A DNA stretch of 64,000 bases from Sediminicola luteus (lineage in GTDB: Bacteria > Bacteroidota > Bacteroidia > Flavobacteriales > Flavobacteriaceae), in assembly GCF_002514735.1 (NCBI RefSeq), contig NZ_NBWU01000004.1:248001-312000 (forward strand), in the 5' to 3' direction. The position numbers were made by a program, and so were the translations under genes. How positions within the stretch are numbered: position 1 is the first letter of the stretch; each line of letters opens with the position of its first letter. Under the pieces are notes generated by a model. That model did not search any database, was not told the origin of the DNA, and was given only the letters and a program-made list of their open reading frames with translations. Positions 1-64,000 of the stretch are shown here, one piece after another.

Positions 1-815
1 AATTTGGGACCAATTTGCTTGCAGAGGGCCTTTTCTTCCTTGCTCAGGCTATGGCGGGCCACGGTACCCCCGGCCGCCACATTGGATCTATGATCATCAG
101 AACCAGGAACGCGTTTCATGGCCCCAATGGGCTCCCCATTCAATAAAAGGATTCTAATATCGCCTTTTTCGGCCCCTTCTATATATTCTTGAAGGATAAC
201 ATAGTTAGAAGTGCCATCGGAATTGGTAATATAAAAATCGAGCAGGGATTTGATGTTGCTCATTGCGGATTTCTCGATCAAAATCACCCCAGAGCCACCA
301 AAACCGTTCAGGGGTTTTAAAATCATTTTTTCGGAAGCCGATTCGTCGATCTGGCGTACCAGATAATCCTTGTTTTTAGAAACATGGGTTACCGGGATGA
401 TATTGTTATGTGAATCCCCAAAGGCCGCCGTGTATAATTTATTGTTCGCCTCACGCAGGCCTTGTAAGGAATTAATGATCAATACATCGTCTTTTACCGA
501 ATCGAGAAAATTGAGCATCAAGGGATCTAAAGGGGGGTTGGCCCGCATAAAAATAACATCGAAGCCGGCCAGTGGCAACATTTCTTCCCGCAGGGTAACC
601 TGTTTATAAAAGCCCTTTAAGCTACTAGAGGTCTTTTCCATACGGTTGATTACCTTACAGGCCGCACTGGTTACACTGTTACGAATGGTAAGGTTGGCCG
701 GTGTACACAGGGCCACCCCATGCTTTCGTTTAACACATTCGTGGATCAAAGCCAAAGAGGTATCGTTCTCAGGATCTATTTGCTCCCAAGGATACATTAA
801 AAAACAGATATTCAT
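1..815 (-). CDS. gshB: Glutathione synthetase-like ATP-grasp protein (partial, 3' end cut by window)
   Basis: The frame begins at an ATG at 815 and stays open to the left edge, giving 271 codons. Prokaryotic glutathione synthetase ligates gamma-glutamylcysteine to glycine using ATP in the cytoplasm. The match rests on the ATP-grasp glycine loop KPLNGFGGSG (about residues 167-176), followed by an EGAEKGDIR stretch and an NVAAGGT stretch near residue 247, in the order seen in GshB. The start lies 10 bp downstream of the symporter stop codon, so the two are probably co-transcribed. The family is normally a little over 310 residues, so roughly the last 50 are missing because of the window edge. 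Another ATP-grasp peptide ligase is possible. Confidence 0.75.
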   Translation of the reverse strand, partial: MNICFLMYPWEQIDPENDTSLALIHECVKRKHGVALCTPANLTIRNSVTSAACKVINRMEKTSSSLKGFYKQVTLREEMLPLAGFDVIFMRANPPLDPLMLNFLDSVKDDVLIINSLQGLREANNKLYTAAFGDSHNNIIPVTHVSKNKDYLVRQIDESASEKMILKPLNGFGGSGVILIEKSAMSNIKSLLDFYITNSDGTSNYVILQEYIEGAEKGDIRILLLNGEPIGAMKRVPGSDDHRSNVAAGGTVARHSLSKEEKALCKQIGPK

Positions 816-825
816 AGGTTGGTGT

Positions 826-2151
826 TTAGATCACTTCTTCTAAATGGTCGTCCCATTCCTTGGGATTGGGTTCGTGCAGTTTACCTACCGATTTGGCCAC
901 TACGGTAGACACAGTGGCATCTCCGGTTACGTTGATTACGGTACGGGCCATATCCAACGGACGGTCAACGGCAAAGATCAAGGCGAGTCCCACGGCGAAT
1001 TTATCGGCTGGGAAACCAACGGATTCCAAAACAATGACCAGCATTACCATTCCGGCACCCGGAACAGCGGCAGAACCTATGGAGGCCAGCAATGCTGTTA
1101 AAACGATAGTGAGTTGATCGGCCAAGGTAAGATCAAAACTCAGGGCCTGTGCAATAAACACGGCGGCCACCCCTTGGTATAGGCTGGTACCGTCCATATT
1201 TATGGTTGCCCCTACCGGCAAGACAAAACTCGATACTTCTTTATCTACACCGATATGTTCTTCTACCCTTTCCATGGTAACTGGTAAGGTAGCCGCGGAA
1301 GAAGAGGTTGAAAAGGCCAACAATTGGGCTGGGCTCATTTGCTTTAAAAACCAAAATGGATTTTTCTTGGCATATACGGCCACTACGATACAGTAGAATA
1401 CGACCATTAATATCAATCCGACCACAACCACCAAGGCATATTTCAATAGGGCCAATAACAGATCGGGGTCACTGGACGAAACTACTACACTGGCCAAAAG
1501 GGCGAATACCGCATAAGGGGCCGAAAGCATGATCAGGTCTACCATTTTAAGCACCACCTCGTTCAAGGAGTCGAAAATATTCTTGAGCGGTGCCGCTTTT
1601 TCTTCCCCTACCAAAAGCATGCTGATACCCAGGAATATGGAAAAGAAAATGACTTGAAGCATTAACCCATTATCGCTCATGGCCTTCATGGCGTTATCGG
1701 GCACCATATCTTCCAAGAAACTAAGCGGACCGGCATTTTTCTGTTGGGTGGCCTCGGCAATCTTAGAGGTTACCCCACTATCGGTGGCATAGGTACTGGT
1801 CAATTGGTTAATGGTTTCCTCAGAAATACCATCCCCGGGTTTGGTCAGGTTTACCAATACCAAACCAATGGTAATCGCCACAATGGTGGTCATCACATAT
1901 ATGGCAATGGTACGTAGCCCGATATTCTTGAATTTGGAAATATCCTTAAGGTCGGAAATCCCTTTGATCAAGGAAGCCAATATTAATGGAATCGCAATCA
2001 GTTTCAGTAGTTTGATAAAAATGGTACCGAAGGGTTTTATCCAATCGGTAACAAAATCTACCCCCCAAGACACTTGGGTCATGGCAAACCCGAATAGGAT
2101 ACCGATCAACATACCGATTAGGATTTTCCAGTGCAATTCCAGCTTCTTCAT
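826..2151 (-). CDS. Dicarboxylate/amino acid:cation symporter (DAACS family)
   Basis: A 441-residue inner-membrane carrier that couples uptake of glutamate, aspartate or C4-dicarboxylates to Na+ or H+. The family hallmarks are visible: the serine-rich re-entrant loop STSSSAATLP (around residue 290) and the transport motif NMDGTS (around residue 325), within a highly hydrophobic chain of about eight membrane segments and two hairpins. Length is normal for GltP/GltT-like proteins. It precedes the glutathione-synthetase-like gene with a 10-bp gap. Supplying glutamate for glutathione synthesis is a possible link, but that is inference from gene order only. The exact substrate cannot be read from the sequence. 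Confidence 0.9.
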   Translation of the reverse strand: MKKLELHWKILIGMLIGILFGFAMTQVSWGVDFVTDWIKPFGTIFIKLLKLIAIPLILASLIKGISDLKDISKFKNIGLRTIAIYVMTTIVAITIGLVLVNLTKPGDGISEETINQLTSTYATDSGVTSKIAEATQQKNAGPLSFLEDMVPDNAMKAMSDNGLMLQVIFFSIFLGISMLLVGEEKAAPLKNIFDSLNEVVLKMVDLIMLSAPYAVFALLASVVVSSSDPDLLLALLKYALVVVVGLILMVVFYCIVVAVYAKKNPFWFLKQMSPAQLLAFSTSSSAATLPVTMERVEEHIGVDKEVSSFVLPVGATINMDGTSLYQGVAAVFIAQALSFDLTLADQLTIVLTALLASIGSAAVPGAGMVMLVIVLESVGFPADKFAVGLALIFAVDRPLDMARTVINVTGDATVSTVVAKSVGKLHEPNPKEWDDHLEEVI

Positions 2152-2286
2152 AAAAAACAGTTGAATTTAGAAGTGGAATATAGCATTTTGGCCAATTAAG
2201 TACCAAATATTGCCGAGGCAAATTGACGACTACATCAGAAAAAATTGAAAAAAGAAAAACTTCGCAAAGAAGAAGCCCCGACTAAC

Positions 2287-3354
2287 CTATTCTATTCTAG
2301 CCCCTTTGGCCCGTAGGCTAAAATCGGCCATGACCAAGGCTGCCATAGCTTCTACGATAGGTACGGCCCTAGGCACTACACAAGGATCGTGCCGGCCACG
2401 GCCCATGGCGATGACCTTGTTCCCTTGTTTGTCTATGGTTTCATACGACTGGATCAAAGTAGCCACAGGTTTAAACGCTACTTTAAAGTAAATATCCATG
2501 CCATTACTAATACCGCCTTGTATACCCCCACTAAAATTGGTAACGGTACTACCATCGGAATTATACAAATCGTTATGGGTGCTTCCTTTCATGGCCACCC
2601 CTTCAAATCCGCTACCGTATTCAAAGCCTTTTACGGCATTGATCGATAACATGGCCTGGCCGAGTACCGCATGTAATTTATCGAAAACGGGTTCCCCAAG
2701 TCCGATCGGTACATTTTTGATCACACAAGAAACCACACCTCCTATGGTATCGCCTTCCTTTCGGATTTGCTTGATATAGCTTTCCATCTCGGCGGCCTTT
2801 TCTAGATCGGGGCAACGTACCGCATTGGTCTCGGTCAAACCTAAATCCAGATCACGATAGTCTTTATCCAACCCCAACTCACCCACTTGGCTTACATAGG
2901 CTTGAAACTCCATCCCCGACAAAAATTGCTTGGCCACGGCTCCTGCAACCACCCTAGCCGCGGTCTCACGGGCCGAACTACGTCCGCCTCCCCTATAATC
3001 GCGAAAACCATATTTACGGTCATATACATAATCGGCATGTGAGGGCCGGTAGGTTTCGGCAATATGCGAATAATCGCCTGACTTTTGGTTGGTATTTACG
3101 ATAACGAATCCGATTGGGGTTCCGGTAGTTTTTCCTTCGAAAAGTCCTGAAAAGAATTCTACCTGATCCGGTTCCTTCCGTTGGGTAACGATAGCCGATT
3201 GCCCCGGCCTACGCCGATCCAACTCGGCCTGAATGGCTTCTAGGTCTAAGGTAATACCGGCCGGACAGCCATCGATAATGCCGCCCAGTCCCTTACCATG
3301 CGATTCGCCAAAAGTAGTCAGTTTAAAAAGGGTTCCGAAAGTATTCCCGGCCAT
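2287..3354 (-). CDS. aroC: Chorismate synthase
   Basis: Converts 5-enolpyruvylshikimate-3-phosphate to chorismate with reduced FMN, the last step of the shikimate pathway. The N-terminus [20 protein letters not shown] is the diagnostic start of the family. Further signatures are GRSSARETA (near residue 125), the GGGRSS loop and [11 protein letters not shown] (near 290). The frame extends upstream to 3408, but the ATG at 3354 is chosen because it gives the canonical N-terminus and the usual length of about 355 residues. A candidate promoter (TTTA, 19 nt, TACTTTTA) lies at 3372-3402 on the same strand, within the longer frame, which supports the shorter start. Confidence 0.95.
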
Positions 3355-3371
3355 AGCACTTGCTTTTGCCG

Positions 3372-3402
3372 TAAAAGTAGGGGTAATCCGGTAAAAAGTA
3401 AA
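3372..3402 (-). promoter_or_regulatory. Candidate promoter of aroC
   Basis: On the minus strand a TTTA element (3402-3399) is followed after 19 nt by TACTTTTA (3379-3372). This is one base off the Bacteroidota -7 consensus TAnnTTTG and 17 bp before the chosen aroC ATG. Assigned by pattern only. Confidence 0.35.
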
Positions 3403-3535
3403 ATACAACCGGCATTATGGAACATTAGGGTAATACTTTGTTAAACTAAAATTAACCATTAACCAAACCAAATTTTACACCACCTTGATTTTCAGTTTAT
3501 ACCCAACAGTTTAATTTGTCGAAAACCGTGAAACA

Positions 3536-4447
3536 TTGAAGCGAAGAAAAATTGATGTAGCCGTAATTTCCGATATCCACCTCGGGACTTTTGGTTGCCA
3601 TGCCGAAGAATTGGTAGTATACCTGAACAGTATCCAACCCGAGAAACTGATTTTAAATGGTGATATCATAGACATTTGGCAATTTAGTAAACGGTATTTC
3701 CCCGCATCGCACCTAAAGGTTTTAAAAAAGGTTCTTGGTATGGCCTCTCGCGGTACCGAAGTGTATTATATAACCGGAAACCACGATGAGATGCTCCGGA
3801 AATTCACCGACATCTCAATGGGGAACTTTAATGTGGTAAATAAACTGGTTTTGGAGCTCGACGGTAAAAAAGCCTGGTTTTTCCATGGCGATGTATTCGA
3901 TGTTTCGATACAGAATGCCAAATGGCTGGCCAAACTGGGCGGATACGGTTATGACTTTCTGATTCTGATGAACCGTAGCGTCAATTGGTTCTTGGATAAA
4001 ATGGGCAAGGAACGTTACTCCCTTTCGAAACGTATAAAAAACAGTGTTAAGGGCGCCATCAAATACATTAACGATTTTGAGACCACCGCTGCCGAACTCG
4101 CTATTGAAAACGGCTATGATTATGTGGCCTGTGGCCATATACACCAACCCAAAAAGGAAGTATATGAAACCAAACACGGCCGATGCACCTATTTGAATTC
4201 CGGAGATTGGGTAGAAAACCTAACCGCTTTAGAGTACTCTTTTAAACGCTGGAAAATTTACCATTACAACCACGACAAGCTTTCACCCTTTATCGTAGAT
4301 GAAGACCTAAAGCAAATGGATTTCCAAGAACTGATCGCCTCCATAACCATAAACAGCAAAATCAATCTTACGGCCGAACAAGAAAATCCGATGCAGGAAA
4401 GCGACCCCCAAAAAGCCCTTAAAAAGGAAAAAGAGGGACTGGAATAA
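3536..4447 (+). CDS. LpxH-like calcineurin-type metallophosphoesterase
   Basis: A 303-residue cytoplasmic phosphoesterase with the five metal-binding blocks of the calcineurin fold: SDIHLG (residues 12-17), LNGDIIDIWQ (about 40-49), TGNHDE (about 82-87), FHGDVFD (about 116-122) and CGHIHQP (about 199-205). Family members include UDP-2,3-diacylglucosamine hydrolases (lipid A pathway), but Bacteroidota paralogs are diverse, so the substrate is not settled. The start codon is a TTG at 3536; no in-frame ATG precedes the first motif. The C-terminal 50 residues are charged and look like a disordered tail. It converges with the next gene, 4 bp away. Confidence 0.75.
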   Translation: MKRRKIDVAVISDIHLGTFGCHAEELVVYLNSIQPEKLILNGDIIDIWQFSKRYFPASHLKVLKKVLGMASRGTEVYYITGNHDEMLRKFTDISMGNFNVVNKLVLELDGKKAWFFHGDVFDVSIQNAKWLAKLGGYGYDFLILMNRSVNWFLDKMGKERYSLSKRIKNSVKGAIKYINDFETTAAELAIENGYDYVACGHIHQPKKEVYETKHGRCTYLNSGDWVENLTALEYSFKRWKIYHYNHDKLSPFIVDEDLKQMDFQELIASITINSKINLTAEQENPMQESDPQKALKKEKEGLE

Positions 4448-4451
4448 CCCC

Positions 4452-6209
4452 TTATCTCCCGTTGTTGCTTACCAAAGGCTTTGTTGAAAAGGAGGTTAGC
4501 TTGATCTTCCCCGAATCGGCGATCATCATAAAGGCACCGATAGTATCTTTCTGTGATTTTGTACCAAAATCTTGGGTAGAGGTCAACTTAAAATAGGTTG
4601 GGTGGCCACTTTTGTTGCCCAAATAGACCAAATTCACCTGCCAAGGGCCAAGAACGGTATTATCGATAATAAACTGTTTGGAATGTAGACCCTGTATTTT
4701 TTCTTGGTTGATCAAAGCGGCATTTTCTTCCGACGAATGGTTCCAATTCAGGGTTTGCCCATTCGGGTTGACCAGTTCCAATTCAAATTCGGCATCCGGA
4801 TCGCTCCACTCCAGCAATAACCTTCCTTTAAGATACCAGGGTAATTCACCAATATTCCATGTAGAAGCACCCAGTTTTTTTTTGTTTTTGTGATATAAGC
4901 CTACCACCTCGGTTTTTACTATGGAATCCAATTCCGATATCTGATGGGTATCACCCTTTTGTAAAGATGCAATCTCGGCATAACAGTTGGCGGCATAGCT
5001 GGGTTTGGCATCCAAATCGGCATTCTGGGCGACATTTTTTATGCTTTGCACATTATTTATCTGTCCCAAGATCATTTTATACACCCTTCCTGATTCTTCA
5101 TAGGCCTGCCAAGCATCCAAAACATAGGCCGATGCCAATAACAGTTGCACATCGGTCGGATATTGACGTACCAAATCCGTGACCATTAGTTTTCCAACGG
5201 ATGGCATTCCCATTTCATCGGTAACAAAGCGTGACAAAAGCAGGGCTTGATAGGGGTGTTTCAACAAATCTTCTTTTTGTTCAGTCCATAAAGTAACCAA
5301 ATCGACGCTTTTTTGACCAAACCCCCTTTCTCGTATCCAATCGGGATAATCCACTCGATAAGGTTTGGCATCCCGATTATAGGCATTGTCGCGCCTTTTG
5401 GCAAAATCATAATAGGTATCCGTCCCCTTTTCCCGCACTTTATTCGCCCGTTTGGTATTGATGACCATTATGGCCCCCACACCAACCCCATATTTTCGGC
5501 TGTGGTTCGCTAAATTCTCAGTAATCAACTTCCGACCTTCGTAGCGTGCACTGATTTTTGGGCCGGCCAGAACGGAAACACGGTCAATATCGTCTACATC
5601 TAAAAACAGGGGTAATTTATAGCTTACAAGACCATCTACATCATAAATGACCCTACCCCCATAGTGTCCTTTGGGGTTCATCATGATAAAGGGTGGGTTT
5701 TCGCGATAATACACGCGACCATCAATAATTTTAGCCAAGGCACGCGCCAAATCAGTCTGGGAACGATCTATACTATCCATCGGAATGTTTTGTAATATCC
5801 GTATTCCTTTGTCGTTCTGATCGATATAACCAACACTGGTACGAAAAAGGTCTTTGTTCATGACCCAAGCTTTTCGTAACTCATCCAAACCTGTTCTAGC
5901 ATCAGCGACTTCTACATTATCCAAATCAGTAATCTCCGCCTCCAGTGCCAAGTTCAATACCTGGGTACCATAGGCAACGATTACCTCTTTGGTTTCTTTT
6001 CCGACATAGGAATAACGTAAGGTATCCAAAGCCTTGGCCTGAATAGAATAATCGCCAGTTACATTTGAGCTTACCGCTACCCGGCTACTAAGATTTTCGA
6101 TTTTCGCTCCCGATAAGGGTCGATCAGAAGTGGTAAGGGTCCCGGAAACTTTGGTTTGACCAAATAGTAGCCCGGAAAACATTAAGGAGATAAGTAAAAA
6201 GAAACGCAT
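4452..6209 (-). CDS. Secreted protein with carboxypeptidase-regulatory-like and plug-like domains, no barrel
   Basis: A 585-residue exported protein. A signal peptide (residues 1-17, ending LLFGQ) is followed by a carboxypeptidase-D regulatory-like domain (about 20-95) of the kind found at the N-terminus of SusC/TonB receptors. A stretch follows that resembles a TonB plug (about 140-255): it contains RVIYDVDG and then DIDRVSVLAGP...GAIMVINTKR, matching the pattern of plug strands. Instead of a long beta-barrel, the remaining 330 residues are mixed helical/strand sequence. The protein is far shorter than a receptor of 900 or more residues. Function unknown; it may be a periplasmic or surface protein derived from a receptor. 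The nearby genes give no clear pathway. Confidence 0.7.
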   Translation of the reverse strand: MRFFLLISLMFSGLLFGQTKVSGTLTTSDRPLSGAKIENLSSRVAVSSNVTGDYSIQAKALDTLRYSYVGKETKEVIVAYGTQVLNLALEAEITDLDNVEVADARTGLDELRKAWVMNKDLFRTSVGYIDQNDKGIRILQNIPMDSIDRSQTDLARALAKIIDGRVYYRENPPFIMMNPKGHYGGRVIYDVDGLVSYKLPLFLDVDDIDRVSVLAGPKISARYEGRKLITENLANHSRKYGVGVGAIMVINTKRANKVREKGTDTYYDFAKRRDNAYNRDAKPYRVDYPDWIRERGFGQKSVDLVTLWTEQKEDLLKHPYQALLLSRFVTDEMGMPSVGKLMVTDLVRQYPTDVQLLLASAYVLDAWQAYEESGRVYKMILGQINNVQSIKNVAQNADLDAKPSYAANCYAEIASLQKGDTHQISELDSIVKTEVVGLYHKNKKKLGASTWNIGELPWYLKGRLLLEWSDPDAEFELELVNPNGQTLNWNHSSEENAALINQEKIQGLHSKQFIIDNTVLGPWQVNLVYLGNKSGHPTYFKLTSTQDFGTKSQKDTIGAFMMIADSGKIKLTSFSTKPLVSNNGR

Positions 6210-6319
6210 AATTATGTTGGTTTTTGTATGTCTTTAGACCACCATCACCAACTTCATTTTCAATAACATACCGTTCAATTTTTAGCAACAAAAACCATGC
6301 CGCAATCCACTGAATTCAG

Positions 6320-9262
6320 CTATTTCAGTGCATTCTTTAAAATAGTAACCGGATGCAGGGCCTCACGCTGGGTACCGTCTTCGATCTGATGCCTACAACT
6401 GGTACCATTGGCCGCGATAAGAGTCTCGAAAGCCGATTTTCTAACTGCCGGAAACAAACGCTGTTCCCCAATGGCCATACTTACTTCGTAATGTTCTTTT
6501 TCATACCCAAAAGATCCCGCCATACCACAACAACCTGAATTGATCAAACGCACAGTATAATTTTTGGGCAAGTTCAGCACATCGAAAGTTACCTTTTGGT
6601 TCGATAAGGCCTTTTGATGGCAATGTACATGCACCTTCACCTCTTTCGTCTCTTGGGTGAACATTTTGGGACCTATTCGGCCATTTTCAGCTTCTTTGGC
6701 CAAAAATTCTTCAATCAAATAGGCATTGGCGCTTACTTGACTTACAGCTTCAGCATCCTGCACCAATCTAGGGTATTCATCCCTAAAACTTAAAATGGCG
6801 GATGGCTCTAGTCCTACCACTGGGATTCCCGCCTGGGCAAATTCCAATAAATTTCTGGTATTGTCCTCGGCCAATTTTTGAGCCTCTTTTAAGAACCCTT
6901 TGGATAAATAAGTTCGCCCGCTTTCCGCATAAAACAATTCAACAGCGTACCCCAATCCACTCAAAAGATCAATGGCATCCATACCCAGTTGCACATCGAG
7001 ATATTGGGTAAACTCATCTACATACAAGACCACTTTTTTAGAATCAGCATGATTCTCTTTTTCAGCATTTAAAAGATACTTATCGAAATCTTTACTATAA
7101 ACCTTTGGAAAACTTCTTTTTGAGGCAACCCCACTCACATTTTTGATAAGACCGCCCAAAGGTGACCCATAAACGGCATTGACCAAACCAGGCATTTTAC
7201 TCGCCAATTTATTGAATTGGGTGTTGCGTGCAAACAACTTCGCCCGAAAGCCATAGCCGTTCTTTTCTTGATATTGGTACAAAAACTCGGTCTTTAACGC
7301 AGCCATATCTACATTAGACGGACATTCGCTGGCACAAGCCTTACAACTTAAACAAAGATCTAAGGCCTCTTTAATCTCGGGATGATCGAAAGGGTTTTTC
7401 CCCTTCTCGGTCAGGGTAATAAACTCCCGTAAGGCATTGGCTCTGGCCCGGGTAGCATCTTTTTCGTTTTTGGTAGCATGGTAACTGGGACACATGGCCC
7501 CTTTGCTTAAATGGGTCTTACGACAATCGCCGCTACCATTACATTTTTCTGCCGCGCGTAAATACCCCTGACTATCGGAAAAATCCATAAGGGTATCCAA
7601 TTCCGGCTCTTCCCGATCCACCTCATACCGCAGGGCTTCATCCATAGGAAAGGCATCTACAATCTTACCCGGATTAAAGATATTATTCGGGTCAAAAATC
7701 TGTTTTACCCGTCGTAACAACTGGTAATTCCCATCCCCAATCATCAATGGGATAAACTCGGCACGCACGATACCATCGCCATGTTCCCCACTAAAGGAAC
7801 CTTTGTATTTCTTGGTCAAATGCGCCACTGCCGTGGTTATCTCGCGAAACAATTTAACATCGTCACTTTTTTTAAGATCTAAAATCGGACGCAAATGCAG
7901 CTCCCCTGCCCCGGCATGGGCATAATACACGGCATCTTGTTTAAAATCGGCCATAATCTCGGAGAATTCCATGATAAAATCCTTTAGATCGGGTAAAGCC
8001 ACGGCCGTATCCTCGATACAGGCCACCGCCTTACGATCACCTACCATATTCCCCAATAGTCCGAGTCCGGCCTTACGCAGTTCCAAGGCCTTTTGGATAT
8101 CGGCCCCGTACAATACCGGACTGGCATAACTTAAGCCACTTTCGGCCACAGTATGTAATAGCTTATCGACCTCCTGTTGCAATTCCTCCTGGCTATCGGC
8201 CCTGACCTCCGACATCAATAAAGCGGCCGGATCGCCTTCCACAAAAAAACGGTTCGCCATCTGGGCCCGGTTGTTCTTGGTACAATCCAGAATCACCTTA
8301 TCCATCATTTCACAGGTAAACAACCTATGCTGCATTAAGGGGGCCACATCTACCAAACTGTCTTCCAGTGTTCGGTATTGGGTAACCACCATAGCGGCAT
8401 GTTTAGGCGGTAATTCGTCTAATTGCAAAGTCAGTTCGGTGGTAAAGGCCAAGGTACCCTCACTACCGCTAAGCAATTGACATAAATTCAAGCCCGCTTC
8501 GGTGCCTCCGAACAGCTCGCTTTTTAACAGCTCATCTACAGCATAACCTGTATTTCGCCTATGGATTTCCGGTTTAGGAAATTCTTCGCATATTTTTTCC
8601 TTTACTGATTTGTTAACCAATTCCTTGAATAGGCTCGCGTAAATCTTTGCTTCAAGAGTGTTCCCTTTCGATTTCTCATCGATTTCGGTGCGGGAATAGG
8701 TTTTGAAGCAGACTTCACTCCCGTCTGACAGCAGCCCCTTTATCTGCACCACCTTATCACGGGTTACCCCATACTGGATAGAAGTAGTACCCGAGGAATT
8801 ATTACCCACCATACCCCCAACCATACAACGGTTAGACGTAGAGGTATTGGGCCCAAAAAAGAGACCGAAAGGCTCTAAGTACTGATTCAGTTCATCTCGG
8901 ATAACACCCGGCTGAACCACTACCTGTTTTTTAGCTTCATCGACCGAAATAATTTGGGTAAAATGGCGCGACACATCGACTACGATACCCTCACCTACAC
9001 ATTGACCAGCCAACGAGGTACCCGCAGTACGCGGAATTAGGCCCACTTTATGGGTATTGGCAAAGGCAATCACTTTTTGGATATCGGCTTGGTCTTTTGG
9101 AAAAACCACGGCCAGAGGTGTTTTGCGGTAAACCGAAGCATCGGTTGAAAAAATAGCCTTGTGCAAGGCATCCAACTTCATCTCCCCCTTCAATTCTTGC
9201 TTTAACGAAATAAGTGTATTTTTGTTCAAGGCAACCGGATTTAATAGACTAAAGTAAGCCAT
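6320..9262 (-). CDS. FAD-linked oxidase / Fe-S / CCG-domain fusion dehydrogenase (YdiJ-like)
   Basis: A 980-residue fusion. The N-terminal FAD-binding type 4 domain shows IPRTAGTSLAGQ and GMVGNNSSGT (about 75-165). An FAD-oxidase C-terminal domain follows (about 290-560, with AHAGAGELHLRP and FSGEHGDG). Next come two iron-sulfur cysteine clusters (CNGSGDC near 600; CLSCKACASECP near 665), then a cysteine-rich region with HCHQKAL and NSGCCGMAGSFG (near 880-925). This order matches YdiJ-like D-2-hydroxyacid dehydrogenases (D-lactate or D-2-hydroxyglutarate type) that pass electrons from FAD to Fe-S centres. Substrate is not determined. Transcribed alone, judging by the gaps on both sides. Confidence 0.85.
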   Translation of the reverse strand: MAYFSLLNPVALNKNTLISLKQELKGEMKLDALHKAIFSTDASVYRKTPLAVVFPKDQADIQKVIAFANTHKVGLIPRTAGTSLAGQCVGEGIVVDVSRHFTQIISVDEAKKQVVVQPGVIRDELNQYLEPFGLFFGPNTSTSNRCMVGGMVGNNSSGTTSIQYGVTRDKVVQIKGLLSDGSEVCFKTYSRTEIDEKSKGNTLEAKIYASLFKELVNKSVKEKICEEFPKPEIHRRNTGYAVDELLKSELFGGTEAGLNLCQLLSGSEGTLAFTTELTLQLDELPPKHAAMVVTQYRTLEDSLVDVAPLMQHRLFTCEMMDKVILDCTKNNRAQMANRFFVEGDPAALLMSEVRADSQEELQQEVDKLLHTVAESGLSYASPVLYGADIQKALELRKAGLGLLGNMVGDRKAVACIEDTAVALPDLKDFIMEFSEIMADFKQDAVYYAHAGAGELHLRPILDLKKSDDVKLFREITTAVAHLTKKYKGSFSGEHGDGIVRAEFIPLMIGDGNYQLLRRVKQIFDPNNIFNPGKIVDAFPMDEALRYEVDREEPELDTLMDFSDSQGYLRAAEKCNGSGDCRKTHLSKGAMCPSYHATKNEKDATRARANALREFITLTEKGKNPFDHPEIKEALDLCLSCKACASECPSNVDMAALKTEFLYQYQEKNGYGFRAKLFARNTQFNKLASKMPGLVNAVYGSPLGGLIKNVSGVASKRSFPKVYSKDFDKYLLNAEKENHADSKKVVLYVDEFTQYLDVQLGMDAIDLLSGLGYAVELFYAESGRTYLSKGFLKEAQKLAEDNTRNLLEFAQAGIPVVGLEPSAILSFRDEYPRLVQDAEAVSQVSANAYLIEEFLAKEAENGRIGPKMFTQETKEVKVHVHCHQKALSNQKVTFDVLNLPKNYTVRLINSGCCGMAGSFGYEKEHYEVSMAIGEQRLFPAVRKSAFETLIAANGTSCRHQIEDGTQREALHPVTILKNALK

Positions 9263-9320
9263 TTCCGCATGGAAAAAAACCGGGTTTGCCCGAATTTATC
9301 AATCCTTAAATTAAGATTCT

Positions 9321-9815
9321 ATGAAATTGACAAAAATGCTATGGTTAGCCGTATTCCTTATTCCATTTGCAATGCACTCCCAACAAATTGCAGACCACGC
9401 ACTTGGTCTTCGACTTGGCGATAGTGATGGTTTTGGGGCCGAGATCTCGTACCAAAAACGTTTGGGCCAATTTACCCGTATGGAGGCCGATTTAGGTTGG
9501 CGTGACAGCAGGGAATACGATGCCTTTAAATTATCGGGTAATTTTCAATGGGTAAGACATCTCGATGGCAGTTTTAACTGGTTTTACGGGGTTGGAGGTA
9601 ATATCGGTAGCGTAGATTTCGAACAAGGGGTAACCGACGACGATGGCGGACTTTTTATTGCCGCGGCAGGTACCTTGGGTATTGAATACGATTTTGAGAT
9701 CCCGTTATTGATTTCTTTTGACATACGACCAGAAATTGGCATATTAGGCTATGATGGCTTTGATGACAACTTCGATTTCGACATTGCCATAGGTATACGT
9801 TACCAGTTTCAATAA
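9321..9815 (+). CDS. Small outer-membrane beta-barrel-like protein
   Basis: A 164-residue protein with a signal peptide (about residues 1-20, ending FAMHSQQ) and alternating hydrophobic/polar strands ending in an aromatic-flanked segment (GIRYQFQ), typical of a small eight-stranded barrel. Acidic Gly/Asp-rich turns (TDDDGG, DGFDDNFD) look like extracellular loops. No enzymatic motif is seen. It is followed by an intrinsic terminator at 9841-9876 and so probably forms a single-gene transcript, divergent from the FAD oxidase. Confidence 0.7.
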   Translation: MKLTKMLWLAVFLIPFAMHSQQIADHALGLRLGDSDGFGAEISYQKRLGQFTRMEADLGWRDSREYDAFKLSGNFQWVRHLDGSFNWFYGVGGNIGSVDFEQGVTDDDGGLFIAAAGTLGIEYDFEIPLLISFDIRPEIGILGYDGFDDNFDFDIAIGIRYQFQ

Positions 9816-9840
9816 GCTTTAAGAATAACCCAATTATACG

Positions 9841-9876
9841 GCCCTTGACCTATAATAGTGTCAGGGGCTTTTTTTA
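9841..9876 (+). terminator. Intrinsic terminator after the small barrel gene
   Basis: GCCCTTGAC pairs with GTCAGGGGC (one G-U pair) around a short loop and is followed by a run of seven T. It lies 25 bp after the stop at 9815. Confidence 0.75.
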
Positions 9877-9917
9877 TACAAGCGGATATCGCTATTTTTA
9901 CCCAAAACATAATTATA

Positions 9918-11036
9918 ATGATACAAAAGAGCTTAGGAATCCTAGCTATTGCCCTTTTAATGGTAGCCTGCGGCGGAAAAGGAACAGCGGATAGTTATAC
10001 CATTGATGTGAACTTACGTGGCGAAGTTGCCGATAGCACCTTGGTCTATCTGAAAAAGATCAACGAACAAAACCAACCTATAGACGTAGATACGGTAAAG
10101 GTTATCGGCGGGCACTTCTATTTTGAGGGTCAAGCCGATTCGGTGCCGGAAATGCATTATATCTTTATTGACAAGATTAGGGGTTATCTCCCTGTTATCG
10201 TTGAAAAAGGTTCGGTAGAAATCAATGTTCAAAAAGACAGTTTACCTTTTTACAAAGTGAAGGGAACCGCCCAAAACGAGCTTTTTCATGCCTTTAACAA
10301 AGGCTCGAGGGCAATAGGCGAAAAATTACAGACCACCCAAGCCGATTTGCAAAAAGCCATGGGTGAAGGCGATGCAGCCAGTGCCCAAGCATACAGGGAA
10401 GAGATTTTCGAATTACAACAAGAAGGCAAGGACTACAATGTAAATTATGCCAAGAACAACCCTAATGCCTATATCTCCGTACTCTTATTACAAGGTATGC
10501 GTGCCAGCCAGGCTTTGGGCGAAAAAGAGCAATTGGAAATTTTTGAAAGCCTTAGCCCCGAGATCAAAAACACCAAAGTGGGTAAACTGCTTCAAAAAGA
10601 ATTTGAGTCATCTAAAGCCACATCTATAGGTTCCACCGCTCCAAATTTCTCGGCCCCGACCCCTACTGGCGAGGTGTTGGCCTTGAACGAGGTATTGGGC
10701 AAAGTAACTATTTTAGACTTTTGGGCCGCCTGGTGTAAACCCTGTAGGGCCGAAAACCCGAATGTAGTCCGCATCTATGAGAAATACCACGACAAAGGTT
10801 TGAACATTATGGGGGTATCTTTAGACCGTAAGACTGAGGATTGGAAAAAAGCCATTGCTGACGATGGCCTAACCTGGAACCATGTATCTAACGTAAAATA
10901 TTTTGACGAAATCGCGCAACTATATAATGTAAGAGCCATACCGGCTACCTTTATCTTAGACGAAAACGGGGTAATCGTTGCCAAGAATCTACGTGGCCAA
11001 GCCTTGGAAGATAAAATTGCGGAAATGTTGAATTAG
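9918..11036 (+). CDS. TlpA-like thioredoxin-fold lipoprotein with N-terminal DUF4369-type domain
   Basis: A 372-residue periplasm-facing lipoprotein. The start is placed at the ATG at 9918 because it yields a short lipoprotein signal ending in the lipobox MVAC (Cys18); the longer frame from 9858 adds an implausible leader. Residues about 27-120 resemble the DUF4369 domain found before thioredoxin domains in Bacteroidota. Residues 240-370 are a TlpA/ResA-type thioredoxin fold with redox motif WCKPC (Cys273 and Cys276) and a cis-proline at RAIPATF. Likely a thiol-disulfide reductase at the cell envelope. It is followed by a strong terminator. Confidence 0.85.
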   Translation: MIQKSLGILAIALLMVACGGKGTADSYTIDVNLRGEVADSTLVYLKKINEQNQPIDVDTVKVIGGHFYFEGQADSVPEMHYIFIDKIRGYLPVIVEKGSVEINVQKDSLPFYKVKGTAQNELFHAFNKGSRAIGEKLQTTQADLQKAMGEGDAASAQAYREEIFELQQEGKDYNVNYAKNNPNAYISVLLLQGMRASQALGEKEQLEIFESLSPEIKNTKVGKLLQKEFESSKATSIGSTAPNFSAPTPTGEVLALNEVLGKVTILDFWAAWCKPCRAENPNVVRIYEKYHDKGLNIMGVSLDRKTEDWKKAIADDGLTWNHVSNVKYFDEIAQLYNVRAIPATFILDENGVIVAKNLRGQALEDKIAEMLN

Positions 11037-11060
11037 ATTTCCTAATCGTCACAAATAACA

Positions 11061-11087
11061 AAGCCCGGCCATTACAGCCGGGCTTTT
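11061..11087. terminator. Bidirectional terminator between convergent genes
   Basis: AAGCCCGGC and GCCGGGCTT form a perfect 9-bp stem with a 7-nt loop, followed by T on the plus strand and by TT on the minus strand. It lies between the TlpA-like gene and the leftward LVIVD lipoprotein gene. Confidence 0.8.
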
Positions 11088-11120
11088 AAGTTACTTATCA
11101 AATTCAGTGTATTATCTTAA

Positions 11121-12767
11121 CTAGAACTTATTTAAGGTATCGGTAAAATTTCCGGTTACGCTTACATTGGCGCCTTTCTTAACCTGTCCGGACACATAGG
11201 CCTCATTACCATCGCCAATAAACACGACAGACGCCCCATCTTTAAGTTCTATATCGCCGTAAATGGCAAAATACCCTTCGATTTTAAGGGTGGCCCCTTC
11301 TTCTACGACAATTTTCTTTTTGCGACTATTACTACCAATAAGCATATACCCATTCATAGCCAAAGTGCCATTTTCTTCGATTCGAACATCGTTTCGTACC
11401 GTCCACGATCCGCATAAAGTTAGGTCGGCATTTTTACCCACGGTAATTCGGTTAAAGGCTTTAGACCCTCGATACCCTTTTTCGTCATTATCTGCAATGG
11501 TCAAACGATTGGTACCCCAGTAGGTACTGTAGGTGGCGCAAACCGCTTCTAAAGATGTGTCAGGGCGGTTGAGTTTGATAATCTGTAGGCCTTCGGTTCC
11601 CGAAGCGGCAAAAAGGTAATCGCCCTTACTTTCTACATAGTTGATGGACCCCCTGATTTCGATTAAGCCAACGGTTTCCAATTGACCATTGTCATTTTTA
11701 GCGATCGCGAGACCGCCCCCGCCGTTCGCCATAAACAAAAGCTCTTCATTGGCAGAAACCGCATTGGTAACGATATCAGAACTGGCAACCCCATCAGGAT
11801 GTATGGCTATTGGTATATATTTTACCAAGTTTCCATTCGAAAGATCATACACCCCGGCCCCTTTGTCTCCTTCCGAGACTACGATATGTCCGTCATAAAA
11901 GTCCAAGGTACGTTTGGCATGCCCTAAATCGGTGGTTATAGCGATATCGCCGGTCGATTGGAAATTTCCGTCTAAAAGGCGCACCCCAGTACCTCCATCC
12001 AACAAGGCAAAAGTATTGTCTTTATAAGCAATCGAACGCAAGTCTTGGTAGGTATAGGAATTTTGTAGATCTAGGGTATTGGGTTCATAGGAACCGAGAA
12101 CGCCATCGCGTCCCGAGGTTACATAGATGGAACCATCTAAGACCATAACCCCATTGCCAACAAAGCCTTCTTGAAAGGCATATTTGATATTGCTGGTACT
12201 GAAATACCCATTGGATGCCGAAAGGCGGGCCACAAAAGAATTCTCTTCACTTCGGGTCGATTTTTCGGAATCGAACCCACCGGCCGCGTACACATAGCCA
12301 TTGCTATAGGTTATGGCATTGATATCGGCATTGGTGTAATGCAAGCGAGACCGTATATAAGGATTTCGGGGATCGGAAATATCAATTATATCCAAGGCTC
12401 CGGCATATTGGGCTTCTGGCGTGTTATAAGAGACATAAGCATAGTTCCCCTCCAAATAAACATGAGAAGCCGTTAGGTTTTGGGCATTACTGTATTTTGG
12501 GGGTTTGATCTGGGCCACCAATTCCATAGGGAAATCGGTTGCTTGGGCATCTTCATCGCCCGGCTTCGAAAATTTGTTGGCGCTTTTGGTAAATGCGGTT
12601 ACGTCCAACACCCCAGCGGCATCGAGCACCACATCTTTTGCAAGTACGTTCTGGTCGTTTTCCAGGGCAACGTCCCCATCTTGATTTTCATACACGGTAG
12701 TTTCGTCGCTACACCCAAAAAGAAGCACAAAGGGTAGCGCATAGCACAGTATCCTTAATCTAGTCAT
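11121..12767 (-). CDS. LVIVD-repeat beta-propeller lipoprotein
   Basis: A 548-residue surface or periplasmic lipoprotein with signal and lipobox LLFGC (Cys19). Residues about 85-420 contain propeller-like repeats such as LDIIDISDPRNPYI and GLQIIKLNRP that match LVIVD repeats. The last 130 residues are a series of short repeated strands (ADLTLCGSW, GTLAMNGYM, ATLKIEGYF, ASVVFIGDG) that suggest a small beta-solenoid. No catalytic motif is visible, so a binding or structural role is more likely than an enzyme. It ends against a shared terminator and has a 150-bp gap to the rhomboid gene upstream. Confidence 0.75.
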   Translation of the reverse strand: MTRLRILCYALPFVLLFGCSDETTVYENQDGDVALENDQNVLAKDVVLDAAGVLDVTAFTKSANKFSKPGDEDAQATDFPMELVAQIKPPKYSNAQNLTASHVYLEGNYAYVSYNTPEAQYAGALDIIDISDPRNPYIRSRLHYTNADINAITYSNGYVYAAGGFDSEKSTRSEENSFVARLSASNGYFSTSNIKYAFQEGFVGNGVMVLDGSIYVTSGRDGVLGSYEPNTLDLQNSYTYQDLRSIAYKDNTFALLDGGTGVRLLDGNFQSTGDIAITTDLGHAKRTLDFYDGHIVVSEGDKGAGVYDLSNGNLVKYIPIAIHPDGVASSDIVTNAVSANEELLFMANGGGGLAIAKNDNGQLETVGLIEIRGSINYVESKGDYLFAASGTEGLQIIKLNRPDTSLEAVCATYSTYWGTNRLTIADNDEKGYRGSKAFNRITVGKNADLTLCGSWTVRNDVRIEENGTLAMNGYMLIGSNSRKKKIVVEEGATLKIEGYFAIYGDIELKDGASVVFIGDGNEAYVSGQVKKGANVSVTGNFTDTLNKF

Positions 12768-12917
12768 GATAAGTAGGTAAAAATTTGGTTTTCACAAGAA
12801 ACGTTAAAATCCCGCTTATGGTATGGGCTTTTCGACGAAATACATCTTTACCTAAAGAAACCTAAATTATTGTAAGAAGGGTACTACTAAACGGAAGTCG
12901 GTTTCCAACAAAACGTC

Positions 12918-13565
12918 TTATCGCGATCGTTTACGCTCCATAACGAAAAGTACCAAAATAGGTACCGCCATAAGCAGCACGATCAAAGGGTTCCGAAGAA
13001 AAACCTGTGGGGCGAACAAAAGGGTGACCAAGAATCCGCCAACGGCCCCACCAAAATGCGCACTATGCCCAATATTACCTATTTGATGGCGCATACCATA
13101 GATACTGTACAACATATAACCTATACCCAATACGTAAGCCGGTAGCGGTATAGGAATGAACATAATACCCAAACGCATATCGGGCTGTAGTAATATAGCC
13201 GCATAAAGCACCCCGGTAACGGCACCACTGGCACCTACCGCACTGTAATACGGTTCATTTTTATGGAATAACAAAGAAAGTAAGCTTCCGGCCACCAAAC
13301 TAATCAGGTAAACAATCAAAAAGGTTAGCACCCCCAAATGCCCAATTATTACCGGTGCAAAAAAGTATAGGGTAAACATATTGAAAAACAAATGCCCCAC
13401 ATCCACATGCAAAAAACCAGAGGTAAACATACGATCCTTCTGTCCGGACGAGATAGGACCAACCTGAAATTTATAGCGATCGAAAAAAACCGAGTCATTA
13501 AATCCTTTAATTGAAACTAAGGCGTTAATAGCGATAATGGCAAGGGTAGCTAAGCGGATATCCAT
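12918..13565 (-). CDS. Rhomboid-family intramembrane serine protease
   Basis: A 215-residue polytopic protease that cleaves membrane proteins within or near the bilayer. The catalytic serine is in GASGAVTG (Ser113), the histidine in HSAHFGG (His170), and the oxyanion-type Asn in HLFFNMF (Asn62). The spacing and glycines of helices 4 and 6 match the family. The ATG at 13565 is used; an alternative TTG at 13583 would overlap the palindromic promoter. It is divergent from two acyltransferase genes and shares that palindrome with them. Substrates unknown. Confidence 0.88.
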   Translation of the reverse strand: MDIRLATLAIIAINALVSIKGFNDSVFFDRYKFQVGPISSGQKDRMFTSGFLHVDVGHLFFNMFTLYFFAPVIIGHLGVLTFLIVYLISLVAGSLLSLLFHKNEPYYSAVGASGAVTGVLYAAILLQPDMRLGIMFIPIPLPAYVLGIGYMLYSIYGMRHQIGNIGHSAHFGGAVGGFLVTLLFAPQVFLRNPLIVLLMAVPILVLFVMERKRSR

Positions 13566-13580
13566 AACAAAAGATTCGCT

Positions 13581-13598
13581 CAAATATAGCTATATTTG
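13581..13598. promoter_or_regulatory. Perfect 18-bp palindrome holding two back-to-back TATATTTG -7 boxes
   Basis: CAAATATAGCTATATTTG is its own reverse complement. Each half contains TATATTTG, a perfect TAnnTTTG -7 box, one reading toward the rhomboid gene and one toward the acyltransferase. The distances to the ATGs are 15 bp on each side. No good TTTG -33 element is present on either strand. Confidence 0.5.
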
Positions 13599-13613
13599 GA
13601 CAGAACCGAACCT

Positions 13614-14522
13614 ATGGCAAACCGAATCGTCTACCTAATTGCCTATCCATTACTATGGGTAGTTTCCATGCTTCCGCATCGTCTTTTCTATACCCTTTCC
13701 GACGGTTGCTTCTTTCTCATATACCATGTGTTAGGGTATCGAAAAAAAGTGGTTATGGAAAATCTTCGACTTACCTTGCCCGATATAAGTACCTCAGAAC
13801 TCAAACGGATCCAAAAAGACTTCTACCGCCATATGTGCGATATGTTCCTAGAGATGATCAAGACCATGAATCTCTCAAAGGCAGCTGTTAAACGAAAATA
13901 TGCGGTGGAGAACATTGAACTGTTACAAGAACTGGAAAAAAGTAAGACCGTATTGGTTGTCTGTGCCCACTATGCCAACTGGGAATGGAACGTTAGCATT
14001 AACAATTATGTGAACGCCAAAGGATATGCCGTGTACCAACGTATTGGCAACCCCTATTTCGATAAACTTATCCGTAAGATTCGAGGTCGTTGGAACACCA
14101 CCTTGATTACCATGGAGGAAACCGTGCGTACGGTGGTAAAAAACGAGAGAAACGGTATTCGCGGTATTTTTGGCATGGTAAGTGACCAATCGCCCATGCA
14201 CTTTAAGGCGCCTTATTGGAGTGAATTTATGGGTATTACCGTACCTGTTTTTAATGGGGCGGAATTATTGGCCCGTAAAATGGACCTGGCCGTTTTGTTC
14301 TTAAAGGTTTCTAAGGTGAAACGAGGGCATTATGCTGCACGGTTTATTCCCATAACCACAGGGGGAAAAGAAACCGCGCCCAATGAAATCACCGAAACCT
14401 TCTTGCGCATGGCCGAAGAACAGATCCGGGAAAAGCCCGAACATTACCTATGGACCCATAAAAGATGGAAACACCGGGATAAGGTGCCGGAAACTTACCA
14501 GAAGAAAGTGAGCAAAAAATAG
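13614..14522 (+). CDS. Lysophospholipid acyltransferase, LpxL/HtrB-like (copy 1)
   Basis: A 302-residue inner-membrane acyltransferase with an N-terminal membrane anchor (residues 1-35) and the catalytic HX4E motif in AHYANWEW (about residue 119). LpxL/LpxM-type enzymes add secondary acyl chains to lipid A; Bacteroidota members also act on other lipids (for example aminolipids), so the acceptor is uncertain. The ATG at 13614 is chosen over a TTG at 13596 that lies inside the promoter palindrome. It is closely related to the next gene and the two are clearly a tandem duplication. Confidence 0.85.
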   Translation: MANRIVYLIAYPLLWVVSMLPHRLFYTLSDGCFFLIYHVLGYRKKVVMENLRLTLPDISTSELKRIQKDFYRHMCDMFLEMIKTMNLSKAAVKRKYAVENIELLQELEKSKTVLVVCAHYANWEWNVSINNYVNAKGYAVYQRIGNPYFDKLIRKIRGRWNTTLITMEETVRTVVKNERNGIRGIFGMVSDQSPMHFKAPYWSEFMGITVPVFNGAELLARKMDLAVLFLKVSKVKRGHYAARFIPITTGGKETAPNEITETFLRMAEEQIREKPEHYLWTHKRWKHRDKVPETYQKKVSKK

Positions 14523-14535
14523 TCGCTGTCTCAGG

Positions 14536-14566
14536 TTTTTCCATTTCAGTATTCATGGTATCTTTG
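14536..14566 (+). promoter_or_regulatory. Candidate promoter of acyltransferase copy 2
   Basis: TTTTT (14536-14540) is followed after 18 nt by TATCTTTG (14559-14566), a perfect TAnnTTTG -7 box, 23 bp before the ATG at 14590. Copy 2 may therefore be expressed independently of copy 1. Confidence 0.5.
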
Positions 14567-14589
14567 CCGCCTAATTCGATTTAGACACC

Positions 14590-15480
14590 ATGCAATTATT
14601 GGTCTTTTTAGTGGTTTACCCCTTACTGTGGTTGGTATCTATACTCCCTTTCCCGATTTTTTACGCGGTTAGCGATGGTATTTTCTTTTTGATTTTCCAT
14701 ATTGTAGGCTATCGCAAAAAAGTGGTTATGGAAAACCTGAAGCTGACCCTACCCAATAAAAGTGAAGCAGAACTCAAAAGGATCCAAAAAGACTTCTACC
14801 GCCATATGTGCGATATGTTTATGGAAATGATAAAAACACTTTCCATTTCCAATAGCGAAATAGAAAAACGGTTTGCCTTACACAACTTGGAGTTACTTCA
14901 TGATTTGGAGAAAAAAAAGAATATCATATTAGTAGGAGGCCACTATGCCAACTGGGAGTGGGCCGTACACATGAACGATAAGGTGGCCAGTGACGGTTAT
15001 GGCATTTACAAGAAAATAAACAATGTCTATTTTGATAAAATGGTTAAGGGAATACGGGCCAAATGGGGGGCCCAATTGATCCTAACCCATGAAACGGTCC
15101 AGAAAGTCACTGAAACCGAAAAGCAAGGTAAAAAAGCCATTTTTGGTATGCTAAGCGACCAATCACCCCAAATGAGTAAGGCCTACTATTGGAACAAATT
15201 CATGGGTGTAAATGTGCCCATTTTTACGGGAGCCGAGTTTATGGCCCGTAAACTAGACTTGGCCGTAGTCTTCATTAAAGTCGAAAAAGTAAAAAGAGGC
15301 TATTACCAAGCAACTTTTAGCACCATTACCGAATCTGGGGCTACCACCGTTGAAAACGAAATTACCGATGCCATTATGGCCAAGGTAGAAGCACAGATCA
15401 AAGAAAAGCCGGAACACTACCTCTGGACCCATAAACGATGGAAGCACCGAGGTAAAACCCCAATGCTTCCCAAAAAATAA
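14590..15480 (+). CDS. Lysophospholipid acyltransferase, LpxL/HtrB-like (copy 2)
   Basis: A 296-residue paralog of the preceding gene with the same layout: membrane anchor, HX4E motif in GHYANWEW, and the conserved tail EKPEHYLWTHKRWKHR shared by both copies. At DNA level the block that encodes QKDFYRHMCDM is almost identical in the two genes, while the segment near the acceptor side (after residue 95) differs more. That pattern suggests duplication followed by divergence in specificity. It has its own promoter candidate and converges with glmM, 15 bp away. Confidence 0.85.
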   Translation: MQLLVFLVVYPLLWLVSILPFPIFYAVSDGIFFLIFHIVGYRKKVVMENLKLTLPNKSEAELKRIQKDFYRHMCDMFMEMIKTLSISNSEIEKRFALHNLELLHDLEKKKNIILVGGHYANWEWAVHMNDKVASDGYGIYKKINNVYFDKMVKGIRAKWGAQLILTHETVQKVTETEKQGKKAIFGMLSDQSPQMSKAYYWNKFMGVNVPIFTGAEFMARKLDLAVVFIKVEKVKRGYYQATFSTITESGATTVENEITDAIMAKVEAQIKEKPEHYLWTHKRWKHRGKTPMLPKK

Positions 15481-15495
15481 ATTCCTTCCTACGCT

Positions 15496-16884
15496 TTAGA
15501 TACCCGCGATTTCTTTGATTTCCCCTATGATACGATCGGCTAAATCATGGGCTTCCGCCTCTGTTTGGGCCTCTGTATAAATTCGGATAATGGGTTCGGT
15601 ATTCGATTTTCGTAAATGCACCCAATTGGTGGCAAAGTCTACCTTTACCCCATCAACCGTAGAAACTTGCTCGTTTTTATATTTTTCGGCCATACCTTTT
15701 AGAATTCCATCAACATCCAAACCTGGGGTCAGCTGTATTTTCTTTTTAGCCATAAAATAACTGGGATAAGCATCGCGCATTTCTTGTACGGTTCCGCCTT
15801 GCTCGGCCAAATGCATTAGAAACAAGGCCGTACCCACTAAAGAATCGCGTCCGTAATGGCTTTCTGGGTAGATAATGCCCCCATTACCCTCACCACCGAT
15901 AATGGCCTTCGAATCTTTCATGGCGACAACCACATTCACTTCGCCCACGGCAGAAGCCTGGTACTTACCACCATGCTTCTCGGTAATATCGCGCAAGGCC
16001 CTCGAAGAAGAAAGATTGGACACCGTATTACCCGGGGTTTTACCCAAAACATAATCGGCACAGGCCACCAAAGTGTATTCTTCCCCAAACATTTCGCCCG
16101 TATTACTTATAAAAGCCAAACGATCTACATCGGGATCTACGACAATACCAAAATCCGCTCCCTCTTCAGGTACTAGAGCACAGATATCGGTAAGGTGCTC
16201 TTTTAAAGGCTCGGGATTATGCGGAAAATGTCCATTGGGCTCACAATACAGTTCAATGCATTCTACGCCCAAAGCTTCCAACAATTTAGGAACGGCGATT
16301 CCCCCAGTGGAGTTCACCCCATCTACCACAACTTTAAATTTTTTGGCCCGAATGGTATCGGCATCGACCAAAGGAAGATCCAACACCGATTGAATGTGTT
16401 TTTCAATATAATCATCCTTTTTAATCACCTGACCCAAATCATCGACTTCGGCAAAAGTGAAATCTTCGGCCTCGGCAGTCTCCAATATTTTGGCCCCTTG
16501 CACACCATCTAGAAATTCGCCCTTGGCATTTAATAGTTTTAAAGCATTCCATTGCTTAGGGTTATGGCTGGCGGTCAATATAATTCCTCCATCGGCTTTT
16601 TCCACAGGTACGGCATATTCTACCGTTGGGGTGGTAGACAAACCAAGATCCACGACATCGATACCCATACCCACTAGGGTCGAGACCACTAAGTTCTGGA
16701 TCATTTCGCCAGATAACCGGGCATCGCGACCAATAACAACGGTATATTTATCTTGTTGGGTCTGTGCCTTTAACCAACTACCATAGGAAGCGGCAAATTT
16801 AACGGCATCTAAAGGGGTAAGATTATCTCCGGTACTACCACCAATGGTACCACGGATTCCGGAAATGGATTTAATCAATGTCAT
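15496..16884 (-). CDS. glmM: Phosphoglucosamine mutase
   Basis: A 462-residue alpha-D-phosphohexomutase that interconverts glucosamine-6-phosphate and glucosamine-1-phosphate for UDP-GlcNAc, hence peptidoglycan and lipid A. The phosphoserine loop is TASHNPKQWN (Ser106), the magnesium loop DPDVDRLAF (about 243-251), and the sugar-binding loop GGEGNGG (about 330). The C-terminal phosphate loop is RKSNTEPIIRIY. All four domains are present. A phosphomannomutase is the main alternative name, but the GlmM-like N-terminus (SISGIRGTIGG) and the single-copy core context favour GlmM. Confidence 0.85.
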   Translation of the reverse strand: MTLIKSISGIRGTIGGSTGDNLTPLDAVKFAASYGSWLKAQTQQDKYTVVIGRDARLSGEMIQNLVVSTLVGMGIDVVDLGLSTTPTVEYAVPVEKADGGIILTASHNPKQWNALKLLNAKGEFLDGVQGAKILETAEAEDFTFAEVDDLGQVIKKDDYIEKHIQSVLDLPLVDADTIRAKKFKVVVDGVNSTGGIAVPKLLEALGVECIELYCEPNGHFPHNPEPLKEHLTDICALVPEEGADFGIVVDPDVDRLAFISNTGEMFGEEYTLVACADYVLGKTPGNTVSNLSSSRALRDITEKHGGKYQASAVGEVNVVVAMKDSKAIIGGEGNGGIIYPESHYGRDSLVGTALFLMHLAEQGGTVQEMRDAYPSYFMAKKKIQLTPGLDVDGILKGMAEKYKNEQVSTVDGVKVDFATNWVHLRKSNTEPIIRIYTEAQTEAEAHDLADRIIGEIKEIAGI

Positions 16885-16910
16885 AAAACGGAGTTTGTAA
16901 AATGTTTATA

Positions 16911-16918
16911 CAAATATA
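16911..16918 (-). promoter_or_regulatory. -7 box of glmM promoter
   Basis: TATATTTG on the minus strand, a perfect TAnnTTTG, 26 bp before the glmM ATG. The -33 region is weak. Confidence 0.45.
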
Positions 16919-16985
16919 AGCGGCTCTCCCCTATTGGCTTGTAAACAATTTGTAAATTCGATATGGATAAACCTACGATCGGTCT

Positions 16986-17588
16986 ATGAACTTTTTGGCA
17001 CATATCTACCTTTCTTTTGATTATGAGCAAATACGAATCGGTAATTTTATTGCCGATGGTGTCAGGGGCAACAAATACAAACACCTCCCCGAGAACATTC
17101 AAAAAGGGATAGTATTACATAGGGCCATAGACAGTTATACCGATACCCACCCCATTGTAAAACAAAGTATCTTAAAACTAAGGCCGCATCATGGCTTATA
17201 TAGTGGGGTAATAGTAGATATTTTTTACGATCATTTCTTGGCTAAAAATTGGAAAGATTATCACGAACAACCCTTATGGGAATATGTATCGGACTTTTAT
17301 GAATTGGTGGCGGCCTACGACCCCTACCTACCGCCCAAGGTAAAGCATATGATGCCCTATATGACCAGTGGCAATTGGTTGCTCAATTATGCTAAAATCG
17401 ATGGGATAGCCCGCGTATTAAAAGGCATGGATGGCCGTACGAAAGGAAAATCGAAAATGGCATTGGCCATTGTGGACTTGGAAACCCATTACTCTGAATT
17501 CGAAAATGAGTTTACCCTATTTTTCGAAGAAGTTCAGGTTTTTGCGCGACAGCGCCTGGATTCCTTGATGGACTCCTATAAAATATAA
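16986..17588 (+). CDS. Acyl carrier protein phosphodiesterase-like protein (AcpH family)
   Basis: A 200-residue protein that begins MNFLAHIYLS and contains GNFIADGVRG and HRAIDSYTDTHP, followed by YSGVIVDIFYDHFLA. These are the His/Asp blocks of the AcpH (DUF479) family, which removes the phosphopantetheine arm from acyl carrier protein. Length equals the E. coli enzyme. It is divergent from glmM with about 100 bp between them. The enzymatic activity is assumed from family membership. Confidence 0.8.
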   Translation: MNFLAHIYLSFDYEQIRIGNFIADGVRGNKYKHLPENIQKGIVLHRAIDSYTDTHPIVKQSILKLRPHHGLYSGVIVDIFYDHFLAKNWKDYHEQPLWEYVSDFYELVAAYDPYLPPKVKHMMPYMTSGNWLLNYAKIDGIARVLKGMDGRTKGKSKMALAIVDLETHYSEFENEFTLFFEEVQVFARQRLDSLMDSYKI

Positions 17589-17724
17589 GGCGCTGGCTAT
17601 TTTTAACCAGATAAAGTAAAATACCAATTACACCTTATATTTTTAGCTTCCTTTATTCCCAGACAGGAAATAAATCAATCTTTGATTAGGTAAACGGACT
17701 TAATGCAAATATTTTATGTTTATA

Positions 17725-17770
17725 TATATTTGAAAAAGGTTTTTCTATGCTGAATTGAAAAACCTTTTTT
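17725..17770 (+). promoter_or_regulatory. -7-like box followed by a perfect hairpin before the ggt gene
   Basis: TATATTTG (17725-17732) is directly followed by a 13-bp perfect stem (17733-17745 with 17757-17769), an 11-nt loop and a T-run. The hairpin ends 26 bp before the ATG at 17796. It could be the terminator for the AcpH-like gene 145 bp upstream, or an attenuator in a short ggt leader. No -33 element is seen. Confidence 0.5.
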
Positions 17771-17795
17771 ATTTTACAGCTCTAAACTAACTCGT

Positions 17796-19478
17796 ATGCG
17801 CAGGCTATTTCCTATTCTTATCCTTGTTTTTTTAATCGGATGTCGTCAGAACTCCGTTGCACCCACCGGAACGGTTACCGAAAATGCCATGGTGGTTTCG
17901 GCCCGTATTGAAGCTTCAGCCTTGGGTTCTGCCATTATGGAAGAAGGCGGTAACGCTTTCGATGCCATGGCGGCGACGGAAATGGCTTTGGCCGTAGCTT
18001 TTCCGTTTGCAGGTAATTTAGGTGGTGGTGGGTTTATGGTATACCGCACGGCACAAGGGGAAATCGGCGGTTTGGATTATAGGGAAAAAGCTCCCGCGGC
18101 CGCCCATAAAGAAATGTACCTCGATTCTTTGGGCAACGTAATACCCAATATGAGTACGGTGGGGGCCACAGCCGTTGGTGTACCCGGTACGGTCGCCGGG
18201 GTATTTGCCGCCCATAAAAAGTTTGGAAAACTACCCATTGCCGATATTTTTGAAAAAGTGGCCCAATTGGCAGATAAAGGCATTATAGTAACCGAAAAAC
18301 AAGCCAAAAGATTAGAACGGTACAGACCAACCATTATCGAGGTTAATGGCGATAGCACCCTATTCGCAACGCCCTTTAAAGTTGGGGACACCATTAAATA
18401 TCCGGCCTTGGCCAAGACCTTGCGTATTATTGCCAAAAATGGGAAAGATGGCTTTTACAAAGGGGAAGTGGCCCAAAAATTAGCTTCCCATATTCAAGCC
18501 GGTGGTGGTTTTGTAAGTGAAGAAGATTTGGCCAATTATGAAGCAGCTTGGCGCGATCCCGTAACCTTTAACTATAAAGACCTCAGGATAATTTCCATGA
18601 GTCCGCCTAGCAGCGGGGGTTTCACCATGAACCAAATTTTAAAGATGATGGAACCACACGATTTGGCCAGCTTCGGACATAATTCCGAGAAACACATCCA
18701 ATTGTTTACCGAGGCGGCACGTAGGGCCTATGCCGATAGAAATTATTGGCTAGGTGATCCTGATTTTGTAGAGATTCCGATGGAAGAACTGCTTTCCGAC
18801 CAATATCTAAAAGAACGTATGATGGGCTTTACATTCGATAAGGCCACCAAATCGGAGGCTATTCAGCGCGGCGAGGTAAATATTGTTGAAAGCGACCAAA
18901 CCACCCACTACTCTATCGTTGACCATGAAGGGAACGCGGTTTCGGTAACCACGACCATTAATGGGGCCTACGGTTCTAAATTGTATAACGATGAACTAGG
19001 CTTTTTCTTAAACAACGAGATGGACGATTTTAGCGCCAAACCGGGAGTACCCAATATGTTCGGACTCATTGGGGCCGAAGCCAATAGTATTGCCCCGGGA
19101 AAACGTATGTTAAGCTCTATGACGCCTACAATAGTTGAAAAAGACGGAGCCTTGTATATGGTGGTCGGTACCCCTGGGGGCTCTACCATCATTACCGCAG
19201 TAGCACAAACCATTTTGAATGTTTACGAGTTCGATATGAGTATGCAAGAAGCGGTAAACGCCCCACGTTTCCACCACCAATGGTTGCCAGATATGGTTAT
19301 TTTTGAACCCCAAGGTTTTTCTGACAGCCTAAAACTAAACCTAGAGGCCAAAGGTTATAAAATCAACCAAGATCGTACGCCCATTATGGGCAAAGTAGAT
19401 GCCATTCGAATACTACCCGATGGCCGTTTGGAAGGTGGTGCCGATAAAAGGGGCGACGACACTGCTGTGGGCTTCTAA
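17796..19478 (+). CDS. ggt: Gamma-glutamyltransferase lipoprotein
   Basis: A 560-residue Ntn-hydrolase precursor that cleaves glutathione and other gamma-glutamyl compounds and transfers the glutamyl group. Export is indicated by a lipoprotein signal with lipobox LIGC (Cys16). The autoprocessing and nucleophile threonine is the first Thr of QTTHYSIVD (Thr369). The substrate loops GNLGGGGFM (near residue 72) and SSMTPTI, and GTPGGSTI near the C-terminus, are all present, so the enzyme looks intact. Together with the glutathione-synthetase-like gene at the left edge it suggests active glutathione turnover in this organism. Confidence 0.93.
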   Translation: MRRLFPILILVFLIGCRQNSVAPTGTVTENAMVVSARIEASALGSAIMEEGGNAFDAMAATEMALAVAFPFAGNLGGGGFMVYRTAQGEIGGLDYREKAPAAAHKEMYLDSLGNVIPNMSTVGATAVGVPGTVAGVFAAHKKFGKLPIADIFEKVAQLADKGIIVTEKQAKRLERYRPTIIEVNGDSTLFATPFKVGDTIKYPALAKTLRIIAKNGKDGFYKGEVAQKLASHIQAGGGFVSEEDLANYEAAWRDPVTFNYKDLRIISMSPPSSGGFTMNQILKMMEPHDLASFGHNSEKHIQLFTEAARRAYADRNYWLGDPDFVEIPMEELLSDQYLKERMMGFTFDKATKSEAIQRGEVNIVESDQTTHYSIVDHEGNAVSVTTTINGAYGSKLYNDELGFFLNNEMDDFSAKPGVPNMFGLIGAEANSIAPGKRMLSSMTPTIVEKDGALYMVVGTPGGSTIITAVAQTILNVYEFDMSMQEAVNAPRFHHQWLPDMVIFEPQGFSDSLKLNLEAKGYKINQDRTPIMGKVDAIRILPDGRLEGGADKRGDDTAVGF

Positions 19479-19493
19479 TAAATTCCCTACTAG

Positions 19494-20192
19494 ATGAAAC
19501 GTATATTCAAATTATTAGGGTACACTGTATTGGCCCTTGTGCTTTTAGGATTTGTCGGTTATCTGGTACTCGACAAACCTTTACCCGAAAGCACGCCTAG
19601 CCCAGAAGCCGATACTTTGGCAAAAAAAATGCAAACGGCGCTGAATTATAGTGCCTTTACCGAAGCGGAAGCCATATCGTGGTCATTTCCGGGTAACCAC
19701 CATTATATCTGGTACAAACAAAAAGGGCAAGTAGAAGTACGTTGGGACGACTATGAAGTTTTACTTTACCCAGCATCCCCCAACAAAAGTAGTGTCTGGA
19801 AATCCAAAGACCCCATAACCGAGATTGATGGGAAAATGGAACTCATTAACAAGGCCCTAACCTTTTTCAACAACGATTCTTTCTGGCTATTGGCCCCTTT
19901 TAAAGTATTCGACCCTGGAACCACCCGTGCTTTGGTAGACCTTGATGATGGATCAAAAGGGTTATTGGTACATTACAGCGCCGGAGGCGATACGCCCGGA
20001 GATTCATACCTATGGATTTTAGATGAAAACCAATTTCCGAAAGCGTACCGTATGTGGGTAAATATTATTCCCATCGGTGGTTTGGAAGCGAGTTGGGAAG
20101 GCTGGAAAAAAACCGATGCCGGGTTTTATGTACCCCAATCGCATAAACTTGGGTTTATGACCTTGGATATGGGCAACCCAAAGGCCTATTAA
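19494..20192 (+). CDS. Membrane-anchored protein of unknown function
   Basis: A 232-residue protein with one N-terminal membrane segment or uncleaved signal (residues 4-26) and an extracytoplasmic domain rich in Trp and Tyr (HHYIWYKQKGQVEVRW, SYLWILDENQFPKAYRMW). It begins 15 bp after the ggt stop codon, so it is likely co-transcribed with ggt. The beta-rich pattern resembles lipoprotein-carrier-like folds that bind hydrophobic molecules, but this is only an impression. No motif gives a specific function. It converges with the response-regulator gene, 3 bp away. Confidence 0.7.
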   Translation: MKRIFKLLGYTVLALVLLGFVGYLVLDKPLPESTPSPEADTLAKKMQTALNYSAFTEAEAISWSFPGNHHYIWYKQKGQVEVRWDDYEVLLYPASPNKSSVWKSKDPITEIDGKMELINKALTFFNNDSFWLLAPFKVFDPGTTRALVDLDDGSKGLLVHYSAGGDTPGDSYLWILDENQFPKAYRMWVNIIPIGGLEASWEGWKKTDAGFYVPQSHKLGFMTLDMGNPKAY

Positions 20193-20195
20193 AAC

Positions 20196-20948
20196 CTAAC
20201 ACCATTCTTCGATAAGTTGTAAAAACTCGTTTTTCTTGGATCGGGATAAAACCGCTTGTTCCCCATTACGCATTACTATATAGGTGCCTTGATCATTGAC
20301 ATAACTTCGGATATGGTTCATGTTTATCAAGAAAGAACGATGGCTTCTAAAAAAACTAGGGTCTTCTTGTAGCAAATCGATATAATGTTTTAATGGTTTA
20401 CAGACCAAAAAAGGCTTTTCACCTTCGATATGCACATGGGTATACATGCGTTCGGCCTCCATAAACACAATATCTTGTATCCGTTCGAAACGAATACCAT
20501 TACCCACCGGAAACCCTATCTTACCATTATTGGTCTCAGAAAGATAATTTTTAAAATGGGCAAGCCTTTGATCGTTTTCTTGTTTCTGACGTCTTTTCAT
20601 GACCTTGGCCACTGCATTACCAAGCTTGTCATCCATTATTGGTTTTAACAAATAATCAATAGCATGTAGTTCAAAGGCTTGTAGCGCATATTGCCTGTAG
20701 GCAGTGGTAAAGACCAGTTCAAAATCGATTTCCTCAACACTTATAAATTGAAACAATTCTAAACCGGAATAATTGGGCATTTCTATATCTAAAAACACCA
20801 CATCGGGTTTAAACGATTTTATACATGCCACCCCTTCAGGTAAATTAGGAGCCATCTGAATACTGGTGATTTCCGGACAATGGGTTTCCAACATAATGCG
20901 CAAAAGGTTTCTTGCACGTTCTTCATCGTCTATTAGTAAGGCTTTCAT
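20196..20948 (-). CDS. LytTR-family response regulator
   Basis: A 250-residue two-component regulator. The receiver domain (1-125) has the acidic pair DDE (7-9), the phosphoacceptor Asp54 in VFLDIEMP, and Lys in LKPI near residue 103. The C-terminal LytTR DNA-binding domain (about 150-248) shows FFRSHRSFLINMNHI. Its gene lies 26 bp after the kinase gene, so the two form one operon and a cognate pair. LytTR regulators often control cell-surface or extracellular functions. The nearby cadherin/BspA lipoproteins are possible targets, but only by proximity. Confidence 0.92.
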   Translation of the reverse strand: MKALLIDDEERARNLLRIMLETHCPEITSIQMAPNLPEGVACIKSFKPDVVFLDIEMPNYSGLELFQFISVEEIDFELVFTTAYRQYALQAFELHAIDYLLKPIMDDKLGNAVAKVMKRRQKQENDQRLAHFKNYLSETNNGKIGFPVGNGIRFERIQDIVFMEAERMYTHVHIEGEKPFLVCKPLKHYIDLLQEDPSFFRSHRSFLINMNHIRSYVNDQGTYIVMRNGEQAVLSRSKKNEFLQLIEEWC

Positions 20949-20974
20949 AGGCTATTCAGATTTAAATAAACAAG

Positions 20975-22840
20975 TTATGCAGCATCGGTAATGGTAATTA
21001 CAACCCGCGTACCTTGGGCCCTGTTTTCGCCATCGTATAAATCGATGATCTCTTCCTGTATCAATTGATCAGAATCGGCATTGATCAATTCCAGTCGTTT
21101 CTGGGTCGCTTGGGTGGCAAATGACCTATGAATGGCATTGCGCCGCTGATTATTGGTCATGGATTGTTTTCTGCCTATACCATTATCTTCAACCACACAA
21201 ACCACACCATTTTCTTTTTTATCGATATGCACACTTAAGTATTTATCCCCAGATTTATGCATCAACCCGTGCTTTATTGCATTTTCTACGTAGGGCTGTA
21301 ACAATAGCGAGGGAATTTCAAAACTTCCGGATACTTTATAATCTTTTTCTATCTCATACCGGAAACTATCGCCCAAACGAAGTTTTTCCAAAATCAAATA
21401 AAGATCCAAAGCTTCCATTTCTTCATCTATCAATACGGTTTTAAGCTGGCTGTGGTTTAAAAAAATACGCATCAGCATAGCGAATTTACCGATATACCTG
21501 CCCGCTATCGTTTTCTCATTGGTTAGAATATATTCTTGAATGGAGTTTAAGGCGTTGTAAATAAAATGCGGTTTTAACTGGGAACGGATAGCCTTGAGTT
21601 CACTTTGCCTTAAATCTTGTTCCATACGTAGTTTTTCCTTGGTTTTGCTCAACTTCAACTCAACCAAAGCCTGACGTTGTTTTTGTTTATAGCGCAGGTA
21701 TAAAAAGCCAACGATCAACAATACCAAAACCACCAAAAAACCTAACACCATAAATCCCAATCGCTGTTGCCTTAATCTTAGCTCTTGTATTTCGGCTTTT
21801 TGGGTTAAATTTTGGATTTCGCGTTCCCTTTCTTCAGTTTCCATTTCTACCCGAGACCTATTCAACTGCCATTGCTCTTTTTGGGCATGGAGTTTGGCAT
21901 TCACCTTAACAAGCTTTTTATAAGCCAAGGAACTTTCCTTAAAACGACCTAAATACTCTAAAATCTTAACCCGGGTCTCATAACATTCCTTTATCTCTGC
22001 ACTAAAACCATTGTTGGTTTGTGTATACAAGCGTTCCGCCTCAGTGATGTACTCTAAAGCTTGTTGACCATTTCCTAGTGCCAGCTCTACCTCGGCCAAA
22101 TTAACCAATGTAAAAGATCGGTTTAATATACTATGCGCCTCTTCTGAATCTTCGAGCAATATCAAAGATTGTTCTAACCACCCTTTGGCCCTTGGTAATC
22201 GATACCCTCGTCGAATATCGTCGAAAGCCTTACCGTTAAGGCTTCTTGCCTTTTTGGTATTTCCAAGATCTTTTTCTGCAATACTCAGGGCCTCATCAAA
22301 AAAAAGATGCACACTATCCCTTGGTGCATTAAGTCGGGCATTGATCATGCCCAAGCCGTTTAAACACTGAAAAATATCCTTGGGTTTCTGGTTTTCCCTA
22401 AAATAGGGTAGCGCTTTTAAAAAATAAGTCTTCGCTTCTTGATAATTACCATTGGCAAATAAGGTTCCCCCTATATTCAATTGGGTATATGCCAAAAATA
22501 ACTTATGCCCGATTTTTTCACTGTATTTCAACGATTTTTGAAGATAGGCAATGGCGCTGCCATAATCACCTTTGATTTGGTACAGGCTACCATAGGCACT
22601 ATAGGCTTGGGCCATACCCTTATCGAATTTATGTTTTTGTACATAGGCCAACAAACTATCGGCTTTTTGTTGGGCCAAGGTAACGTCTTTATACCAAATA
22701 TCGCTAATGGCTATTACTTGCTCACGAACCGAAAGTATTACCGTACTGTCTACGGTTTGGGTTTGCTGTGCCCATATGGTATTCGAAACAAAAAGAGATA
22801 AAAAGCCTAGTAAAAATACATAGGATCTAGATATAAACAT
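20975..22840 (-). CDS. TPR-containing LytS/YehU-type sensor histidine kinase
   Basis: A 621-residue inner-membrane kinase. It has a signal segment (1-24) and then several tetratricopeptide-like helical repeats in the periplasm (about 75-310). After that come a coiled coil (320-360) and one transmembrane helix (361-383). The phosphoacceptor His425 lies in QLKPHFIYNALNSIQ, and the HATPase N-box reads YVENAIKHGL with VVEDNGIGR as the G1 box. This is the standard Bacteroidota architecture of the His_kinase family that pairs with LytTR regulators. The TPR part is probably the sensor and suggests a protein or peptide signal. Confidence 0.9.
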   Translation of the reverse strand: MFISRSYVFLLGFLSLFVSNTIWAQQTQTVDSTVILSVREQVIAISDIWYKDVTLAQQKADSLLAYVQKHKFDKGMAQAYSAYGSLYQIKGDYGSAIAYLQKSLKYSEKIGHKLFLAYTQLNIGGTLFANGNYQEAKTYFLKALPYFRENQKPKDIFQCLNGLGMINARLNAPRDSVHLFFDEALSIAEKDLGNTKKARSLNGKAFDDIRRGYRLPRAKGWLEQSLILLEDSEEAHSILNRSFTLVNLAEVELALGNGQQALEYITEAERLYTQTNNGFSAEIKECYETRVKILEYLGRFKESSLAYKKLVKVNAKLHAQKEQWQLNRSRVEMETEEREREIQNLTQKAEIQELRLRQQRLGFMVLGFLVVLVLLIVGFLYLRYKQKQRQALVELKLSKTKEKLRMEQDLRQSELKAIRSQLKPHFIYNALNSIQEYILTNEKTIAGRYIGKFAMLMRIFLNHSQLKTVLIDEEMEALDLYLILEKLRLGDSFRYEIEKDYKVSGSFEIPSLLLQPYVENAIKHGLMHKSGDKYLSVHIDKKENGVVCVVEDNGIGRKQSMTNNQRRNAIHRSFATQATQKRLELINADSDQLIQEEIIDLYDGENRAQGTRVVITITDAA

Positions 22841-22912
22841 GGTCGTTTACGGTGGTTTGGTTAGTACAAGAATTTGGCGGTCGAAAATAGTTTATTCCAC
22901 TGAATTCCAACT

Positions 22913-22952
22913 AAAGAAAAAGACAAATGTTTGCACATTTGCCTTTTTCTTT
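22913..22952 (-). terminator. Strong intrinsic terminator after the cadherin/BspA gene
   Basis: Arms AAAGAAAAAG-a-CAAATGT and ACATTTG-c-CTTTTTCTTT form a 17-bp stem with one internal mismatch and a 4-nt TTGC loop. It lies 25 bp downstream of the leftward stop at 22978, with T-rich tails on both strands. Confidence 0.8.
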
Positions 22953-22977
22953 GCCTTTGAAAATCTATTTATATGGG

Positions 22978-25866
22978 CTAGTTGGAGCAGTCTTCCGTAT
23001 CTCCGCTAAAAGTCCAGCCTTTATTGTTGATCAAATTGGTTCTACCCGAGTTCATGGAGTTACAATAAATAAGTCCGTCGGCACTCAACGACATATTGTT
23101 TACCGTCATGGTATCGGTTGCCCAACCTTCTAAGGTGGCCATATAATTTGCCCTTGACATGCCTGAGTTACTGAACATGCCATTCAAGGTAGTGGCCGAA
23201 TAAACATTCCAATCGCCCAAATCTTGGTTAAACGCCGTAGCACCCTTGAATAGATTGATAAACTGGGTACCTTTTTTTACATTCCACCCAGAAATATCTT
23301 GATTGAATTGTTTGTTATTCGAAAAAATGCCTGTAAAGAATTTAACTCCAGAGGTGTTCCAGCCACTGATGTCTCCGTTAAAATTAGAGTCAGAGAACAT
23401 ATAAGATAAATTCTCAGCCGAAGAAACATTCCAATTTTCTATCCCATGAGTGGCCGAATTGTTTCTAAATTGAAACATACCTCCAAAAGTTTTAACCCTA
23501 CTTACGTCCCAATTACTCAAGTCGCCAGTGAATTTATGGGTACCTGCGAAGGTACCGTTCATATGCTCTACCCTGCTTACGTCCCAATGGGAAATATTCG
23601 AATTAAAGTTAACACAGTACTGGAACATATTATCCATTCTATTCACCCTAGAAAGGTCTGGTGCATCTGTAGCTGAAATAATTAATTTCTTAAGCCCTGC
23701 AAACATACTGCTGACGACTCTCCATTTAATATTACCCCATTGTTTAATGTCAATGGTCGCAGCTTTTGTGGTACCATTTGATCTACTAAGTGGCAACATT
23801 GGTAAAACACCAGTTATTTTAACAGTATAGGTACCTGGTGCGGAAAAGGTATGGTTGGCCGTATTAGTTAGGTCGTTTTCAATGCTACCGTCTCCCCAAT
23901 CTACATGAAAATCAAAACCAGGAACATTTAAGGTAGGAAGCTGTATGGTGGCATTGGCACTAGTTACCGTGAAATCAATAATTAAGGCATCGTCCCAAGA
24001 AACGGGTTTTGCCACATTAATGGTTATGTCGGCTGTAGTGGTATCGATACCATCGGTTACACTTACGGTAATAGTATGGCTTGCAGCCGTATTGTAGTTT
24101 ACCGACATGCCGGAGGCAATCGATAGGTCACCCGTATTACTAATGGCGAAAATACCATTGCTATTGGTGGTAATGCTATAGTTCAAGGATTGCCCTTGGT
24201 CTGGATCAGTGGCATTTATATTGCCAAAAACAACAGCAGCGGCCAAGCCTTCATTAATGGTAAAAGAGGTATTGGCCACCGTTGGGGCCGTATTTTCGGC
24301 AACATCGGTCACAAGAATGCTTATGGTGGCTTCTGTTTCTAAAGTTCCATCACTCACCAATACCACAATGGTATACTCGTTTTTCGTCTCAAAATCAATT
24401 GTGGCCGTACTGGAAAGGCTTAGCTCCCCGGTTGCCTCATCTATCTCAAAGGCGTCGTCGTCATTGGTTTTAATGCTAAATGACAATGTATTTGATTCGG
24501 CATCGGTAGCTATCACCGTTCCTATAGCAGTACCGCTGGCACTATCTTCGGCAATATTAAATGTCTGAGCATCTACTGCCGGTGCCGTATTATCTTCTAC
24601 ATCGGTAATAGCAATGGTTACAGTAGCTTCGGTTTCCAAAACTCCATCGCTTACGACAACAACTATGGTATAGGAATTCTTGGTTTCAAAATCTAAGTTA
24701 GACGAAGTGGCAAGGGTTAATTCTCCCGTACTTGTATTTATTTCAAAAGCATCGTCATCGTTGGTTTTGATACTAAACGACAGCGTGTTGGATTCAGCAT
24801 CGGTGGCCATCACAGTTCCAATAGCAATACCAGATGCACTATCTTCGGCTATACTAAAGGTCTGTGCGGTTACTACCGGAGCGGTATTCTCATCTACATC
24901 CGTAATATTTATAGTAACAACCGCTTCAGTTTCAAAAACACCATCACTCACCACTACAACCAGTGAATACACATTTTTGGTCTCATAATCGAAAGACCCC
25001 GTATTGGAAACAAAAATTTCCCCTGAGCTTTCATCTAGGGTAAAAGCATCGTCGTCATTGGTCTTTATGGCAAAAGACAAAGGTTCTGTTCCGTCATCGG
25101 TAGCAACGATTGTCCCAACAAGGAAACCAGCTCCAGTATTCTCTACCAAACTGAATTCTTGTGCAACCATTACAGGAGCAGTATTTTCATCAACATCGGT
25201 AATATTGATCGTAATGTTTACCTCGGTCTCCAATTCGCCATCACTGACCAAAACGGTAATGGTGTAGACATCTTTGGTCTCAAAATCCAATGTGGTCGAA
25301 TCGGTTAGAAATAGTTCACCTGTACTTCCATCGATGCTAACAGCATCGTCATCATTGATCGAAATGGTAAAAGATAAGGGGTCTGCATTCTCGTCAGTGG
25401 CAATGATCGTACCGATTAGGGCTCCTGCTCCAGTATCTTCTGACAGATTGAACGATTGTGCCGCCACTACTGGTGCTACATTTTCAGCTACATCGGTAAT
25501 GTTCACGGTAATGGTAGAAGAGGCATCTAATTCGCCATCGTTTACGGTTATGGTAAGGGTATACGATGTTTTGGTTTCATAATCTATGGAAGCCGACTCG
25601 GAAACGGAAAGTTCACCAGTGCTTTCATTTATGGTAAACGCATTATCGTCGTTGGTGGTAATGGCGAAAGTAAGCTCATCAGATTCCGCATCTGTGGCTT
25701 CTACCCTACCCACAGAAGCATTGGCAGCTACATCTTCTGCAATTGAAAAAGCCTGTTCTTCAATTTCCGGTGCCGTGTTTGGGGCCTCATCATCCTTGGA
25801 ACAGGATATTATGGTACCCACCAGAATAAATAGCACTAAAAGCCATTGGGGGATTTGTTTTTTCAT
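22978..25866 (-). CDS. Surface lipoprotein: six cadherin-like repeats, PKD-like domain, BspA-like repeats
   Basis: A 962-residue exported lipoprotein (start ATG at 25866 gives lipobox TIISC, Cys22; the frame extends to 25896). Six cadherin-like domains of exactly 99 residues each begin at about residues 32, 131, 230, 329, 428 and 527. Each has an IGT..ATD strand, a TNDDDAF block and a closing NITDVDENTAP linker, with acidic calcium-binding-type positions. A PKD-like domain follows (VDWGDGS...APGTYTVKITG, about 640-690). Last come BspA/DUF285-type repeats (NISHWDVSRV, GDLSNWDVSRV, DISGWNV; about 715-910). Likely a calcium-dependent adhesion or surface-binding protein. Confidence 0.88.
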   Translation of the reverse strand: MKKQIPQWLLVLFILVGTIISCSKDDEAPNTAPEIEEQAFSIAEDVAANASVGRVEATDAESDELTFAITTNDDNAFTINESTGELSVSESASIDYETKTSYTLTITVNDGELDASSTITVNITDVAENVAPVVAAQSFNLSEDTGAGALIGTIIATDENADPLSFTISINDDDAVSIDGSTGELFLTDSTTLDFETKDVYTITVLVSDGELETEVNITINITDVDENTAPVMVAQEFSLVENTGAGFLVGTIVATDDGTEPLSFAIKTNDDDAFTLDESSGEIFVSNTGSFDYETKNVYSLVVVVSDGVFETEAVVTINITDVDENTAPVVTAQTFSIAEDSASGIAIGTVMATDAESNTLSFSIKTNDDDAFEINTSTGELTLATSSNLDFETKNSYTIVVVVSDGVLETEATVTIAITDVEDNTAPAVDAQTFNIAEDSASGTAIGTVIATDAESNTLSFSIKTNDDDAFEIDEATGELSLSSTATIDFETKNEYTIVVLVSDGTLETEATISILVTDVAENTAPTVANTSFTINEGLAAAVVFGNINATDPDQGQSLNYSITTNSNGIFAISNTGDLSIASGMSVNYNTAASHTITVSVTDGIDTTTADITINVAKPVSWDDALIIDFTVTSANATIQLPTLNVPGFDFHVDWGDGSIENDLTNTANHTFSAPGTYTVKITGVLPMLPLSRSNGTTKAATIDIKQWGNIKWRVVSSMFAGLKKLIISATDAPDLSRVNRMDNMFQYCVNFNSNISHWDVSRVEHMNGTFAGTHKFTGDLSNWDVSRVKTFGGMFQFRNNSATHGIENWNVSSAENLSYMFSDSNFNGDISGWNTSGVKFFTGIFSNNKQFNQDISGWNVKKGTQFINLFKGATAFNQDLGDWNVYSATTLNGMFSNSGMSRANYMATLEGWATDTMTVNNMSLSADGLIYCNSMNSGRTNLINNKGWTFSGDTEDCSN
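24010..25773 (-). repeat. Six tandem 297-bp repeats encoding cadherin-like domains
   Basis: The period is exactly 99 codons. Repeats 4 and 5 are the most similar pair, with long shared blocks such as SNTLSFSIKTNDDDAFEI. Repeat 6 is the most diverged. The antisense strand carries repeated shadow frames of about 100 codons in this region. Confidence 0.85.
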
Positions 25867-26073
25867 GTTTAGGGTTTGTTTAGTATGCATTATCAATTTT
25901 TAAATTTGGTTCTAGGTTGATACATATGCGTTATGTGTTTTTTAATTTGGAATGGCCGTCTTGGCCACTTCAACATTTGCGGGAAACGAAATGTGTAGCA
26001 TAATTCTTAAAAATGCTCAGCTGACAAATAGCAACGCTATCATTTTGATGAGGTATGCAATGCTATTGTTTGG

Positions 26074-27549
26074 TTAAGAGCCGGTACAGTCTTCAGTATC
26101 TCCCAAGAATTCCCAGCCTTTTACATTACTCAAATAAGTTCTTGCGCCGTTGGTAGCGTTGCAATATTTTAGCTGGTAAACACCTACTCTTAAATTAGAT
26201 GGAGTTGAAGGATAATCTTGCCACCCTTTTAAGGTTTTCATATAATTTTCAGTGGACATGGCCGTATAGTTAAGCATGTTTTGCATGGTAAGCACCCTAC
26301 CAATAGCCCACGATCCTAAGTTTTGATTAAAGCTGGTAGCCCCATCAAAGGTTTCTCTTAAATCAGTTACTTGAGAAATATCCCAGCCAGAAATATCTTG
26401 ATTAAAGAGCTTATTTCCGGAAAACATGCGATGCATGGTTATGGCCGATGACACATCCCATGCAGAGATATCTCCGTTAAATTCTGAACCTTCAAAAGTG
26501 GCGTAAAATCGTTCTACACTTGAAACATCCCAGTCTTTAATATGGTTTCCAAAATCATTGGTGTTTTGAAAAGTATATTGCAGACTGGTAACATTAGACA
26601 CATCCCAGCTATTTAAATCTTGATTAAAGTACTTTACACCTGAAAAAAGGTTACCCATGTTGGTTATCGTACTTACATCCCAGTTCGATATATCAGAATT
26701 AAAATGGGTACAACCATAAAACATCCCATACATACTAGTTACTTGAGTAAGGTCAGGGGTATCTGAAGCAACAATTTCAAAAGTTTCTACACCTTGGAAC
26801 ATTCCGGTCATGTTTTTCCATTCCATATTACCCCATTGTAAAACCTTAGATAAAGAATTACGTGTGATTGGATTAGTGTCTTTCAACATCAAATGCGGTA
26901 GTTCTCCTTCAATAGATACGGTGTACGTGCCTGGACTAGCATAGGTATGACTGGCATTGGCAGTGTATCCTGTATCCATGGTATCATCTCCCCAATGCAC
27001 GTCAAAATCATAAGTATAATCTGTAAAACCTATTGGGATAACTATTGTAGTATTGGCTTGAGAAATACTAAATTCTAAAACCAATCCCAGTGCCTCAAAA
27101 ATGTCATTGACATGTATGGTAATGGTGGCTGTGGTGGTTAAAGAACCGTCTGTTACCGAAACAACAATATTGTGGCTTTCGGTGTTTTCAAAATCAAGCG
27201 TACGCCCAGAAGCCAAACTAAGGGTGCCATCAGCAGAAAGCGTAAACAAACCATCACTGTTGGTAGTAATAGAGAAATTAAGGTCATCGCCCTCTGCATC
27301 CGATGCTACTATTGTACCAATAGTACTACCCGCTTCAATATCTTCATTGGCTTCAAAGTTTTGATTTGCTATGACGGGTGCCACATTCGTTGGCTCTACA
27401 ACTGTAGGATCTTCCGTTTTAGGGTCTACTGTTGGGGCTTCTTCATGGTCTTTACTACACGACCATACGGTAGCAACAAGTAATGCGAAGAAAAAACTCC
27501 TTTGGGGAAGGTGAAGTCTCTTTAATAGGTTAAGATTGGTAAACGACAT
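26074..27549 (-). CDS. Surface lipoprotein: one cadherin-like repeat, PKD-like domain, BspA-like repeats
   Basis: A 491-residue paralog of the neighbouring 962-residue protein. Lipobox VWSC (Cys31) is followed by an acidic Pro/Thr spacer (residues 35-56), one cadherin-like domain (about 57-150) and a PKD-like domain (DVHWGDDT...SPGTYTVSIEG, about 180-215). BspA/DUF285-type repeats (DISNWDVSTI, DLNSWDVSNV, DISAWDVSSA, DISGWDISQV; about 265-430) complete it. Both proteins end with the same pattern, GWxFxGDTEDC. The two genes are transcribed in the same direction with 207 bp between them. Probably surface-exposed; ligand unknown. Confidence 0.87.
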   Translation of the reverse strand: MSFTNLNLLKRLHLPQRSFFFALLVATVWSCSKDHEEAPTVDPKTEDPTVVEPTNVAPVIANQNFEANEDIEAGSTIGTIVASDAEGDDLNFSITTNSDGLFTLSADGTLSLASGRTLDFENTESHNIVVSVTDGSLTTTATITIHVNDIFEALGLVLEFSISQANTTIVIPIGFTDYTYDFDVHWGDDTMDTGYTANASHTYASPGTYTVSIEGELPHLMLKDTNPITRNSLSKVLQWGNMEWKNMTGMFQGVETFEIVASDTPDLTQVTSMYGMFYGCTHFNSDISNWDVSTITNMGNLFSGVKYFNQDLNSWDVSNVTSLQYTFQNTNDFGNHIKDWDVSSVERFYATFEGSEFNGDISAWDVSSAITMHRMFSGNKLFNQDISGWDISQVTDLRETFDGATSFNQNLGSWAIGRVLTMQNMLNYTAMSTENYMKTLKGWQDYPSTPSNLRVGVYQLKYCNATNGARTYLSNVKGWEFLGDTEDCTGS

Positions 27550-27791
27550 ATTTTTTTTAAGTTAAAATTTGTCGCAAAATTCCCTAATGCCTACTAAAAA
27601 TGAGTGTTCGTTTTTCCCAATGGTAGGGATGGCTTTCCAAATGGTATAACCCCTTGTTGTTGGTCTAGTAGCAAAGTCACTTTAACCCTTTAAGGAAGCG
27701 GGCTGGGCAGGTTTTTTAGTACTCAAATATATGTAAAATGAAGTCTTTTGAAATTAGATTTTTAAAAAAGAGGAAGTAAACAATCGTTTTC

Positions 27792-28562
27792 TTAATTATG
27801 TTTATTTCCATGCAATCGAAGTTGTTCTTTCAGCTCTTCCATAGATTCTTGCAACTCTTTTAACAGGCCTTTTTCGTTACTGGCATCTACCCCAAAGGTA
27901 ATTTTACTGCTTACCTGCCACAATTCTTGGATCTGTTCGGCATCTATGGTATAAGGCGGATAATTGGGATTTAAGGAAATGAGGTTGATCTTACCGGCCA
28001 GGGGGGCCTTTTCTATCTTTTTTACCATGACGGAATCGTATAAAACCACCACATGAATCTTATTGGCATCGAGTTGATCCAAACCTTCAATGGCCCGGGC
28101 CAAAACCCACTCCCCAGGTTTTAAGTTGGGCAACATACTATCGCCCTCCACCTGAAAACCACGATAGGTGGCATTTCGAAACTCGGGAATAGGCAGATCA
28201 AAGGCCGGTAAACGTTTATACCAAGAGGCGTCTTGTATATTCTGCGGATAACCCGCTGCCGCCTTGGCGTTAACCAACACCATATTTTCGTTCTCGGCCG
28301 CATCTACAGTGACCATTTTCGGAATCACGCTCACCGTATTACGCTGGTACTTGTTCTGGCTATGGCCATATAACCACAAAGGGTTGATCTCGAACTGGCG
28401 CAAAAGCTCCATAACTACCTTACCGGTAATCTTGGTACGCCCCCGTTCGATATCGGCCGTGGTGTTCAACCCCAGTAAATCGGCGAATTCGGCCTGGGTA
28501 TACCCCAACTCACGCCTAAGTTCAGAAAACCGTCTCGATTCGATATTCGGATATTTTTCCAT
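27792..28562 (-). CDS. LexA-like XRE/S24 self-cleaving transcriptional repressor
   Basis: A 256-residue repressor with an XRE helix-turn-helix (about 12-60: YTQAEFADLLGLNTTADIERGRT) and a C-terminal S24 peptidase domain. The cleavage bond is Ala103-Gly104 in KAAAGYPQ, the nucleophile Ser142 in EGDSMLP, and the general base Lys181 in VMVKKIE. All parts needed for RecA-stimulated self-cleavage are visible. The ATG at 28562 follows a TATATTTG box by only 3 bp, which implies a leaderless or nearly leaderless mRNA. No phage genes are nearby, so a host stress or SOS-type role is more likely than a prophage repressor. Confidence 0.87.
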   Translation of the reverse strand: MEKYPNIESRRFSELRRELGYTQAEFADLLGLNTTADIERGRTKITGKVVMELLRQFEINPLWLYGHSQNKYQRNTVSVIPKMVTVDAAENENMVLVNAKAAAGYPQNIQDASWYKRLPAFDLPIPEFRNATYRGFQVEGDSMLPNLKPGEWVLARAIEGLDQLDANKIHVVVLYDSVMVKKIEKAPLAGKINLISLNPNYPPYTIDAEQIQELWQVSSKITFGVDASNEKGLLKELQESMEELKEQLRLHGNKHN

Positions 28563-28565
28563 ACC

Positions 28566-28598
28566 CAAATATAGCTAAAACCTTGGTTTTAATCCAAA
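28566..28598 (-). promoter_or_regulatory. Promoter of the LexA-like gene with an inverted repeat in the spacer
   Basis: TTTG (28598-28595) and TATATTTG (28573-28566) are separated by 21 nt. The spacer holds AAAACC-TT-GGTTTT (28577-28590), a 6-bp inverted repeat placed where a repressor would block polymerase. Autoregulation is the obvious guess. Confidence 0.5.
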
Positions 28599-28624
28599 AA
28601 GAAGGGAATAATCCAGAAAACTAA

Positions 28625-28715
28625 AGTACGAAATACGAAGTACAAGGTATGAAGTTTGAGAAAATTCTTCGTACCCCCCTTCGTACTTCCAACTTCGCAC
28701 TTCCCCCTTCGGGGG
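28625..28715. repeat. Degenerate GAAGTAC/GTACTTC intergenic repeat cluster
   Basis: Forward units (GTACGAAATACGAAGTACAA, GGTATGAAG) face inverted units (CTTCGTACC, CTTCGTACTTCC, CTTCGCACTTC) and could fold into one long imperfect hairpin. A CCCCC-TTCG-GGGG mini-hairpin (28703-28714) closes the block. The motif family recurs at 51838-52265. Confidence 0.65.
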
Positions 28716-28720
28716 CCATA

Positions 28721-29251
28721 TTATCCTTTACTCTTCTCCCCTACGAAATGGTCGCTTTTGTTTTTGAACAACACATTAAAGGTGGTCAAGCTTCCATAGA
28801 TTCGGGTAATGTACTGTTGTAGGTCAATTTTTTCCTGCTCGTCCAAAGTCTTATTAGCATTGATTTTCTGTTCCATGACCCGAATGCGGTCACGCACCAT
28901 TACAATCTTATGGAAAAAGGTATCGATCGGCACTTCCTTGTTCGATAGGTTCCCATCACCGGGTTCCAAAACCAAAGTGCCACCTTTCCATTTATCGGCA
29001 ATCGGACTAATGGAAGAAGCATCGCTCCAACGTCTTAAAATGGAAATCAAAGATTGTTCTACCTCCGAAAAACTAATGGTATCGACCTCGTCTTCAACCA
29101 ATTCGATTACTTCCATTTCGGTATCCAAGGACAAGGTTTCCAGACCGCCATCTATAAAAGTAATCCAATAGTGTTTACTGGTCACGTTGGTAACCACACC
29201 TTTTCCATATTCCGGATGGTCTACTCGCGACCCAATTCCCAATAATTGCAT
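28721..29251 (-). CDS. Small protein with N-terminal SH3/tudor-like domain, function unknown
   Basis: A 176-residue cytoplasmic protein (start ATG at 29251; an upstream in-frame codon at 29263 is less likely). Residues 1-45 (GIGSRVDHPEYGKGVVTNV...) have the pattern of the small SH3-like barrel seen in CarD proteins and at the C-terminus of UvrD helicases. The rest is helical, with a coiled-coil-like stretch (about 115-160). It is divergent from uvrA with 118 bp between starts. A nucleic-acid or polymerase-related role is conceivable from the domain and its neighbour, but unproven. Confidence 0.65.
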   Translation of the reverse strand: MQLLGIGSRVDHPEYGKGVVTNVTSKHYWITFIDGGLETLSLDTEMEVIELVEDEVDTISFSEVEQSLISILRRWSDASSISPIADKWKGGTLVLEPGDGNLSNKEVPIDTFFHKIVMVRDRIRVMEQKINANKTLDEQEKIDLQQYITRIYGSLTTFNVLFKNKSDHFVGEKSKG

Positions 29252-29321
29252 AAAGAATCTCAATTTAAAACACTAAGGTAACCCTACTCCCTGAATTAAC
29301 AAAAATCTATGATGGGGTCAG

Positions 29322-29352
29322 TTTTCGGTTACCTCCCAAAATCGTAAATTCG
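29322..29352 (+). promoter_or_regulatory. Candidate promoter of uvrA
   Basis: TTTT (29322-29325), 19 nt, then TAAATTCG (29345-29352), one base off TAnnTTTG, 17 bp before the ATG at 29370. Confidence 0.35.
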
Positions 29353-29369
29353 CGATTTGTCCGACGCAT

Positions 29370-32201
29370 ATGACGCAATACGAAGAGCAAATAGAGGTAA
29401 AAGGCGCTAGGGTACACAACCTGAAGAATATAGATGTTAGCATTCCTCGGGAGAAACTGGTGGTCATTACCGGTCTTTCGGGCAGTGGTAAGTCTTCATT
29501 GGCCTTCGATACCATTTATGCCGAGGGACAAAGGCGCTATATAGAGACCTTTTCGGCCTATGCCCGACAGTATTTAGGTGGCCTGGAACGCCCCGATGTG
29601 GACAAAATAGACGGACTATCCCCTGTAATCGCCATAGAACAGAAAACTACTTCGAAAAGTCCTCGCTCAACCGTGGGCACCATTACCGAAATCTACGATT
29701 TTTTGCGTCTGTTATACGCCCGTGCCGGGGATGCCTATAGTTATGTGACCGGTAAAAAAATGGTGAGTTATAGCGACGAACAGATCAAAGAACTCGTCAA
29801 AACCGATTTTGCGGGCAAACGGATCAATATTCTGGCGCCTGTAATCCGCACCCGAAAAGGACATTACCGCGAATTGTTCGCCCAAATCGCCAAGCAAGGC
29901 TTTGTAAAAGTGCGTGTAGATGGCGAGATACGTGACTTAGTCTCCGGAATGAAGGTAGACCGTTACAAAAACCACGATATCGAGATCGTAATCGACCGTT
30001 TAAAGATCGATGAGGGACAAGAGTTGGACAAGCGCCTATCGGAAAGCATTCATACGGCCATGTACCACGGATCCGATATACTCATGGTCTTGGAACACGG
30101 CAGCGACAAAGCCCGTTATTTTAGTAGAAATCTTATGTGTCCGGATTCCGGAATTTCCTACCCGGTACCCGAACCCAATACCTTCTCGTTCAACTCCCCA
30201 AAAGGTATGTGCCCCAATTGTAATGGCTTGGGCGTAGTACACGAGGTAAACGAGAAAAAGATAATTCCCGATACCACAAAAAGCATAAAGGCCGGGGGTA
30301 TTTTGCCCTTGGGTCCCTATAAGAAATCATGGGCCTTCAAACAATTGGAAACCATTGCCCAACGCTATGAATTTGATCTAAACGACCCCATCGATCAGAT
30401 TCCGGCCGAGGCTATGGCCGTAATCCTCAACGGGGGCCAAGATAGTTTTGAGGTCGCCTCGAAAAGTCTGGGGGTTACGCGCAACTATAAAATAGATTAC
30501 GAGGGCATCTCCAACTTTATAAAAAACCAATATAACGAGGCCGATTCCACCTCCATAAAAAGATGGGCCAAAGAGTTTATGGACAAGGTATCTTGCCCAG
30601 ATTGTGGGGGAAGCCGACTACGCCAAGAATCGCTGAACTTTAAGCTAGACGGTAAAAACATTGCCGAACTGGCCCATTTGGATATTGTAGATCTGGCCGA
30701 ATTTTTCAAGGCCTTACCCGCCAAGCTGAGTAACACCCAGACGAAAATTGCCACCGAGGTACTAAAGGAAATCAATGCCCGAATCCAATTTTTGTTAGAT
30801 GTTGGCTTGAATTACCTCTCTCTGAACCGTAGCTCTAAATCACTTTCGGGCGGTGAGGCCCAACGGATACGATTGGCCACCCAGATTGGCTCGCAATTGG
30901 TCGGGGTGCTCTATATTCTCGACGAACCATCTATTGGTCTACACCAGCGCGATAACGAACGATTGATCAAAAGTTTGGAATCGTTACGCGATATAGGCAA
31001 TTCGGTAATCGTAGTAGAGCATGATAAAGATATGATCGAACGTGCCGATCATGTCATCGACATTGGTCCAAAGGCCGGTAAACATGGGGGCACCATCATC
31101 TCTGAGGGCACCCCAGAGGAAATAGCCAAACACCGTACCCTGACCGCCGATTATTTGAGTGGGATAAAAGAAATTTCGGTACCCAAAACCAGACGTAAGG
31201 GCAATGGTAAAAAAATAGTTTTAAATGGTTGTACTGGTAATAACCTAAAGAATGTTACCGCAACCTTCCCCTTGGGAAAAATGATCGGGGTAACCGGGGT
31301 ATCGGGTAGTGGTAAAAGCACTTTGATAAACGAGACCCTCTACCCTATTCTGAATGCCCATTTCTTTAATGGCGTTAAAAAACCCATGCCCTACCAAAGC
31401 ATTAAAGGTTTGGAGCATATCGACAAGGTGATCGACATCAACCAATCGCCGATCGGGCGTACCCCTAGATCTAACCCCGCTACCTATACCGGCGTTTTTA
31501 GTGAGATACGTTCGTTGTTTTCCCGCACCCCGGAAGCCGTAATCCGAGGCTACAAACCAGGGCGGTTCAGTTTTAACGTAAAAGGCGGGCGCTGCGAAAC
31601 TTGTCAGGGCGGCGGGTTAAGGGTCATTGAAATGAACTTTCTGCCCGATGTTTATGTCGATTGCGAAACCTGTTACGGCAAGCGTTTTAACCGCGAAACC
31701 CTAGAGATCCGCTACAAGGGTAAATCTATCAGCGATGTATTGGAAATGACCATTAACGAAGCGGTCTCCTTTTTTGAAAACATCCCCAAAATACACCGTA
31801 AACTCAAGACCATTCAAGACGTTGGGCTCGGCTATATCTCCTTAGGTCAACAAAGTACTACCTTATCCGGCGGAGAGGCTCAACGTATTAAATTGGCCAC
31901 CGAACTATCTAAGCGCGATACGGGCAATACTTTTTATATCTTGGACGAACCAACTACCGGATTGCATTTTGAGGATATCAGGGTACTAATGGAGGTTTTG
32001 GATCAATTGGCCGACAAGGGCAATACCGTATTGGTCATTGAACACAATTTAGACGTCATTAAAAAGGTAGACCATATCATAGATATTGGCCAAGAAGGCG
32101 GTAAAGGCGGAGGTGCCATTGTGGCCGAAGGAAGTCCGGAAGCCATAGTAAAAAAGAACCAGGGCTATACGGCCCAATTTTTGCGTAAGGAATTGCGTTA
32201 A
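29370..32201 (+). CDS. uvrA: Excinuclease ABC subunit A (UvrA, copy 1)
   Basis: A 943-residue DNA-damage recognition ATPase of nucleotide excision repair; it works with UvrB and UvrC. It has two ABC ATPase halves, with Walker A GLSGSGKSS (about 33-41) and GVSGSGKST (about 640). The signature LSGGEAQRI occurs twice, and the Walker B sites are ILDEPSIGLH and ILDEPTTGLH. The zinc hook in the second half is intact (CETCQGGG...CETCYGKR). The first zinc module is incomplete: it reads CPDSG where CPxCG is usual, while the second pair CPNCNG is kept. A UvrB-binding region is present after STVGTITEIYD. A second UvrA is encoded at 49022-51808. Confidence 0.93.
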   Translation: MTQYEEQIEVKGARVHNLKNIDVSIPREKLVVITGLSGSGKSSLAFDTIYAEGQRRYIETFSAYARQYLGGLERPDVDKIDGLSPVIAIEQKTTSKSPRSTVGTITEIYDFLRLLYARAGDAYSYVTGKKMVSYSDEQIKELVKTDFAGKRINILAPVIRTRKGHYRELFAQIAKQGFVKVRVDGEIRDLVSGMKVDRYKNHDIEIVIDRLKIDEGQELDKRLSESIHTAMYHGSDILMVLEHGSDKARYFSRNLMCPDSGISYPVPEPNTFSFNSPKGMCPNCNGLGVVHEVNEKKIIPDTTKSIKAGGILPLGPYKKSWAFKQLETIAQRYEFDLNDPIDQIPAEAMAVILNGGQDSFEVASKSLGVTRNYKIDYEGISNFIKNQYNEADSTSIKRWAKEFMDKVSCPDCGGSRLRQESLNFKLDGKNIAELAHLDIVDLAEFFKALPAKLSNTQTKIATEVLKEINARIQFLLDVGLNYLSLNRSSKSLSGGEAQRIRLATQIGSQLVGVLYILDEPSIGLHQRDNERLIKSLESLRDIGNSVIVVEHDKDMIERADHVIDIGPKAGKHGGTIISEGTPEEIAKHRTLTADYLSGIKEISVPKTRRKGNGKKIVLNGCTGNNLKNVTATFPLGKMIGVTGVSGSGKSTLINETLYPILNAHFFNGVKKPMPYQSIKGLEHIDKVIDINQSPIGRTPRSNPATYTGVFSEIRSLFSRTPEAVIRGYKPGRFSFNVKGGRCETCQGGGLRVIEMNFLPDVYVDCETCYGKRFNRETLEIRYKGKSISDVLEMTINEAVSFFENIPKIHRKLKTIQDVGLGYISLGQQSTTLSGGEAQRIKLATELSKRDTGNTFYILDEPTTGLHFEDIRVLMEVLDQLADKGNTVLVIEHNLDVIKKVDHIIDIGQEGGKGGGAIVAEGSPEAIVKKNQGYTAQFLRKELR

Positions 32202-32224
32202 ACACAAACCAATAGTTAAACAAC

Positions 32225-32911
32225 ATGAGAAAAGAAAGACATCATAAAGGCTGGAACGAAATTAAGACCAACGATTCTTGGGCATTGTTCAAGATCATGG
32301 GCGAATTCGTAAACGGATTCGAGAAAATGAGTGCCATTGGCCCTTGTGTTTCGATATTTGGGTCGGCCAGAACCAAAGAACACCACGAATATTACCAATT
32401 GGCCGTTGACACCGCCGCCAAGATCGCAGAAGCAGGTTATGGGGTTATTACCGGAGGTGGTCCCGGAATCATGGAGGCTGGTAACCGTGGGGCCCATAAA
32501 GCTGGCGGTACTTCGGTAGGCTTAAATATCGATTTACCATTCGAGCAACACGACAATCCGTACATCGACTCTGATAAAAGCCTCGACTTCGATTATTTCT
32601 TTGTCCGTAAGGTTATGTTCGTAAAATATTCCCAAGGTTTTGTGGTTATGCCCGGCGGCTTTGGAACTTTGGACGAACTTTTTGAAGCCATAACCCTCAT
32701 ACAGACAAAAAAAATAGAGAGCTTCCCAATTATATTGGTAGGCACCGAATATTGGCAAGGTTTATTGGAATGGATCAAAACCACCATGTTGGGTAATGGC
32801 ACCATTAGCGCCAGTGATCTAGATTTATTGCATTTAGTAGATAGTGCGGAAGAAGTGGTAGATATTTTGGACGGATTCTATAGAGGTCATAATCTAAGCC
32901 CGAATTTTTAA
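32225..32911 (+). CDS. LOG-family / TIGR00730 Rossmann-fold nucleotide phosphoribohydrolase
   Basis: A 228-residue cytosolic protein with the two family signatures: GGGPGIMEAGNRGA (about 79-92) and PGGFGTLDELFE (about 140-151). Members cleave the ribose-5-phosphate from nucleoside monophosphates; plant-associated ones release cytokinins, and in most bacteria the role is nucleotide salvage. It starts 23 bp after uvrA and abuts the next gene, so it lies in the uvrA transcript. Older annotations call such proteins lysine decarboxylases, which the motif does not support. Confidence 0.88.
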   Translation: MRKERHHKGWNEIKTNDSWALFKIMGEFVNGFEKMSAIGPCVSIFGSARTKEHHEYYQLAVDTAAKIAEAGYGVITGGGPGIMEAGNRGAHKAGGTSVGLNIDLPFEQHDNPYIDSDKSLDFDYFFVRKVMFVKYSQGFVVMPGGFGTLDELFEAITLIQTKKIESFPIILVGTEYWQGLLEWIKTTMLGNGTISASDLDLLHLVDSAEEVVDILDGFYRGHNLSPNF

Positions 32912-35752
32912 TTGAAGCATTCGGGTTTTCTAAAATATCATGTTTTGCCCTTCGTGGTATTCCTGTTCGGATGGTGTGCCCATGCCCAATTCAAGAACAG
33001 GCTTACCGTACACTTAGATGAAAATTCGAATACCCTACATATTCAACAAGAATGGGAATATCCCAATATGGCCGACACCGTATTGGAAGAGTTGTATTTT
33101 TTGGATTGGGCCAACGCCTATTACGACAAAGATTCGGAATTGGCCAAACGCTTTGCCCAAGAGTTTAAGAAAAACCTGCATTTTACCAAAGAGGAAGATC
33201 GGGGGCGCACCGATATCATCAATATCTCCGACGCCCAGTTCCGTAACCTAAACTGGACACGGACCCCGGCCAGCGATATTTTACGCATTGATCTAAAAAC
33301 ACCCTTGGGCATTGGCCAAAGTACCAAATTCACCTTTACCTACGATGTAAAATTACCTGATAGCAAGTTTACCGATTTCGGCTATGGCATCAATCATTTC
33401 TTTTTAAAAGACTGGTATTTGGTACCCGCGACATTTAGAGATGGACAGTGGCTGTTAGATTCTAACAAAAACCTAGATGACCGTTTTAGCCCTTTAGCAG
33501 ATACCCATATCGAGTTCCACTACCCGGCTATTTATGAGTTAACCTCAAATTTTGACTCAAACCCGATCATTACTGAAAGCGCCACGCAAAACAAAGTGGA
33601 ATTGATTGGAAAAAATCGGGACGCTTGTGAAATACACCTTAGAAAAAGTAAGCGCTTTAAAGATTACCACAATCCGGGCATGGTAGTGGTTTCCGACATG
33701 AGCGCCCCCAGATTGGATGCGGTTAAACAAGACCTATCCATGATCAAGGTTATGAATTATGTAACTCGTAACTTAGGTCATTTTCCCCACGCTACCTTAT
33801 TGATCACCGAACGGGACTATGGCAAAAACCCCATTTACGGGTTAAGCCAACTCCCTTCCTTTATTCGACCTTATGACGAAGCCTTTATTTATGAGCTAAA
33901 GCTGTTAAAAACCAGCGTGGACAACTTTCTAAAGGAAAGCTTACACATAGATCGAAGAAGGGAAAAATGGGTGCATGATGCACTTCTCAATTATTTTATG
34001 ATCGATTATGTAAAACGACACTATCCGGATACTAAATTGATTGGCAAGCTGAGTAAGATGTGGGCAGTACGCCACACCTATTTGGCCAAAATGGGTTTTA
34101 ATGACCAATACCCACTGCTTTACATGCTTACGGTTCGCACCAATTTACATCAGCCGCTAACCACACCGAACGATTCTTTGGTCAAATTCAACCAACGGAT
34201 TTCCAACCCCTATAAGTCCGGTTTAGGGCTTACCTTATTAGAAGATTATTTAGGCAAGAAAGACTTCTCCTCCAACTTAAAGGGGTTTATCTCCGATAAT
34301 CAAGGAAAATCAGTAAGAACACAAGCATTTGAAGACAACTTACAAGCGTTTGCCGAGCAAGATATCTCTTGGTATTTTGAAGAATATGTAGAAAAAAGCA
34401 ACCTAATCGATTTTAAGATCAGGGAAATCGAAGTAAAGGGAGATTCTATGGAGGTCACCCTAAAAAACAAGACCGGGGTAAATTTGCCCGTTTCGGTATT
34501 TGGAGTACGTAACGATACCATTATCTCCAAGTTCTGGTACGACCCTAACCCCGATAAATTCAACAGCAAAAGTTTCCCTTATCAAGGCGAGGATAAGCTA
34601 ATCTTAAACTACGACAATAAATTACCCGAATTCAACCAACGGAACAACACCCACTCGGTAAAACCCAGCCTGTTTGGCGGAAAACCCATCCGTTTTCAGT
34701 TTTTTAAAGACATTGAAGACCCATACAAACATCAGATTTTCTATGTACCGGTACTCACCTTCAATGCCTACGATGGCATTACACCCGGTATTCGGTTTCA
34801 CAATAAATCGGTTTTAAGAAGACCTTTTGTTTACGATTTCACCCCTTCATATGCTATAAAGGAAAAGTCCCTAGTAGGGTCTGCAAAACTAAGTTATACG
34901 CATAATTTAAATAAAAGCGGGCACTATTATACTAGCTATACCATTGGTGGCTCTACTTTCCATTTCGAGGAAAACTCACGTTATAAAAGACTGGTTCCAC
35001 GAATTTCATTGGGGTGGCGACCCGAAGACCGCTTATCTAACAAACGAAAGTACCTCACGCTACGCTATGTTATGGTTCAAAGAGACCTTGCCGACGGTCT
35101 TGACATAGATACCGAACCAGATTATGGGGTTTTAAATGCCCGTTTTACCAATGTAGACAACCATATTCTCGATTATTTCTTATGGTCGGCAGACGCCCAA
35201 CATGCCGCCGATTTCAGTAAAATATCATTTACCACCGAATACCGTCATTTGTTCGAAAACAACCGACAATTGAATTTGCGTTTCTTTGCCGGTAAATTTT
35301 TAAGGAACAATTCGAGGGAGTCCGATTACTTTAGCTTTGCCCTAGATCGTCCCACCGATTATTTATTTGACTACAACTACTTGGGCCGTTCCGAAGATTC
35401 TGGTATTTTAAGCCAACAGATCATTATAGCTGAAGGAGGTTTCAAATCGCAGCTCGATACCCCCTTTGCCAACGATTGGATCGCCACGGTTAACGGTAGC
35501 GTTAGTATATGGCGTTGGATCGAGTTTTATTCCGATTTCGGTTTCGTAAAAAATTATGGACAAAAGGAAGAAATGGTATATGATTCAGGTATTCGATTGA
35601 ACTTGGTCACAGATTATTTCGAACTATACTTCCCCCTCTACTCGAACAATGGTTGGGAAGTTGGCCAAGATCGCTACGATCAAAAGATACGTTTTGTAAT
35701 AACCCTTAGCCCTAAAACCCTTCTTGGCCTGTTTAACAGGAAGTGGTTTTAA
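32912..35752 (+). CDS. M1-aminopeptidase-like pseudoenzyme fused to a predicted outer-membrane barrel
   Basis: A 946-residue exported protein that starts at a TTG directly after the preceding stop codon. It has a signal peptide (about 8-26, ending CAHAQ) and M1/gluzincin-like N-terminal beta-sandwich sequence (27-270). The catalytic-domain region at 270-440 lacks HExxH: the expected place reads FIYELK (325-330), and the second glutamate block reads WVHDALLNYF (353-362). The last 300 residues are strand-rich, with many aromatic-bounded segments ending NRKWF, as in outer-membrane barrels. Probably a non-catalytic or repurposed protein at the outer membrane. Confidence 0.72.
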   Translation: MKHSGFLKYHVLPFVVFLFGWCAHAQFKNRLTVHLDENSNTLHIQQEWEYPNMADTVLEELYFLDWANAYYDKDSELAKRFAQEFKKNLHFTKEEDRGRTDIINISDAQFRNLNWTRTPASDILRIDLKTPLGIGQSTKFTFTYDVKLPDSKFTDFGYGINHFFLKDWYLVPATFRDGQWLLDSNKNLDDRFSPLADTHIEFHYPAIYELTSNFDSNPIITESATQNKVELIGKNRDACEIHLRKSKRFKDYHNPGMVVVSDMSAPRLDAVKQDLSMIKVMNYVTRNLGHFPHATLLITERDYGKNPIYGLSQLPSFIRPYDEAFIYELKLLKTSVDNFLKESLHIDRRREKWVHDALLNYFMIDYVKRHYPDTKLIGKLSKMWAVRHTYLAKMGFNDQYPLLYMLTVRTNLHQPLTTPNDSLVKFNQRISNPYKSGLGLTLLEDYLGKKDFSSNLKGFISDNQGKSVRTQAFEDNLQAFAEQDISWYFEEYVEKSNLIDFKIREIEVKGDSMEVTLKNKTGVNLPVSVFGVRNDTIISKFWYDPNPDKFNSKSFPYQGEDKLILNYDNKLPEFNQRNNTHSVKPSLFGGKPIRFQFFKDIEDPYKHQIFYVPVLTFNAYDGITPGIRFHNKSVLRRPFVYDFTPSYAIKEKSLVGSAKLSYTHNLNKSGHYYTSYTIGGSTFHFEENSRYKRLVPRISLGWRPEDRLSNKRKYLTLRYVMVQRDLADGLDIDTEPDYGVLNARFTNVDNHILDYFLWSADAQHAADFSKISFTTEYRHLFENNRQLNLRFFAGKFLRNNSRESDYFSFALDRPTDYLFDYNYLGRSEDSGILSQQIIIAEGGFKSQLDTPFANDWIATVNGSVSIWRWIEFYSDFGFVKNYGQKEEMVYDSGIRLNLVTDYFELYFPLYSNNGWEVGQDRYDQKIRFVITLSPKTLLGLFNRKWF

Positions 35753-35851
35753 TTGCATTAATATCATTTATTCGGTTGTTTTTTTAGATATTACCTAATT
35801 TCGATATCTAAAAAGAATCCTAATTTAATAATAACGCAACAAAACTAGAGA

Positions 35852-35881
35852 TTCGTTGTTTGTATTTGTCGCATAAATTTG
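35852..35881 (+). promoter_or_regulatory. Candidate promoter of the E1 dehydrogenase gene
   Basis: TTCG (35852-35855), 18 nt, then a perfect -7 box TAAATTTG (35874-35881). It supports the ATG at 35908 rather than the earlier in-frame TTG at 35860, which would lie inside the promoter. Confidence 0.45.
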
Positions 35882-35907
35882 GTAATTTCGCGATAAATCT
35901 CAAGCCT

Positions 35908-38322
35908 ATGAAAACTGCTCCTGAACACACTATGGACGATAATATATCCTTCGAAGATTTTAAAGAACAAATCATTCAGGATTATACCATAGCCGTAAAG
36001 AGCAGGGAGTGTAGCCTTTTGGGTAGACGTGAGGTACTTACCGGCAAGGCCAAGTTCGGAATATTCGGAGGCGGTAAAGAGGTAGCGCAATTAGCCATGG
36101 CCCGTGTTTTTGAGAATGGCGACTTTCGAAGCGGGTATTACCGTGACCAGACCTTTATGATGGCCTTGGGGTTATTAAGTCCGAAAGAATTTTTCCACGG
36201 CCTTTACGCCACTACCGATATTGAAAAAGAACCCATGAGTGCCGGAAGGCAAATGGGTGGTCATTTTACGACCCATAGTTTGGACGAAAATGGGCAATGG
36301 AAAGATCTGACCCAACAAAAGAACAGTAGTGGCGATATTTCACCAACGGCTGGTCAAATGCCCCGTTTGTTAGGTTTGGCACAAGCTTCAAAAATCTATA
36401 GAAACGCGCCTGAGATTCCGTCCGAAGGGTTTTCGCAAAACGGAAACGAAGTCGCATGGGGTACCATTGGTAATGCGAGTACCAGCGAAGGCCATTTTTG
36501 GGAAACCATAAACGCCGCTGGTGTGCTTCAAGTACCCATGGTAATAAGTGTATGGGACGACCAATACGGTATATCGGTACCCGCCAAATACCAAACGACC
36601 AAAGAAGATATCTCTAAAATATTAAGTGGTTTTGCCCGAAATGAATCGGAAGCGGGCTATGAAATCATAAAAGTCAAAGGATGGGACTACACCGCATTGA
36701 TCCATGCCTATGGCAATGCCTCGGAAATTGCCAGGGAAGAACACGTGCCCGTATTAATTCATGTAGATGAAATCACCCAACCCCAAGGGCATTCTACCTC
36801 AGGTTCACACGAGCGTTACAAGTCTAAAGAACGATTGGCCTGGGAAAAGGAATACGATTGCAACAAGCGTTTTCGCGAATGGATTTTAGAGAACCAAATC
36901 CGTACCGAAGAAGAGCTAAAAGCCCTTGAAAAAGGCATTAAAATAGAGGTAAGAAACGCCAAAAAAGAAGCTTGGTTAGAATTCTTACAGCCCATTAAAG
37001 ACGAAAAGAAAGTATTGGTTTCCCTAATGGATGCCGCCGCCCAGAATAGTAGTAATAAAAGTTTTATTGCCCGTCTAAAAAACGATTTGATCGCGGTAGA
37101 AGAACCCATTAAGCGCGACTTGGCCTCAAGGGCTCGAAAAGCCCTGCGTTACCTAACTCATGAAACCGGTCCTGAAAAACAGGCCTTACGTAAATGGGTT
37201 ACCAATTTTATGGCCCAAACCCAACCCGATTATAGTTCGCACCTTTATGCCGAACACGATCAGGCAGCCGATAAAATAGCAGGAATTACGCCCACCTATG
37301 AAGCCGAACCCGAAATGGTCGATGGCAGGATCATTATCCGTGATAATTTTGACACTCTATTCGAAAAGCACCCAGAAGTGGTGATTTTCGGTGAAGACAG
37401 CGGAAACATAGGCGATGTTAACCAAGGTTTGGAAGGGCTTCAGGAAAAATACGGTGACGTGCGTATCTCAGATACCGGTATTCGCGAAGCTACTATTTTA
37501 GGACAAGGCATCGGACTGGCCATGCGAGGTTTGCGCCCCATCGCCGAAATCCAATACCTCGACTACATCTTGTACGCCCTACAAATTATGAGCGACGATT
37601 TGGCCACCCTGCATTATAGAACCGTGGGCAAGCAAAAAGCCCCATTGATCGTACGTACGCGAGGACACCGTTTAGAAGGCATTTGGCATTCTGGTTCGCA
37701 AATGGGTGGACTAATCCACTTATTGCGTGGTATACATATTTTAGTGCCCCGGAACATGACCAAAGCAGCCGGATTCTACAATACTCTATTGCAAAGTGAC
37801 GAACCTGCACTAATAGTTGAAAGTTTGAACGGCTACCGCTTAAAAGAACCCAAACCGAACAACTTAGGTGAATTTAGGACCCCCATTGGTATGGTCGAAA
37901 CCCTTAAAGAAGGTACCGATATCACCTTACTCTCTTACGGATCTACAGTAAGAATCGTAGAAAATGTAGCCAAGGAGTTGTTGGAAGTCGGTATCGATGC
38001 TGAAGTCATCGATGCCCAAAGCCTACTACCCTTCGATAAAAACCACGATGTAGCCAAAAGTCTGGCCAAGACCAATCGTTTGTTGATTATTGACGAAGAT
38101 GTACCTGGCGGATGTTCGGCATACTTGCTGCAAGAGGTTTTGGAAAACCAAGGCGGTTACGAATTATTGGACAGTCAGCCACAAACCTTGACAGCTAAAG
38201 CCCATAGACCGGCCTATGCCACTGATGGGGATTATTTTTCCAAACCGAGTGCCGAGGATATTTTTGAAAAAACCTATGCCATAATGCATGAAGCCGAACC
38301 TCAAAGGTTCCCCGCGCTTTAA
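35908..38322 (+). CDS. 2-oxoacid dehydrogenase E1, fused alpha and beta subunits
   Basis: An 804-residue fusion. The alpha half (1-~400) carries the thiamine diphosphate-binding region (TIGNASTSEGHFWETINAAG...WDDQYGIS) and the phosphorylation-loop-like YRSKERL-type segment (YKSKERLAWEK). The beta half (~470-804) has the FGEDSG, REATILGQGIGLAMRGLRPIAE and DEDVPGG blocks. This matches the E1 of branched-chain 2-oxoacid (2-oxoisovalerate) dehydrogenase complexes. In this lineage E1 is often one chain, whereas most bacteria have two genes. E2 and E3 are not in the window. The start follows a good -7 box. Confidence 0.9.
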   Translation: MKTAPEHTMDDNISFEDFKEQIIQDYTIAVKSRECSLLGRREVLTGKAKFGIFGGGKEVAQLAMARVFENGDFRSGYYRDQTFMMALGLLSPKEFFHGLYATTDIEKEPMSAGRQMGGHFTTHSLDENGQWKDLTQQKNSSGDISPTAGQMPRLLGLAQASKIYRNAPEIPSEGFSQNGNEVAWGTIGNASTSEGHFWETINAAGVLQVPMVISVWDDQYGISVPAKYQTTKEDISKILSGFARNESEAGYEIIKVKGWDYTALIHAYGNASEIAREEHVPVLIHVDEITQPQGHSTSGSHERYKSKERLAWEKEYDCNKRFREWILENQIRTEEELKALEKGIKIEVRNAKKEAWLEFLQPIKDEKKVLVSLMDAAAQNSSNKSFIARLKNDLIAVEEPIKRDLASRARKALRYLTHETGPEKQALRKWVTNFMAQTQPDYSSHLYAEHDQAADKIAGITPTYEAEPEMVDGRIIIRDNFDTLFEKHPEVVIFGEDSGNIGDVNQGLEGLQEKYGDVRISDTGIREATILGQGIGLAMRGLRPIAEIQYLDYILYALQIMSDDLATLHYRTVGKQKAPLIVRTRGHRLEGIWHSGSQMGGLIHLLRGIHILVPRNMTKAAGFYNTLLQSDEPALIVESLNGYRLKEPKPNNLGEFRTPIGMVETLKEGTDITLLSYGSTVRIVENVAKELLEVGIDAEVIDAQSLLPFDKNHDVAKSLAKTNRLLIIDEDVPGGCSAYLLQEVLENQGGYELLDSQPQTLTAKAHRPAYATDGDYFSKPSAEDIFEKTYAIMHEAEPQRFPAL

Positions 38323-38330
38323 ATTATTTT

Positions 38331-39338
38331 ATGGCCCACCCTAAGGTAAGTATACTTATCCCATTTAAGAACACCGAAGCCTATTTACCCCAGTGCCTCG
38401 ATTCTATTATAGGGCAGACCTACCAAAACTGGGAAGTATTGGCCGTAAACGACCATTCTACCGATCAAAGCCGAGCCCTAGTACAGGGATATGCCCAAAA
38501 AGACGACCGTATTAAAATCTTTGACAATAACGGAACTGGCATAATCGAAGGCTTACGCACCGCTTATTCCCAAGCCCAGGGCAATATGGTTTCCCGTATG
38601 GATTCCGACGACATTATGAAACCGGAGAAACTGGCCTATATGACCCAAGCTTTAGTGCAGTCCGGTCCAGGGCATGTGTCTGTGGGACAGGTCAAATATT
38701 TTTCGGATCGCGGAATCAGCAATGGGTATGCCCGTTACGAAACATGGCTAAACCAGCTTACCGAAACCGGAAGTAATTACCAGGAAATCTATAAGGAATG
38801 TAGCATTCCCTCCCCTGCCTGGATGACCTTTACCGAAGATTTGGATCGGGTCGGGGCCTTTGAACCCAACTTATACCCTGAGGATTACGACCTTACCTTT
38901 CGCTTCTATAAACACGGGCTACAATGCATTCCCTGTTCCCAAGTTTTGCATTTATGGCGCGATTACGACACCCGCACCTCACGTACTAGCGAACATTATG
39001 CCCAAAACTATTTTTTGGATATTAAACTGCGTTACTTCCTAGAATTGGAATACGACAAAACCAGACCCCTGGTCATCTGGGGCGCAGGGAACAAAGGCAA
39101 ACAGATTGCTAGGGATTTACAACAACAAAACATTCCCTTTTATTGGATCTGCGATAATCCCAATAAAATCGGCAAGGATATATATGGCGAACCCATGCGC
39201 CCGTTTACCTTTTTACAAAATCTCGCCCATGCCCAAAGCATAATAACGGTTGCAAACGAAGATGCCCAAAAAGAAATACGCGCCTATATGGCCCAGCGTA
39301 ACATGCACGCTATGACCGATTATTTCTTTTTTTGTTAA
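38331..39338 (+). CDS. Family 2 glycosyltransferase with C-terminal Rossmann-like domain
   Basis: A 335-residue enzyme. The GT-A domain (1-230) has VSILIPFKNTEAYL at the N-terminus, the SRMDSDD nucleotide-sugar motif (about 89-95) and an EDYDLTFR block (about 184-191). Residues 240-335 contain a Rossmann-type VIWGAGNKGKQIARDL motif, seen in some lipopolysaccharide transferases. It starts 8 bp after the E1 stop and may be read through from it. Donor and acceptor sugars cannot be inferred. Confidence 0.85.
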   Translation: MAHPKVSILIPFKNTEAYLPQCLDSIIGQTYQNWEVLAVNDHSTDQSRALVQGYAQKDDRIKIFDNNGTGIIEGLRTAYSQAQGNMVSRMDSDDIMKPEKLAYMTQALVQSGPGHVSVGQVKYFSDRGISNGYARYETWLNQLTETGSNYQEIYKECSIPSPAWMTFTEDLDRVGAFEPNLYPEDYDLTFRFYKHGLQCIPCSQVLHLWRDYDTRTSRTSEHYAQNYFLDIKLRYFLELEYDKTRPLVIWGAGNKGKQIARDLQQQNIPFYWICDNPNKIGKDIYGEPMRPFTFLQNLAHAQSIITVANEDAQKEIRAYMAQRNMHAMTDYFFFC

Positions 39339-39408
39339 ACAAAGACCTTTTCTTTTAAGAAAAAAAAATCTCCGTTTAATAGTTTTTTCCAAACCTTATG
39401 CCAAGCCT

Positions 39409-39439
39409 ATGGTTTCAAAACCATGAATTGCTATATTTG
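39409..39439 (+). promoter_or_regulatory. Inverted repeat plus -7 box before the BatA-like gene
   Basis: ATGGTTT-CA-AAACCAT (39409-39424) is a 7-bp inverted repeat that covers the -33 position of a perfect TATATTTG box (39432-39439), 8 bp before the ATG at 39448. No TTTG is at the -33 spot, so an activator or repressor site is plausible. Confidence 0.4.
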
Positions 39440-39447
39440 GTTAGCCT

Positions 39448-41376
39448 ATGGGAAATATCCAATTTTTGTACCCGAACGTACTTTGGGCCCTGCTATTACT
39501 GGGGATTCCAATTATCGTGCATCTTTTTAAATTACGAAGGTTCAAAAAGACCCCATTCACCAATGTTAAGTTTCTCGAAAAAGTAGTTTCCGAAACCAAC
39601 AAGACCAGCCAAATCAAAAAATGGCTTTTGTTGATCAGTAGATTGGGCATGCTTACTTTTTTGATCCTGGCTTTTGCCCAACCTTTTACCGCTACTGAAT
39701 CGGCTTTAGTGACGAAGGAGTATACCGTTTACCTCGATAATTCGTTCAGTATGGAAGCTCCGGGCAAGCAAAACGACCTGCTTCAGGAAGCCATACAGGA
39801 TTTGGCACAACATTTTCCCCAAGAACAAAAACTGAGTTTCTTTACGAACGACCAAACCTACCGTGATGTTAGTTTTCAAGAAATCAGAAGTGTTGTATTA
39901 CAGACCACAAGTAATCCGGAAGCCTTAAACTTTGAAGATGTGTTATTAAAAGCACAAACCCTTTTCAGTAAGCATAATGGGGTTCAAAAAGAACTTATAC
40001 TAATCTCAGATTTTCAGGGCCCCATGACACCAGTGGAAAACGATAGTACGACCAATCTCAATGTGTATACGGTTCCCAAAACCGCGACGGAAACCTTAAA
40101 CGTGTCTATCGATAGTCTATATGTTTTGGAAAATGGCCCTCAAGAAACGGCCCTACGCCTTAATTTACAGGCCAATGGAGCCATTCGTGAAGTTGGGGTT
40201 ACGGTACAAGATGGCGACCGTCTTCTAGCAAAAAGCCTATTGGATTTTGAAGAAAACAGTCTTGAACAACAACTCGATTTCAAAATCAAGAACGGTACGG
40301 GTATCCAAGGACAGGTTAGCATTCGAGATGGTGGCTTACCCTACGACAACCAACTGTTCTTCAGCACCGGACAATCCGAAAAAATCAAAGTATTACATAT
40401 ACAGCAAGGCGATGCCGATTATTTAGATCGCATCTACGACAACAACACCTTTACCCTTACAAAAACCGCACTAGACCAACTGAATTACAGTGCGCTTTAC
40501 GAGCAAAACTTTGTTTTTCTGCAAGGGCTGGAACGTATTCCGAATACCTTGGTCGAGGCCTTAATTCAGGCCCAGGAAAATGGTACAGGCATTGGTATAA
40601 TTCCGCCATCCCAACCCGATCTGGCATCCTACGACACTTTTTTAACCAAGCTAGGGTTCGGTTCCTTGGACCAACAATTGAACGACGAACAAGAAATATC
40701 CAGTATCCGTTTTAACCACCCCTTGTTCAAGGGCGTTTTCGAAAAAAACGAAGAAAACTTCCAATTTCCGAAGACCAATGGCTACCTAAAACTAAAATCA
40801 CCCCCCAGTACCGTAATCGGTTTTTCTAACGGCAGTCCTTTTCTTTCTGAATCGAATGGCGTCTATTTTTTCCATGCCCCGCTAAACCCTCCTTACTCAA
40901 ATTTCTCGGCCAGTCCGTTGATCGTTCCTACACTGTACAACATGGGATGGCAAAGCATACGCGCTAACCCCTTATACACTGTTATGACCCCTGGGAATTA
41001 TATGGATATAGGAGGTACTTACCCTGAAGAAACTATAATTAGCCTAACACAAGAGGAGCTACGATTTATTCCGCGTCAGCAGTATATGGGCAACAAAATC
41101 AGATTGTTCTACGACGAAAACCCGCAATCGCCCGGCTTGTACCAAACCGACGCCCCACAACTACCGGCCAAGACCGTTGCCTATAACTATGCGCGTTCCG
41201 AATCTCTGGAAAACAATGCCATTGAATTCAAAGGGACATCATCTTCGGAAACAGTGGCCGGCCTAATCGAATTATTAAACCAAGATAACCGCATCAATCA
41301 ACTGTGGAAATGGTTTCTTATCGTAACTTTGTGCTTCGTAATACTGGAGGTTCTTATACAAAAGTTGATAAAATAG
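39448..41376 (+). CDS. BatA-type membrane protein with von Willebrand A-like region
   Basis: A 642-residue inner-membrane protein. The N-terminal BatA domain (1-80: FLYPNVLWALLLLGIPIIVH...RLGMLTFLILAFAQPF) has two membrane helices. A vWA-like segment follows with a partial metal motif (LDNSFSME, about 92-99). The C-terminus has a final membrane helix (about 620-640). Bat proteins were named for aerotolerance in Bacteroides, but the role is debated. It is followed after 1 bp by the dihydroorotase-like gene and then by two more genes, a likely four-gene operon. Confidence 0.82.
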   Translation: MGNIQFLYPNVLWALLLLGIPIIVHLFKLRRFKKTPFTNVKFLEKVVSETNKTSQIKKWLLLISRLGMLTFLILAFAQPFTATESALVTKEYTVYLDNSFSMEAPGKQNDLLQEAIQDLAQHFPQEQKLSFFTNDQTYRDVSFQEIRSVVLQTTSNPEALNFEDVLLKAQTLFSKHNGVQKELILISDFQGPMTPVENDSTTNLNVYTVPKTATETLNVSIDSLYVLENGPQETALRLNLQANGAIREVGVTVQDGDRLLAKSLLDFEENSLEQQLDFKIKNGTGIQGQVSIRDGGLPYDNQLFFSTGQSEKIKVLHIQQGDADYLDRIYDNNTFTLTKTALDQLNYSALYEQNFVFLQGLERIPNTLVEALIQAQENGTGIGIIPPSQPDLASYDTFLTKLGFGSLDQQLNDEQEISSIRFNHPLFKGVFEKNEENFQFPKTNGYLKLKSPPSTVIGFSNGSPFLSESNGVYFFHAPLNPPYSNFSASPLIVPTLYNMGWQSIRANPLYTVMTPGNYMDIGGTYPEETIISLTQEELRFIPRQQYMGNKIRLFYDENPQSPGLYQTDAPQLPAKTVAYNYARSESLENNAIEFKGTSSSETVAGLIELLNQDNRINQLWKWFLIVTLCFVILEVLIQKLIK

Positions 41377-41377
41377 T

Positions 41378-42634
41378 ATGGACGTACTCATAAAATCGGC
41401 CAAGATCGTGGCGCCCAACCAGCCCGAACTACATCTAAAAACCAGGGATATCCGCATTGAAAACGGTACCATTGTTGCCATTTCGGAGCATATTGAGCCC
41501 TCTGGAAACATTGAAATTCTAGAACGGGACAACCTCCATGTTTCCATGGGTTGGTTCGATAGCGGAATCTCGTTAGGGGAACCTGGATATGAAGAACGTG
41601 AGACCCTACAACACGGTTTACAGGTGGCTGCCTTGAGCGGATTTACCCAGGTAGTATTGAACACCGACAACCAACCCGTTGCCGATAATGCCCAAACCAT
41701 ATCCGCATTAAAAAACAGCACGGCTCACTATGCCACACAAGTACACCCTTTGGGCACCTTGACCAAAGCTGGTAACACTGGTGATTTGGCCGAGCTTTTC
41801 GACATGAAAAACCAGGGTGCGGTTGGTTTTTATGATTATAAACGTCCGATTGGAAATGCCAACCTCCTTAAAATCGCCTTACAATATACCCAACCCTTCA
41901 ATGGTTTAGTCCACTCCTTTGCCTTGGAAAAAAACTTGGCCGGCAAGGGCATGGTCAACGAAGGCATAAGTACCACGCAATTAGGCCTAAAAGGAATACC
42001 GCATATGGCAGAAGCCGTGCAGGTTCGGCGTGATTTGGCCGTGTTGGAGTACAGTGGTGGCGCCCTACACATACCCACCATTAGTACAGCTGAAAGCATC
42101 ATTGCCATTCGCGAGGCCAAGGCCAAAGGTTTGGATGTAAGCTGCAGCGTAGCCTTACATCACTTATGGTTAGACGATAGTGTGTTATCTGAATTCGATA
42201 CCAATTACAAACTAATGCCCCCACTTCGTACCAAAGAAGACCAAAAAGCCCTGAGGGAAGCCTTACTCGATGATACCATAGATTTCGTAACCACGGACCA
42301 TTGCCCCATGGATACCGAAAGAAAACTTATGGAATTCGATCTGGCCGCTTATGGATCATTAGGTTTGGAATCGGCATTCGGTGTGCTCAACACCCTGTTT
42401 GGTTTCGAAAAAGCGGCTGTAATCTTAGCAAAAGGAAAATCGCGTTTTGGTCTTGACGAAAAGGAAATCAAAGAAGGCCGTTCGGCCGAATTGAGTTTCT
42501 TTGACCCTGAACCCACCTATACCCTTCAAAAAGCTGACCTAAAATCTACCTCAAAAAACTCCGCTTTTATCGGCGAAGCCCTAAAAGGTAAGGTTTATGG
42601 TATTTACAACAACGCCCAATTGATCGTAGAGTAA
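41378..42634 (+). CDS. Dihydroorotase-like pseudoenzyme (PyrC-type, metal ligands lost)
   Basis: A 418-residue amidohydrolase-fold protein related to type I dihydroorotase. The usual metal motif D-x-H-x-H-L-R-E-P-G reads DSGISLGEPG (residues 61-70): both histidines and the arginine are replaced. The bridging SDDG-type motif reads FYDYKRP, and the histidine of the HVST-type strand is replaced (IPTIST). TDHCP is retained. The fold is otherwise full length. Such non-catalytic paralogs (PyrC') support aspartate transcarbamoylase in some bacteria; here the neighbour is a BatA gene, so the role is open. It is unlikely to make dihydroorotate itself. Confidence 0.82.
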   Translation: MDVLIKSAKIVAPNQPELHLKTRDIRIENGTIVAISEHIEPSGNIEILERDNLHVSMGWFDSGISLGEPGYEERETLQHGLQVAALSGFTQVVLNTDNQPVADNAQTISALKNSTAHYATQVHPLGTLTKAGNTGDLAELFDMKNQGAVGFYDYKRPIGNANLLKIALQYTQPFNGLVHSFALEKNLAGKGMVNEGISTTQLGLKGIPHMAEAVQVRRDLAVLEYSGGALHIPTISTAESIIAIREAKAKGLDVSCSVALHHLWLDDSVLSEFDTNYKLMPPLRTKEDQKALREALLDDTIDFVTTDHCPMDTERKLMEFDLAAYGSLGLESAFGVLNTLFGFEKAAVILAKGKSRFGLDEKEIKEGRSAELSFFDPEPTYTLQKADLKSTSKNSAFIGEALKGKVYGIYNNAQLIVE

Positions 42635-42636
42635 AC

Positions 42637-42966
42637 ATGGACCACAATACCATAAAACAAGGAAAAACCACGGCCATTATCGCCTATTTCACCATGGTCG
42701 GCGCCTTGATCGCCATCACCATGAACCTAGAACCAAAAAACGCCTATGCCCGTTTCCATACCCGACAAGCCTTTGGGTTACACCTATGCTTTTTGGCCGG
42801 TGCCATTTTTTTAAGCGTTTGGTTCAACGAATTTGCTTGGTACGGACTTTATATTGCCTATCTGGTACTTTGGGGTTATGGTTTTGTAGGGGCCATTGGC
42901 GGAAAAGCCCAGCAAGTCCCTTTGGTGGGCGCCTACTTTCAAAAATGGTTTACATTTATTTCATAA
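42637..42966 (+). CDS. Small three-helix membrane protein (DUF4870-like)
   Basis: A 109-residue inner-membrane protein with three or four hydrophobic helices and a conserved-looking FHTRQAFGLHL loop (about 41-51) that matches the (F/H)xxQA pattern of DUF4870-type proteins. Its start lies 2 bp after the dihydroorotase-like stop and it is followed 4 bp later by the carboxylesterase gene, so it is part of the same operon. Function unknown. Confidence 0.75.
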   Translation: MDHNTIKQGKTTAIIAYFTMVGALIAITMNLEPKNAYARFHTRQAFGLHLCFLAGAIFLSVWFNEFAWYGLYIAYLVLWGYGFVGAIGGKAQQVPLVGAYFQKWFTFIS

Positions 42967-42970
42967 CACT

Positions 42971-43630
42971 ATGACTACCGCTCCCCTATCTTTAGAACAC
43001 CTGATTCGACCAAGCTCCCTGAGTTCTGGTAAACCTCCGGTTTTATTTTTGTTCCATGGTTATGGTAGTAATGAAGAGGATTTGTTTTCTTTTGCTCCAG
43101 AACTACCCAAGGAACTTTGTATTATTGCCGCACGTGCCCCCTATACTTTAGAACCTTTTGGTTACGCTTGGTATGCTATTAATTTTGATGCCGAACAAGG
43201 CAAATGGAGTGATTTGGACCAAGCCCGAAAATCGCGCGACCTTATTTTAAACTTTATGGACGAAGCCTGCAAGGCCTATGGTCTCGATAACGACCAAGTT
43301 TCCCTATTAGGTTTTAGTCAAGGTGCCATACTCAGTTATGCCGTTGCCCTATCGTACCCAGAAAAAATCAAAAATTTGATAGCCCTTAGTGGATATTTAA
43401 ACGAGGACATTCTCGGGGAAGGGCATAAAGAAAAAGTACATAGCCATTTGAATGCCTATGTTTCCCATGGTAAGGTAGACCAGGTGATACCCATTCAATG
43501 GGCCGAAAAAGCACCGGGTATTTTAGCCGAATATGGTGTAAATACCACCTACAAAGAGTATCCCATTGGACATGGGGTAAGTCCACAGAACTTTTACGAT
43601 TTCAAAAACTGGCTGGAAGAAAGATTGTAA
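42971..43630 (+). CDS. Alpha/beta-fold carboxylesterase / phospholipase family protein
   Basis: A 219-residue esterase of the YpfH/acyl-protein-thioesterase type. The oxyanion block is LFHGYGSNEED (27-37), the nucleophile Ser116 is in GFSQG, Asp is in HGKVDQVIP (about 172) and His in IGHGVSP (about 203). There is no signal peptide. An upstream in-frame start at 42896 would overlap the membrane protein gene, so the ATG at 42971 is used. It is the last gene of the BatA operon, and a palindrome at 43631-43650 follows. Confidence 0.88.
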   Translation: MTTAPLSLEHLIRPSSLSSGKPPVLFLFHGYGSNEEDLFSFAPELPKELCIIAARAPYTLEPFGYAWYAINFDAEQGKWSDLDQARKSRDLILNFMDEACKAYGLDNDQVSLLGFSQGAILSYAVALSYPEKIKNLIALSGYLNEDILGEGHKEKVHSHLNAYVSHGKVDQVIPIQWAEKAPGILAEYGVNTTYKEYPIGHGVSPQNFYDFKNWLEERL

Positions 43631-43650
43631 TGAAGTAGTTTAAACCACTT
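43631..43650. terminator. Palindrome between convergent genes, possible terminator
   Basis: GAAGTAGTTT/AAACCACTTC is a 20-bp palindrome with one mismatched pair, right after the carboxylesterase stop and 3 bp before the end of the opposing gene. There is no long T-run. Confidence 0.35.
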
Positions 43651-43653
43651 CTA

Positions 43654-44148
43654 TTAATTACTTCGCGTATACAGCAAATGATCGACCAAGGTAAAATCTA
43701 CACTGGTATCTTCCATAAGTTCGTAACGAATCAATACCTCGCCCCAATACCTTCCATTGGAAAAATCGGCGATAATCCATCTATGGTTCAATAATTTGAT
43801 GCGGTTGATCTTAAACGGATTCTCATCACCTTCATAGGGCACCAAAGGGTTATCCCCTTTTTGCTCATTGGTTTCGAGCAATTTATCTGAAATATAAAGA
43901 CTTGGATTCTCAATGGGCAAATTGTCATAATACGCCAAAGCATCGTCGTTATTCTCTAAAGCGAAATATTGCAGATCCAACACCTTTAGATTCAAATTTT
44001 GAATGGAATCCAATAGTTTTTCTTCGGTCTCTTTGGCCTGCACCAATCGTTTTTCATTCGATTTCAACAGATTATTGGAGCTCACGGCCAAATACAAAGC
44101 CGTAAGGGCGGCAAAAACAAAAAGGTATAGGAAAATGTTCTTTTTCAT
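43654..44148 (-). CDS. Membrane-anchored coiled-coil protein of unknown function
   Basis: A 164-residue protein with one N-terminal membrane segment (about 5-22), a coiled-coil stretch (about 26-60: NEKRLVQAKETEEKLLDSIQ) and an extracytoplasmic domain of about 90 residues with the block HRWIIADFSNGRYWGEVLIRYE. It starts 34 bp after the metallo-hydrolase gene and is probably in its operon. Lineage-specific hydrolase-associated proteins of this size are common in flavobacteria. No function is assigned. Confidence 0.7.
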   Translation of the reverse strand: MKKNIFLYLFVFAALTALYLAVSSNNLLKSNEKRLVQAKETEEKLLDSIQNLNLKVLDLQYFALENNDDALAYYDNLPIENPSLYISDKLLETNEQKGDNPLVPYEGDENPFKINRIKLLNHRWIIADFSNGRYWGEVLIRYELMEDTSVDFTLVDHLLYTRSN

Positions 44149-44182
44149 CAGTTGGGATTTTTATCGCATAATTGGTGATGTA

Positions 44183-44947
44183 TCACAAATCAACCACCAA
44201 ATTATCATAGGCCAAAAATACGTTTTTGGGCAATGTTTTACTTACTTCTTCATGAAAACCTAACAAGGCACTGATATGGGTCAAATAGGCCTTTTTGGGC
44301 TGTAATTCGGTAATAATATCCAAGGCCTCGTTCAGGTTTAAATGCGAACGGTGGCTCTCGTGACGTAAGGCGTTGATCACCAACACCTCGGTACCTTTTA
44401 GCTTTTCCATTTCGGTAACACTAATGGTCTTGACATCGGTCAAATAGGTAAAACCACCCAAACGAAACCCTAAAATGGGGAGATCTGCGTGCATGGCTTC
44501 AATAGGAACGACCTGTTTCCCCATCACGTCAAAAGTCCGGTCTTTAGTAATGGCATGCGTACTTAAGGTAGGCACGCCCGGATACTTTTCCCCATCCGTG
44601 AAAATATAGTCATACCTACGTTTTAGGGCATCCAACACCCGTTGATGGGCAAAAAGAGGCACATCGCCCTGTCTAAAATAAAATGGACGCACATCATCTA
44701 AACCGGCCGTATGATCACTGTGCTCGTGGGTGAAAAGAATTGCATCTAAACTATCGATTGGGTTGCGCAACATTTGTTGCCTAAAATCGGGACCGCAATC
44801 AATAACGAAATTATGGCCCTCCCATTGTACCAATACCGACACCCGAAATCTGGTATCTTTAGGGTCGTCACTTAAACAAACCGGATGCGAACTACCAATT
44901 ACGGGAATACCCTGTGAGGTGCCCGTACCCAAAAAAACAATCCTCAA
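44183..44947 (-). CDS. Metallo-beta-lactamase-fold hydrolase (PhnP/RNase Z-like)
   Basis: A 254-residue cytosolic hydrolase. It starts with LGTGTSQGIPVIG (5-17) and carries the dinuclear metal motif THEHSDHTAG (about 74-83), then the ligands MHADLP (about 163) and YLTHIS (about 232). This order matches the phosphodiesterases PhnP and RNase Z relatives, which act on cyclic or linear phosphodiesters. The start is a TTG at 44947; no in-frame ATG fits. The substrate is not known. Divergent from the orphan gene at 45042. Confidence 0.83.
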   Translation of the reverse strand: MRIVFLGTGTSQGIPVIGSSHPVCLSDDPKDTRFRVSVLVQWEGHNFVIDCGPDFRQQMLRNPIDSLDAILFTHEHSDHTAGLDDVRPFYFRQGDVPLFAHQRVLDALKRRYDYIFTDGEKYPGVPTLSTHAITKDRTFDVMGKQVVPIEAMHADLPILGFRLGGFTYLTDVKTISVTEMEKLKGTEVLVINALRHESHRSHLNLNEALDIITELQPKKAYLTHISALLGFHEEVSKTLPKNVFLAYDNLVVDL

Positions 44948-45008
44948 ATCTTTGTGCTATTTATACCAAAAATATGACATATTCGTTAATTCTATAGGTC
45001 TATATTCT

Positions 45009-45016
45009 TAACTTTG
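45009..45016 (+). promoter_or_regulatory. -7 box before the conserved orphan gene
   Basis: TAACTTTG, a perfect TAnnTTTG, 25 bp before the ATG at 45042. A TTCG lies 23 nt upstream. Confidence 0.4.
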
Positions 45017-45041
45017 CAACACTAAAACTTAAACCATTACA

Positions 45042-46496
45042 ATGGCTTCAGTCGTTAAAAAGGCGAATCCTTTTGAAAACATCCCATCCATTAAGGCCAA
45101 AGCCCTTGGCATTAACTTAGATTCAGATATTTACGGAACCTTTGCCGAAATCGGTGCGGGACAGGAAACAGCCCGTCACTTTTTTAGATCGGGGGGTGCC
45201 TCGGGAACCATTGCCAAGGCGATGAGTGCCTACGACAAAGACTTTTCTGATGCCGTGTATGGTATTGAGGACGATGGCCGTTATGTAACCCAAAGCCGTC
45301 TAAAGAAAATGCTTTCCCATGAAATGAAACTCATGGAAGATCGCTTAAGCCGCGAAAAGCATCCGAAGAAATTGTTCTTCACCTATGCCAACACCGTAGC
45401 TACCATCGACTTTGCCAAAAAGTACAAAGGCCATGGCTGGTTGGGGATTAAATTCCAGTTACACCCCGATCAAAAAGAATACGACGAGATCGTATTACAT
45501 GTCCGTTTTAAGCAGACCGAGGCCCGTTTACAACAAGAAACCTTGGGTATCGTTGGGGTAAACTTGATCTATGGCGCCTTTTTTAAGCACGACAAACCCA
45601 AGAAACTACTAAAATACCTATACGACCATATTGACAAGGACACCTTGGAAATCGATATGGTCAATTTTTCTGGGCCCAACTTTAAAGACGTAGATAATCG
45701 ATTGATGAGTCTGCAGTTAATCAAAAACGACATGACCGAAGCGGTAATGTTCGGGCCCGATGGAAACAACCTTTTACCTGCCGCCGCCTTATACAAAAAG
45801 AACATTCTTGCGCTACGTGGTAGTTTTAGGCCCGTAACCAAGGTGAATATGGATATGTTCCAAAAGAGTTACGACATATTCATACGCGAACAAACGGTTG
45901 AAGAGGAAAAAACCATTGTGATTTTCGAGATTACCCTGTCGAACCTAAAAGCCTCGGGAGAAATCGACGAACAAGACTTTATGGATCGGGCAGAGCTATT
46001 ATGCTCGCTTGGCCATACGGTAATGATATCGAAATTTCAGGAATATTATAAACTAGTAGAATACCTAAGTAGTTTTACCAAATTGCGCTTGGGCCTTACC
46101 ATGGGCGTAAACAACCTGGTCGATGTATTCGACGAAAAATATTATCGTCATTTAAGTGGTGGTATTTTGGAGGCCTTTGGAAAACTGTTCTTCAAAGATC
46201 TGAAAGTGTATCTATATCCGCTTAAAGATCAAGAGACCGGTCAAGTACTGACCAGCAATAATGTAAAAGTACACCCACGCATGAAGGAACTGTATAAGTT
46301 CTTTAAGTACAATGGTAAGGTGATGGACATTATCGATTACGATCCCGATATTTTACATGTCTTCTCCCGTAATGTTCTAAAACGCATTATGGATGGGGAC
46401 GAAGGCTGGGAAAAAGAACTGCCCGAAGGGATTGCCGAGGTGATTAAGGAGAAAAACCTATTTAGGCGTAAGCCAGCGGAAATCGCAAGCGAATAA
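45042..46496 (+). CDS. Conserved protein of unknown function
   Basis: A 484-residue soluble protein without signal peptide or membrane segments. A strongly patterned N-terminal block (FAEIGAGQETARHFFRSGG, about 28-46) followed by GTIAKAMSAYDKDF suggests a well-conserved family, and the protein is single-copy with its own promoter. I recognise the block as recurring in bacteria, but no reliable function is known to me. Some databases label relatives as TonB receptors, which is inconsistent with this cytosolic sequence. Expression alone; the downstream REP-like hairpin separates it from bcp. Confidence 0.75.
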   Translation: MASVVKKANPFENIPSIKAKALGINLDSDIYGTFAEIGAGQETARHFFRSGGASGTIAKAMSAYDKDFSDAVYGIEDDGRYVTQSRLKKMLSHEMKLMEDRLSREKHPKKLFFTYANTVATIDFAKKYKGHGWLGIKFQLHPDQKEYDEIVLHVRFKQTEARLQQETLGIVGVNLIYGAFFKHDKPKKLLKYLYDHIDKDTLEIDMVNFSGPNFKDVDNRLMSLQLIKNDMTEAVMFGPDGNNLLPAAALYKKNILALRGSFRPVTKVNMDMFQKSYDIFIREQTVEEEKTIVIFEITLSNLKASGEIDEQDFMDRAELLCSLGHTVMISKFQEYYKLVEYLSSFTKLRLGLTMGVNNLVDVFDEKYYRHLSGGILEAFGKLFFKDLKVYLYPLKDQETGQVLTSNNVKVHPRMKELYKFFKYNGKVMDIIDYDPDILHVFSRNVLKRIMDGDEGWEKELPEGIAEVIKEKNLFRRKPAEIASE

Positions 46497-46503
46497 CCCA
46501 TAT

Positions 46504-46566
46504 GTCAGACTGAGCGTAGTCGAAGTGTTTTATAATTAGAGTTCCTTCAACTACACTCAGTCTAAC
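46504..46566. repeat. REP-like 22-bp inverted repeat
   Basis: Left arm GTCAGACTGAGCGTAGTCGAAG is split here as 46504-46525 and pairs with 46545-46566, with three mismatches and a 19-nt loop. All three mismatches become G-U pairs in the minus-strand (bcp) transcript. The core TGAGCGnAGTCGAAG resembles the dispersed REP-like motif seen in many flavobacterial genomes. Confidence 0.7.
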
Positions 46567-46570
46567 AAAT

Positions 46571-47029
46571 TTACACCAACTCCAATATCTGGGCGGCGTG
46601 TTCTTTGGTTTTTACCTTATTGATCACATGGCTCACTACCCCGTTTTCATCGACCAGAAAGGTGGCCCTATGGATACCATCGTATATACGGCCCATGAAT
46701 TTTTTAGGTCCCCAAACCCCAAAGGCATTGATAACGGTCTTGTCCTCGTCTGCTAATAAGGGAAAAGGGAACTCGTATTTGTTCTTAAAATTGGTCTGCC
46801 TTTTTTGACTGTCGGCACTAACCCCCAACAACTCAAATCCTTTGGCCTGTAGCTCACTATAATGGTCACGTAGGTTACAGGCTTCTACCGTACAACCCGG
46901 TGTACTGGCCTTGGGGTAAAAGAAAACTACAAGCTTTTTACCCTTATAATCACTAAGTTTTACTGGGTTTCCAGCCTCATCGACCGATTCAAAAACGGGT
47001 ACCTTATCCCCTACTTCGAGCATTTTCAT
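46571..47029 (-). CDS. bcp: Thioredoxin-dependent thiol peroxidase (Bcp-type peroxiredoxin)
   Basis: A 152-residue cytosolic peroxiredoxin that reduces peroxides with thioredoxin. The peroxidatic cysteine Cys46 is in ASTPGCTVEACNLRD and the resolving Cys51 lies five residues on, as in the BCP subgroup. Total length is normal. Divergent from the nth gene over a 52-bp intergenic space that holds the nth promoter. Its transcript ends at the REP-like hairpin 46504-46566. Confidence 0.92.
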   Translation of the reverse strand: MKMLEVGDKVPVFESVDEAGNPVKLSDYKGKKLVVFFYPKASTPGCTVEACNLRDHYSELQAKGFELLGVSADSQKRQTNFKNKYEFPFPLLADEDKTVINAFGVWGPKKFMGRIYDGIHRATFLVDENGVVSHVINKVKTKEHAAQILELV

Positions 47030-47036
47030 GGTAATA

Positions 47037-47066
47037 TTGTTTTAAGGATTGCTGTATGTATCTTTA
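47037..47066 (+). promoter_or_regulatory. Candidate promoter of nth
   Basis: TTG (47037-47039), 19 nt, then TATCTTTA (47059-47066), one base off the TAnnTTTG consensus, 15 bp before the ATG at 47082. Confidence 0.45.
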
Positions 47067-47081
47067 CACGAAAATACGAAA

Positions 47082-47753
47082 ATGACCAAGGCCGAAAAAG
47101 TAGCTTTCGTAATAAAGACCTTAGACGAGATTTACCCGGAAATCCCCATTCCGTTAGATCACAAAGACCCCTATACCTTATTGATCGCGGTATTATTATC
47201 GGCCCAGAGCACCGATGTACGGGTAAACCAAATCACCCCCATTCTTTTCGATGTGGCTGACAATCCGTACGATATGGTCAAATTAACGGTAGATCAAATT
47301 CGGGATATTATTCGGCCCGTGGGTCTTTCGCCCATGAAATCGAAGGGTATACATGGTCTGTCCCAAATTTTGATCGATAAATACCAAGGCGAGGTGCCCC
47401 AAGATATTGCCCTTTTGGAAGAATTACCGGCAGTAGGACACAAAACAGCATCGGTAGTAGTCTCCCAAGCCTTTGGTATACCAGCCTTTCCTGTAGATAC
47501 CCATATACACAGACTCATGTACCGCTGGGGGTTTTCGAATGGAAAAAATGTGGTTCAGACCGAAAAAGATGCCAAAAGATTGTTTCCCAAAGAACTATGG
47601 AACAACCTACATCTTCAAATCATTTGGTACGGACGGGAATATTGCCAAGCCCGTGGCTGGAATCTCGAAAATGATGTGATCACCAAGACCATCGGTCGAA
47701 AAACCGTGATCAATGATTATTACAAGTCCAATCAAAAACGGGGGGCCAAGTAA
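47082..47753 (+). CDS. nth: Endonuclease III without the iron-sulfur cluster motif
   Basis: A 223-residue base-excision-repair glycosylase/AP lyase. The helix-hairpin-helix LPAVGHKTASVV contains the catalytic Lys121, and VDTHI has the catalytic Asp139. The C-terminal C-x6-C-x2-C-x5-C cluster of the E. coli enzyme is missing: only Cys188 (GREYCQAR) remains and the following stretch RGWNLENDVITKT has no cysteine. So the enzyme should be cluster-free but catalytically intact. The ATG at 47082 is used; the frame extends to 47049. Product expected to act on oxidised pyrimidines. Confidence 0.9.
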   Translation: MTKAEKVAFVIKTLDEIYPEIPIPLDHKDPYTLLIAVLLSAQSTDVRVNQITPILFDVADNPYDMVKLTVDQIRDIIRPVGLSPMKSKGIHGLSQILIDKYQGEVPQDIALLEELPAVGHKTASVVVSQAFGIPAFPVDTHIHRLMYRWGFSNGKNVVQTEKDAKRLFPKELWNNLHLQIIWYGREYCQARGWNLENDVITKTIGRKTVINDYYKSNQKRGAK

Positions 47754-47887
47754 AAACTGGGAGTTAAAGCTTTGATTCCAAGTAATTCTAAAAATAAAGC
47801 GATTCGCCTGTATGTATCTTATTATCCGATACTTAAAATCAAAAAAAGAATACTCCCAATATTAGATTGAGACCTAAACTACTCCGC

Positions 47888-47919
47888 ACTTCGAAGTAAT
47901 AAACCCTTCTGGCGGTGCC
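47888..47919. repeat. Two-copy element, copy A (palindrome plus 23-bp core)
   Basis: The palindrome ACTTCGAAGT (47888-47897) is joined to TAATAAACCCTTCTGGCGGTGCC written as 47897-47919. A second copy with 20 of 23 matching bases is at 53813-53835, also behind a palindrome and upstream of a terminator. Confidence 0.5.
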
Positions 47920-47927
47920 CATAAAAA

Positions 47928-47948
47928 AAACCCTGCATGGCAGGGTTT
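47928..47948. terminator. Terminator after the sigma-factor operon
   Basis: AAACCCTGC-ATG-GCAGGGTTT is a 9-bp stem with a 3-nt loop. The minus strand continues with a T-run (47921-47930), the plus strand with TCTTTTATTTTTTTT. It ends the leftward small gene at 47971 and can also stop nth read-through. Confidence 0.8.
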
Positions 47949-47970
47949 CTTTTATTTTTTTTCAGATCAA

Positions 47971-48120
47971 TTAATTCAATTGGCGCTCAAAGTATAGATC
48001 TCCGTATTGTACTACATCCAAACTTTTGGAATACTGAAGTAGGAAATCTACGGTTTGTTTCGAAGCTTTTGATAGCTTACAGAGTTGTCTCTCTTCTTTT
48101 TCGGAGTAAATGTTTTCCAT
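47971..48120 (-). CDS. Small conserved protein downstream of the ECF sigma gene
   Basis: A 49-residue protein that starts at an ATG at 48120 (alternative ATG at 48129) and reads ENIYSEKEERQLCKLSKAS, then a KQTVDFLLQYSKSL helix. It lies 72 bp after the sigma-factor gene, in the same orientation, and ends just before a strong terminator, so it is likely part of that transcript. I recognise similar short proteins with the LLQYSKSL pattern in other flavobacteria, next to related sigma genes. Too short for a fold call; function unknown. Confidence 0.6.
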   Translation of the reverse strand: MENIYSEKEERQLCKLSKASKQTVDFLLQYSKSLDVVQYGDLYFERQLN

Positions 48121-48191
48121 ACATTTCATTTTTGTTACATAATAGTAACGCCAATGAAATGCATTTATTGTCAATATCGACCTACTACCGA

Positions 48192-48773
48192 TTAATTCGT
48201 TAAAACGATATTATGCTTGTTGATGATCTTTCTTAGGTTGATCAAGGCATATCGCATTCTACCTAAAGCCGTATTTATGCTTACACCGGTGTTTTCAGAT
48301 ATTTCCTTAAAGCTCATATCCTGATAGATACGCATAATCAATACCTCTCTTTGATCTTCCGGTAATTCGTCTACCAACAAACGAAGATCGCTATCGATTT
48401 GGTTCTTGATCAATTGTTTTTCGGCATTGGGCTTATCGTCACCGATTACAGAGAAGATATTGAAATCGTCGCTGCCTTCAAAGCTGGGCATCCGCTTATT
48501 CTTCCTGAAATAATCGATAATAAGGTTGTGGGCTATTCGCATTACCCAAGGCAAAAACTTACCTTCCTCACTGTACGACCCTCTTTTTAGGGTACGTATC
48601 ACCTTGATAAAGGTATCTTGGAAAATATCCTCGGTAACCTCTTTATCGAGTACTTTAGAGTAAATAAAGCTAGAAATGCGCTGGTTGTGACGGTTTATCA
48701 AGATTTCGAGGGCTTGTTCGTTGCCTCCGATATAATCTTTCACCAATACTGAATCATCAATCTGTAGTTCCAT
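48192..48773 (-). CDS. ECF-type RNA polymerase sigma factor
   Basis: A 193-residue sigma factor. Region 2 has DIFQDTFIKVIRTLKRG and the DNA-melting stretch FLPWVMRIAHNLIIDYFRK (about 60-105). Region 4 is the helix-turn-helix MSFKEISENTGVSINTALGRMRYALINLRKI (about 152-187). No anti-sigma gene is adjacent; only a tiny companion gene follows. The ATG at 48773 is chosen; an upstream alternative at 48800 exists. Its promoter has a perfect -7 box, so it is read by the housekeeping sigma. Confidence 0.88.
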   Translation of the reverse strand: MELQIDDSVLVKDYIGGNEQALEILINRHNQRISSFIYSKVLDKEVTEDIFQDTFIKVIRTLKRGSYSEEGKFLPWVMRIAHNLIIDYFRKNKRMPSFEGSDDFNIFSVIGDDKPNAEKQLIKNQIDSDLRLLVDELPEDQREVLIMRIYQDMSFKEISENTGVSINTALGRMRYALINLRKIINKHNIVLTN

Positions 48774-48895
48774 ATACAAATTACTTTTTCGGTTTAACAA
48801 TTGCCCCTTTTTGGTTGGAAAAGGGAATTTGGGTATTTAGTAAATGTTAAAAAGTAATTTCGCTGTATAGGCCTATTCAGTTAAATATTACGATT

Positions 48896-48926
48896 CAAAT
48901 ATAGGCAAATTAGGACCTTAGCTAAA
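48896..48926 (-). promoter_or_regulatory. Promoter of the ECF sigma gene
   Basis: TTTA (48926-48923), 19 nt, TATATTTG (48903-48896), with an untranslated leader of about 115 nt before the ATG at 48773. Confidence 0.5.
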
Positions 48927-49021
48927 AATGTATGTTGTGATCTGGGCTATTTCTGATGTTAAATCCGGTGTAACGTCTATTAACTTCGTTATATTGTATC
49001 TTTACCCGAATAATTTTCAGT

Positions 49022-51808
49022 ATGCCCGTTAGTACCGTTTCGCCCAGTAGTCAGAAGAAAATAGAAATTCTTGGGGCCAAATTGCACAACCTTAAAAATA
49101 TCAATGTAGCGATTCCGAGAAACCGATTGGTGGTCATAACCGGGTTATCGGGGTCGGGAAAATCGAGTTTGGCCTTCGATACCCTCTATGCCGAAGGACA
49201 GCGCAGGTACGTAGAAAGCCTATCGTCTTACGCCCGACAGTTTATGGGTAAGCTTGACAAACCCAAGGTAGATACTATTAAAGGTATAGCCCCGGCCATT
49301 GCCATTGAACAAAAAGTAAACGTAACCAATCCGCGTTCGACCGTAGGTACTACAACTGAAATCTACGACTACCTTAAATTGATCTATGCCCGTATCGGGA
49401 AGACCTTCTCGCCCATTTCGGGCAAGGAGGTAAAAAAACATAAGGTTAGCGATGTAGTCGATTTTATTAAGACCAAACCCCTGGGCAGTAAACTGCTATT
49501 ATTAGCCCCTATCATTAAGAAGGAAGACCAGGAACTCGATAAACTACTTCAGGTACTGAACCAACAAGGTTATGCCCGTATCAAACATAAAGGTAAGGTA
49601 GTACGCTTGGATGAAGTCGATGCCCAAACCCTTTCCGATAGTTTTGAATTGGTGGTAGACCGTATTGTGGTAAAGGACGATGAGGACTTTTACAACCGTT
49701 TGGCCAATGCCATCGATACGGCCTTTTTCGAAGGCAAAGGCAATTGTAGTATCGAAGATCTATCCGATACCAAAATCACCCCCTTTAGCAATGCCTTTGA
49801 GTTGGATGGCATGAGCTTTATGGAACCCAACACCCATTTGTTCAGTTTTAATAATCCGTATGGGGCCTGCCCCACCTGTGAAGGTTATGGGGACGTAATC
49901 GGTATTGACGACGACCTGGTTGTACCCAATACCGGCCTCTCGGTTTTCGAAAACGCGATATTCCCTTGGCGGGGCGAGAGCATGGGTTGGTACCGTGACC
50001 AATTGGTAAACCATGCCTACCATTTCGATTTTCCGATTCACAAACCTTGGTTCGAGCTAAGTGAGGCACAAAAGCAATTGGTTTGGGAAGGCAACGAATA
50101 CTTTACTGGTCTACATGCCTTTTTCAAGGAATTGGAAGAGAAAAGCTATAAGATCCAAAACCGAGTGATGCTATCGCGCTACCGTGGAAAGACCCAATGC
50201 AAGACCTGTCATGGTAAGCGCCTACGAAAAGAAGCATCTTATGTTAAGGTGGGCGGCAAGGCCCTTTCGGAATTGGTAGATCTATCGATAGATAAGTTGA
50301 TAGTGTTTTTCGAACAGCTCCAATTATCGGAGCACGATACCCATATTGCCGAACGCCTATTAAAGGAAGTAAACGATCGCCTGGGCTTTTTGAACAAGGT
50401 GGGCTTGGGCTATTTGAGCCTTAACCGAAAATCGAATACACTTTCGGGTGGTGAAAGTCAGCGTATTAACCTCGCCACCTCGCTAGGTAGTAGCTTGGTA
50501 GGATCTATGTATATTTTGGACGAACCCAGTATTGGCCTGCACCCAAAGGATACCGAAAACCTAATAACCGTTTTAAAATCGTTACGTGACTTAGGCAATA
50601 CGGTAATCGTGGTAGAGCATGATGAGGATATTATGAAGGCCGCCGACCATATAATTGATATAGGCCCGGAAGCCGGTACTTTTGGAGGTCACGTGGTGGC
50701 CGAAGGCAGTTGGGACGATATTATGGCCTCCGACTCCCTTACGGCCCAATACTTAACCGGGAAAATGGAAATCGCCATACCCCAAACCCGAAGAAAAACC
50801 CAGGATCATATTACCCTGATCGGAGCCAGGGAAAACAATCTAAAAAATATAGATGTTACCTTTCCGCTAAACTGTTTAACCGTGGTTACCGGGGTTTCGG
50901 GTAGTGGTAAAAGCACCTTGGTCAAAAAATTACTATATCCGGCCATACTTAAAGAAGTTGGGGGTTATGGTGAAAAAGCCGGGCAGTTTACCAAAATAGA
51001 AGGCAGTTATCCGCATTTGCGAACCGTGGAATTCGTGGACCAAAACCCCATTGGCCGTTCTTCCCGTTCCAATCCGGTGACCTATGTAAAGGCCTATGAC
51101 GAGATCAGGGCCCTTTTCGCCGCCCAAAAACTCTCGAAACTACGAGGCTATAGCCCAAAGCACTTCTCCTTTAATGTAGACGGAGGTCGTTGTGAAAAGT
51201 GTAAAGGGGAAGGTGAGGTTACCATAGAAATGCAATTTATGGCCGATGTGCATTTAGAATGCGAGGTCTGTAACGGAAAGCGTTTTAAAAAGGAAGTTCT
51301 CGAAGTTCAGTTCGAAGACGCCAGTATTCACGATGTATTGGAAATGACCATAGACAATGCCCTGTCTTTCTTTGAAGAGCACGGTCAGAAAAAAATCGTG
51401 AACAAACTCAGACCCTTACAAGAAGTAGGCTTAGGCTATGTAACCCTTGGCCAATCGTCTTCTACCCTTTCCGGTGGGGAAGCGCAACGGATCAAACTCG
51501 CTTCTTTTTTGGGCAAAGGCCAACAAAAGGAAAAAGCCCTTTTTATATTCGATGAACCTACAACCGGACTGCATTTCCACGATATCCAAAAACTACTCAC
51601 ATCCTTTGAAAAGTTGATTGACAAAGGCCACTCCATCGTAGTAATCGAACACAATATTGAATTGATAAAATGCGCCGACCATGTGATTGACCTAGGTCCA
51701 AACGGTGGCGATCAAGGAGGTAATCTGGTAGCCTACGGTACGCCAGAATCTTTAGTCAAAGTGAAGAAATCGCATACAGCAAAGTATTTGGCGGAGAAAT
51801 TGGTTTAA
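49022..51808 (+). CDS. Excinuclease ABC subunit A (UvrA, copy 2)
   Basis: A 928-residue UvrA paralog with two ABC halves. Walker A sites are GLSGSGKSS (about 44) and GVSGSGKST (about 627), with signatures LSGGESQRI and LSGGEAQRI. Walker B reads ILDEPSIGLH and IFDEPTTGLH. The second zinc hook is intact (CEKCKGEG...CEVCNGKR). The first zinc module has lost one CxxC pair; only CPTCEG remains. The UvrB-contact region after STVGTTTEIYD is kept, so it is not the short UvrA2 type that lacks it. A -7-like TATCTTTA box lies at 48997-49004. It could share repair work with copy 1 or handle other lesions. Confidence 0.9.
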   Translation: MPVSTVSPSSQKKIEILGAKLHNLKNINVAIPRNRLVVITGLSGSGKSSLAFDTLYAEGQRRYVESLSSYARQFMGKLDKPKVDTIKGIAPAIAIEQKVNVTNPRSTVGTTTEIYDYLKLIYARIGKTFSPISGKEVKKHKVSDVVDFIKTKPLGSKLLLLAPIIKKEDQELDKLLQVLNQQGYARIKHKGKVVRLDEVDAQTLSDSFELVVDRIVVKDDEDFYNRLANAIDTAFFEGKGNCSIEDLSDTKITPFSNAFELDGMSFMEPNTHLFSFNNPYGACPTCEGYGDVIGIDDDLVVPNTGLSVFENAIFPWRGESMGWYRDQLVNHAYHFDFPIHKPWFELSEAQKQLVWEGNEYFTGLHAFFKELEEKSYKIQNRVMLSRYRGKTQCKTCHGKRLRKEASYVKVGGKALSELVDLSIDKLIVFFEQLQLSEHDTHIAERLLKEVNDRLGFLNKVGLGYLSLNRKSNTLSGGESQRINLATSLGSSLVGSMYILDEPSIGLHPKDTENLITVLKSLRDLGNTVIVVEHDEDIMKAADHIIDIGPEAGTFGGHVVAEGSWDDIMASDSLTAQYLTGKMEIAIPQTRRKTQDHITLIGARENNLKNIDVTFPLNCLTVVTGVSGSGKSTLVKKLLYPAILKEVGGYGEKAGQFTKIEGSYPHLRTVEFVDQNPIGRSSRSNPVTYVKAYDEIRALFAAQKLSKLRGYSPKHFSFNVDGGRCEKCKGEGEVTIEMQFMADVHLECEVCNGKRFKKEVLEVQFEDASIHDVLEMTIDNALSFFEEHGQKKIVNKLRPLQEVGLGYVTLGQSSSTLSGGEAQRIKLASFLGKGQQKEKALFIFDEPTTGLHFHDIQKLLTSFEKLIDKGHSIVVIEHNIELIKCADHVIDLGPNGGDQGGNLVAYGTPESLVKVKKSHTAKYLAEKLV

Positions 51809-51862
51809 AAGACCATAGAAAATAGAGGATAGAAAAAAGACGAAGTTCGATGTACAAAGTTC

Positions 51863-51976
51863 GTCAGCCAGTGGCAATGTATCAATTATATAATGTAACC
51901 ATGTAGCAATGCTTCTTTCGAGGTACAAAGTGGGAAGTACTAGGTACAAAGGAAAAATTCGTGGATATTCATGAAC
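51863..51976 (+). repeat. 114-bp direct repeat, copy A
   Basis: Begins GTCAGCCAGTGGCAATGTAT and ends TATTCATGAAC. By hand alignment it matches copy B (52151-52264) at 105 of 114 positions with no gaps. It contains the block GTACAAAGTGGGAAGTAC. Confidence 0.85.
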
Positions 51977-52090
51977 CTTTTCAAGTACAAAGTAAGTAGC
52001 ACAAAGTACCAAGTAATAGCTCGAATTTCGGTTTTATCATGAATTCGAAAACCCTAAAACTATAAACCCCTCAAACCATAAACTTTTCCA

Positions 52091-52120
52091 AGTACAAAGT
52101 GGGAAGTACTAGGTACAAAG
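52091..52120 (+). repeat. Partial third copy of the repeat
   Basis: A 30-nt block matching the GTACAAAGTGGGAAGTACTA...GGTACAAAG segment of copy A without mismatches, lying between the two full copies. Confidence 0.75.
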
Positions 52121-52150
52121 TCAAAATTCGTGAATATTCGTGAAATTCGT

Positions 52151-52264
52151 GTCAGCCCGTGGCGATGTATCAATTACATAATGTAACCATGTAGCAATGC
52201 TTCTTTCGAGGTACAAAGTGGGAAGTACAAGGTACGAAGTAAAGATTCGTGGAAACTCATGAAC
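52151..52264 (+). repeat. 114-bp direct repeat, copy B
   Basis: Same length as copy A and 288 bp downstream of it. Differences are scattered single bases, with most of them in the last 35 bp. Confidence 0.85.
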
Positions 52265-52395
52265 CATGAACTACAAACCCTTTAAACAATAAAACCCGGC
52301 ACGCAACAATACCTCCACTTCTTCTCCTATACAAGACATTTTACTGATTAACAATACAATAGACGCAATGTCTAATTTTTGGCACGCTGTTTGAA

Positions 52396-52403
52396 TAGGT
52401 TTG
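52396..52403 (+). promoter_or_regulatory. -7 box before the Tyr/Ser/Arg-rich secreted protein
   Basis: TAGGTTTG, a perfect TAnnTTTG, 44 bp before the ATG at 52448. No well-placed -33 element. Confidence 0.35.
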
Positions 52404-52447
52404 GTCGAGTGCGGATAACCACACTTAGAACCTTAAAAAACAGATCC

Positions 52448-53743
52448 ATGAAAAAGATAGCCTTCATATTCGCCATTTTGGCCTTAGGAAACTTTTCGCT
52501 TCAAGCCCATACCGCTAAAGGAAACGGATCCGTAGAGGTCATTACCACCAGAAATGTAAAGAACTTTATTTTCGAGGAAGATGGAATCACCTTTTCGGTA
52601 TTCGCCGACGGGGAGTTCGATTTCTACATCAACCGCGAAGTCAATATCAATGCCCATGTACGCATCGGTAATGTGGGACTCACCTTTAACTCTGGTTACG
52701 ACTACAATCCTTATGTACAGTACGACGATTACGGGGCCGTTATACAAGTAGAAGACATCCCCGTCTATTATGATTATTATGGCAGGGTATCTCAAATTGG
52801 TTCGGTACGCATTAATTATAGAAGAAACCGGATCCATACCATTGGCGGCCTAACCGTATTTTACGATAATCGCGGCTATTACCGCTATTGCGACGGGTAC
52901 ATAAACGTATACAACCGTTATTATACCTATAGACCGTATTACGATTATTTCGCTAGGCCTACGATTGCCATGTGTATGGTGTACGACAGACCTTATAGAA
53001 GGTACTATAGTCCTATTCGTTATACCTACTATAGCCCATACCGTTACAATTATAGAAGAACCTACTACGATGTAGGCAGGCATTACAACTATTACAGTAA
53101 AAGTCCGAACTACAGCCGAAGGGGCAGCATCTATAAAAACGACCATAGGGTTGTAAAACGTGACCGAGGTAGAAGCAATAGTTATACCGAAAAACACCAA
53201 AGAAGTTACGACAATGGCAAATACGCCTCAAGAAGTTCGAAACGTAATACTTCGAAAAATGATTATAACAGAAAAGGTTCTAACAGAAGCAACAGCTATA
53301 GCAGCAACCGAAGTAGTTCGGGACGCAGTTCTGCCCATCGTTCCTCGTCCCAAAGGAGTAATACTCCCAAAAAGGAATATGCGGCTTACCGCACCAAAAG
53401 CAATAATAGAAGCAGTGCCAATAGAAGCAGTTCTTATAGCCAAAGAAGTTCCAACTCGGTAAAATCGGACAGGGTGACCAAAACCAGGAGTCAATCCAAC
53501 AGCTATAGCCAGGGTAAAACCCGCTCAACGCAACCCAAAGCCCGTAGCCAGTCCAACAGAAGTAATAGTAATAGGGCTACGGCCAGTAGGAGTAGCCGAA
53601 ATAGTGGCCAAAAAAATAAAAACACCAACTACGGTTCGCGTAGTAGTAGAAGTAGCAATACCAAATCTGCCTCACGAAGCAACACCAATTCCTCTAAAAG
53701 CAGGGGCAGAAGCGGAAGAAGTAGCAGAAACGGAATACAGTAA
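52448..53743 (+). CDS. Secreted protein with Tyr-rich middle and Ser/Arg/Asn-rich disordered tail
   Basis: A 431-residue exported protein. Signal peptide 1-20 (ends SLQA). Residues 21-150 form a beta-rich domain of unknown family. Residues 150-225 are extremely tyrosine- and arginine-rich (YRPYYDYF, RRYYSPIRYTYY). Residues 225-431 are a low-complexity basic tail dominated by SNRSSSGRSS-like motifs. The tail resembles RNA-binding or polyanion-binding disordered regions, but here it is exported, so binding to surface or extracellular polyanions is more plausible. The ATG at 52448 is chosen for the signal peptide. Single-gene unit. Confidence 0.78.
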   Translation: MKKIAFIFAILALGNFSLQAHTAKGNGSVEVITTRNVKNFIFEEDGITFSVFADGEFDFYINREVNINAHVRIGNVGLTFNSGYDYNPYVQYDDYGAVIQVEDIPVYYDYYGRVSQIGSVRINYRRNRIHTIGGLTVFYDNRGYYRYCDGYINVYNRYYTYRPYYDYFARPTIAMCMVYDRPYRRYYSPIRYTYYSPYRYNYRRTYYDVGRHYNYYSKSPNYSRRGSIYKNDHRVVKRDRGRSNSYTEKHQRSYDNGKYASRSSKRNTSKNDYNRKGSNRSNSYSSNRSSSGRSSAHRSSSQRSNTPKKEYAAYRTKSNNRSSANRSSSYSQRSSNSVKSDRVTKTRSQSNSYSQGKTRSTQPKARSQSNRSNSNRATASRSSRNSGQKNKNTNYGSRSSRSSNTKSASRSNTNSSKSRGRSGRSSRNGIQ

Positions 53744-53794
53744 ACTACCCAGGTGCAAGCACACGTGGCATCAGAATGCAACAAGAATATAATT

Positions 53795-53835
53795 TTGAGG
53801 TAAGCCTCAAGGTATTAAACCCCTTTGGCGGTGCC
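53795..53835. repeat. Two-copy element, copy B (palindrome plus 23-bp core)
   Basis: TTGAGG-TAAG-CCTCAA (53795-53810) followed by the 23-bp core at 53813-53835, 20 of 23 identical to copy A (47897-47919). Confidence 0.5.
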
Positions 53836-53871
53836 AATAGATTTAGTTAGTTTTTAGGTTGGTTAGTTGTT

Positions 53872-53907
53872 AAAACCCTGTAACGGTACTACTGTTATGG
53901 GGTTTTT
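53872..53907. terminator. Terminator overlapping the flippase stop codon
   Basis: AAAACCC and GGGGTTTTT arms with an inner GTAAC/GTTAT extension form an imperfect stem between convergent genes. The leftward flippase stop codon (53895-53897) lies inside the stem. Confidence 0.6.
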
Positions 53908-55358
53908 CCCTTTAACAATCCTACCAAGGCATCTGAAATATCTTTCGACAAATTGAATTTTAGCATCACCCCCATAAATATGCTGGCCACCAAGACCGAA
54001 CGAATCACGATATTCGGAATGGCATCGAACGGAAGCGGAAGATAATAAAACAACAGTCCTAAGGCCAAGGCCAGCACCCCTACCCCAACGGCATTACCCT
54101 GTAACGGATGTATACCCAGTTTTCGCCAAACGAACACCAATTTAATGGTATTGTACAGCACGATGGCAATAACCGTGGCCCATGCGGCCCCCATCATGCC
54201 GAATATGGGTAACAACCACATATTCAACAACACGGTAACCACTGCTAACAATACACCTAGATACAATACGGTTTTATAATAATCGGAACTGAATAATATG
54301 GCATTATTATTTCCCAAAAAGGAATCGTAAACCTTGGTAAGGCCTAACAAGAGTACTACCAAAAAAGCTTGTTCATAGCCTTCGGGCAACAGTTGATACA
54401 GGTCACGTACACTCACCAAAACCAAGATCAAAAGCAGACTGGCCAAGGCAAAAAGGGTCAGTGAACTTTTTTTATAGATCTCGCCCAACTCCCCGATTTT
54501 TCCTTCATTCAATAATTTAGCCGAAAGCGGATAGGTAATTTGGTGCATGGCCCTAGACGGAACGGCCACTACCCTGGCCATAAATACGGCCACGGTATAA
54601 TACGCGATATAGTCCAAAGGAATATACAGGTTCATCATAAACTTATCGATCTCGGTCAAGGCCATAGCGGCCGAGGCCCCGAAAATGATGAACAATGAGT
54701 ACCAAATTACGGTTTTGGTATTGGCAGGAAACTTGAAACTGATTTTAGGCCAACGCAAGCGGAAGGCATACCATTTCATGATCAACAAACGCAATACGTA
54801 CAAGCCGACCAATGCCTGCAAAAAGACAGTAACAGTAATGGCATCAAAGTACACTAAAAGAAGTAACAGACTAACCCCGATCCGTACGAAGACCTCCTTC
54901 ATAAAATTACCGAATACCGACTTCAACTGCACTTTACCCCAAGTATAAAAAAGCTCGAAATATGCCATGGCCACGCCAATGATGAAAATATGCCAAAAGT
55001 ATCCCCCGACCAATGCATTGCGTTTAGAAAGAAAGGAGATAATCAAACTATCGGCTACCCAAGCAAAAATGCCAATGGGAATTATAGCTACCAACGGAAG
55101 GAACAACATCACTGTTAGAAAACCATCCTTCTCTTTTTCGTGGGCATAACCTGAAAAATATTTGACCATGGTATTGGGCACCCCAAAGGCCATTATAGGC
55201 ATGAGCAAGGTAGCCGTAGCCAAAATAACACCGACCAAACCATAATATTCCTCTGAAAGGAAATTGGTATACAAAAACAAGGTGTTTATGCCACCGATGC
55301 CAAAACCGATAAAGGTGATTATGGTATTGTTCAGTGATTGTTTAAGTACGATCCCCAT
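53895..55358 (-). CDS. Oligosaccharide flippase / polysaccharide biosynthesis protein (Wzx/MATE-like)
   Basis: A 487-residue integral membrane protein with about 14 predicted helices and the N-terminal pattern of the PST/MATE-fold flippases (NTIITFIGFGIGGINTLFLY). It has Gly/Pro-rich helix breaks such as AFGVPNTMVKYFSG. It flips lipid-linked sugars across the inner membrane in related systems. The start overlaps the upstream glycosyltransferase by 17 bp, so translation is likely coupled. This is the last gene of the leftward glycan operon. Confidence 0.87.
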   Translation of the reverse strand: MGIVLKQSLNNTIITFIGFGIGGINTLFLYTNFLSEEYYGLVGVILATATLLMPIMAFGVPNTMVKYFSGYAHEKEKDGFLTVMLFLPLVAIIPIGIFAWVADSLIISFLSKRNALVGGYFWHIFIIGVAMAYFELFYTWGKVQLKSVFGNFMKEVFVRIGVSLLLLLVYFDAITVTVFLQALVGLYVLRLLIMKWYAFRLRWPKISFKFPANTKTVIWYSLFIIFGASAAMALTEIDKFMMNLYIPLDYIAYYTVAVFMARVVAVPSRAMHQITYPLSAKLLNEGKIGELGEIYKKSSLTLFALASLLLILVLVSVRDLYQLLPEGYEQAFLVVLLLGLTKVYDSFLGNNNAILFSSDYYKTVLYLGVLLAVVTVLLNMWLLPIFGMMGAAWATVIAIVLYNTIKLVFVWRKLGIHPLQGNAVGVGVLALALGLLFYYLPLPFDAIPNIVIRSVLVASIFMGVMLKFNLSKDISDALVGLLKGKTP

Positions 55359-56631
55359 GGAGCAAGTTGGCCAGTTGTTTAGTCAGTTCCCGTCGGGCAT
55401 AGGCTGCTATTCCCACCGCATTGGTGTGTAATCCGGTTTCGGAAGTAAAGGCGCTATACCAGCTTAAAAGTACGTTTTTTATCCGGTCTTTATCCTTTGG
55501 CGTAAACACGGAGCCACTTTGGGTAGTATGGATCATTTCGGCTACTTCCCAACCGGCTGGCCCAATACCTAAAATGGGACGTTTGCTTACCCAATATTCG
55601 AATAATTTCCCTGGAATAATACCCATTGTTTCCGGGCTATCGATCTCTAGTAACAATAACACCTGCGAACGATGTTGCATTTGTACCGCCTCATCATGGG
55701 AAATATACCCTAAGAATTCCGCTTTATCAAAAAGACCGCATTTGCGGAGGTCCTCTTTTATTTCTTCCCCCACTACCCCAGAAAAATTAAGGCGTAGATC
55801 TTTTGAGAAGTTTTCGTTATCCGCACATAATTCCTGTAAGGCCTGCCATAGCACCCGGGGGTTCCTTCCTGAAAGCAGAGAACCAATATGGGCCAAACTA
55901 AATGTGGTATCCTTAGGTACATCTGGGTTATGGGCGTGGTCGTAACCATTGGTAATCGTGAGCACTTGCGTGTCACCTATTTTTTCCAAATCACGGGAAG
56001 TGGTCTTGCTCGTAGCGATAAGTTGGTCGGCCTGTTGCAGTACCAGTTTTTCCAACTTAAGGTGTTTACGTTTTGCCCAAGTCGATAGCCGTAATTTTTT
56101 ATGGTACCCAATTTGGGTCCAGGGATCCCTAAAATCGGCGATCCATCGGATATTATGTTGTTTTTTCAACCCCAAACCAATCAAATGCAAGGAATGTGGT
56201 GGACCTGTAGTAATTACCGTATCGATTTTCTCCTTATCCAATAGCTTTCCAATGTGCTTAATTGAAGGGCTTACCCAAAACTTACGGGCATCCGGAATAA
56301 AGAGATTGCCACGAATGGCCAACATCATCCGCTCTAGAAATCCGGGTTCTTTATCGGTAATGATACCTGAACTGATCCTTTGGGTCTTCTTTTTAGAGAA
56401 AATTCCAGCCAGTCCGTAGGGCTCCCAAATGGGTGCTTTTACTATGGTAATAGTATCCGGAATTTCGTCTACCAAAGAGGCATCTTGAATAGGATAATGC
56501 GGATTTTCAGGAATATAAACGATGGGCTCTATTTCGAATTCAGGAAGGTATTTTACGAATTTTAACCAGCGTTGCACCCCTGGGCCACCCGCAGGGGGCC
56601 AATAATAGGTAACGATCAATACCCGTTTCAA
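55342..56631 (-). CDS. Family 4-type glycosyltransferase
   Basis: A 429-residue GT-B fold enzyme. The N-terminal acceptor domain begins with RVLIVTYYWPPAGGPGVQRW, and the C-terminal nucleotide-sugar domain has the conserved Pro/Gly/Glu loop GIIPGKLFEYWVSKRPILGIG (about 345-365). The start is a TTG that overlaps the YfhO stop codon (TTGA). Part of the YfhO-flippase operon; it probably builds an exported glycan, but the sugars are unknown. Confidence 0.87.
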   Translation of the reverse strand: MKRVLIVTYYWPPAGGPGVQRWLKFVKYLPEFEIEPIVYIPENPHYPIQDASLVDEIPDTITIVKAPIWEPYGLAGIFSKKKTQRISSGIITDKEPGFLERMMLAIRGNLFIPDARKFWVSPSIKHIGKLLDKEKIDTVITTGPPHSLHLIGLGLKKQHNIRWIADFRDPWTQIGYHKKLRLSTWAKRKHLKLEKLVLQQADQLIATSKTTSRDLEKIGDTQVLTITNGYDHAHNPDVPKDTTFSLAHIGSLLSGRNPRVLWQALQELCADNENFSKDLRLNFSGVVGEEIKEDLRKCGLFDKAEFLGYISHDEAVQMQHRSQVLLLLEIDSPETMGIIPGKLFEYWVSKRPILGIGPAGWEVAEMIHTTQSGSVFTPKDKDRIKNVLLSWYSAFTSETGLHTNAVGIAAYARRELTKQLANLLHGDRT

Positions 56632-59063
56632 GCCTTTTTTTCTTTACGGTTGCCTAGAAACGTAAATAGAATACCACCGATCAAAATCAGTCCTAAAACA
56701 ATATTGCCCCCTAACATGATCGGGGTAGCCTTTTCTACCACCTTCGGAACAAATTTAAAACTGACCTCGTGTTTACCGGCCGGAATAGGCAAACCACGTA
56801 ATACATGATCTACACGAACATGATCGACCGGCGTTCTATCGATAAAGGCCTGCCAACCTTCTGCATAGTACATTTCTGAAAAAACAGCAAACCCGTCTTG
56901 GTCATTATCCGTGACATACTCCAAGGCATTGGGTTTATAATTTACCAAGGCAATGGTTGCTGTAGAGTCTTTTTGGTACTCCAATCGGGAAATGGCCGGA
57001 AATTCTTCGGTATTGACCAAAGCTTCTTCCTTACCATCCAACATATGTAACCCAGAAAGTTCTTCATCGGCCGAATGCACCGGCATCAGTTTCGAAACAA
57101 ACCAAGCATTGCCATAAGCCTCCGGATTCACCGCCGGGTAGGCGTTGCCCTCTTCATCTTGCTGGATAATATACTTTACGTTCAACAGGTTCAATACCCC
57201 CACATGGTTTTTATAAATATGGAAATCGAACAGTTCCTGCATACCCCTGGGTTTAGCCGCATGATAACCTCCAATGGAATGATGGAAATACGAAGTCTGT
57301 GCCCCTTCCGGACCTTCTTGGGGGTTAAACACCCGATACACGCCATCATCTTCCAAAATCTGCTTGTCTACGGCTTGCATGGTAAAGGGTTGATCTACCA
57401 ATCTTTTGGAAACAAAATCGTCTTTATCTACATACCGCAAGGCTACTCCGACCAAATCGTAACAAACAAAAAGACCGACCAATACAATCGCCAGGTTACG
57501 TTTCAAGCGTTTCTGGGCAAAGAGCCATAGTACACCAGCCGTTAAGACCACCAACAATAGTGATCGAAGCAAATCACTGGTATAGACCGCCTTCCGATCC
57601 ATTTGGATCATGGCCATTACCTCTGGGCCGAAATAACGATTCAGCGTAGCATCGGAGGCTCCTTCAAAACCAAAGCTCCCTTTGATCAGAAAAATAAAAA
57701 CGGTCAGGCCCAAGGTTATAGCGCCGCTAATCTTAAAAGCGTTGAGTTTTTCCTTTTTCTTGCTTGCTCCAAAAAGCCATTCCGATAAGGCCAACATGGC
57801 CAAAACGGGCACACAGAGCTCCAATACGATCTGTATGGAAGAAACTGCCCTAAACTTATTGTATAGCGGAAAATAATCGATCATAAAATCGGTGAGCAAG
57901 GCAAAGTTCTTTCCCCATGACAAAAACAAGGACATCAAAATTCCACCGAATAGCCACCATTTGGTATTGCCATTTAACAGGAACATACCCAAAATACACA
58001 GGAACAATAATATGGCCCCCACATAGGCCGGGCCCGAGGTACCGGGTTGATCACCCCAATACAAGGGTAAGGAAGAAGTAAAATCGAGTGCTCGTGAATT
58101 GGAAAGCCCCTGATCTTTTAAAAAGGTATAGGTTTTAGAGTTCTTGCCCAGGTTTTCTTGGTTTGACCCCCCGAACATTCGTGGAACGAACAAATTCAAG
58201 GACTCACTGATTCCGTAACTCCATTGGGTAATGTACTCCCTACTAAGTCCACTTGATTTTTCCTTGGGCGAACCATCGGGCAAAACAGTAACCTGAGAGG
58301 GTCCCCGAGTACTCCAATCGGCATATTCCTTGGTCGCCATTAGGCTAGTAGCATTGGTAGCGATTCCTAAAATAACGGCCCCGATTAAAAGCCCTACCGA
58401 AATACCGAAATGTTTCAATTCTTTTTTACGGATGGCTTCCACCAACTTAATGGCCCCAAAAACCAATACCAACAACATAAAGTAATAGGTCATTTGATAG
58501 TGGTTGGCATTGACCTCCAAAGCCATGGCCAAAGCACTCAAAATAAAGCCCCAAAGGTATTTTTTACGGAACACCAACAGAATACCCCCCAACAACATGG
58601 GCAAATAACCCAAAGCGTGTGCTTTTGCATTATGGCCCACCCCCAAGATAATAATCATATAGGTAGAAAAACCAAAGGCCAGCGCCCCCAAGATGGCCAA
58701 ACGATAATCTACCTTCATGCAACTGAGTAAAATGTAGAATCCGATGAAATACAAAAACAGATAATCGGCCGGTCGGGGTAAAAAGCGAATGACCTTATCG
58801 AGTTTTTTGATGTAGTTATGCGGATAATTGGCCCCTAACTGATAGGTTGGCATACCCCCAAAGGCACTATTGGTCCAATAAGGTTCTTCCCCGGTTTCTT
58901 TTTTAAACTCCGTTTGTTCTTGGGCCATACCCTTGTACTGCCTGATATCGGATTGGGGCAGTTTTTTCCCTTGGAGCACGGGACTGAAATACAATAAGGC
59001 GACCAGTACAAAGAATACGGAGGCGAAAAAATGTATGAAATAAGGCTTTAAATCGGTTTTCAT
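56628..59063 (-). CDS. YfhO-family membrane protein
   Basis: A large polytopic membrane protein with about 12-14 helices and a C-terminal globular domain (about 570-770) containing the block VFSEMYYAEGWQAFID near 720-735. YfhO relatives act in glycosylation of teichoic acids or other exported polymers in Firmicutes; in Bacteroidota the role is not established. The start is set at the ATG at 59063 (811 residues) because the family usually starts directly before the first helix; the frame reaches 59132. Operon with the downstream glycosyltransferase and flippase. Confidence 0.85.
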   Translation of the reverse strand: MKTDLKPYFIHFFASVFFVLVALLYFSPVLQGKKLPQSDIRQYKGMAQEQTEFKKETGEEPYWTNSAFGGMPTYQLGANYPHNYIKKLDKVIRFLPRPADYLFLYFIGFYILLSCMKVDYRLAILGALAFGFSTYMIIILGVGHNAKAHALGYLPMLLGGILLVFRKKYLWGFILSALAMALEVNANHYQMTYYFMLLVLVFGAIKLVEAIRKKELKHFGISVGLLIGAVILGIATNATSLMATKEYADWSTRGPSQVTVLPDGSPKEKSSGLSREYITQWSYGISESLNLFVPRMFGGSNQENLGKNSKTYTFLKDQGLSNSRALDFTSSLPLYWGDQPGTSGPAYVGAILLFLCILGMFLLNGNTKWWLFGGILMSLFLSWGKNFALLTDFMIDYFPLYNKFRAVSSIQIVLELCVPVLAMLALSEWLFGASKKKEKLNAFKISGAITLGLTVFIFLIKGSFGFEGASDATLNRYFGPEVMAMIQMDRKAVYTSDLLRSLLLVVLTAGVLWLFAQKRLKRNLAIVLVGLFVCYDLVGVALRYVDKDDFVSKRLVDQPFTMQAVDKQILEDDGVYRVFNPQEGPEGAQTSYFHHSIGGYHAAKPRGMQELFDFHIYKNHVGVLNLLNVKYIIQQDEEGNAYPAVNPEAYGNAWFVSKLMPVHSADEELSGLHMLDGKEEALVNTEEFPAISRLEYQKDSTATIALVNYKPNALEYVTDNDQDGFAVFSEMYYAEGWQAFIDRTPVDHVRVDHVLRGLPIPAGKHEVSFKFVPKVVEKATPIMLGGNIVLGLILIGGILFTFLGNRKEKKA

Positions 59064-59159
59064 GTTTTGATTTCCAAATTCGGTTTTTGGTCGTTCAAAC
59101 TCCCCGGCAGTTTGTGGTATCATGGGATCCAACTACACCTGGTGTCCTAGTTTTTTGGT

Positions 59160-59432
59160 TTATTCTACTTCTTCAAAATCTATATACTCCCCAACCTTTT
59201 TCTTACTTCGAAATCGCTCATTCGAGCGAACGGTGTTATCTACCGTGACTTCGCCTTCCGTAGATTGGGTGGTACGGCCTTGCGCCCGCGCCTGTTTTTC
59301 AAAGGCATCCCTAAAACGTTTTTCCGTTTTCTTGGCGGCATACCGTAACAATACCGGGCCAAAACGCTTGGCCAATATTTTAAGTATATAGTATACTATA
59401 AGTACGATTAAAATCGTTTCAAGAATAGCCAT
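59160..59432 (-). CDS. DUF4834 family small membrane protein
   Basis: A 90-residue protein with one N-terminal membrane helix (about 2-23) followed by a basic coiled-coil-like tail and an acidic end (VGEYIDFEEVE). The pattern matches DUF4834, which occurs almost only in Bacteroidota. It is the first gene of the leftward operon, 96 bp before YfhO, and has its own -7 box. Function unknown. Confidence 0.8.
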   Translation of the reverse strand: MAILETILIVLIVYYILKILAKRFGPVLLRYAAKKTEKRFRDAFEKQARAQGRTTQSTEGEVTVDNTVRSNERFRSKKKVGEYIDFEEVE

Positions 59433-59452
59433 AATTGCGCCCTCTTTAGAAT

Positions 59453-59460
59453 CAAATGTA
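59453..59460 (-). promoter_or_regulatory. -7 box for the DUF4834-YfhO-glycan operon
   Basis: TACATTTG on the minus strand, a perfect TAnnTTTG, 20 bp before the DUF4834 ATG. CAAA (TTTG on the minus strand) lies 24 nt further upstream. Confidence 0.4.
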
Positions 59461-59500
59461 CGATTCTTGGTCGGTTTGCCCCGACAAAAGCCTTAAAAAT

Positions 59501-60535
59501 ATGAAGAAAACACAAACCATGGAAAAGACTAAAATAACTTGGGCCTTGGGGGTCAGCCTATTCGCTTTCCTGCTCCTTACCGATAGTATTATTGCCCAAT
59601 ATACCGATGTAATCAACTCAAACCGGCCGGGCGCTTCGGTGAGTGCCTATGCCGTGGGTCGAAATGTATTGCAATTTGAAACCGCCCTCGATTATACCAA
59701 TAGAAAATGGGATACCCCAGATAGCAAATCCAATGAATTTGGATTAGACCTTGCCATTCGTTACGGTTTGTTATTCGAGCCCTTGGAAATCATTTATGAG
59801 GGCAATTATGCCAAAAACACCTATACCCTAAATGACAATAAGGTGAAGGGTACCGATTTCACCAAAAACCGAATCGGATTCAAATATTTGGTTTACGACC
59901 GCTACAAAAATCCGGAACGTAACAAACCTAATCTTTTGAGTTGGCGTGCCAATAATGTTTTTCAGTTGCGGAACTTGATCCCTTCGGTTTCAGTATATGC
60001 CGGTGCCAATTACATTTTTGACGACAACCCCTATTTCCCCACCGATCTCTATGGTTTTTCGCCTAGGGCCGGCATAAACACCCAAAGTAGGTTGACCCCG
60101 CGTTCGGTTTTGATCACTAATATCAGTTACGATCATATCGGCACCGATTTTACCCAGTGGGAATACATCGTTTCCTATACCCGTGCCTTTAGAAACCCCA
60201 AATGGAGTGCCTTTATGGAGTACCAAGGTATTAACGGGGAATTGTTCAAAGACAATTTCTTCAGGGTAGGATCGGCCTATCTTTTTAAAGAAGATCTACA
60301 GTTCGATGCCCAACTCAGTACCAACTTCAAAACCGGTCGACAGATTTACAGTGGTTCCATTGGTGTTTCCTATCGTTTGGATAACCATGTAGATAGACCA
60401 ATGCCCATTGAGGACCAAGATGCTGAATTTGATGGTGGCCCCATCAAAAAGAACAGTATGAAGAAAAAGGGTAAGAAAAAGAAAAAGGGGAAAAAGAATA
60501 AAAAGCAAAAAGACAACGGGGCCATTGATTTTTAA
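59501..60535 (+). CDS. Outer-membrane transporter-like beta-barrel protein
   Basis: A 344-residue exported protein (ATG at 59501). The signal peptide ends near AQYTD. Many amphipathic strands of 8-10 residues suggest a barrel like the phenol-degradation MetA-type transporter family. The last 40 residues form an extremely lysine-rich tail (MKKKGKKKKKGKK-like), which is unusual for an outer-membrane protein and could bind a polyanion or lipopolysaccharide on the periplasmic side. Divergent from the DUF4834 operon. Confidence 0.72.
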   Translation: MKKTQTMEKTKITWALGVSLFAFLLLTDSIIAQYTDVINSNRPGASVSAYAVGRNVLQFETALDYTNRKWDTPDSKSNEFGLDLAIRYGLLFEPLEIIYEGNYAKNTYTLNDNKVKGTDFTKNRIGFKYLVYDRYKNPERNKPNLLSWRANNVFQLRNLIPSVSVYAGANYIFDDNPYFPTDLYGFSPRAGINTQSRLTPRSVLITNISYDHIGTDFTQWEYIVSYTRAFRNPKWSAFMEYQGINGELFKDNFFRVGSAYLFKEDLQFDAQLSTNFKTGRQIYSGSIGVSYRLDNHVDRPMPIEDQDAEFDGGPIKKNSMKKKGKKKKKGKKNKKQKDNGAIDF

Positions 60536-60551
60536 TATCGGGCCCGTAAAA

Positions 60552-60582
60552 TTTGAAGACTGCCGCATTGTGGTTATTTTTG
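60552..60582 (+). promoter_or_regulatory. Consensus promoter of the GNAT-like gene
   Basis: TTTG (60552-60555), exactly 19 nt, TATTTTTG (60575-60582). Both elements are perfect. This is the best match to the Bacteroidota housekeeping promoter in the window. Confidence 0.6.
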
Positions 60583-60599
60583 GGGAATAATCCCTCGAC

Positions 60600-61718
60600 A
60601 TGATCCAAATCCAGGAAGTTACCGATAAGGCAGGTCTAAAAGACTTCGTTACTTTTCCATTTTCAATATATAACGATTCCCCGTTTTGGGTGCCACCCTT
60701 GATAAAGGAAGAAATCGATTCTTTCGATGCCGAAAAAAATCCGGCTTTTGAAAATGCAGAGGCCCGTTTTTTCCTGGCCAAAACCGATGGAAAGACCGTG
60801 GGTAGGGTTGCTGCCATCGTGAACCACGTAGAAATAGACCAGCAAAAAGTGCCCAAAATGCGTTTCGGTTGGTTCGATTTTATTGACGATTTGGCCGTTT
60901 CCAAAGCCTTATTGCAAAAGGTAGCCGAAATAGGTAGGCAACAGCAGCTCCATTTTATGGAAGGTCCAGTTGGCTTTTCGAATATGGACAAGGTAGGCGT
61001 ACTCACCGAAGGATTCGAGGAGCTGGGTTCTATGATTACCTGGTACAACCATCCCTATTATAAATCGCATTACGAACAGCATGGTTTTGCGGTGGAAAAA
61101 GAGTATCTGGAATGGAAATTCCCTTTTGAAAATGCCAAGCCCAAATTTTTCGAAAAGGCTAACCTACTTGTTCAGAAACGCTATAAGGTAAAACCGCTCA
61201 GTTATACCAAGACTACCGATATAATGCCCCGTGTAGATGAAATGTTCGACCTGTTCAACACCAGCTACGCCAAACTATCGTCTTTTGTACCCATGTCGGA
61301 AAAACAAAAGGCATTTTTTAAAGAAAAATACATTTCCTTCATTAACCCCGAGTACATTAAGTTCGTGGTCGATGAACATGATAAATTGGTAGCCTTTGGT
61401 ATTGTAATGCCCTCCTTTTCCAAAGCACTGAAAAAAGCGAACGGTAAATTGTTCCCCTTCGGCTTCCTACACCTTTTAAAAGCCAAGAAAAAGAGTAAAG
61501 ATGTTAGTTTTTATTTAATCGGGGTAGCCCCAGAATACCAAAACAAAGGGGTTACGGCTGTTATATTTAGCGAATACTATAAAACTTTCAAATCGAAAGA
61601 CATAAAGACTTGTTATAGGACCCCGGAATTGGCCGACAATATTGCCATACAACAGATCTGGAAACACTTTGACCCCAAGATTTACAAGAGGCGTTGTACC
61701 TTTAAAAAGGACCTGTAG
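60600..61718 (+). CDS. GNAT-fold acetyltransferase-like protein
   Basis: A 372-residue cytosolic protein. The N-terminal half has the pattern IYNDSPFWVPPL followed by ENAEARFFLAKTDGKTVGRVAAIVN (about 25-80), a GNAT-like acetyl-CoA region. A second GNAT-like half is at about 210-350 (LIGVAPEYQNKGVTAVI matches the acetyl-CoA loop). A double-GNAT arrangement is common in this family. Old labels such as GTP cyclohydrolase are not supported. It has its own consensus promoter; substrate unknown. Confidence 0.75.
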   Translation: MIQIQEVTDKAGLKDFVTFPFSIYNDSPFWVPPLIKEEIDSFDAEKNPAFENAEARFFLAKTDGKTVGRVAAIVNHVEIDQQKVPKMRFGWFDFIDDLAVSKALLQKVAEIGRQQQLHFMEGPVGFSNMDKVGVLTEGFEELGSMITWYNHPYYKSHYEQHGFAVEKEYLEWKFPFENAKPKFFEKANLLVQKRYKVKPLSYTKTTDIMPRVDEMFDLFNTSYAKLSSFVPMSEKQKAFFKEKYISFINPEYIKFVVDEHDKLVAFGIVMPSFSKALKKANGKLFPFGFLHLLKAKKKSKDVSFYLIGVAPEYQNKGVTAVIFSEYYKTFKSKDIKTCYRTPELADNIAIQQIWKHFDPKIYKRRCTFKKDL

Positions 61719-61801
61719 ATTTTTTCTTAGCACCATACATGTCCTATAATAAGACTCTTAGCCCTATTACTCCCAGAATCCGTACGGGACTACGTTAAGG
61801 A
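61719..61801. other. Spacer after the GNAT-like gene
   Basis: No gene or clear terminator is seen here; the stretch is ordinary intergenic DNA that ends at a -7-like box. Confidence 0.5.
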
Positions 61802-62143
61802 TATATTTGTTTAATGCCCTTCGACGGCCTGACTGTCGGCAGACACGGCACTCTGGGTGGCAATGCTATTCATTTTTCGCATTAAAACCTGAATACATCG
61901 GTACAGATAGCATCCTCAAATTCGGTTTGGTTTGTGTACAATAAAACTGAAGCACCTTAATTTCGGAAGTCTATTTTCCTTGTTCTATGTTCTATTCGTC
62001 TAAAGCTATCAAGTTTCGGATAGCTTTGACCTCACCCCTTTCCGAAATCATCAAAAAAGAAGGGGTCGTACATTTTTTTTAACCAAAGGTGTAACATTTG
62101 TCGTTTTTTTTATCAAAGGGTAAAAACTTGTAAAAAACGACAA
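61802..62143 (+). promoter_or_regulatory. Long structured leader with three hairpins before the hydrolase operon
   Basis: A perfect -7 box TATATTTG (61802-61809) precedes a 335-nt region with no gene. Near the downstream end are three hairpins. First, AAAGCTATC/GATAGCTTT (62002-62010 with 62019-62027). Second, ACCCCTT/AAGGGGT (62034-62040 with 62060-62066) followed by a run of eight T (62073-62080), terminator-like. Third, TTGTCGTTTTTT/AAAAAACGACAA (62098-62109 with 62132-62143), which ends directly before the ATG at 62145. The last could hide the translation start. An imperfect direct repeat CAAAGGtGTAACATTTGT / CAAAGGGTAAAAACTTGT also occurs. No known riboswitch family is recognised. Confidence 0.45.
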
Positions 62144-62144
62144 C

Positions 62145-63002
62145 ATGAAAATCGCAAGACTATTTATCCTTGGCCTCTTGATCAGTCTACCCATAAGCAG
62201 CTTCGGAACATCTACTTCCACCCCATCTTTTCAGGTGGAAATCAGTGGTAACGGCAAACCCGTACTCTATTTACCCGGATTCACCGTACCTGGATCCATC
62301 TGGCAAGAAACCATTGACCAGCTTCAACTAAATCGAAAATCGTATCGTTTTACTTATGCCGGATTCAATGGTAGCGCCCCCATTCCCATGCCTTGGTACG
62401 ATACGGTAAAAAAAGACCTCATCCAATACATTGAAACCGAAAAGCTAACCGACATTATCCTCATCGGACATAGTATGGGTGGTAACTTGGCCCTCGATAT
62501 CGCTACGGCCTTGCCCGAACGCATAGAAAAAATGGTAATCGTAGATTCATTACCTTGTATGCGTGCCGTAATGATGCCCAATGTAGCTGCGGAAAACCTA
62601 TTTTATGAGAGTCCGTATAACCAACAACTACTAAATATGGAAGCCACATCCTTTGAAAAATATGCCCAAGGTATGGCCGGAAATATGGTAAATGCGCTAG
62701 ATAAAAAAGAAGTACTGACCCAATGGATACTCAAGGCCGACCGAAAGACCTTTGTTTATGGGTATACCGACCTTTTGAAATTAGACCAAAGGGAACAACT
62801 AAATAAGATAAACACCCCTACCCTTGTGCTTGCCGCCTCTTTCCCTAGTGCCGATAGGAGTAAAAAGGTTATGAAGGAACAATTCCAAGGGTTACCCATA
62901 AAACAAATCGCCATAGCCGCAAACAGCAGGCATTTTATTATGTACGACCAGCCCCAATGGTATTTAGAACAAATCAGCCTATTTCTGACTGATGGACGCT
63001 AA
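62145..63002 (+). CDS. Exported alpha/beta hydrolase
   Basis: A 285-residue hydrolase with a signal peptide (about 1-21) and the alpha/beta fold: the oxyanion block LYLPGFTVPG (41-50), the nucleophile Ser110 in GHSMGG and a catalytic His in SRHFIMYDQP (about 262-271). It is the first gene of an operon with an ECF sigma gene (11-bp overlap) and a membrane protein gene. It could make or destroy a signal that the sigma/membrane protein pair senses, which is inference. Preceded by a long structured leader. Confidence 0.82.
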   Translation: MKIARLFILGLLISLPISSFGTSTSTPSFQVEISGNGKPVLYLPGFTVPGSIWQETIDQLQLNRKSYRFTYAGFNGSAPIPMPWYDTVKKDLIQYIETEKLTDIILIGHSMGGNLALDIATALPERIEKMVIVDSLPCMRAVMMPNVAAENLFYESPYNQQLLNMEATSFEKYAQGMAGNMVNALDKKEVLTQWILKADRKTFVYGYTDLLKLDQREQLNKINTPTLVLAASFPSADRSKKVMKEQFQGLPIKQIAIAANSRHFIMYDQPQWYLEQISLFLTDGR

Positions 63003-63498
63003 ACAAACCGAACTATTCGAAAAACTTTATGCCGACCACCATGCCATGGTCTTGCAAATGTGTTTGGGTTATTTAAAAGGAGACCGCATACAGGCAGATG
63101 ATGTGGTACAGGAAGTATTCATTAAAATATGGCAAAACCTTGACAAATTCAGGGGCGCTTCTTCCTATAAAACTTGGATCTACCGTATTACGGTGAACAG
63201 TTGCCTGGGTTTTATTAATAAATCTAAAAAGGAAAAAAAGCGAAACCTAAATGAACTTTCTGAAAATCTAGAAGCCCAGGAAAGCACGATTCTAGAAACA
63301 GATGAAGCCCAAACACTGTACACCGCCATAGGGAAACTGGCCGAAACAGATCGACTCATCATTATGATGGTCTTGGAAGGCCAGGAATACGACACCATTG
63401 GCGAGGTAATGGGCATAAACCCTAGCAATGTCAGGGTAAAGATCCATCGCATCAAAAAACGATTAAAAAAACTATTGACACCCACGAACCATGGATAA
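62992..63498 (+). CDS. ECF-type RNA polymerase sigma factor
   Basis: A 168-residue sigma factor. Region 2 reads ADDVVQEVFIKIWQNLDKFRG and TWIYRITVNSCL. Region 4 reads EGQEYDTIGEVMGINPSNVRVKIHRIKKRLKKL. Its start overlaps the hydrolase stop by 11 nt and its stop overlaps the next start by 8 nt (ATGGATAA), which points to coupled translation. The next gene has the size and layout expected of a membrane anti-sigma partner, but shows no known anti-sigma motif. Confidence 0.88.
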   Translation: MDAKQTELFEKLYADHHAMVLQMCLGYLKGDRIQADDVVQEVFIKIWQNLDKFRGASSYKTWIYRITVNSCLGFINKSKKEKKRNLNELSENLEAQESTILETDEAQTLYTAIGKLAETDRLIIMMVLEGQEYDTIGEVMGINPSNVRVKIHRIKKRLKKLLTPTNHG

Positions 63499-64000
63499 CG
63501 ATTTATTTGAAATTCAAAACCAATGGCAAAAGGCCAAAGGGAAATTAAACCCCAAAACCGGGGCTATTTCAGAGTTATATTCCAAAATAAAAGAAAAGGA
63601 GAAAAGCAATTACTTTTTCTATTATGGCACCATAAGTATATTGAGTCTTACCTTGATCGGCATTTCATTATTCTTCTATTATGTAGCACCTGTTCAAGAA
63701 ACCCTAAGTCGTATTGGGGTTGGTTTAATGATTTTAGGATTATTGATCAGGATCATTATTGAGATCGGTAGTATTCACCGGGCCAAAAGTATAAACCATA
63801 GCGATGGTGCCCTTAAAACTTTGGAAAACACCTATGCCTTCCATAGTTATCGTAAAATGATTCACCATGTAGTCGCTCCAACGATTATTGCATGCTATAC
63901 CATTGGCTTTTATATGATTACGCCAGAGTTTGCAAAATACATTCCTTTACCCTATTTAATCCTAATCGATGTTTCCTATGTAGTGGTAGGTATCATCCTC
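63491..64000 (+). CDS. Membrane protein, possible anti-sigma partner (partial, 3' end cut)
   Basis: The frame starts at an ATG at 63491 and stays open for all 170 codons to the right edge. A soluble N-terminal part of about 38 residues (NDLFEIQNQWQKAKGKL) is followed by hydrophobic segments (about 42-66, 72-91, 132-150 and from 155). A cytosolic head followed by membrane helices next to an ECF sigma gene is the usual arrangement of anti-sigma factors, but the sequence is not a recognised ZAS or FecR type. Assignment is by context. Confidence 0.6.
   Translation, partial: MDNDLFEIQNQWQKAKGKLNPKTGAISELYSKIKEKEKSNYFFYYGTISILSLTLIGISLFFYYVAPVQETLSRIGVGLMILGLLIRIIIEIGSIHRAKSINHSDGALKTLENTYAFHSYRKMIHHVVAPTIIACYTIGFYMITPEFAKYIPLPYLILIDVSYVVVGIIL

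Follow-up and report, generated by a model that had tools for sequence, protein, structure and literature searches.

What does an outer membrane protein do with the fold of an aminopeptidase whose active site has gone? The question arises from a gene in a 64,000-nucleotide stretch of the Sediminicola luteus genome (the window; the source genome has 4.56 Mb), in which a sequence-only reading had recognized an M1 peptidase-like domain without HExxH joined to an outer membrane barrel and had proposed a new type of surface binding module. The reading frame opens with a TTG codon immediately behind the stop codon of a TIGR00730-family gene. By NCBIfam, the upstream neighbors are UvrA and this TIGR00730-family protein, and the downstream gene is E1-type dehydrogenase-like, scoring under every curated cutoff shown. 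The protein itself had no match in either NCBIfam or PHROGs. Across 100 loci, some of them cut by contig ends, the TIGR00730 gene adjoins the target gene in 81 and the E1-type gene in 83; the surrounding genes in these loci hold no functional clue, and the neighborhood supports orthology only.

The signal peptide is followed by Gln and so fits the Bacteroidetes Q-rule, by which Gln follows type I signal peptides (PMC10653852, accessible text). Of 50 orthologs, 49 share Gln26, and a simple lipobox pattern found the lipobox cysteine in none of the 50. The protein is most likely a Sec-exported outer membrane protein. Features along the gene are collected in Table 1.

Table 1. Positions in the window of the gene and of the features of its product
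Feature	Position in window	Strand	Basis
Site-less M1/Omp85-like barrel gene	32912..35752	+	946-aa ORF; orthologs
Type I signal peptide, residues 1-25, ...AHA^Q26	32912..32986	+	Sequence reading; Q-rule (PMC10653852, accessible text)
M1-like domain I, residues 27-261	32990..33694	+	AF2 model and VIA alignment from residue 25; boundary approximate
M1-like former catalytic domain, residues 262-498	33695..34405	+	Pfam PF01433 on 374-492; AF2, Foldseek, VIA
Former GxMEN strand, residues 309-315 (YGLSQLP); exopeptidase Glu is Q313 here	33836..33856	+	Alignment with intact relatives
FIYELK, residues 325-330, just ahead of the true HExxH position	33884..33901	+	Translation, alignment
Former HExxH, residues 333-337 (KTSVD)	33908..33922	+	Alignment
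Third zinc ligand (Glu) position, D356 here	33977..33979	+	Alignment
Catalytic Tyr position, P433 here	34208..34210	+	Alignment
All-beta domain between M1-like part and barrel, residues 499-580	34406..34651	+	DSSP of model
Omp85-like beta-barrel, residues 607-932, 16 strands in full-length model	34730..35707	+	Models, Foldseek, VIA, hhalign
Strand 11-12 connection, residues 800-855, holds R826	35309..35476	+	Model, conservation
D875 in (Y/F)xDxG on strand 13, 49 residues past R826	35534..35536	+	Alignment

An AF2 model built from 60 close orthologs contains both parts that had been suspected, an M1 fold and a barrel, in one full-length chain (pLDDT 83.5, pTM 0.83). For the M1-like part, the best Foldseek E value was 4.5e-18 and the 50 matches listed were M1 aminopeptidases without exception, and VIA superposed 467 residues on M1 aminopeptidases with a Z score of 21.6 and an rmsd of 3.3. 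The single Pfam match of the protein is to Peptidase_M1, over residues 374 to 492, at a sub-threshold 19.9 bits versus a cutoff of 27.7; the same family is matched at an E value of ≤0.1 by 41 of 50 orthologs, five of these 50 having an intact site. Because no PDB chain is reached by a profile built solely from site-less sequences, the M1 kinship of the site-less protein, which we regard as real, rests on the predicted fold, the weak Pfam match, and the intact relatives; a PDB search with set A1, which includes five intact rows, reached M1 enzymes at 1.6e-13. The residues that follow the former catalytic domain are not POTRA-like, with no helix of at least 4 residues found by DSSP between residues 499 and 606 of the full model.

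The zinc site has been replaced, as the sequence-only reading had stated both for HExxH and for the second glutamate: in the alignment with intact relatives, the H, E, H, and second E of the site fall on K333, T334, D337, and D356. Only the place given for the replacement was off, since FIYELK (325 to 330) precedes the true site (333 to 337). The labels GxMEN and catalytic Tyr, used for the other positions compared, come from M1 biochemistry. The motif alignment was made without L179, L181, L183, L188, and duplicate loci. Residues were counted in 58 site-less full-length rows. Position 333 is His in none of these rows and Lys in 49, and position 433 is never Tyr, with Lys in 34 rows and Pro in 6. 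At position 313, Gln is found in 35 rows and Glu in 2, the GxMEN Glu being lost in 56. Stray catalytic letters persist by lineage (His337 in 8 rows, Glu356 in 8, and Glu334 in 2). All 29 intact relatives keep the GxMEN Glu, H, E, H, E, and Tyr. Neither the target nor any other site-less row (148 in all, including some genomes twice because they are present in two collections) has an intact zinc site elsewhere in the chain; the only HExxH string in the 148 rows lies at residue 86 of L127, with 1.25 expected by shuffling. We do not regard the observation as a chance effect. The computation shows that the residues for zinc binding and catalysis are lost from the M1 fold, and, judging from these residues, the M1-like domain should no longer cleave.

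The loss is shared far beyond this genome. Among the matches listed, the nearest named relatives carrying orthologs are Flavobacteriaceae, such as Eudoraea, Maribacter, and Zobellia, and we take this to be the family with code f1 in the searches. A match is present in 69 of 79 relatives, in some only to other M1 proteins, mostly of ∼600 to 650 aa. Retention in the sampled family is shown by computation to be near universal, with a near full-length ortholog in 45 of 47 genomes, including four genomes of 1.6 to 1.9 Mb; in one of the 45 (G041) the ortholog has an in-frame TGA stop. Of the other two, G016 has no ortholog, and in G023 nothing better than a weak match, to a frame of 623 aa, turned up. 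The check that had been proposed for orthologs agrees with the loss: the zinc site is absent from each of the 46 family members read (34 plus 12, the source genome of the window among them), and no site-less ortholog read has an intact site elsewhere in the chain. Another 78 full-length named loci, from the best 80 of 559 confirmed stretches (the remaining 2 being partial and unused), also lack the site, some of them sharing a genome with other rows, for example, L009 and L061, whose contigs have equal lengths. Within the order, the site is intact in 5 of 50 rows, from families f4, f6, f11, and f14, and the other seven family codes among the 50 are site-less. Elsewhere in the class, and also outside it, relatives have HEVGHNWFYG...WMDE or a near variant of it, and in several of them the target's profile matches a barrel. 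What had been called a new type thus has to be narrowed, since other families of the class and phylum include proteins built in the same way whose catalytic site, judged by these motifs, is intact.

Two trees, both calculated with the motif columns removed, by quick searches without bootstrap, place the loss. In the first, made without 4 of 91 rows (L002, L004, and L171, all three with <890 aa, and L187), the site-less rows (58 of 87) lie on one side of one branch with an SH-aLRT value of 99. The second, a mixture-model tree rooted on an outgroup, likewise holds the site-less rows (21 of 38) together with an SH-aLRT value of 99; this tree leaves out 49 of the 87 rows, and the selection, made by hand, kept the deep branches apart from L054, whose branch is long, and from the intact rows that are farthest away (group C, L172, L173, and L175). 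A single origin of the site loss is thus shown on both trees. In the tree rooted on f24 rows, the sister of the site-less rows is L046, which has an intact site. Next to L046 lies the E1-type dehydrogenase gene that is also found downstream of the target gene. L046 is thus an ortholog by position, and its site is intact. We read this pattern as a single, ancient loss of the site from an active aminopeptidase anchored in the membrane, followed by retention of the gene.

The C-terminal barrel had also been predicted correctly, including its aromatic end: it spans residues ∼607 to 932, and the C-terminal residue is aromatic in the target as in 48 of 50 orthologs, the last residues forming a low-confidence helix after the final strand of the full AF2 model. 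A barrel-only model has 15 strands (pLDDT 74.7, pTM 0.72). In a Foldseek search with this model, members of the Omp85 superfamily, including TamA, BamA, the SAM complex (its chains counted as Sam50), and CdiB, took the best 50 of 95 rows at an E value of ≤0.001, the best being 3.5e-7. The top 41 VIA rows are likewise Omp85 proteins, led by the SAM complex at a Z score of 16.6; the TonB receptor Fiu comes next after these rows at 14.1, level with several BamA rows.

Profile comparison, the other search proposed from the sequence, gave for M1 the sub-threshold match described above and reached Omp85 only in two steps. With hhalign, the site-less barrels matched the barrels of four f24 M1-barrel proteins (probability 95.0%, 4.1e-8, 304 columns), and the f24 barrels in turn matched a set of Bacteroidota BamA barrels (94.2%, 1.1e-7, 126 columns), with 0.2% for TonB and 0.1% for FadL as negative controls. 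The direct comparison of site-less barrels with BamA gave 20% over 34 columns and hardly discriminates, since the TonB control stands at 6.1% locally and 6.9% globally; globally, the site-less barrels gave no match to BamA (P 0.86). A wider set that includes the f24 rows (bar2, from which 16 of 91 rows were excluded, namely, L002, L004, and distant L17x/L18x rows) reached 0.00028 against BamA. The sequence link of the barrel to BamA would thus be transitive, running through intermediate relatives only. Pfam Omp85 gave no match at an E value of ≤10 for 60 close barrels and was matched by 2 of the 29 intact relatives, sub-threshold, at 0.029 at best. DUF5686 appeared at 0.0043 in one of the 60 barrels, its profile comparison with the site-less barrels was weak (24.9%, 173 columns), and we do not claim it. 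The barrels of group C (9 relatives of 994 to 1,074 aa) did not match the target-type barrels (0.2%), so our claim does not extend to a single barrel family across the phylum.

Strands 11 and 12 are joined by 56 residues, in the place of the Omp85 loop L6. In Omp85 proteins, the VRG(F/Y) motif of L6 pairs with an acid on strand 13, within (F/Y)x(D/E)xG. For BamA, the L6 motif is given as VRGF/Y in the accessible text of PMC12611786. The canonical VRG(F/Y) is not present; only its Arg seems to be retained, as GR(S/N), with R826 in GRS. R826 and an acid at position 875 occur together in 66 of 75 rows compared (62 Asp, 4 Glu; 9 rows lack the pair), at a median spacing of 49 residues (range, 47 to 66). 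Of the 29 Bacteroidota rows in the BamA set, 22 have both an (L)RG(Y) and an FxEAG-type pattern, separated by 38 to 52 residues. R826 lies in a region of poor model confidence (residues 811 to 850 at a pLDDT of 33 to 49), and its contact with D875 is thus only putative. Computation supports the Omp85 kinship of the barrel, a superfamily defined by its barrel, in which POTRA domains are usual and not obligatory (PMC4104836, accessible text).

Which way the M1-like domain faces can be read from the strand list of the full model. The connections after odd strands have 3, 4, 2, 12, 2, 56, 6, and 15 residues and those after even strands 8, 4, 7, 3, 5, 2, and 3 residues, so that the three long connections (12, 56, and 15) are all opposite the N terminus and the turns on the N-terminal side have 2 to 8 residues. 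Long loops of outer membrane barrels point outward, and the M1-like domain precedes strand 1, which would place this domain in the periplasm. The N-terminal domain of PlpD, once believed to be exported, likewise stays periplasmic (PMC11116518, accessible text). The outer membrane thus probably carries the M1-like domain on its periplasmic side, a position supported by computation on the model and by this analogy. A surface-exposed binding module borne by the barrel, as the sequence-only reading had it, would agree with the signal peptide and with the many proteins that Bacteroidota show on their surface; the topology of the model, the lack of a lipobox in all 50 orthologs, and the overturned claim for PlpD (PMC11116518, accessible text) argue against it, and we consider it quite unlikely.

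The former cleft has not simply lost its residues. New residues are fixed at four positions (Y309, N312, L314, and K333), each shared by 85% or more of the 47 site-less rows compared; positions conserved in both groups yet different number 11 in the whole chain, and these are the 4 at the old active site. The target itself has Ser at 312, unlike the site-less consensus. Of 58 site-less rows, 45 pair Lys or Arg at 333 with an acidic residue at 356, one has the charges swapped, and 12 lack the pair; it looks as if a salt bridge took the place of the zinc. One could see in N312, K333, and the acid at 356 the makings of an enzyme with another chemistry, and both the frequency of the pair and the four refixed positions speak for this. 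We nevertheless hold it to be very unlikely, given that the pair is more simply explained as a salt bridge replacing zinc and is missing in those 12 rows, that the target departs from N312, and that no catalytic motif was recognized. The opposite view, that the M1-like part is decaying and functionless and the barrel alone matters, can point to conservation, as the R826 loop is the most conserved of the stretches compared (3.10 bits versus 2.31 for the former catalytic domain) and, together with strands 12 to 16 (2.83 bits), outscores the M1-like part (2.06 to 2.36 bits); strands 1 to 11, at 2.32 bits, do not. It can also point to dN/dS: the only pair computable for both parts has 0.103 in the M1-like part and 0.034 in the barrel (dS 1.458; six pairs were tried, and for the M1-like part dS was saturated in all but one). 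A value near 0.1 in this single pair still suggests constraint, however, the full length is retained in 45 of 47 family genomes, and the conservation of the cleft is specific to the site-less clade, which makes decay the least probable of the readings.

We lean, by a little, toward a dead M1 domain that occupies the POTRA position of an Omp85-like biogenesis or homeostasis factor and works by noncatalytic binding. The C-terminal third would fold as an Omp85-like barrel of ∼16 strands, and the N-terminal two-thirds, an M1 fold without zinc or catalysis, would face the periplasm from the spot where BamA or TamA carry POTRA domains. The former cleft, refixed at 309, 312, 314, and 333 and mostly with an acid at 356, would serve as a noncatalytic binding or docking surface and may receive a periplasmic polypeptide or partner. 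We infer that this surface serves outer membrane biogenesis or homeostasis, the usual field of Omp85 proteins; the protein would then be an accessory factor of Flavobacteriales for these processes and not a peptidase or a surface receptor. More tentatively, it could represent an unrecognized Omp85 subfamily (M1-Omp85) that has a peptidase domain where POTRA would be and in which the site was lost once in Flavobacteriales and the cleft became a client-binding groove, giving a lineage-specific assembly or translocation factor evolved from a membrane-anchored aminopeptidase.

Somewhat doubtful, and still to be taken seriously, is a homeostasis protein similar to PlpD, in which the barrel would destabilize or sense the inner leaflet and the ex-peptidase would dock an enzyme or sequester lipoprotein or peptide ends, with no protein insertion. 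The layout is the same as in PlpD, whose enzyme domain is also N terminal to an Omp85 barrel and periplasmic, and its authors link PlpD to lipid homeostasis (PMC11116518, accessible text); the target fold is M1 and not patatin, however, and PlpD has a POTRA domain where the target model has none. More generally, the PL-Omp85 proteins (PlpD and FplA) resemble the target in carrying an N-terminal enzyme-fold domain, periplasmic in their case, on an Omp85-type barrel and differ from it in that their domain is a catalytically active patatin, with one POTRA and a demonstrated homodimer (PMC11116518, accessible text). Barrels without POTRA are also known from the Omp85 classes "Metallo" and "noNterm," the former with a metal-enzyme domain, which is PF00149 (called a metalloprotease in PMC4104836), whereas that of the target is M1. 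Heinz and Lithgow described 10 Omp85 subfamilies without naming an M1 domain, and the word "peptidase" is absent from the accessible text (PMC4104836). BamA, TamA, and the Flavobacterium johnsoniae BAM have in the outer membrane an Omp85 barrel (PMC12611786, accessible text), to which the barrel of the target is probably akin.

On the side of the fold, residues 25 to ∼600 of the target share theirs with M1 aminopeptidases such as ERAP1, IRAP, the puromycin-sensitive aminopeptidase, and Escherichia coli PepN, which, unlike the target, have the zinc site, the GxMEN Glu, and the catalytic Tyr; in the target, a barrel is added after the M1-like part. The aminopeptidase-homology domain of TAF2 is presumably without activity. 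In this TFIID subunit, the M1 fold is reused for binding (PMC6220335, accessible text), and TAF2 differs from the target in being nuclear and in having no membrane barrel. The accessible part of a pseudopeptidase review mentions neither TAF2 nor "M1 family" (PMC11266112). Our literature search, with subscription papers and bioRxiv preprints mostly outside its scope, found no description of an M1-Omp85 fusion among the papers listed. Enzyme-like domains on Omp85 barrels and pseudoenzymes are both known; their combination and this history are new to us.

With this protein, an M1 domain joins the few domains other than POTRA that occur on Omp85-like barrels. The Bacteroidota BAM has extra subunits, found recently and not known elsewhere (PMC12611786, accessible text), which makes a conserved Omp85-like protein such as this one a natural candidate for outer membrane biogenesis in the phylum. 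We rejected an identity of the target with one of these subunits: BamG is FadL type, BamH, BamM, and BamP have other described folds, and the accessible text of PMC12611786 describes no M1-barrel and does not use the word "peptidase." A near-universal envelope protein of the family becomes testable, and the conversion of an enzyme into a nonenzyme can be placed on a tree, with intact relatives surviving for comparison. These relatives would be aminopeptidases anchored at the inner face of the outer membrane.

An intact HExGHNW...DE site, together with a C-terminal barrel related to that of the target, is found in proteins of 927-1038 aa at loci L159-L164, L190, L191, L046 and L050-L053, which are spread over several families of the target's class and are probably outer-membrane-anchored aminopeptidases. 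A further set of M1 proteins (L172-L178, L180, L182 and L184-L186) is 994-1074 aa long. Profile comparison covered nine members of this set (group C: L174, L176-L178, L180, L182 and L184-L186), and the C-terminal ∼430 residues of these nine proteins gave no match to the target barrel. Omp85 matches, all below threshold, were seen in 2 of the 29 rows of set A5, the best (0.029) falling at residues 857-1020 of L177. L179 (genome G162) has another architecture, a 1055-aa frame whose second half, at residues 440-1022, holds the M1 part.

The DUF5686 proteins (L221-L250) showed a weak profile likeness to target-type barrels, with weak scores of 44.5% over 61 columns against the wide barrel set, which includes M1-barrel rows, and 24.9% against the barrels of proteins lacking the zinc site. 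The DUF5686 family itself matched 1 of 60 barrels, at 0.0043.

Genes for UvrA and a TIGR00730-family protein adjoin relatives of the target gene in most of 100 loci. Because the stop codon of the latter abuts the target start, translational coupling of the two genes is suggested.

Junction upstream of the target gene (window coordinates)
Feature	Position	Strand	Basis
TIGR00730-family gene stop abutting target TTG start (TAATTG)	32909-32914	+	sequence

L048, which lacks the zinc site, carries Glu at position 333 (first zinc His) and Lys at position 356 (third zinc ligand), the reverse of the Lys/acid pair present in most other site-less proteins. In L309 (genome G041), from a member of the target's own bacterial family, the copy of the target gene is interrupted by an in-frame TGA, possibly marking a pseudogene or an assembly error, and its longest open piece is 835 aa.
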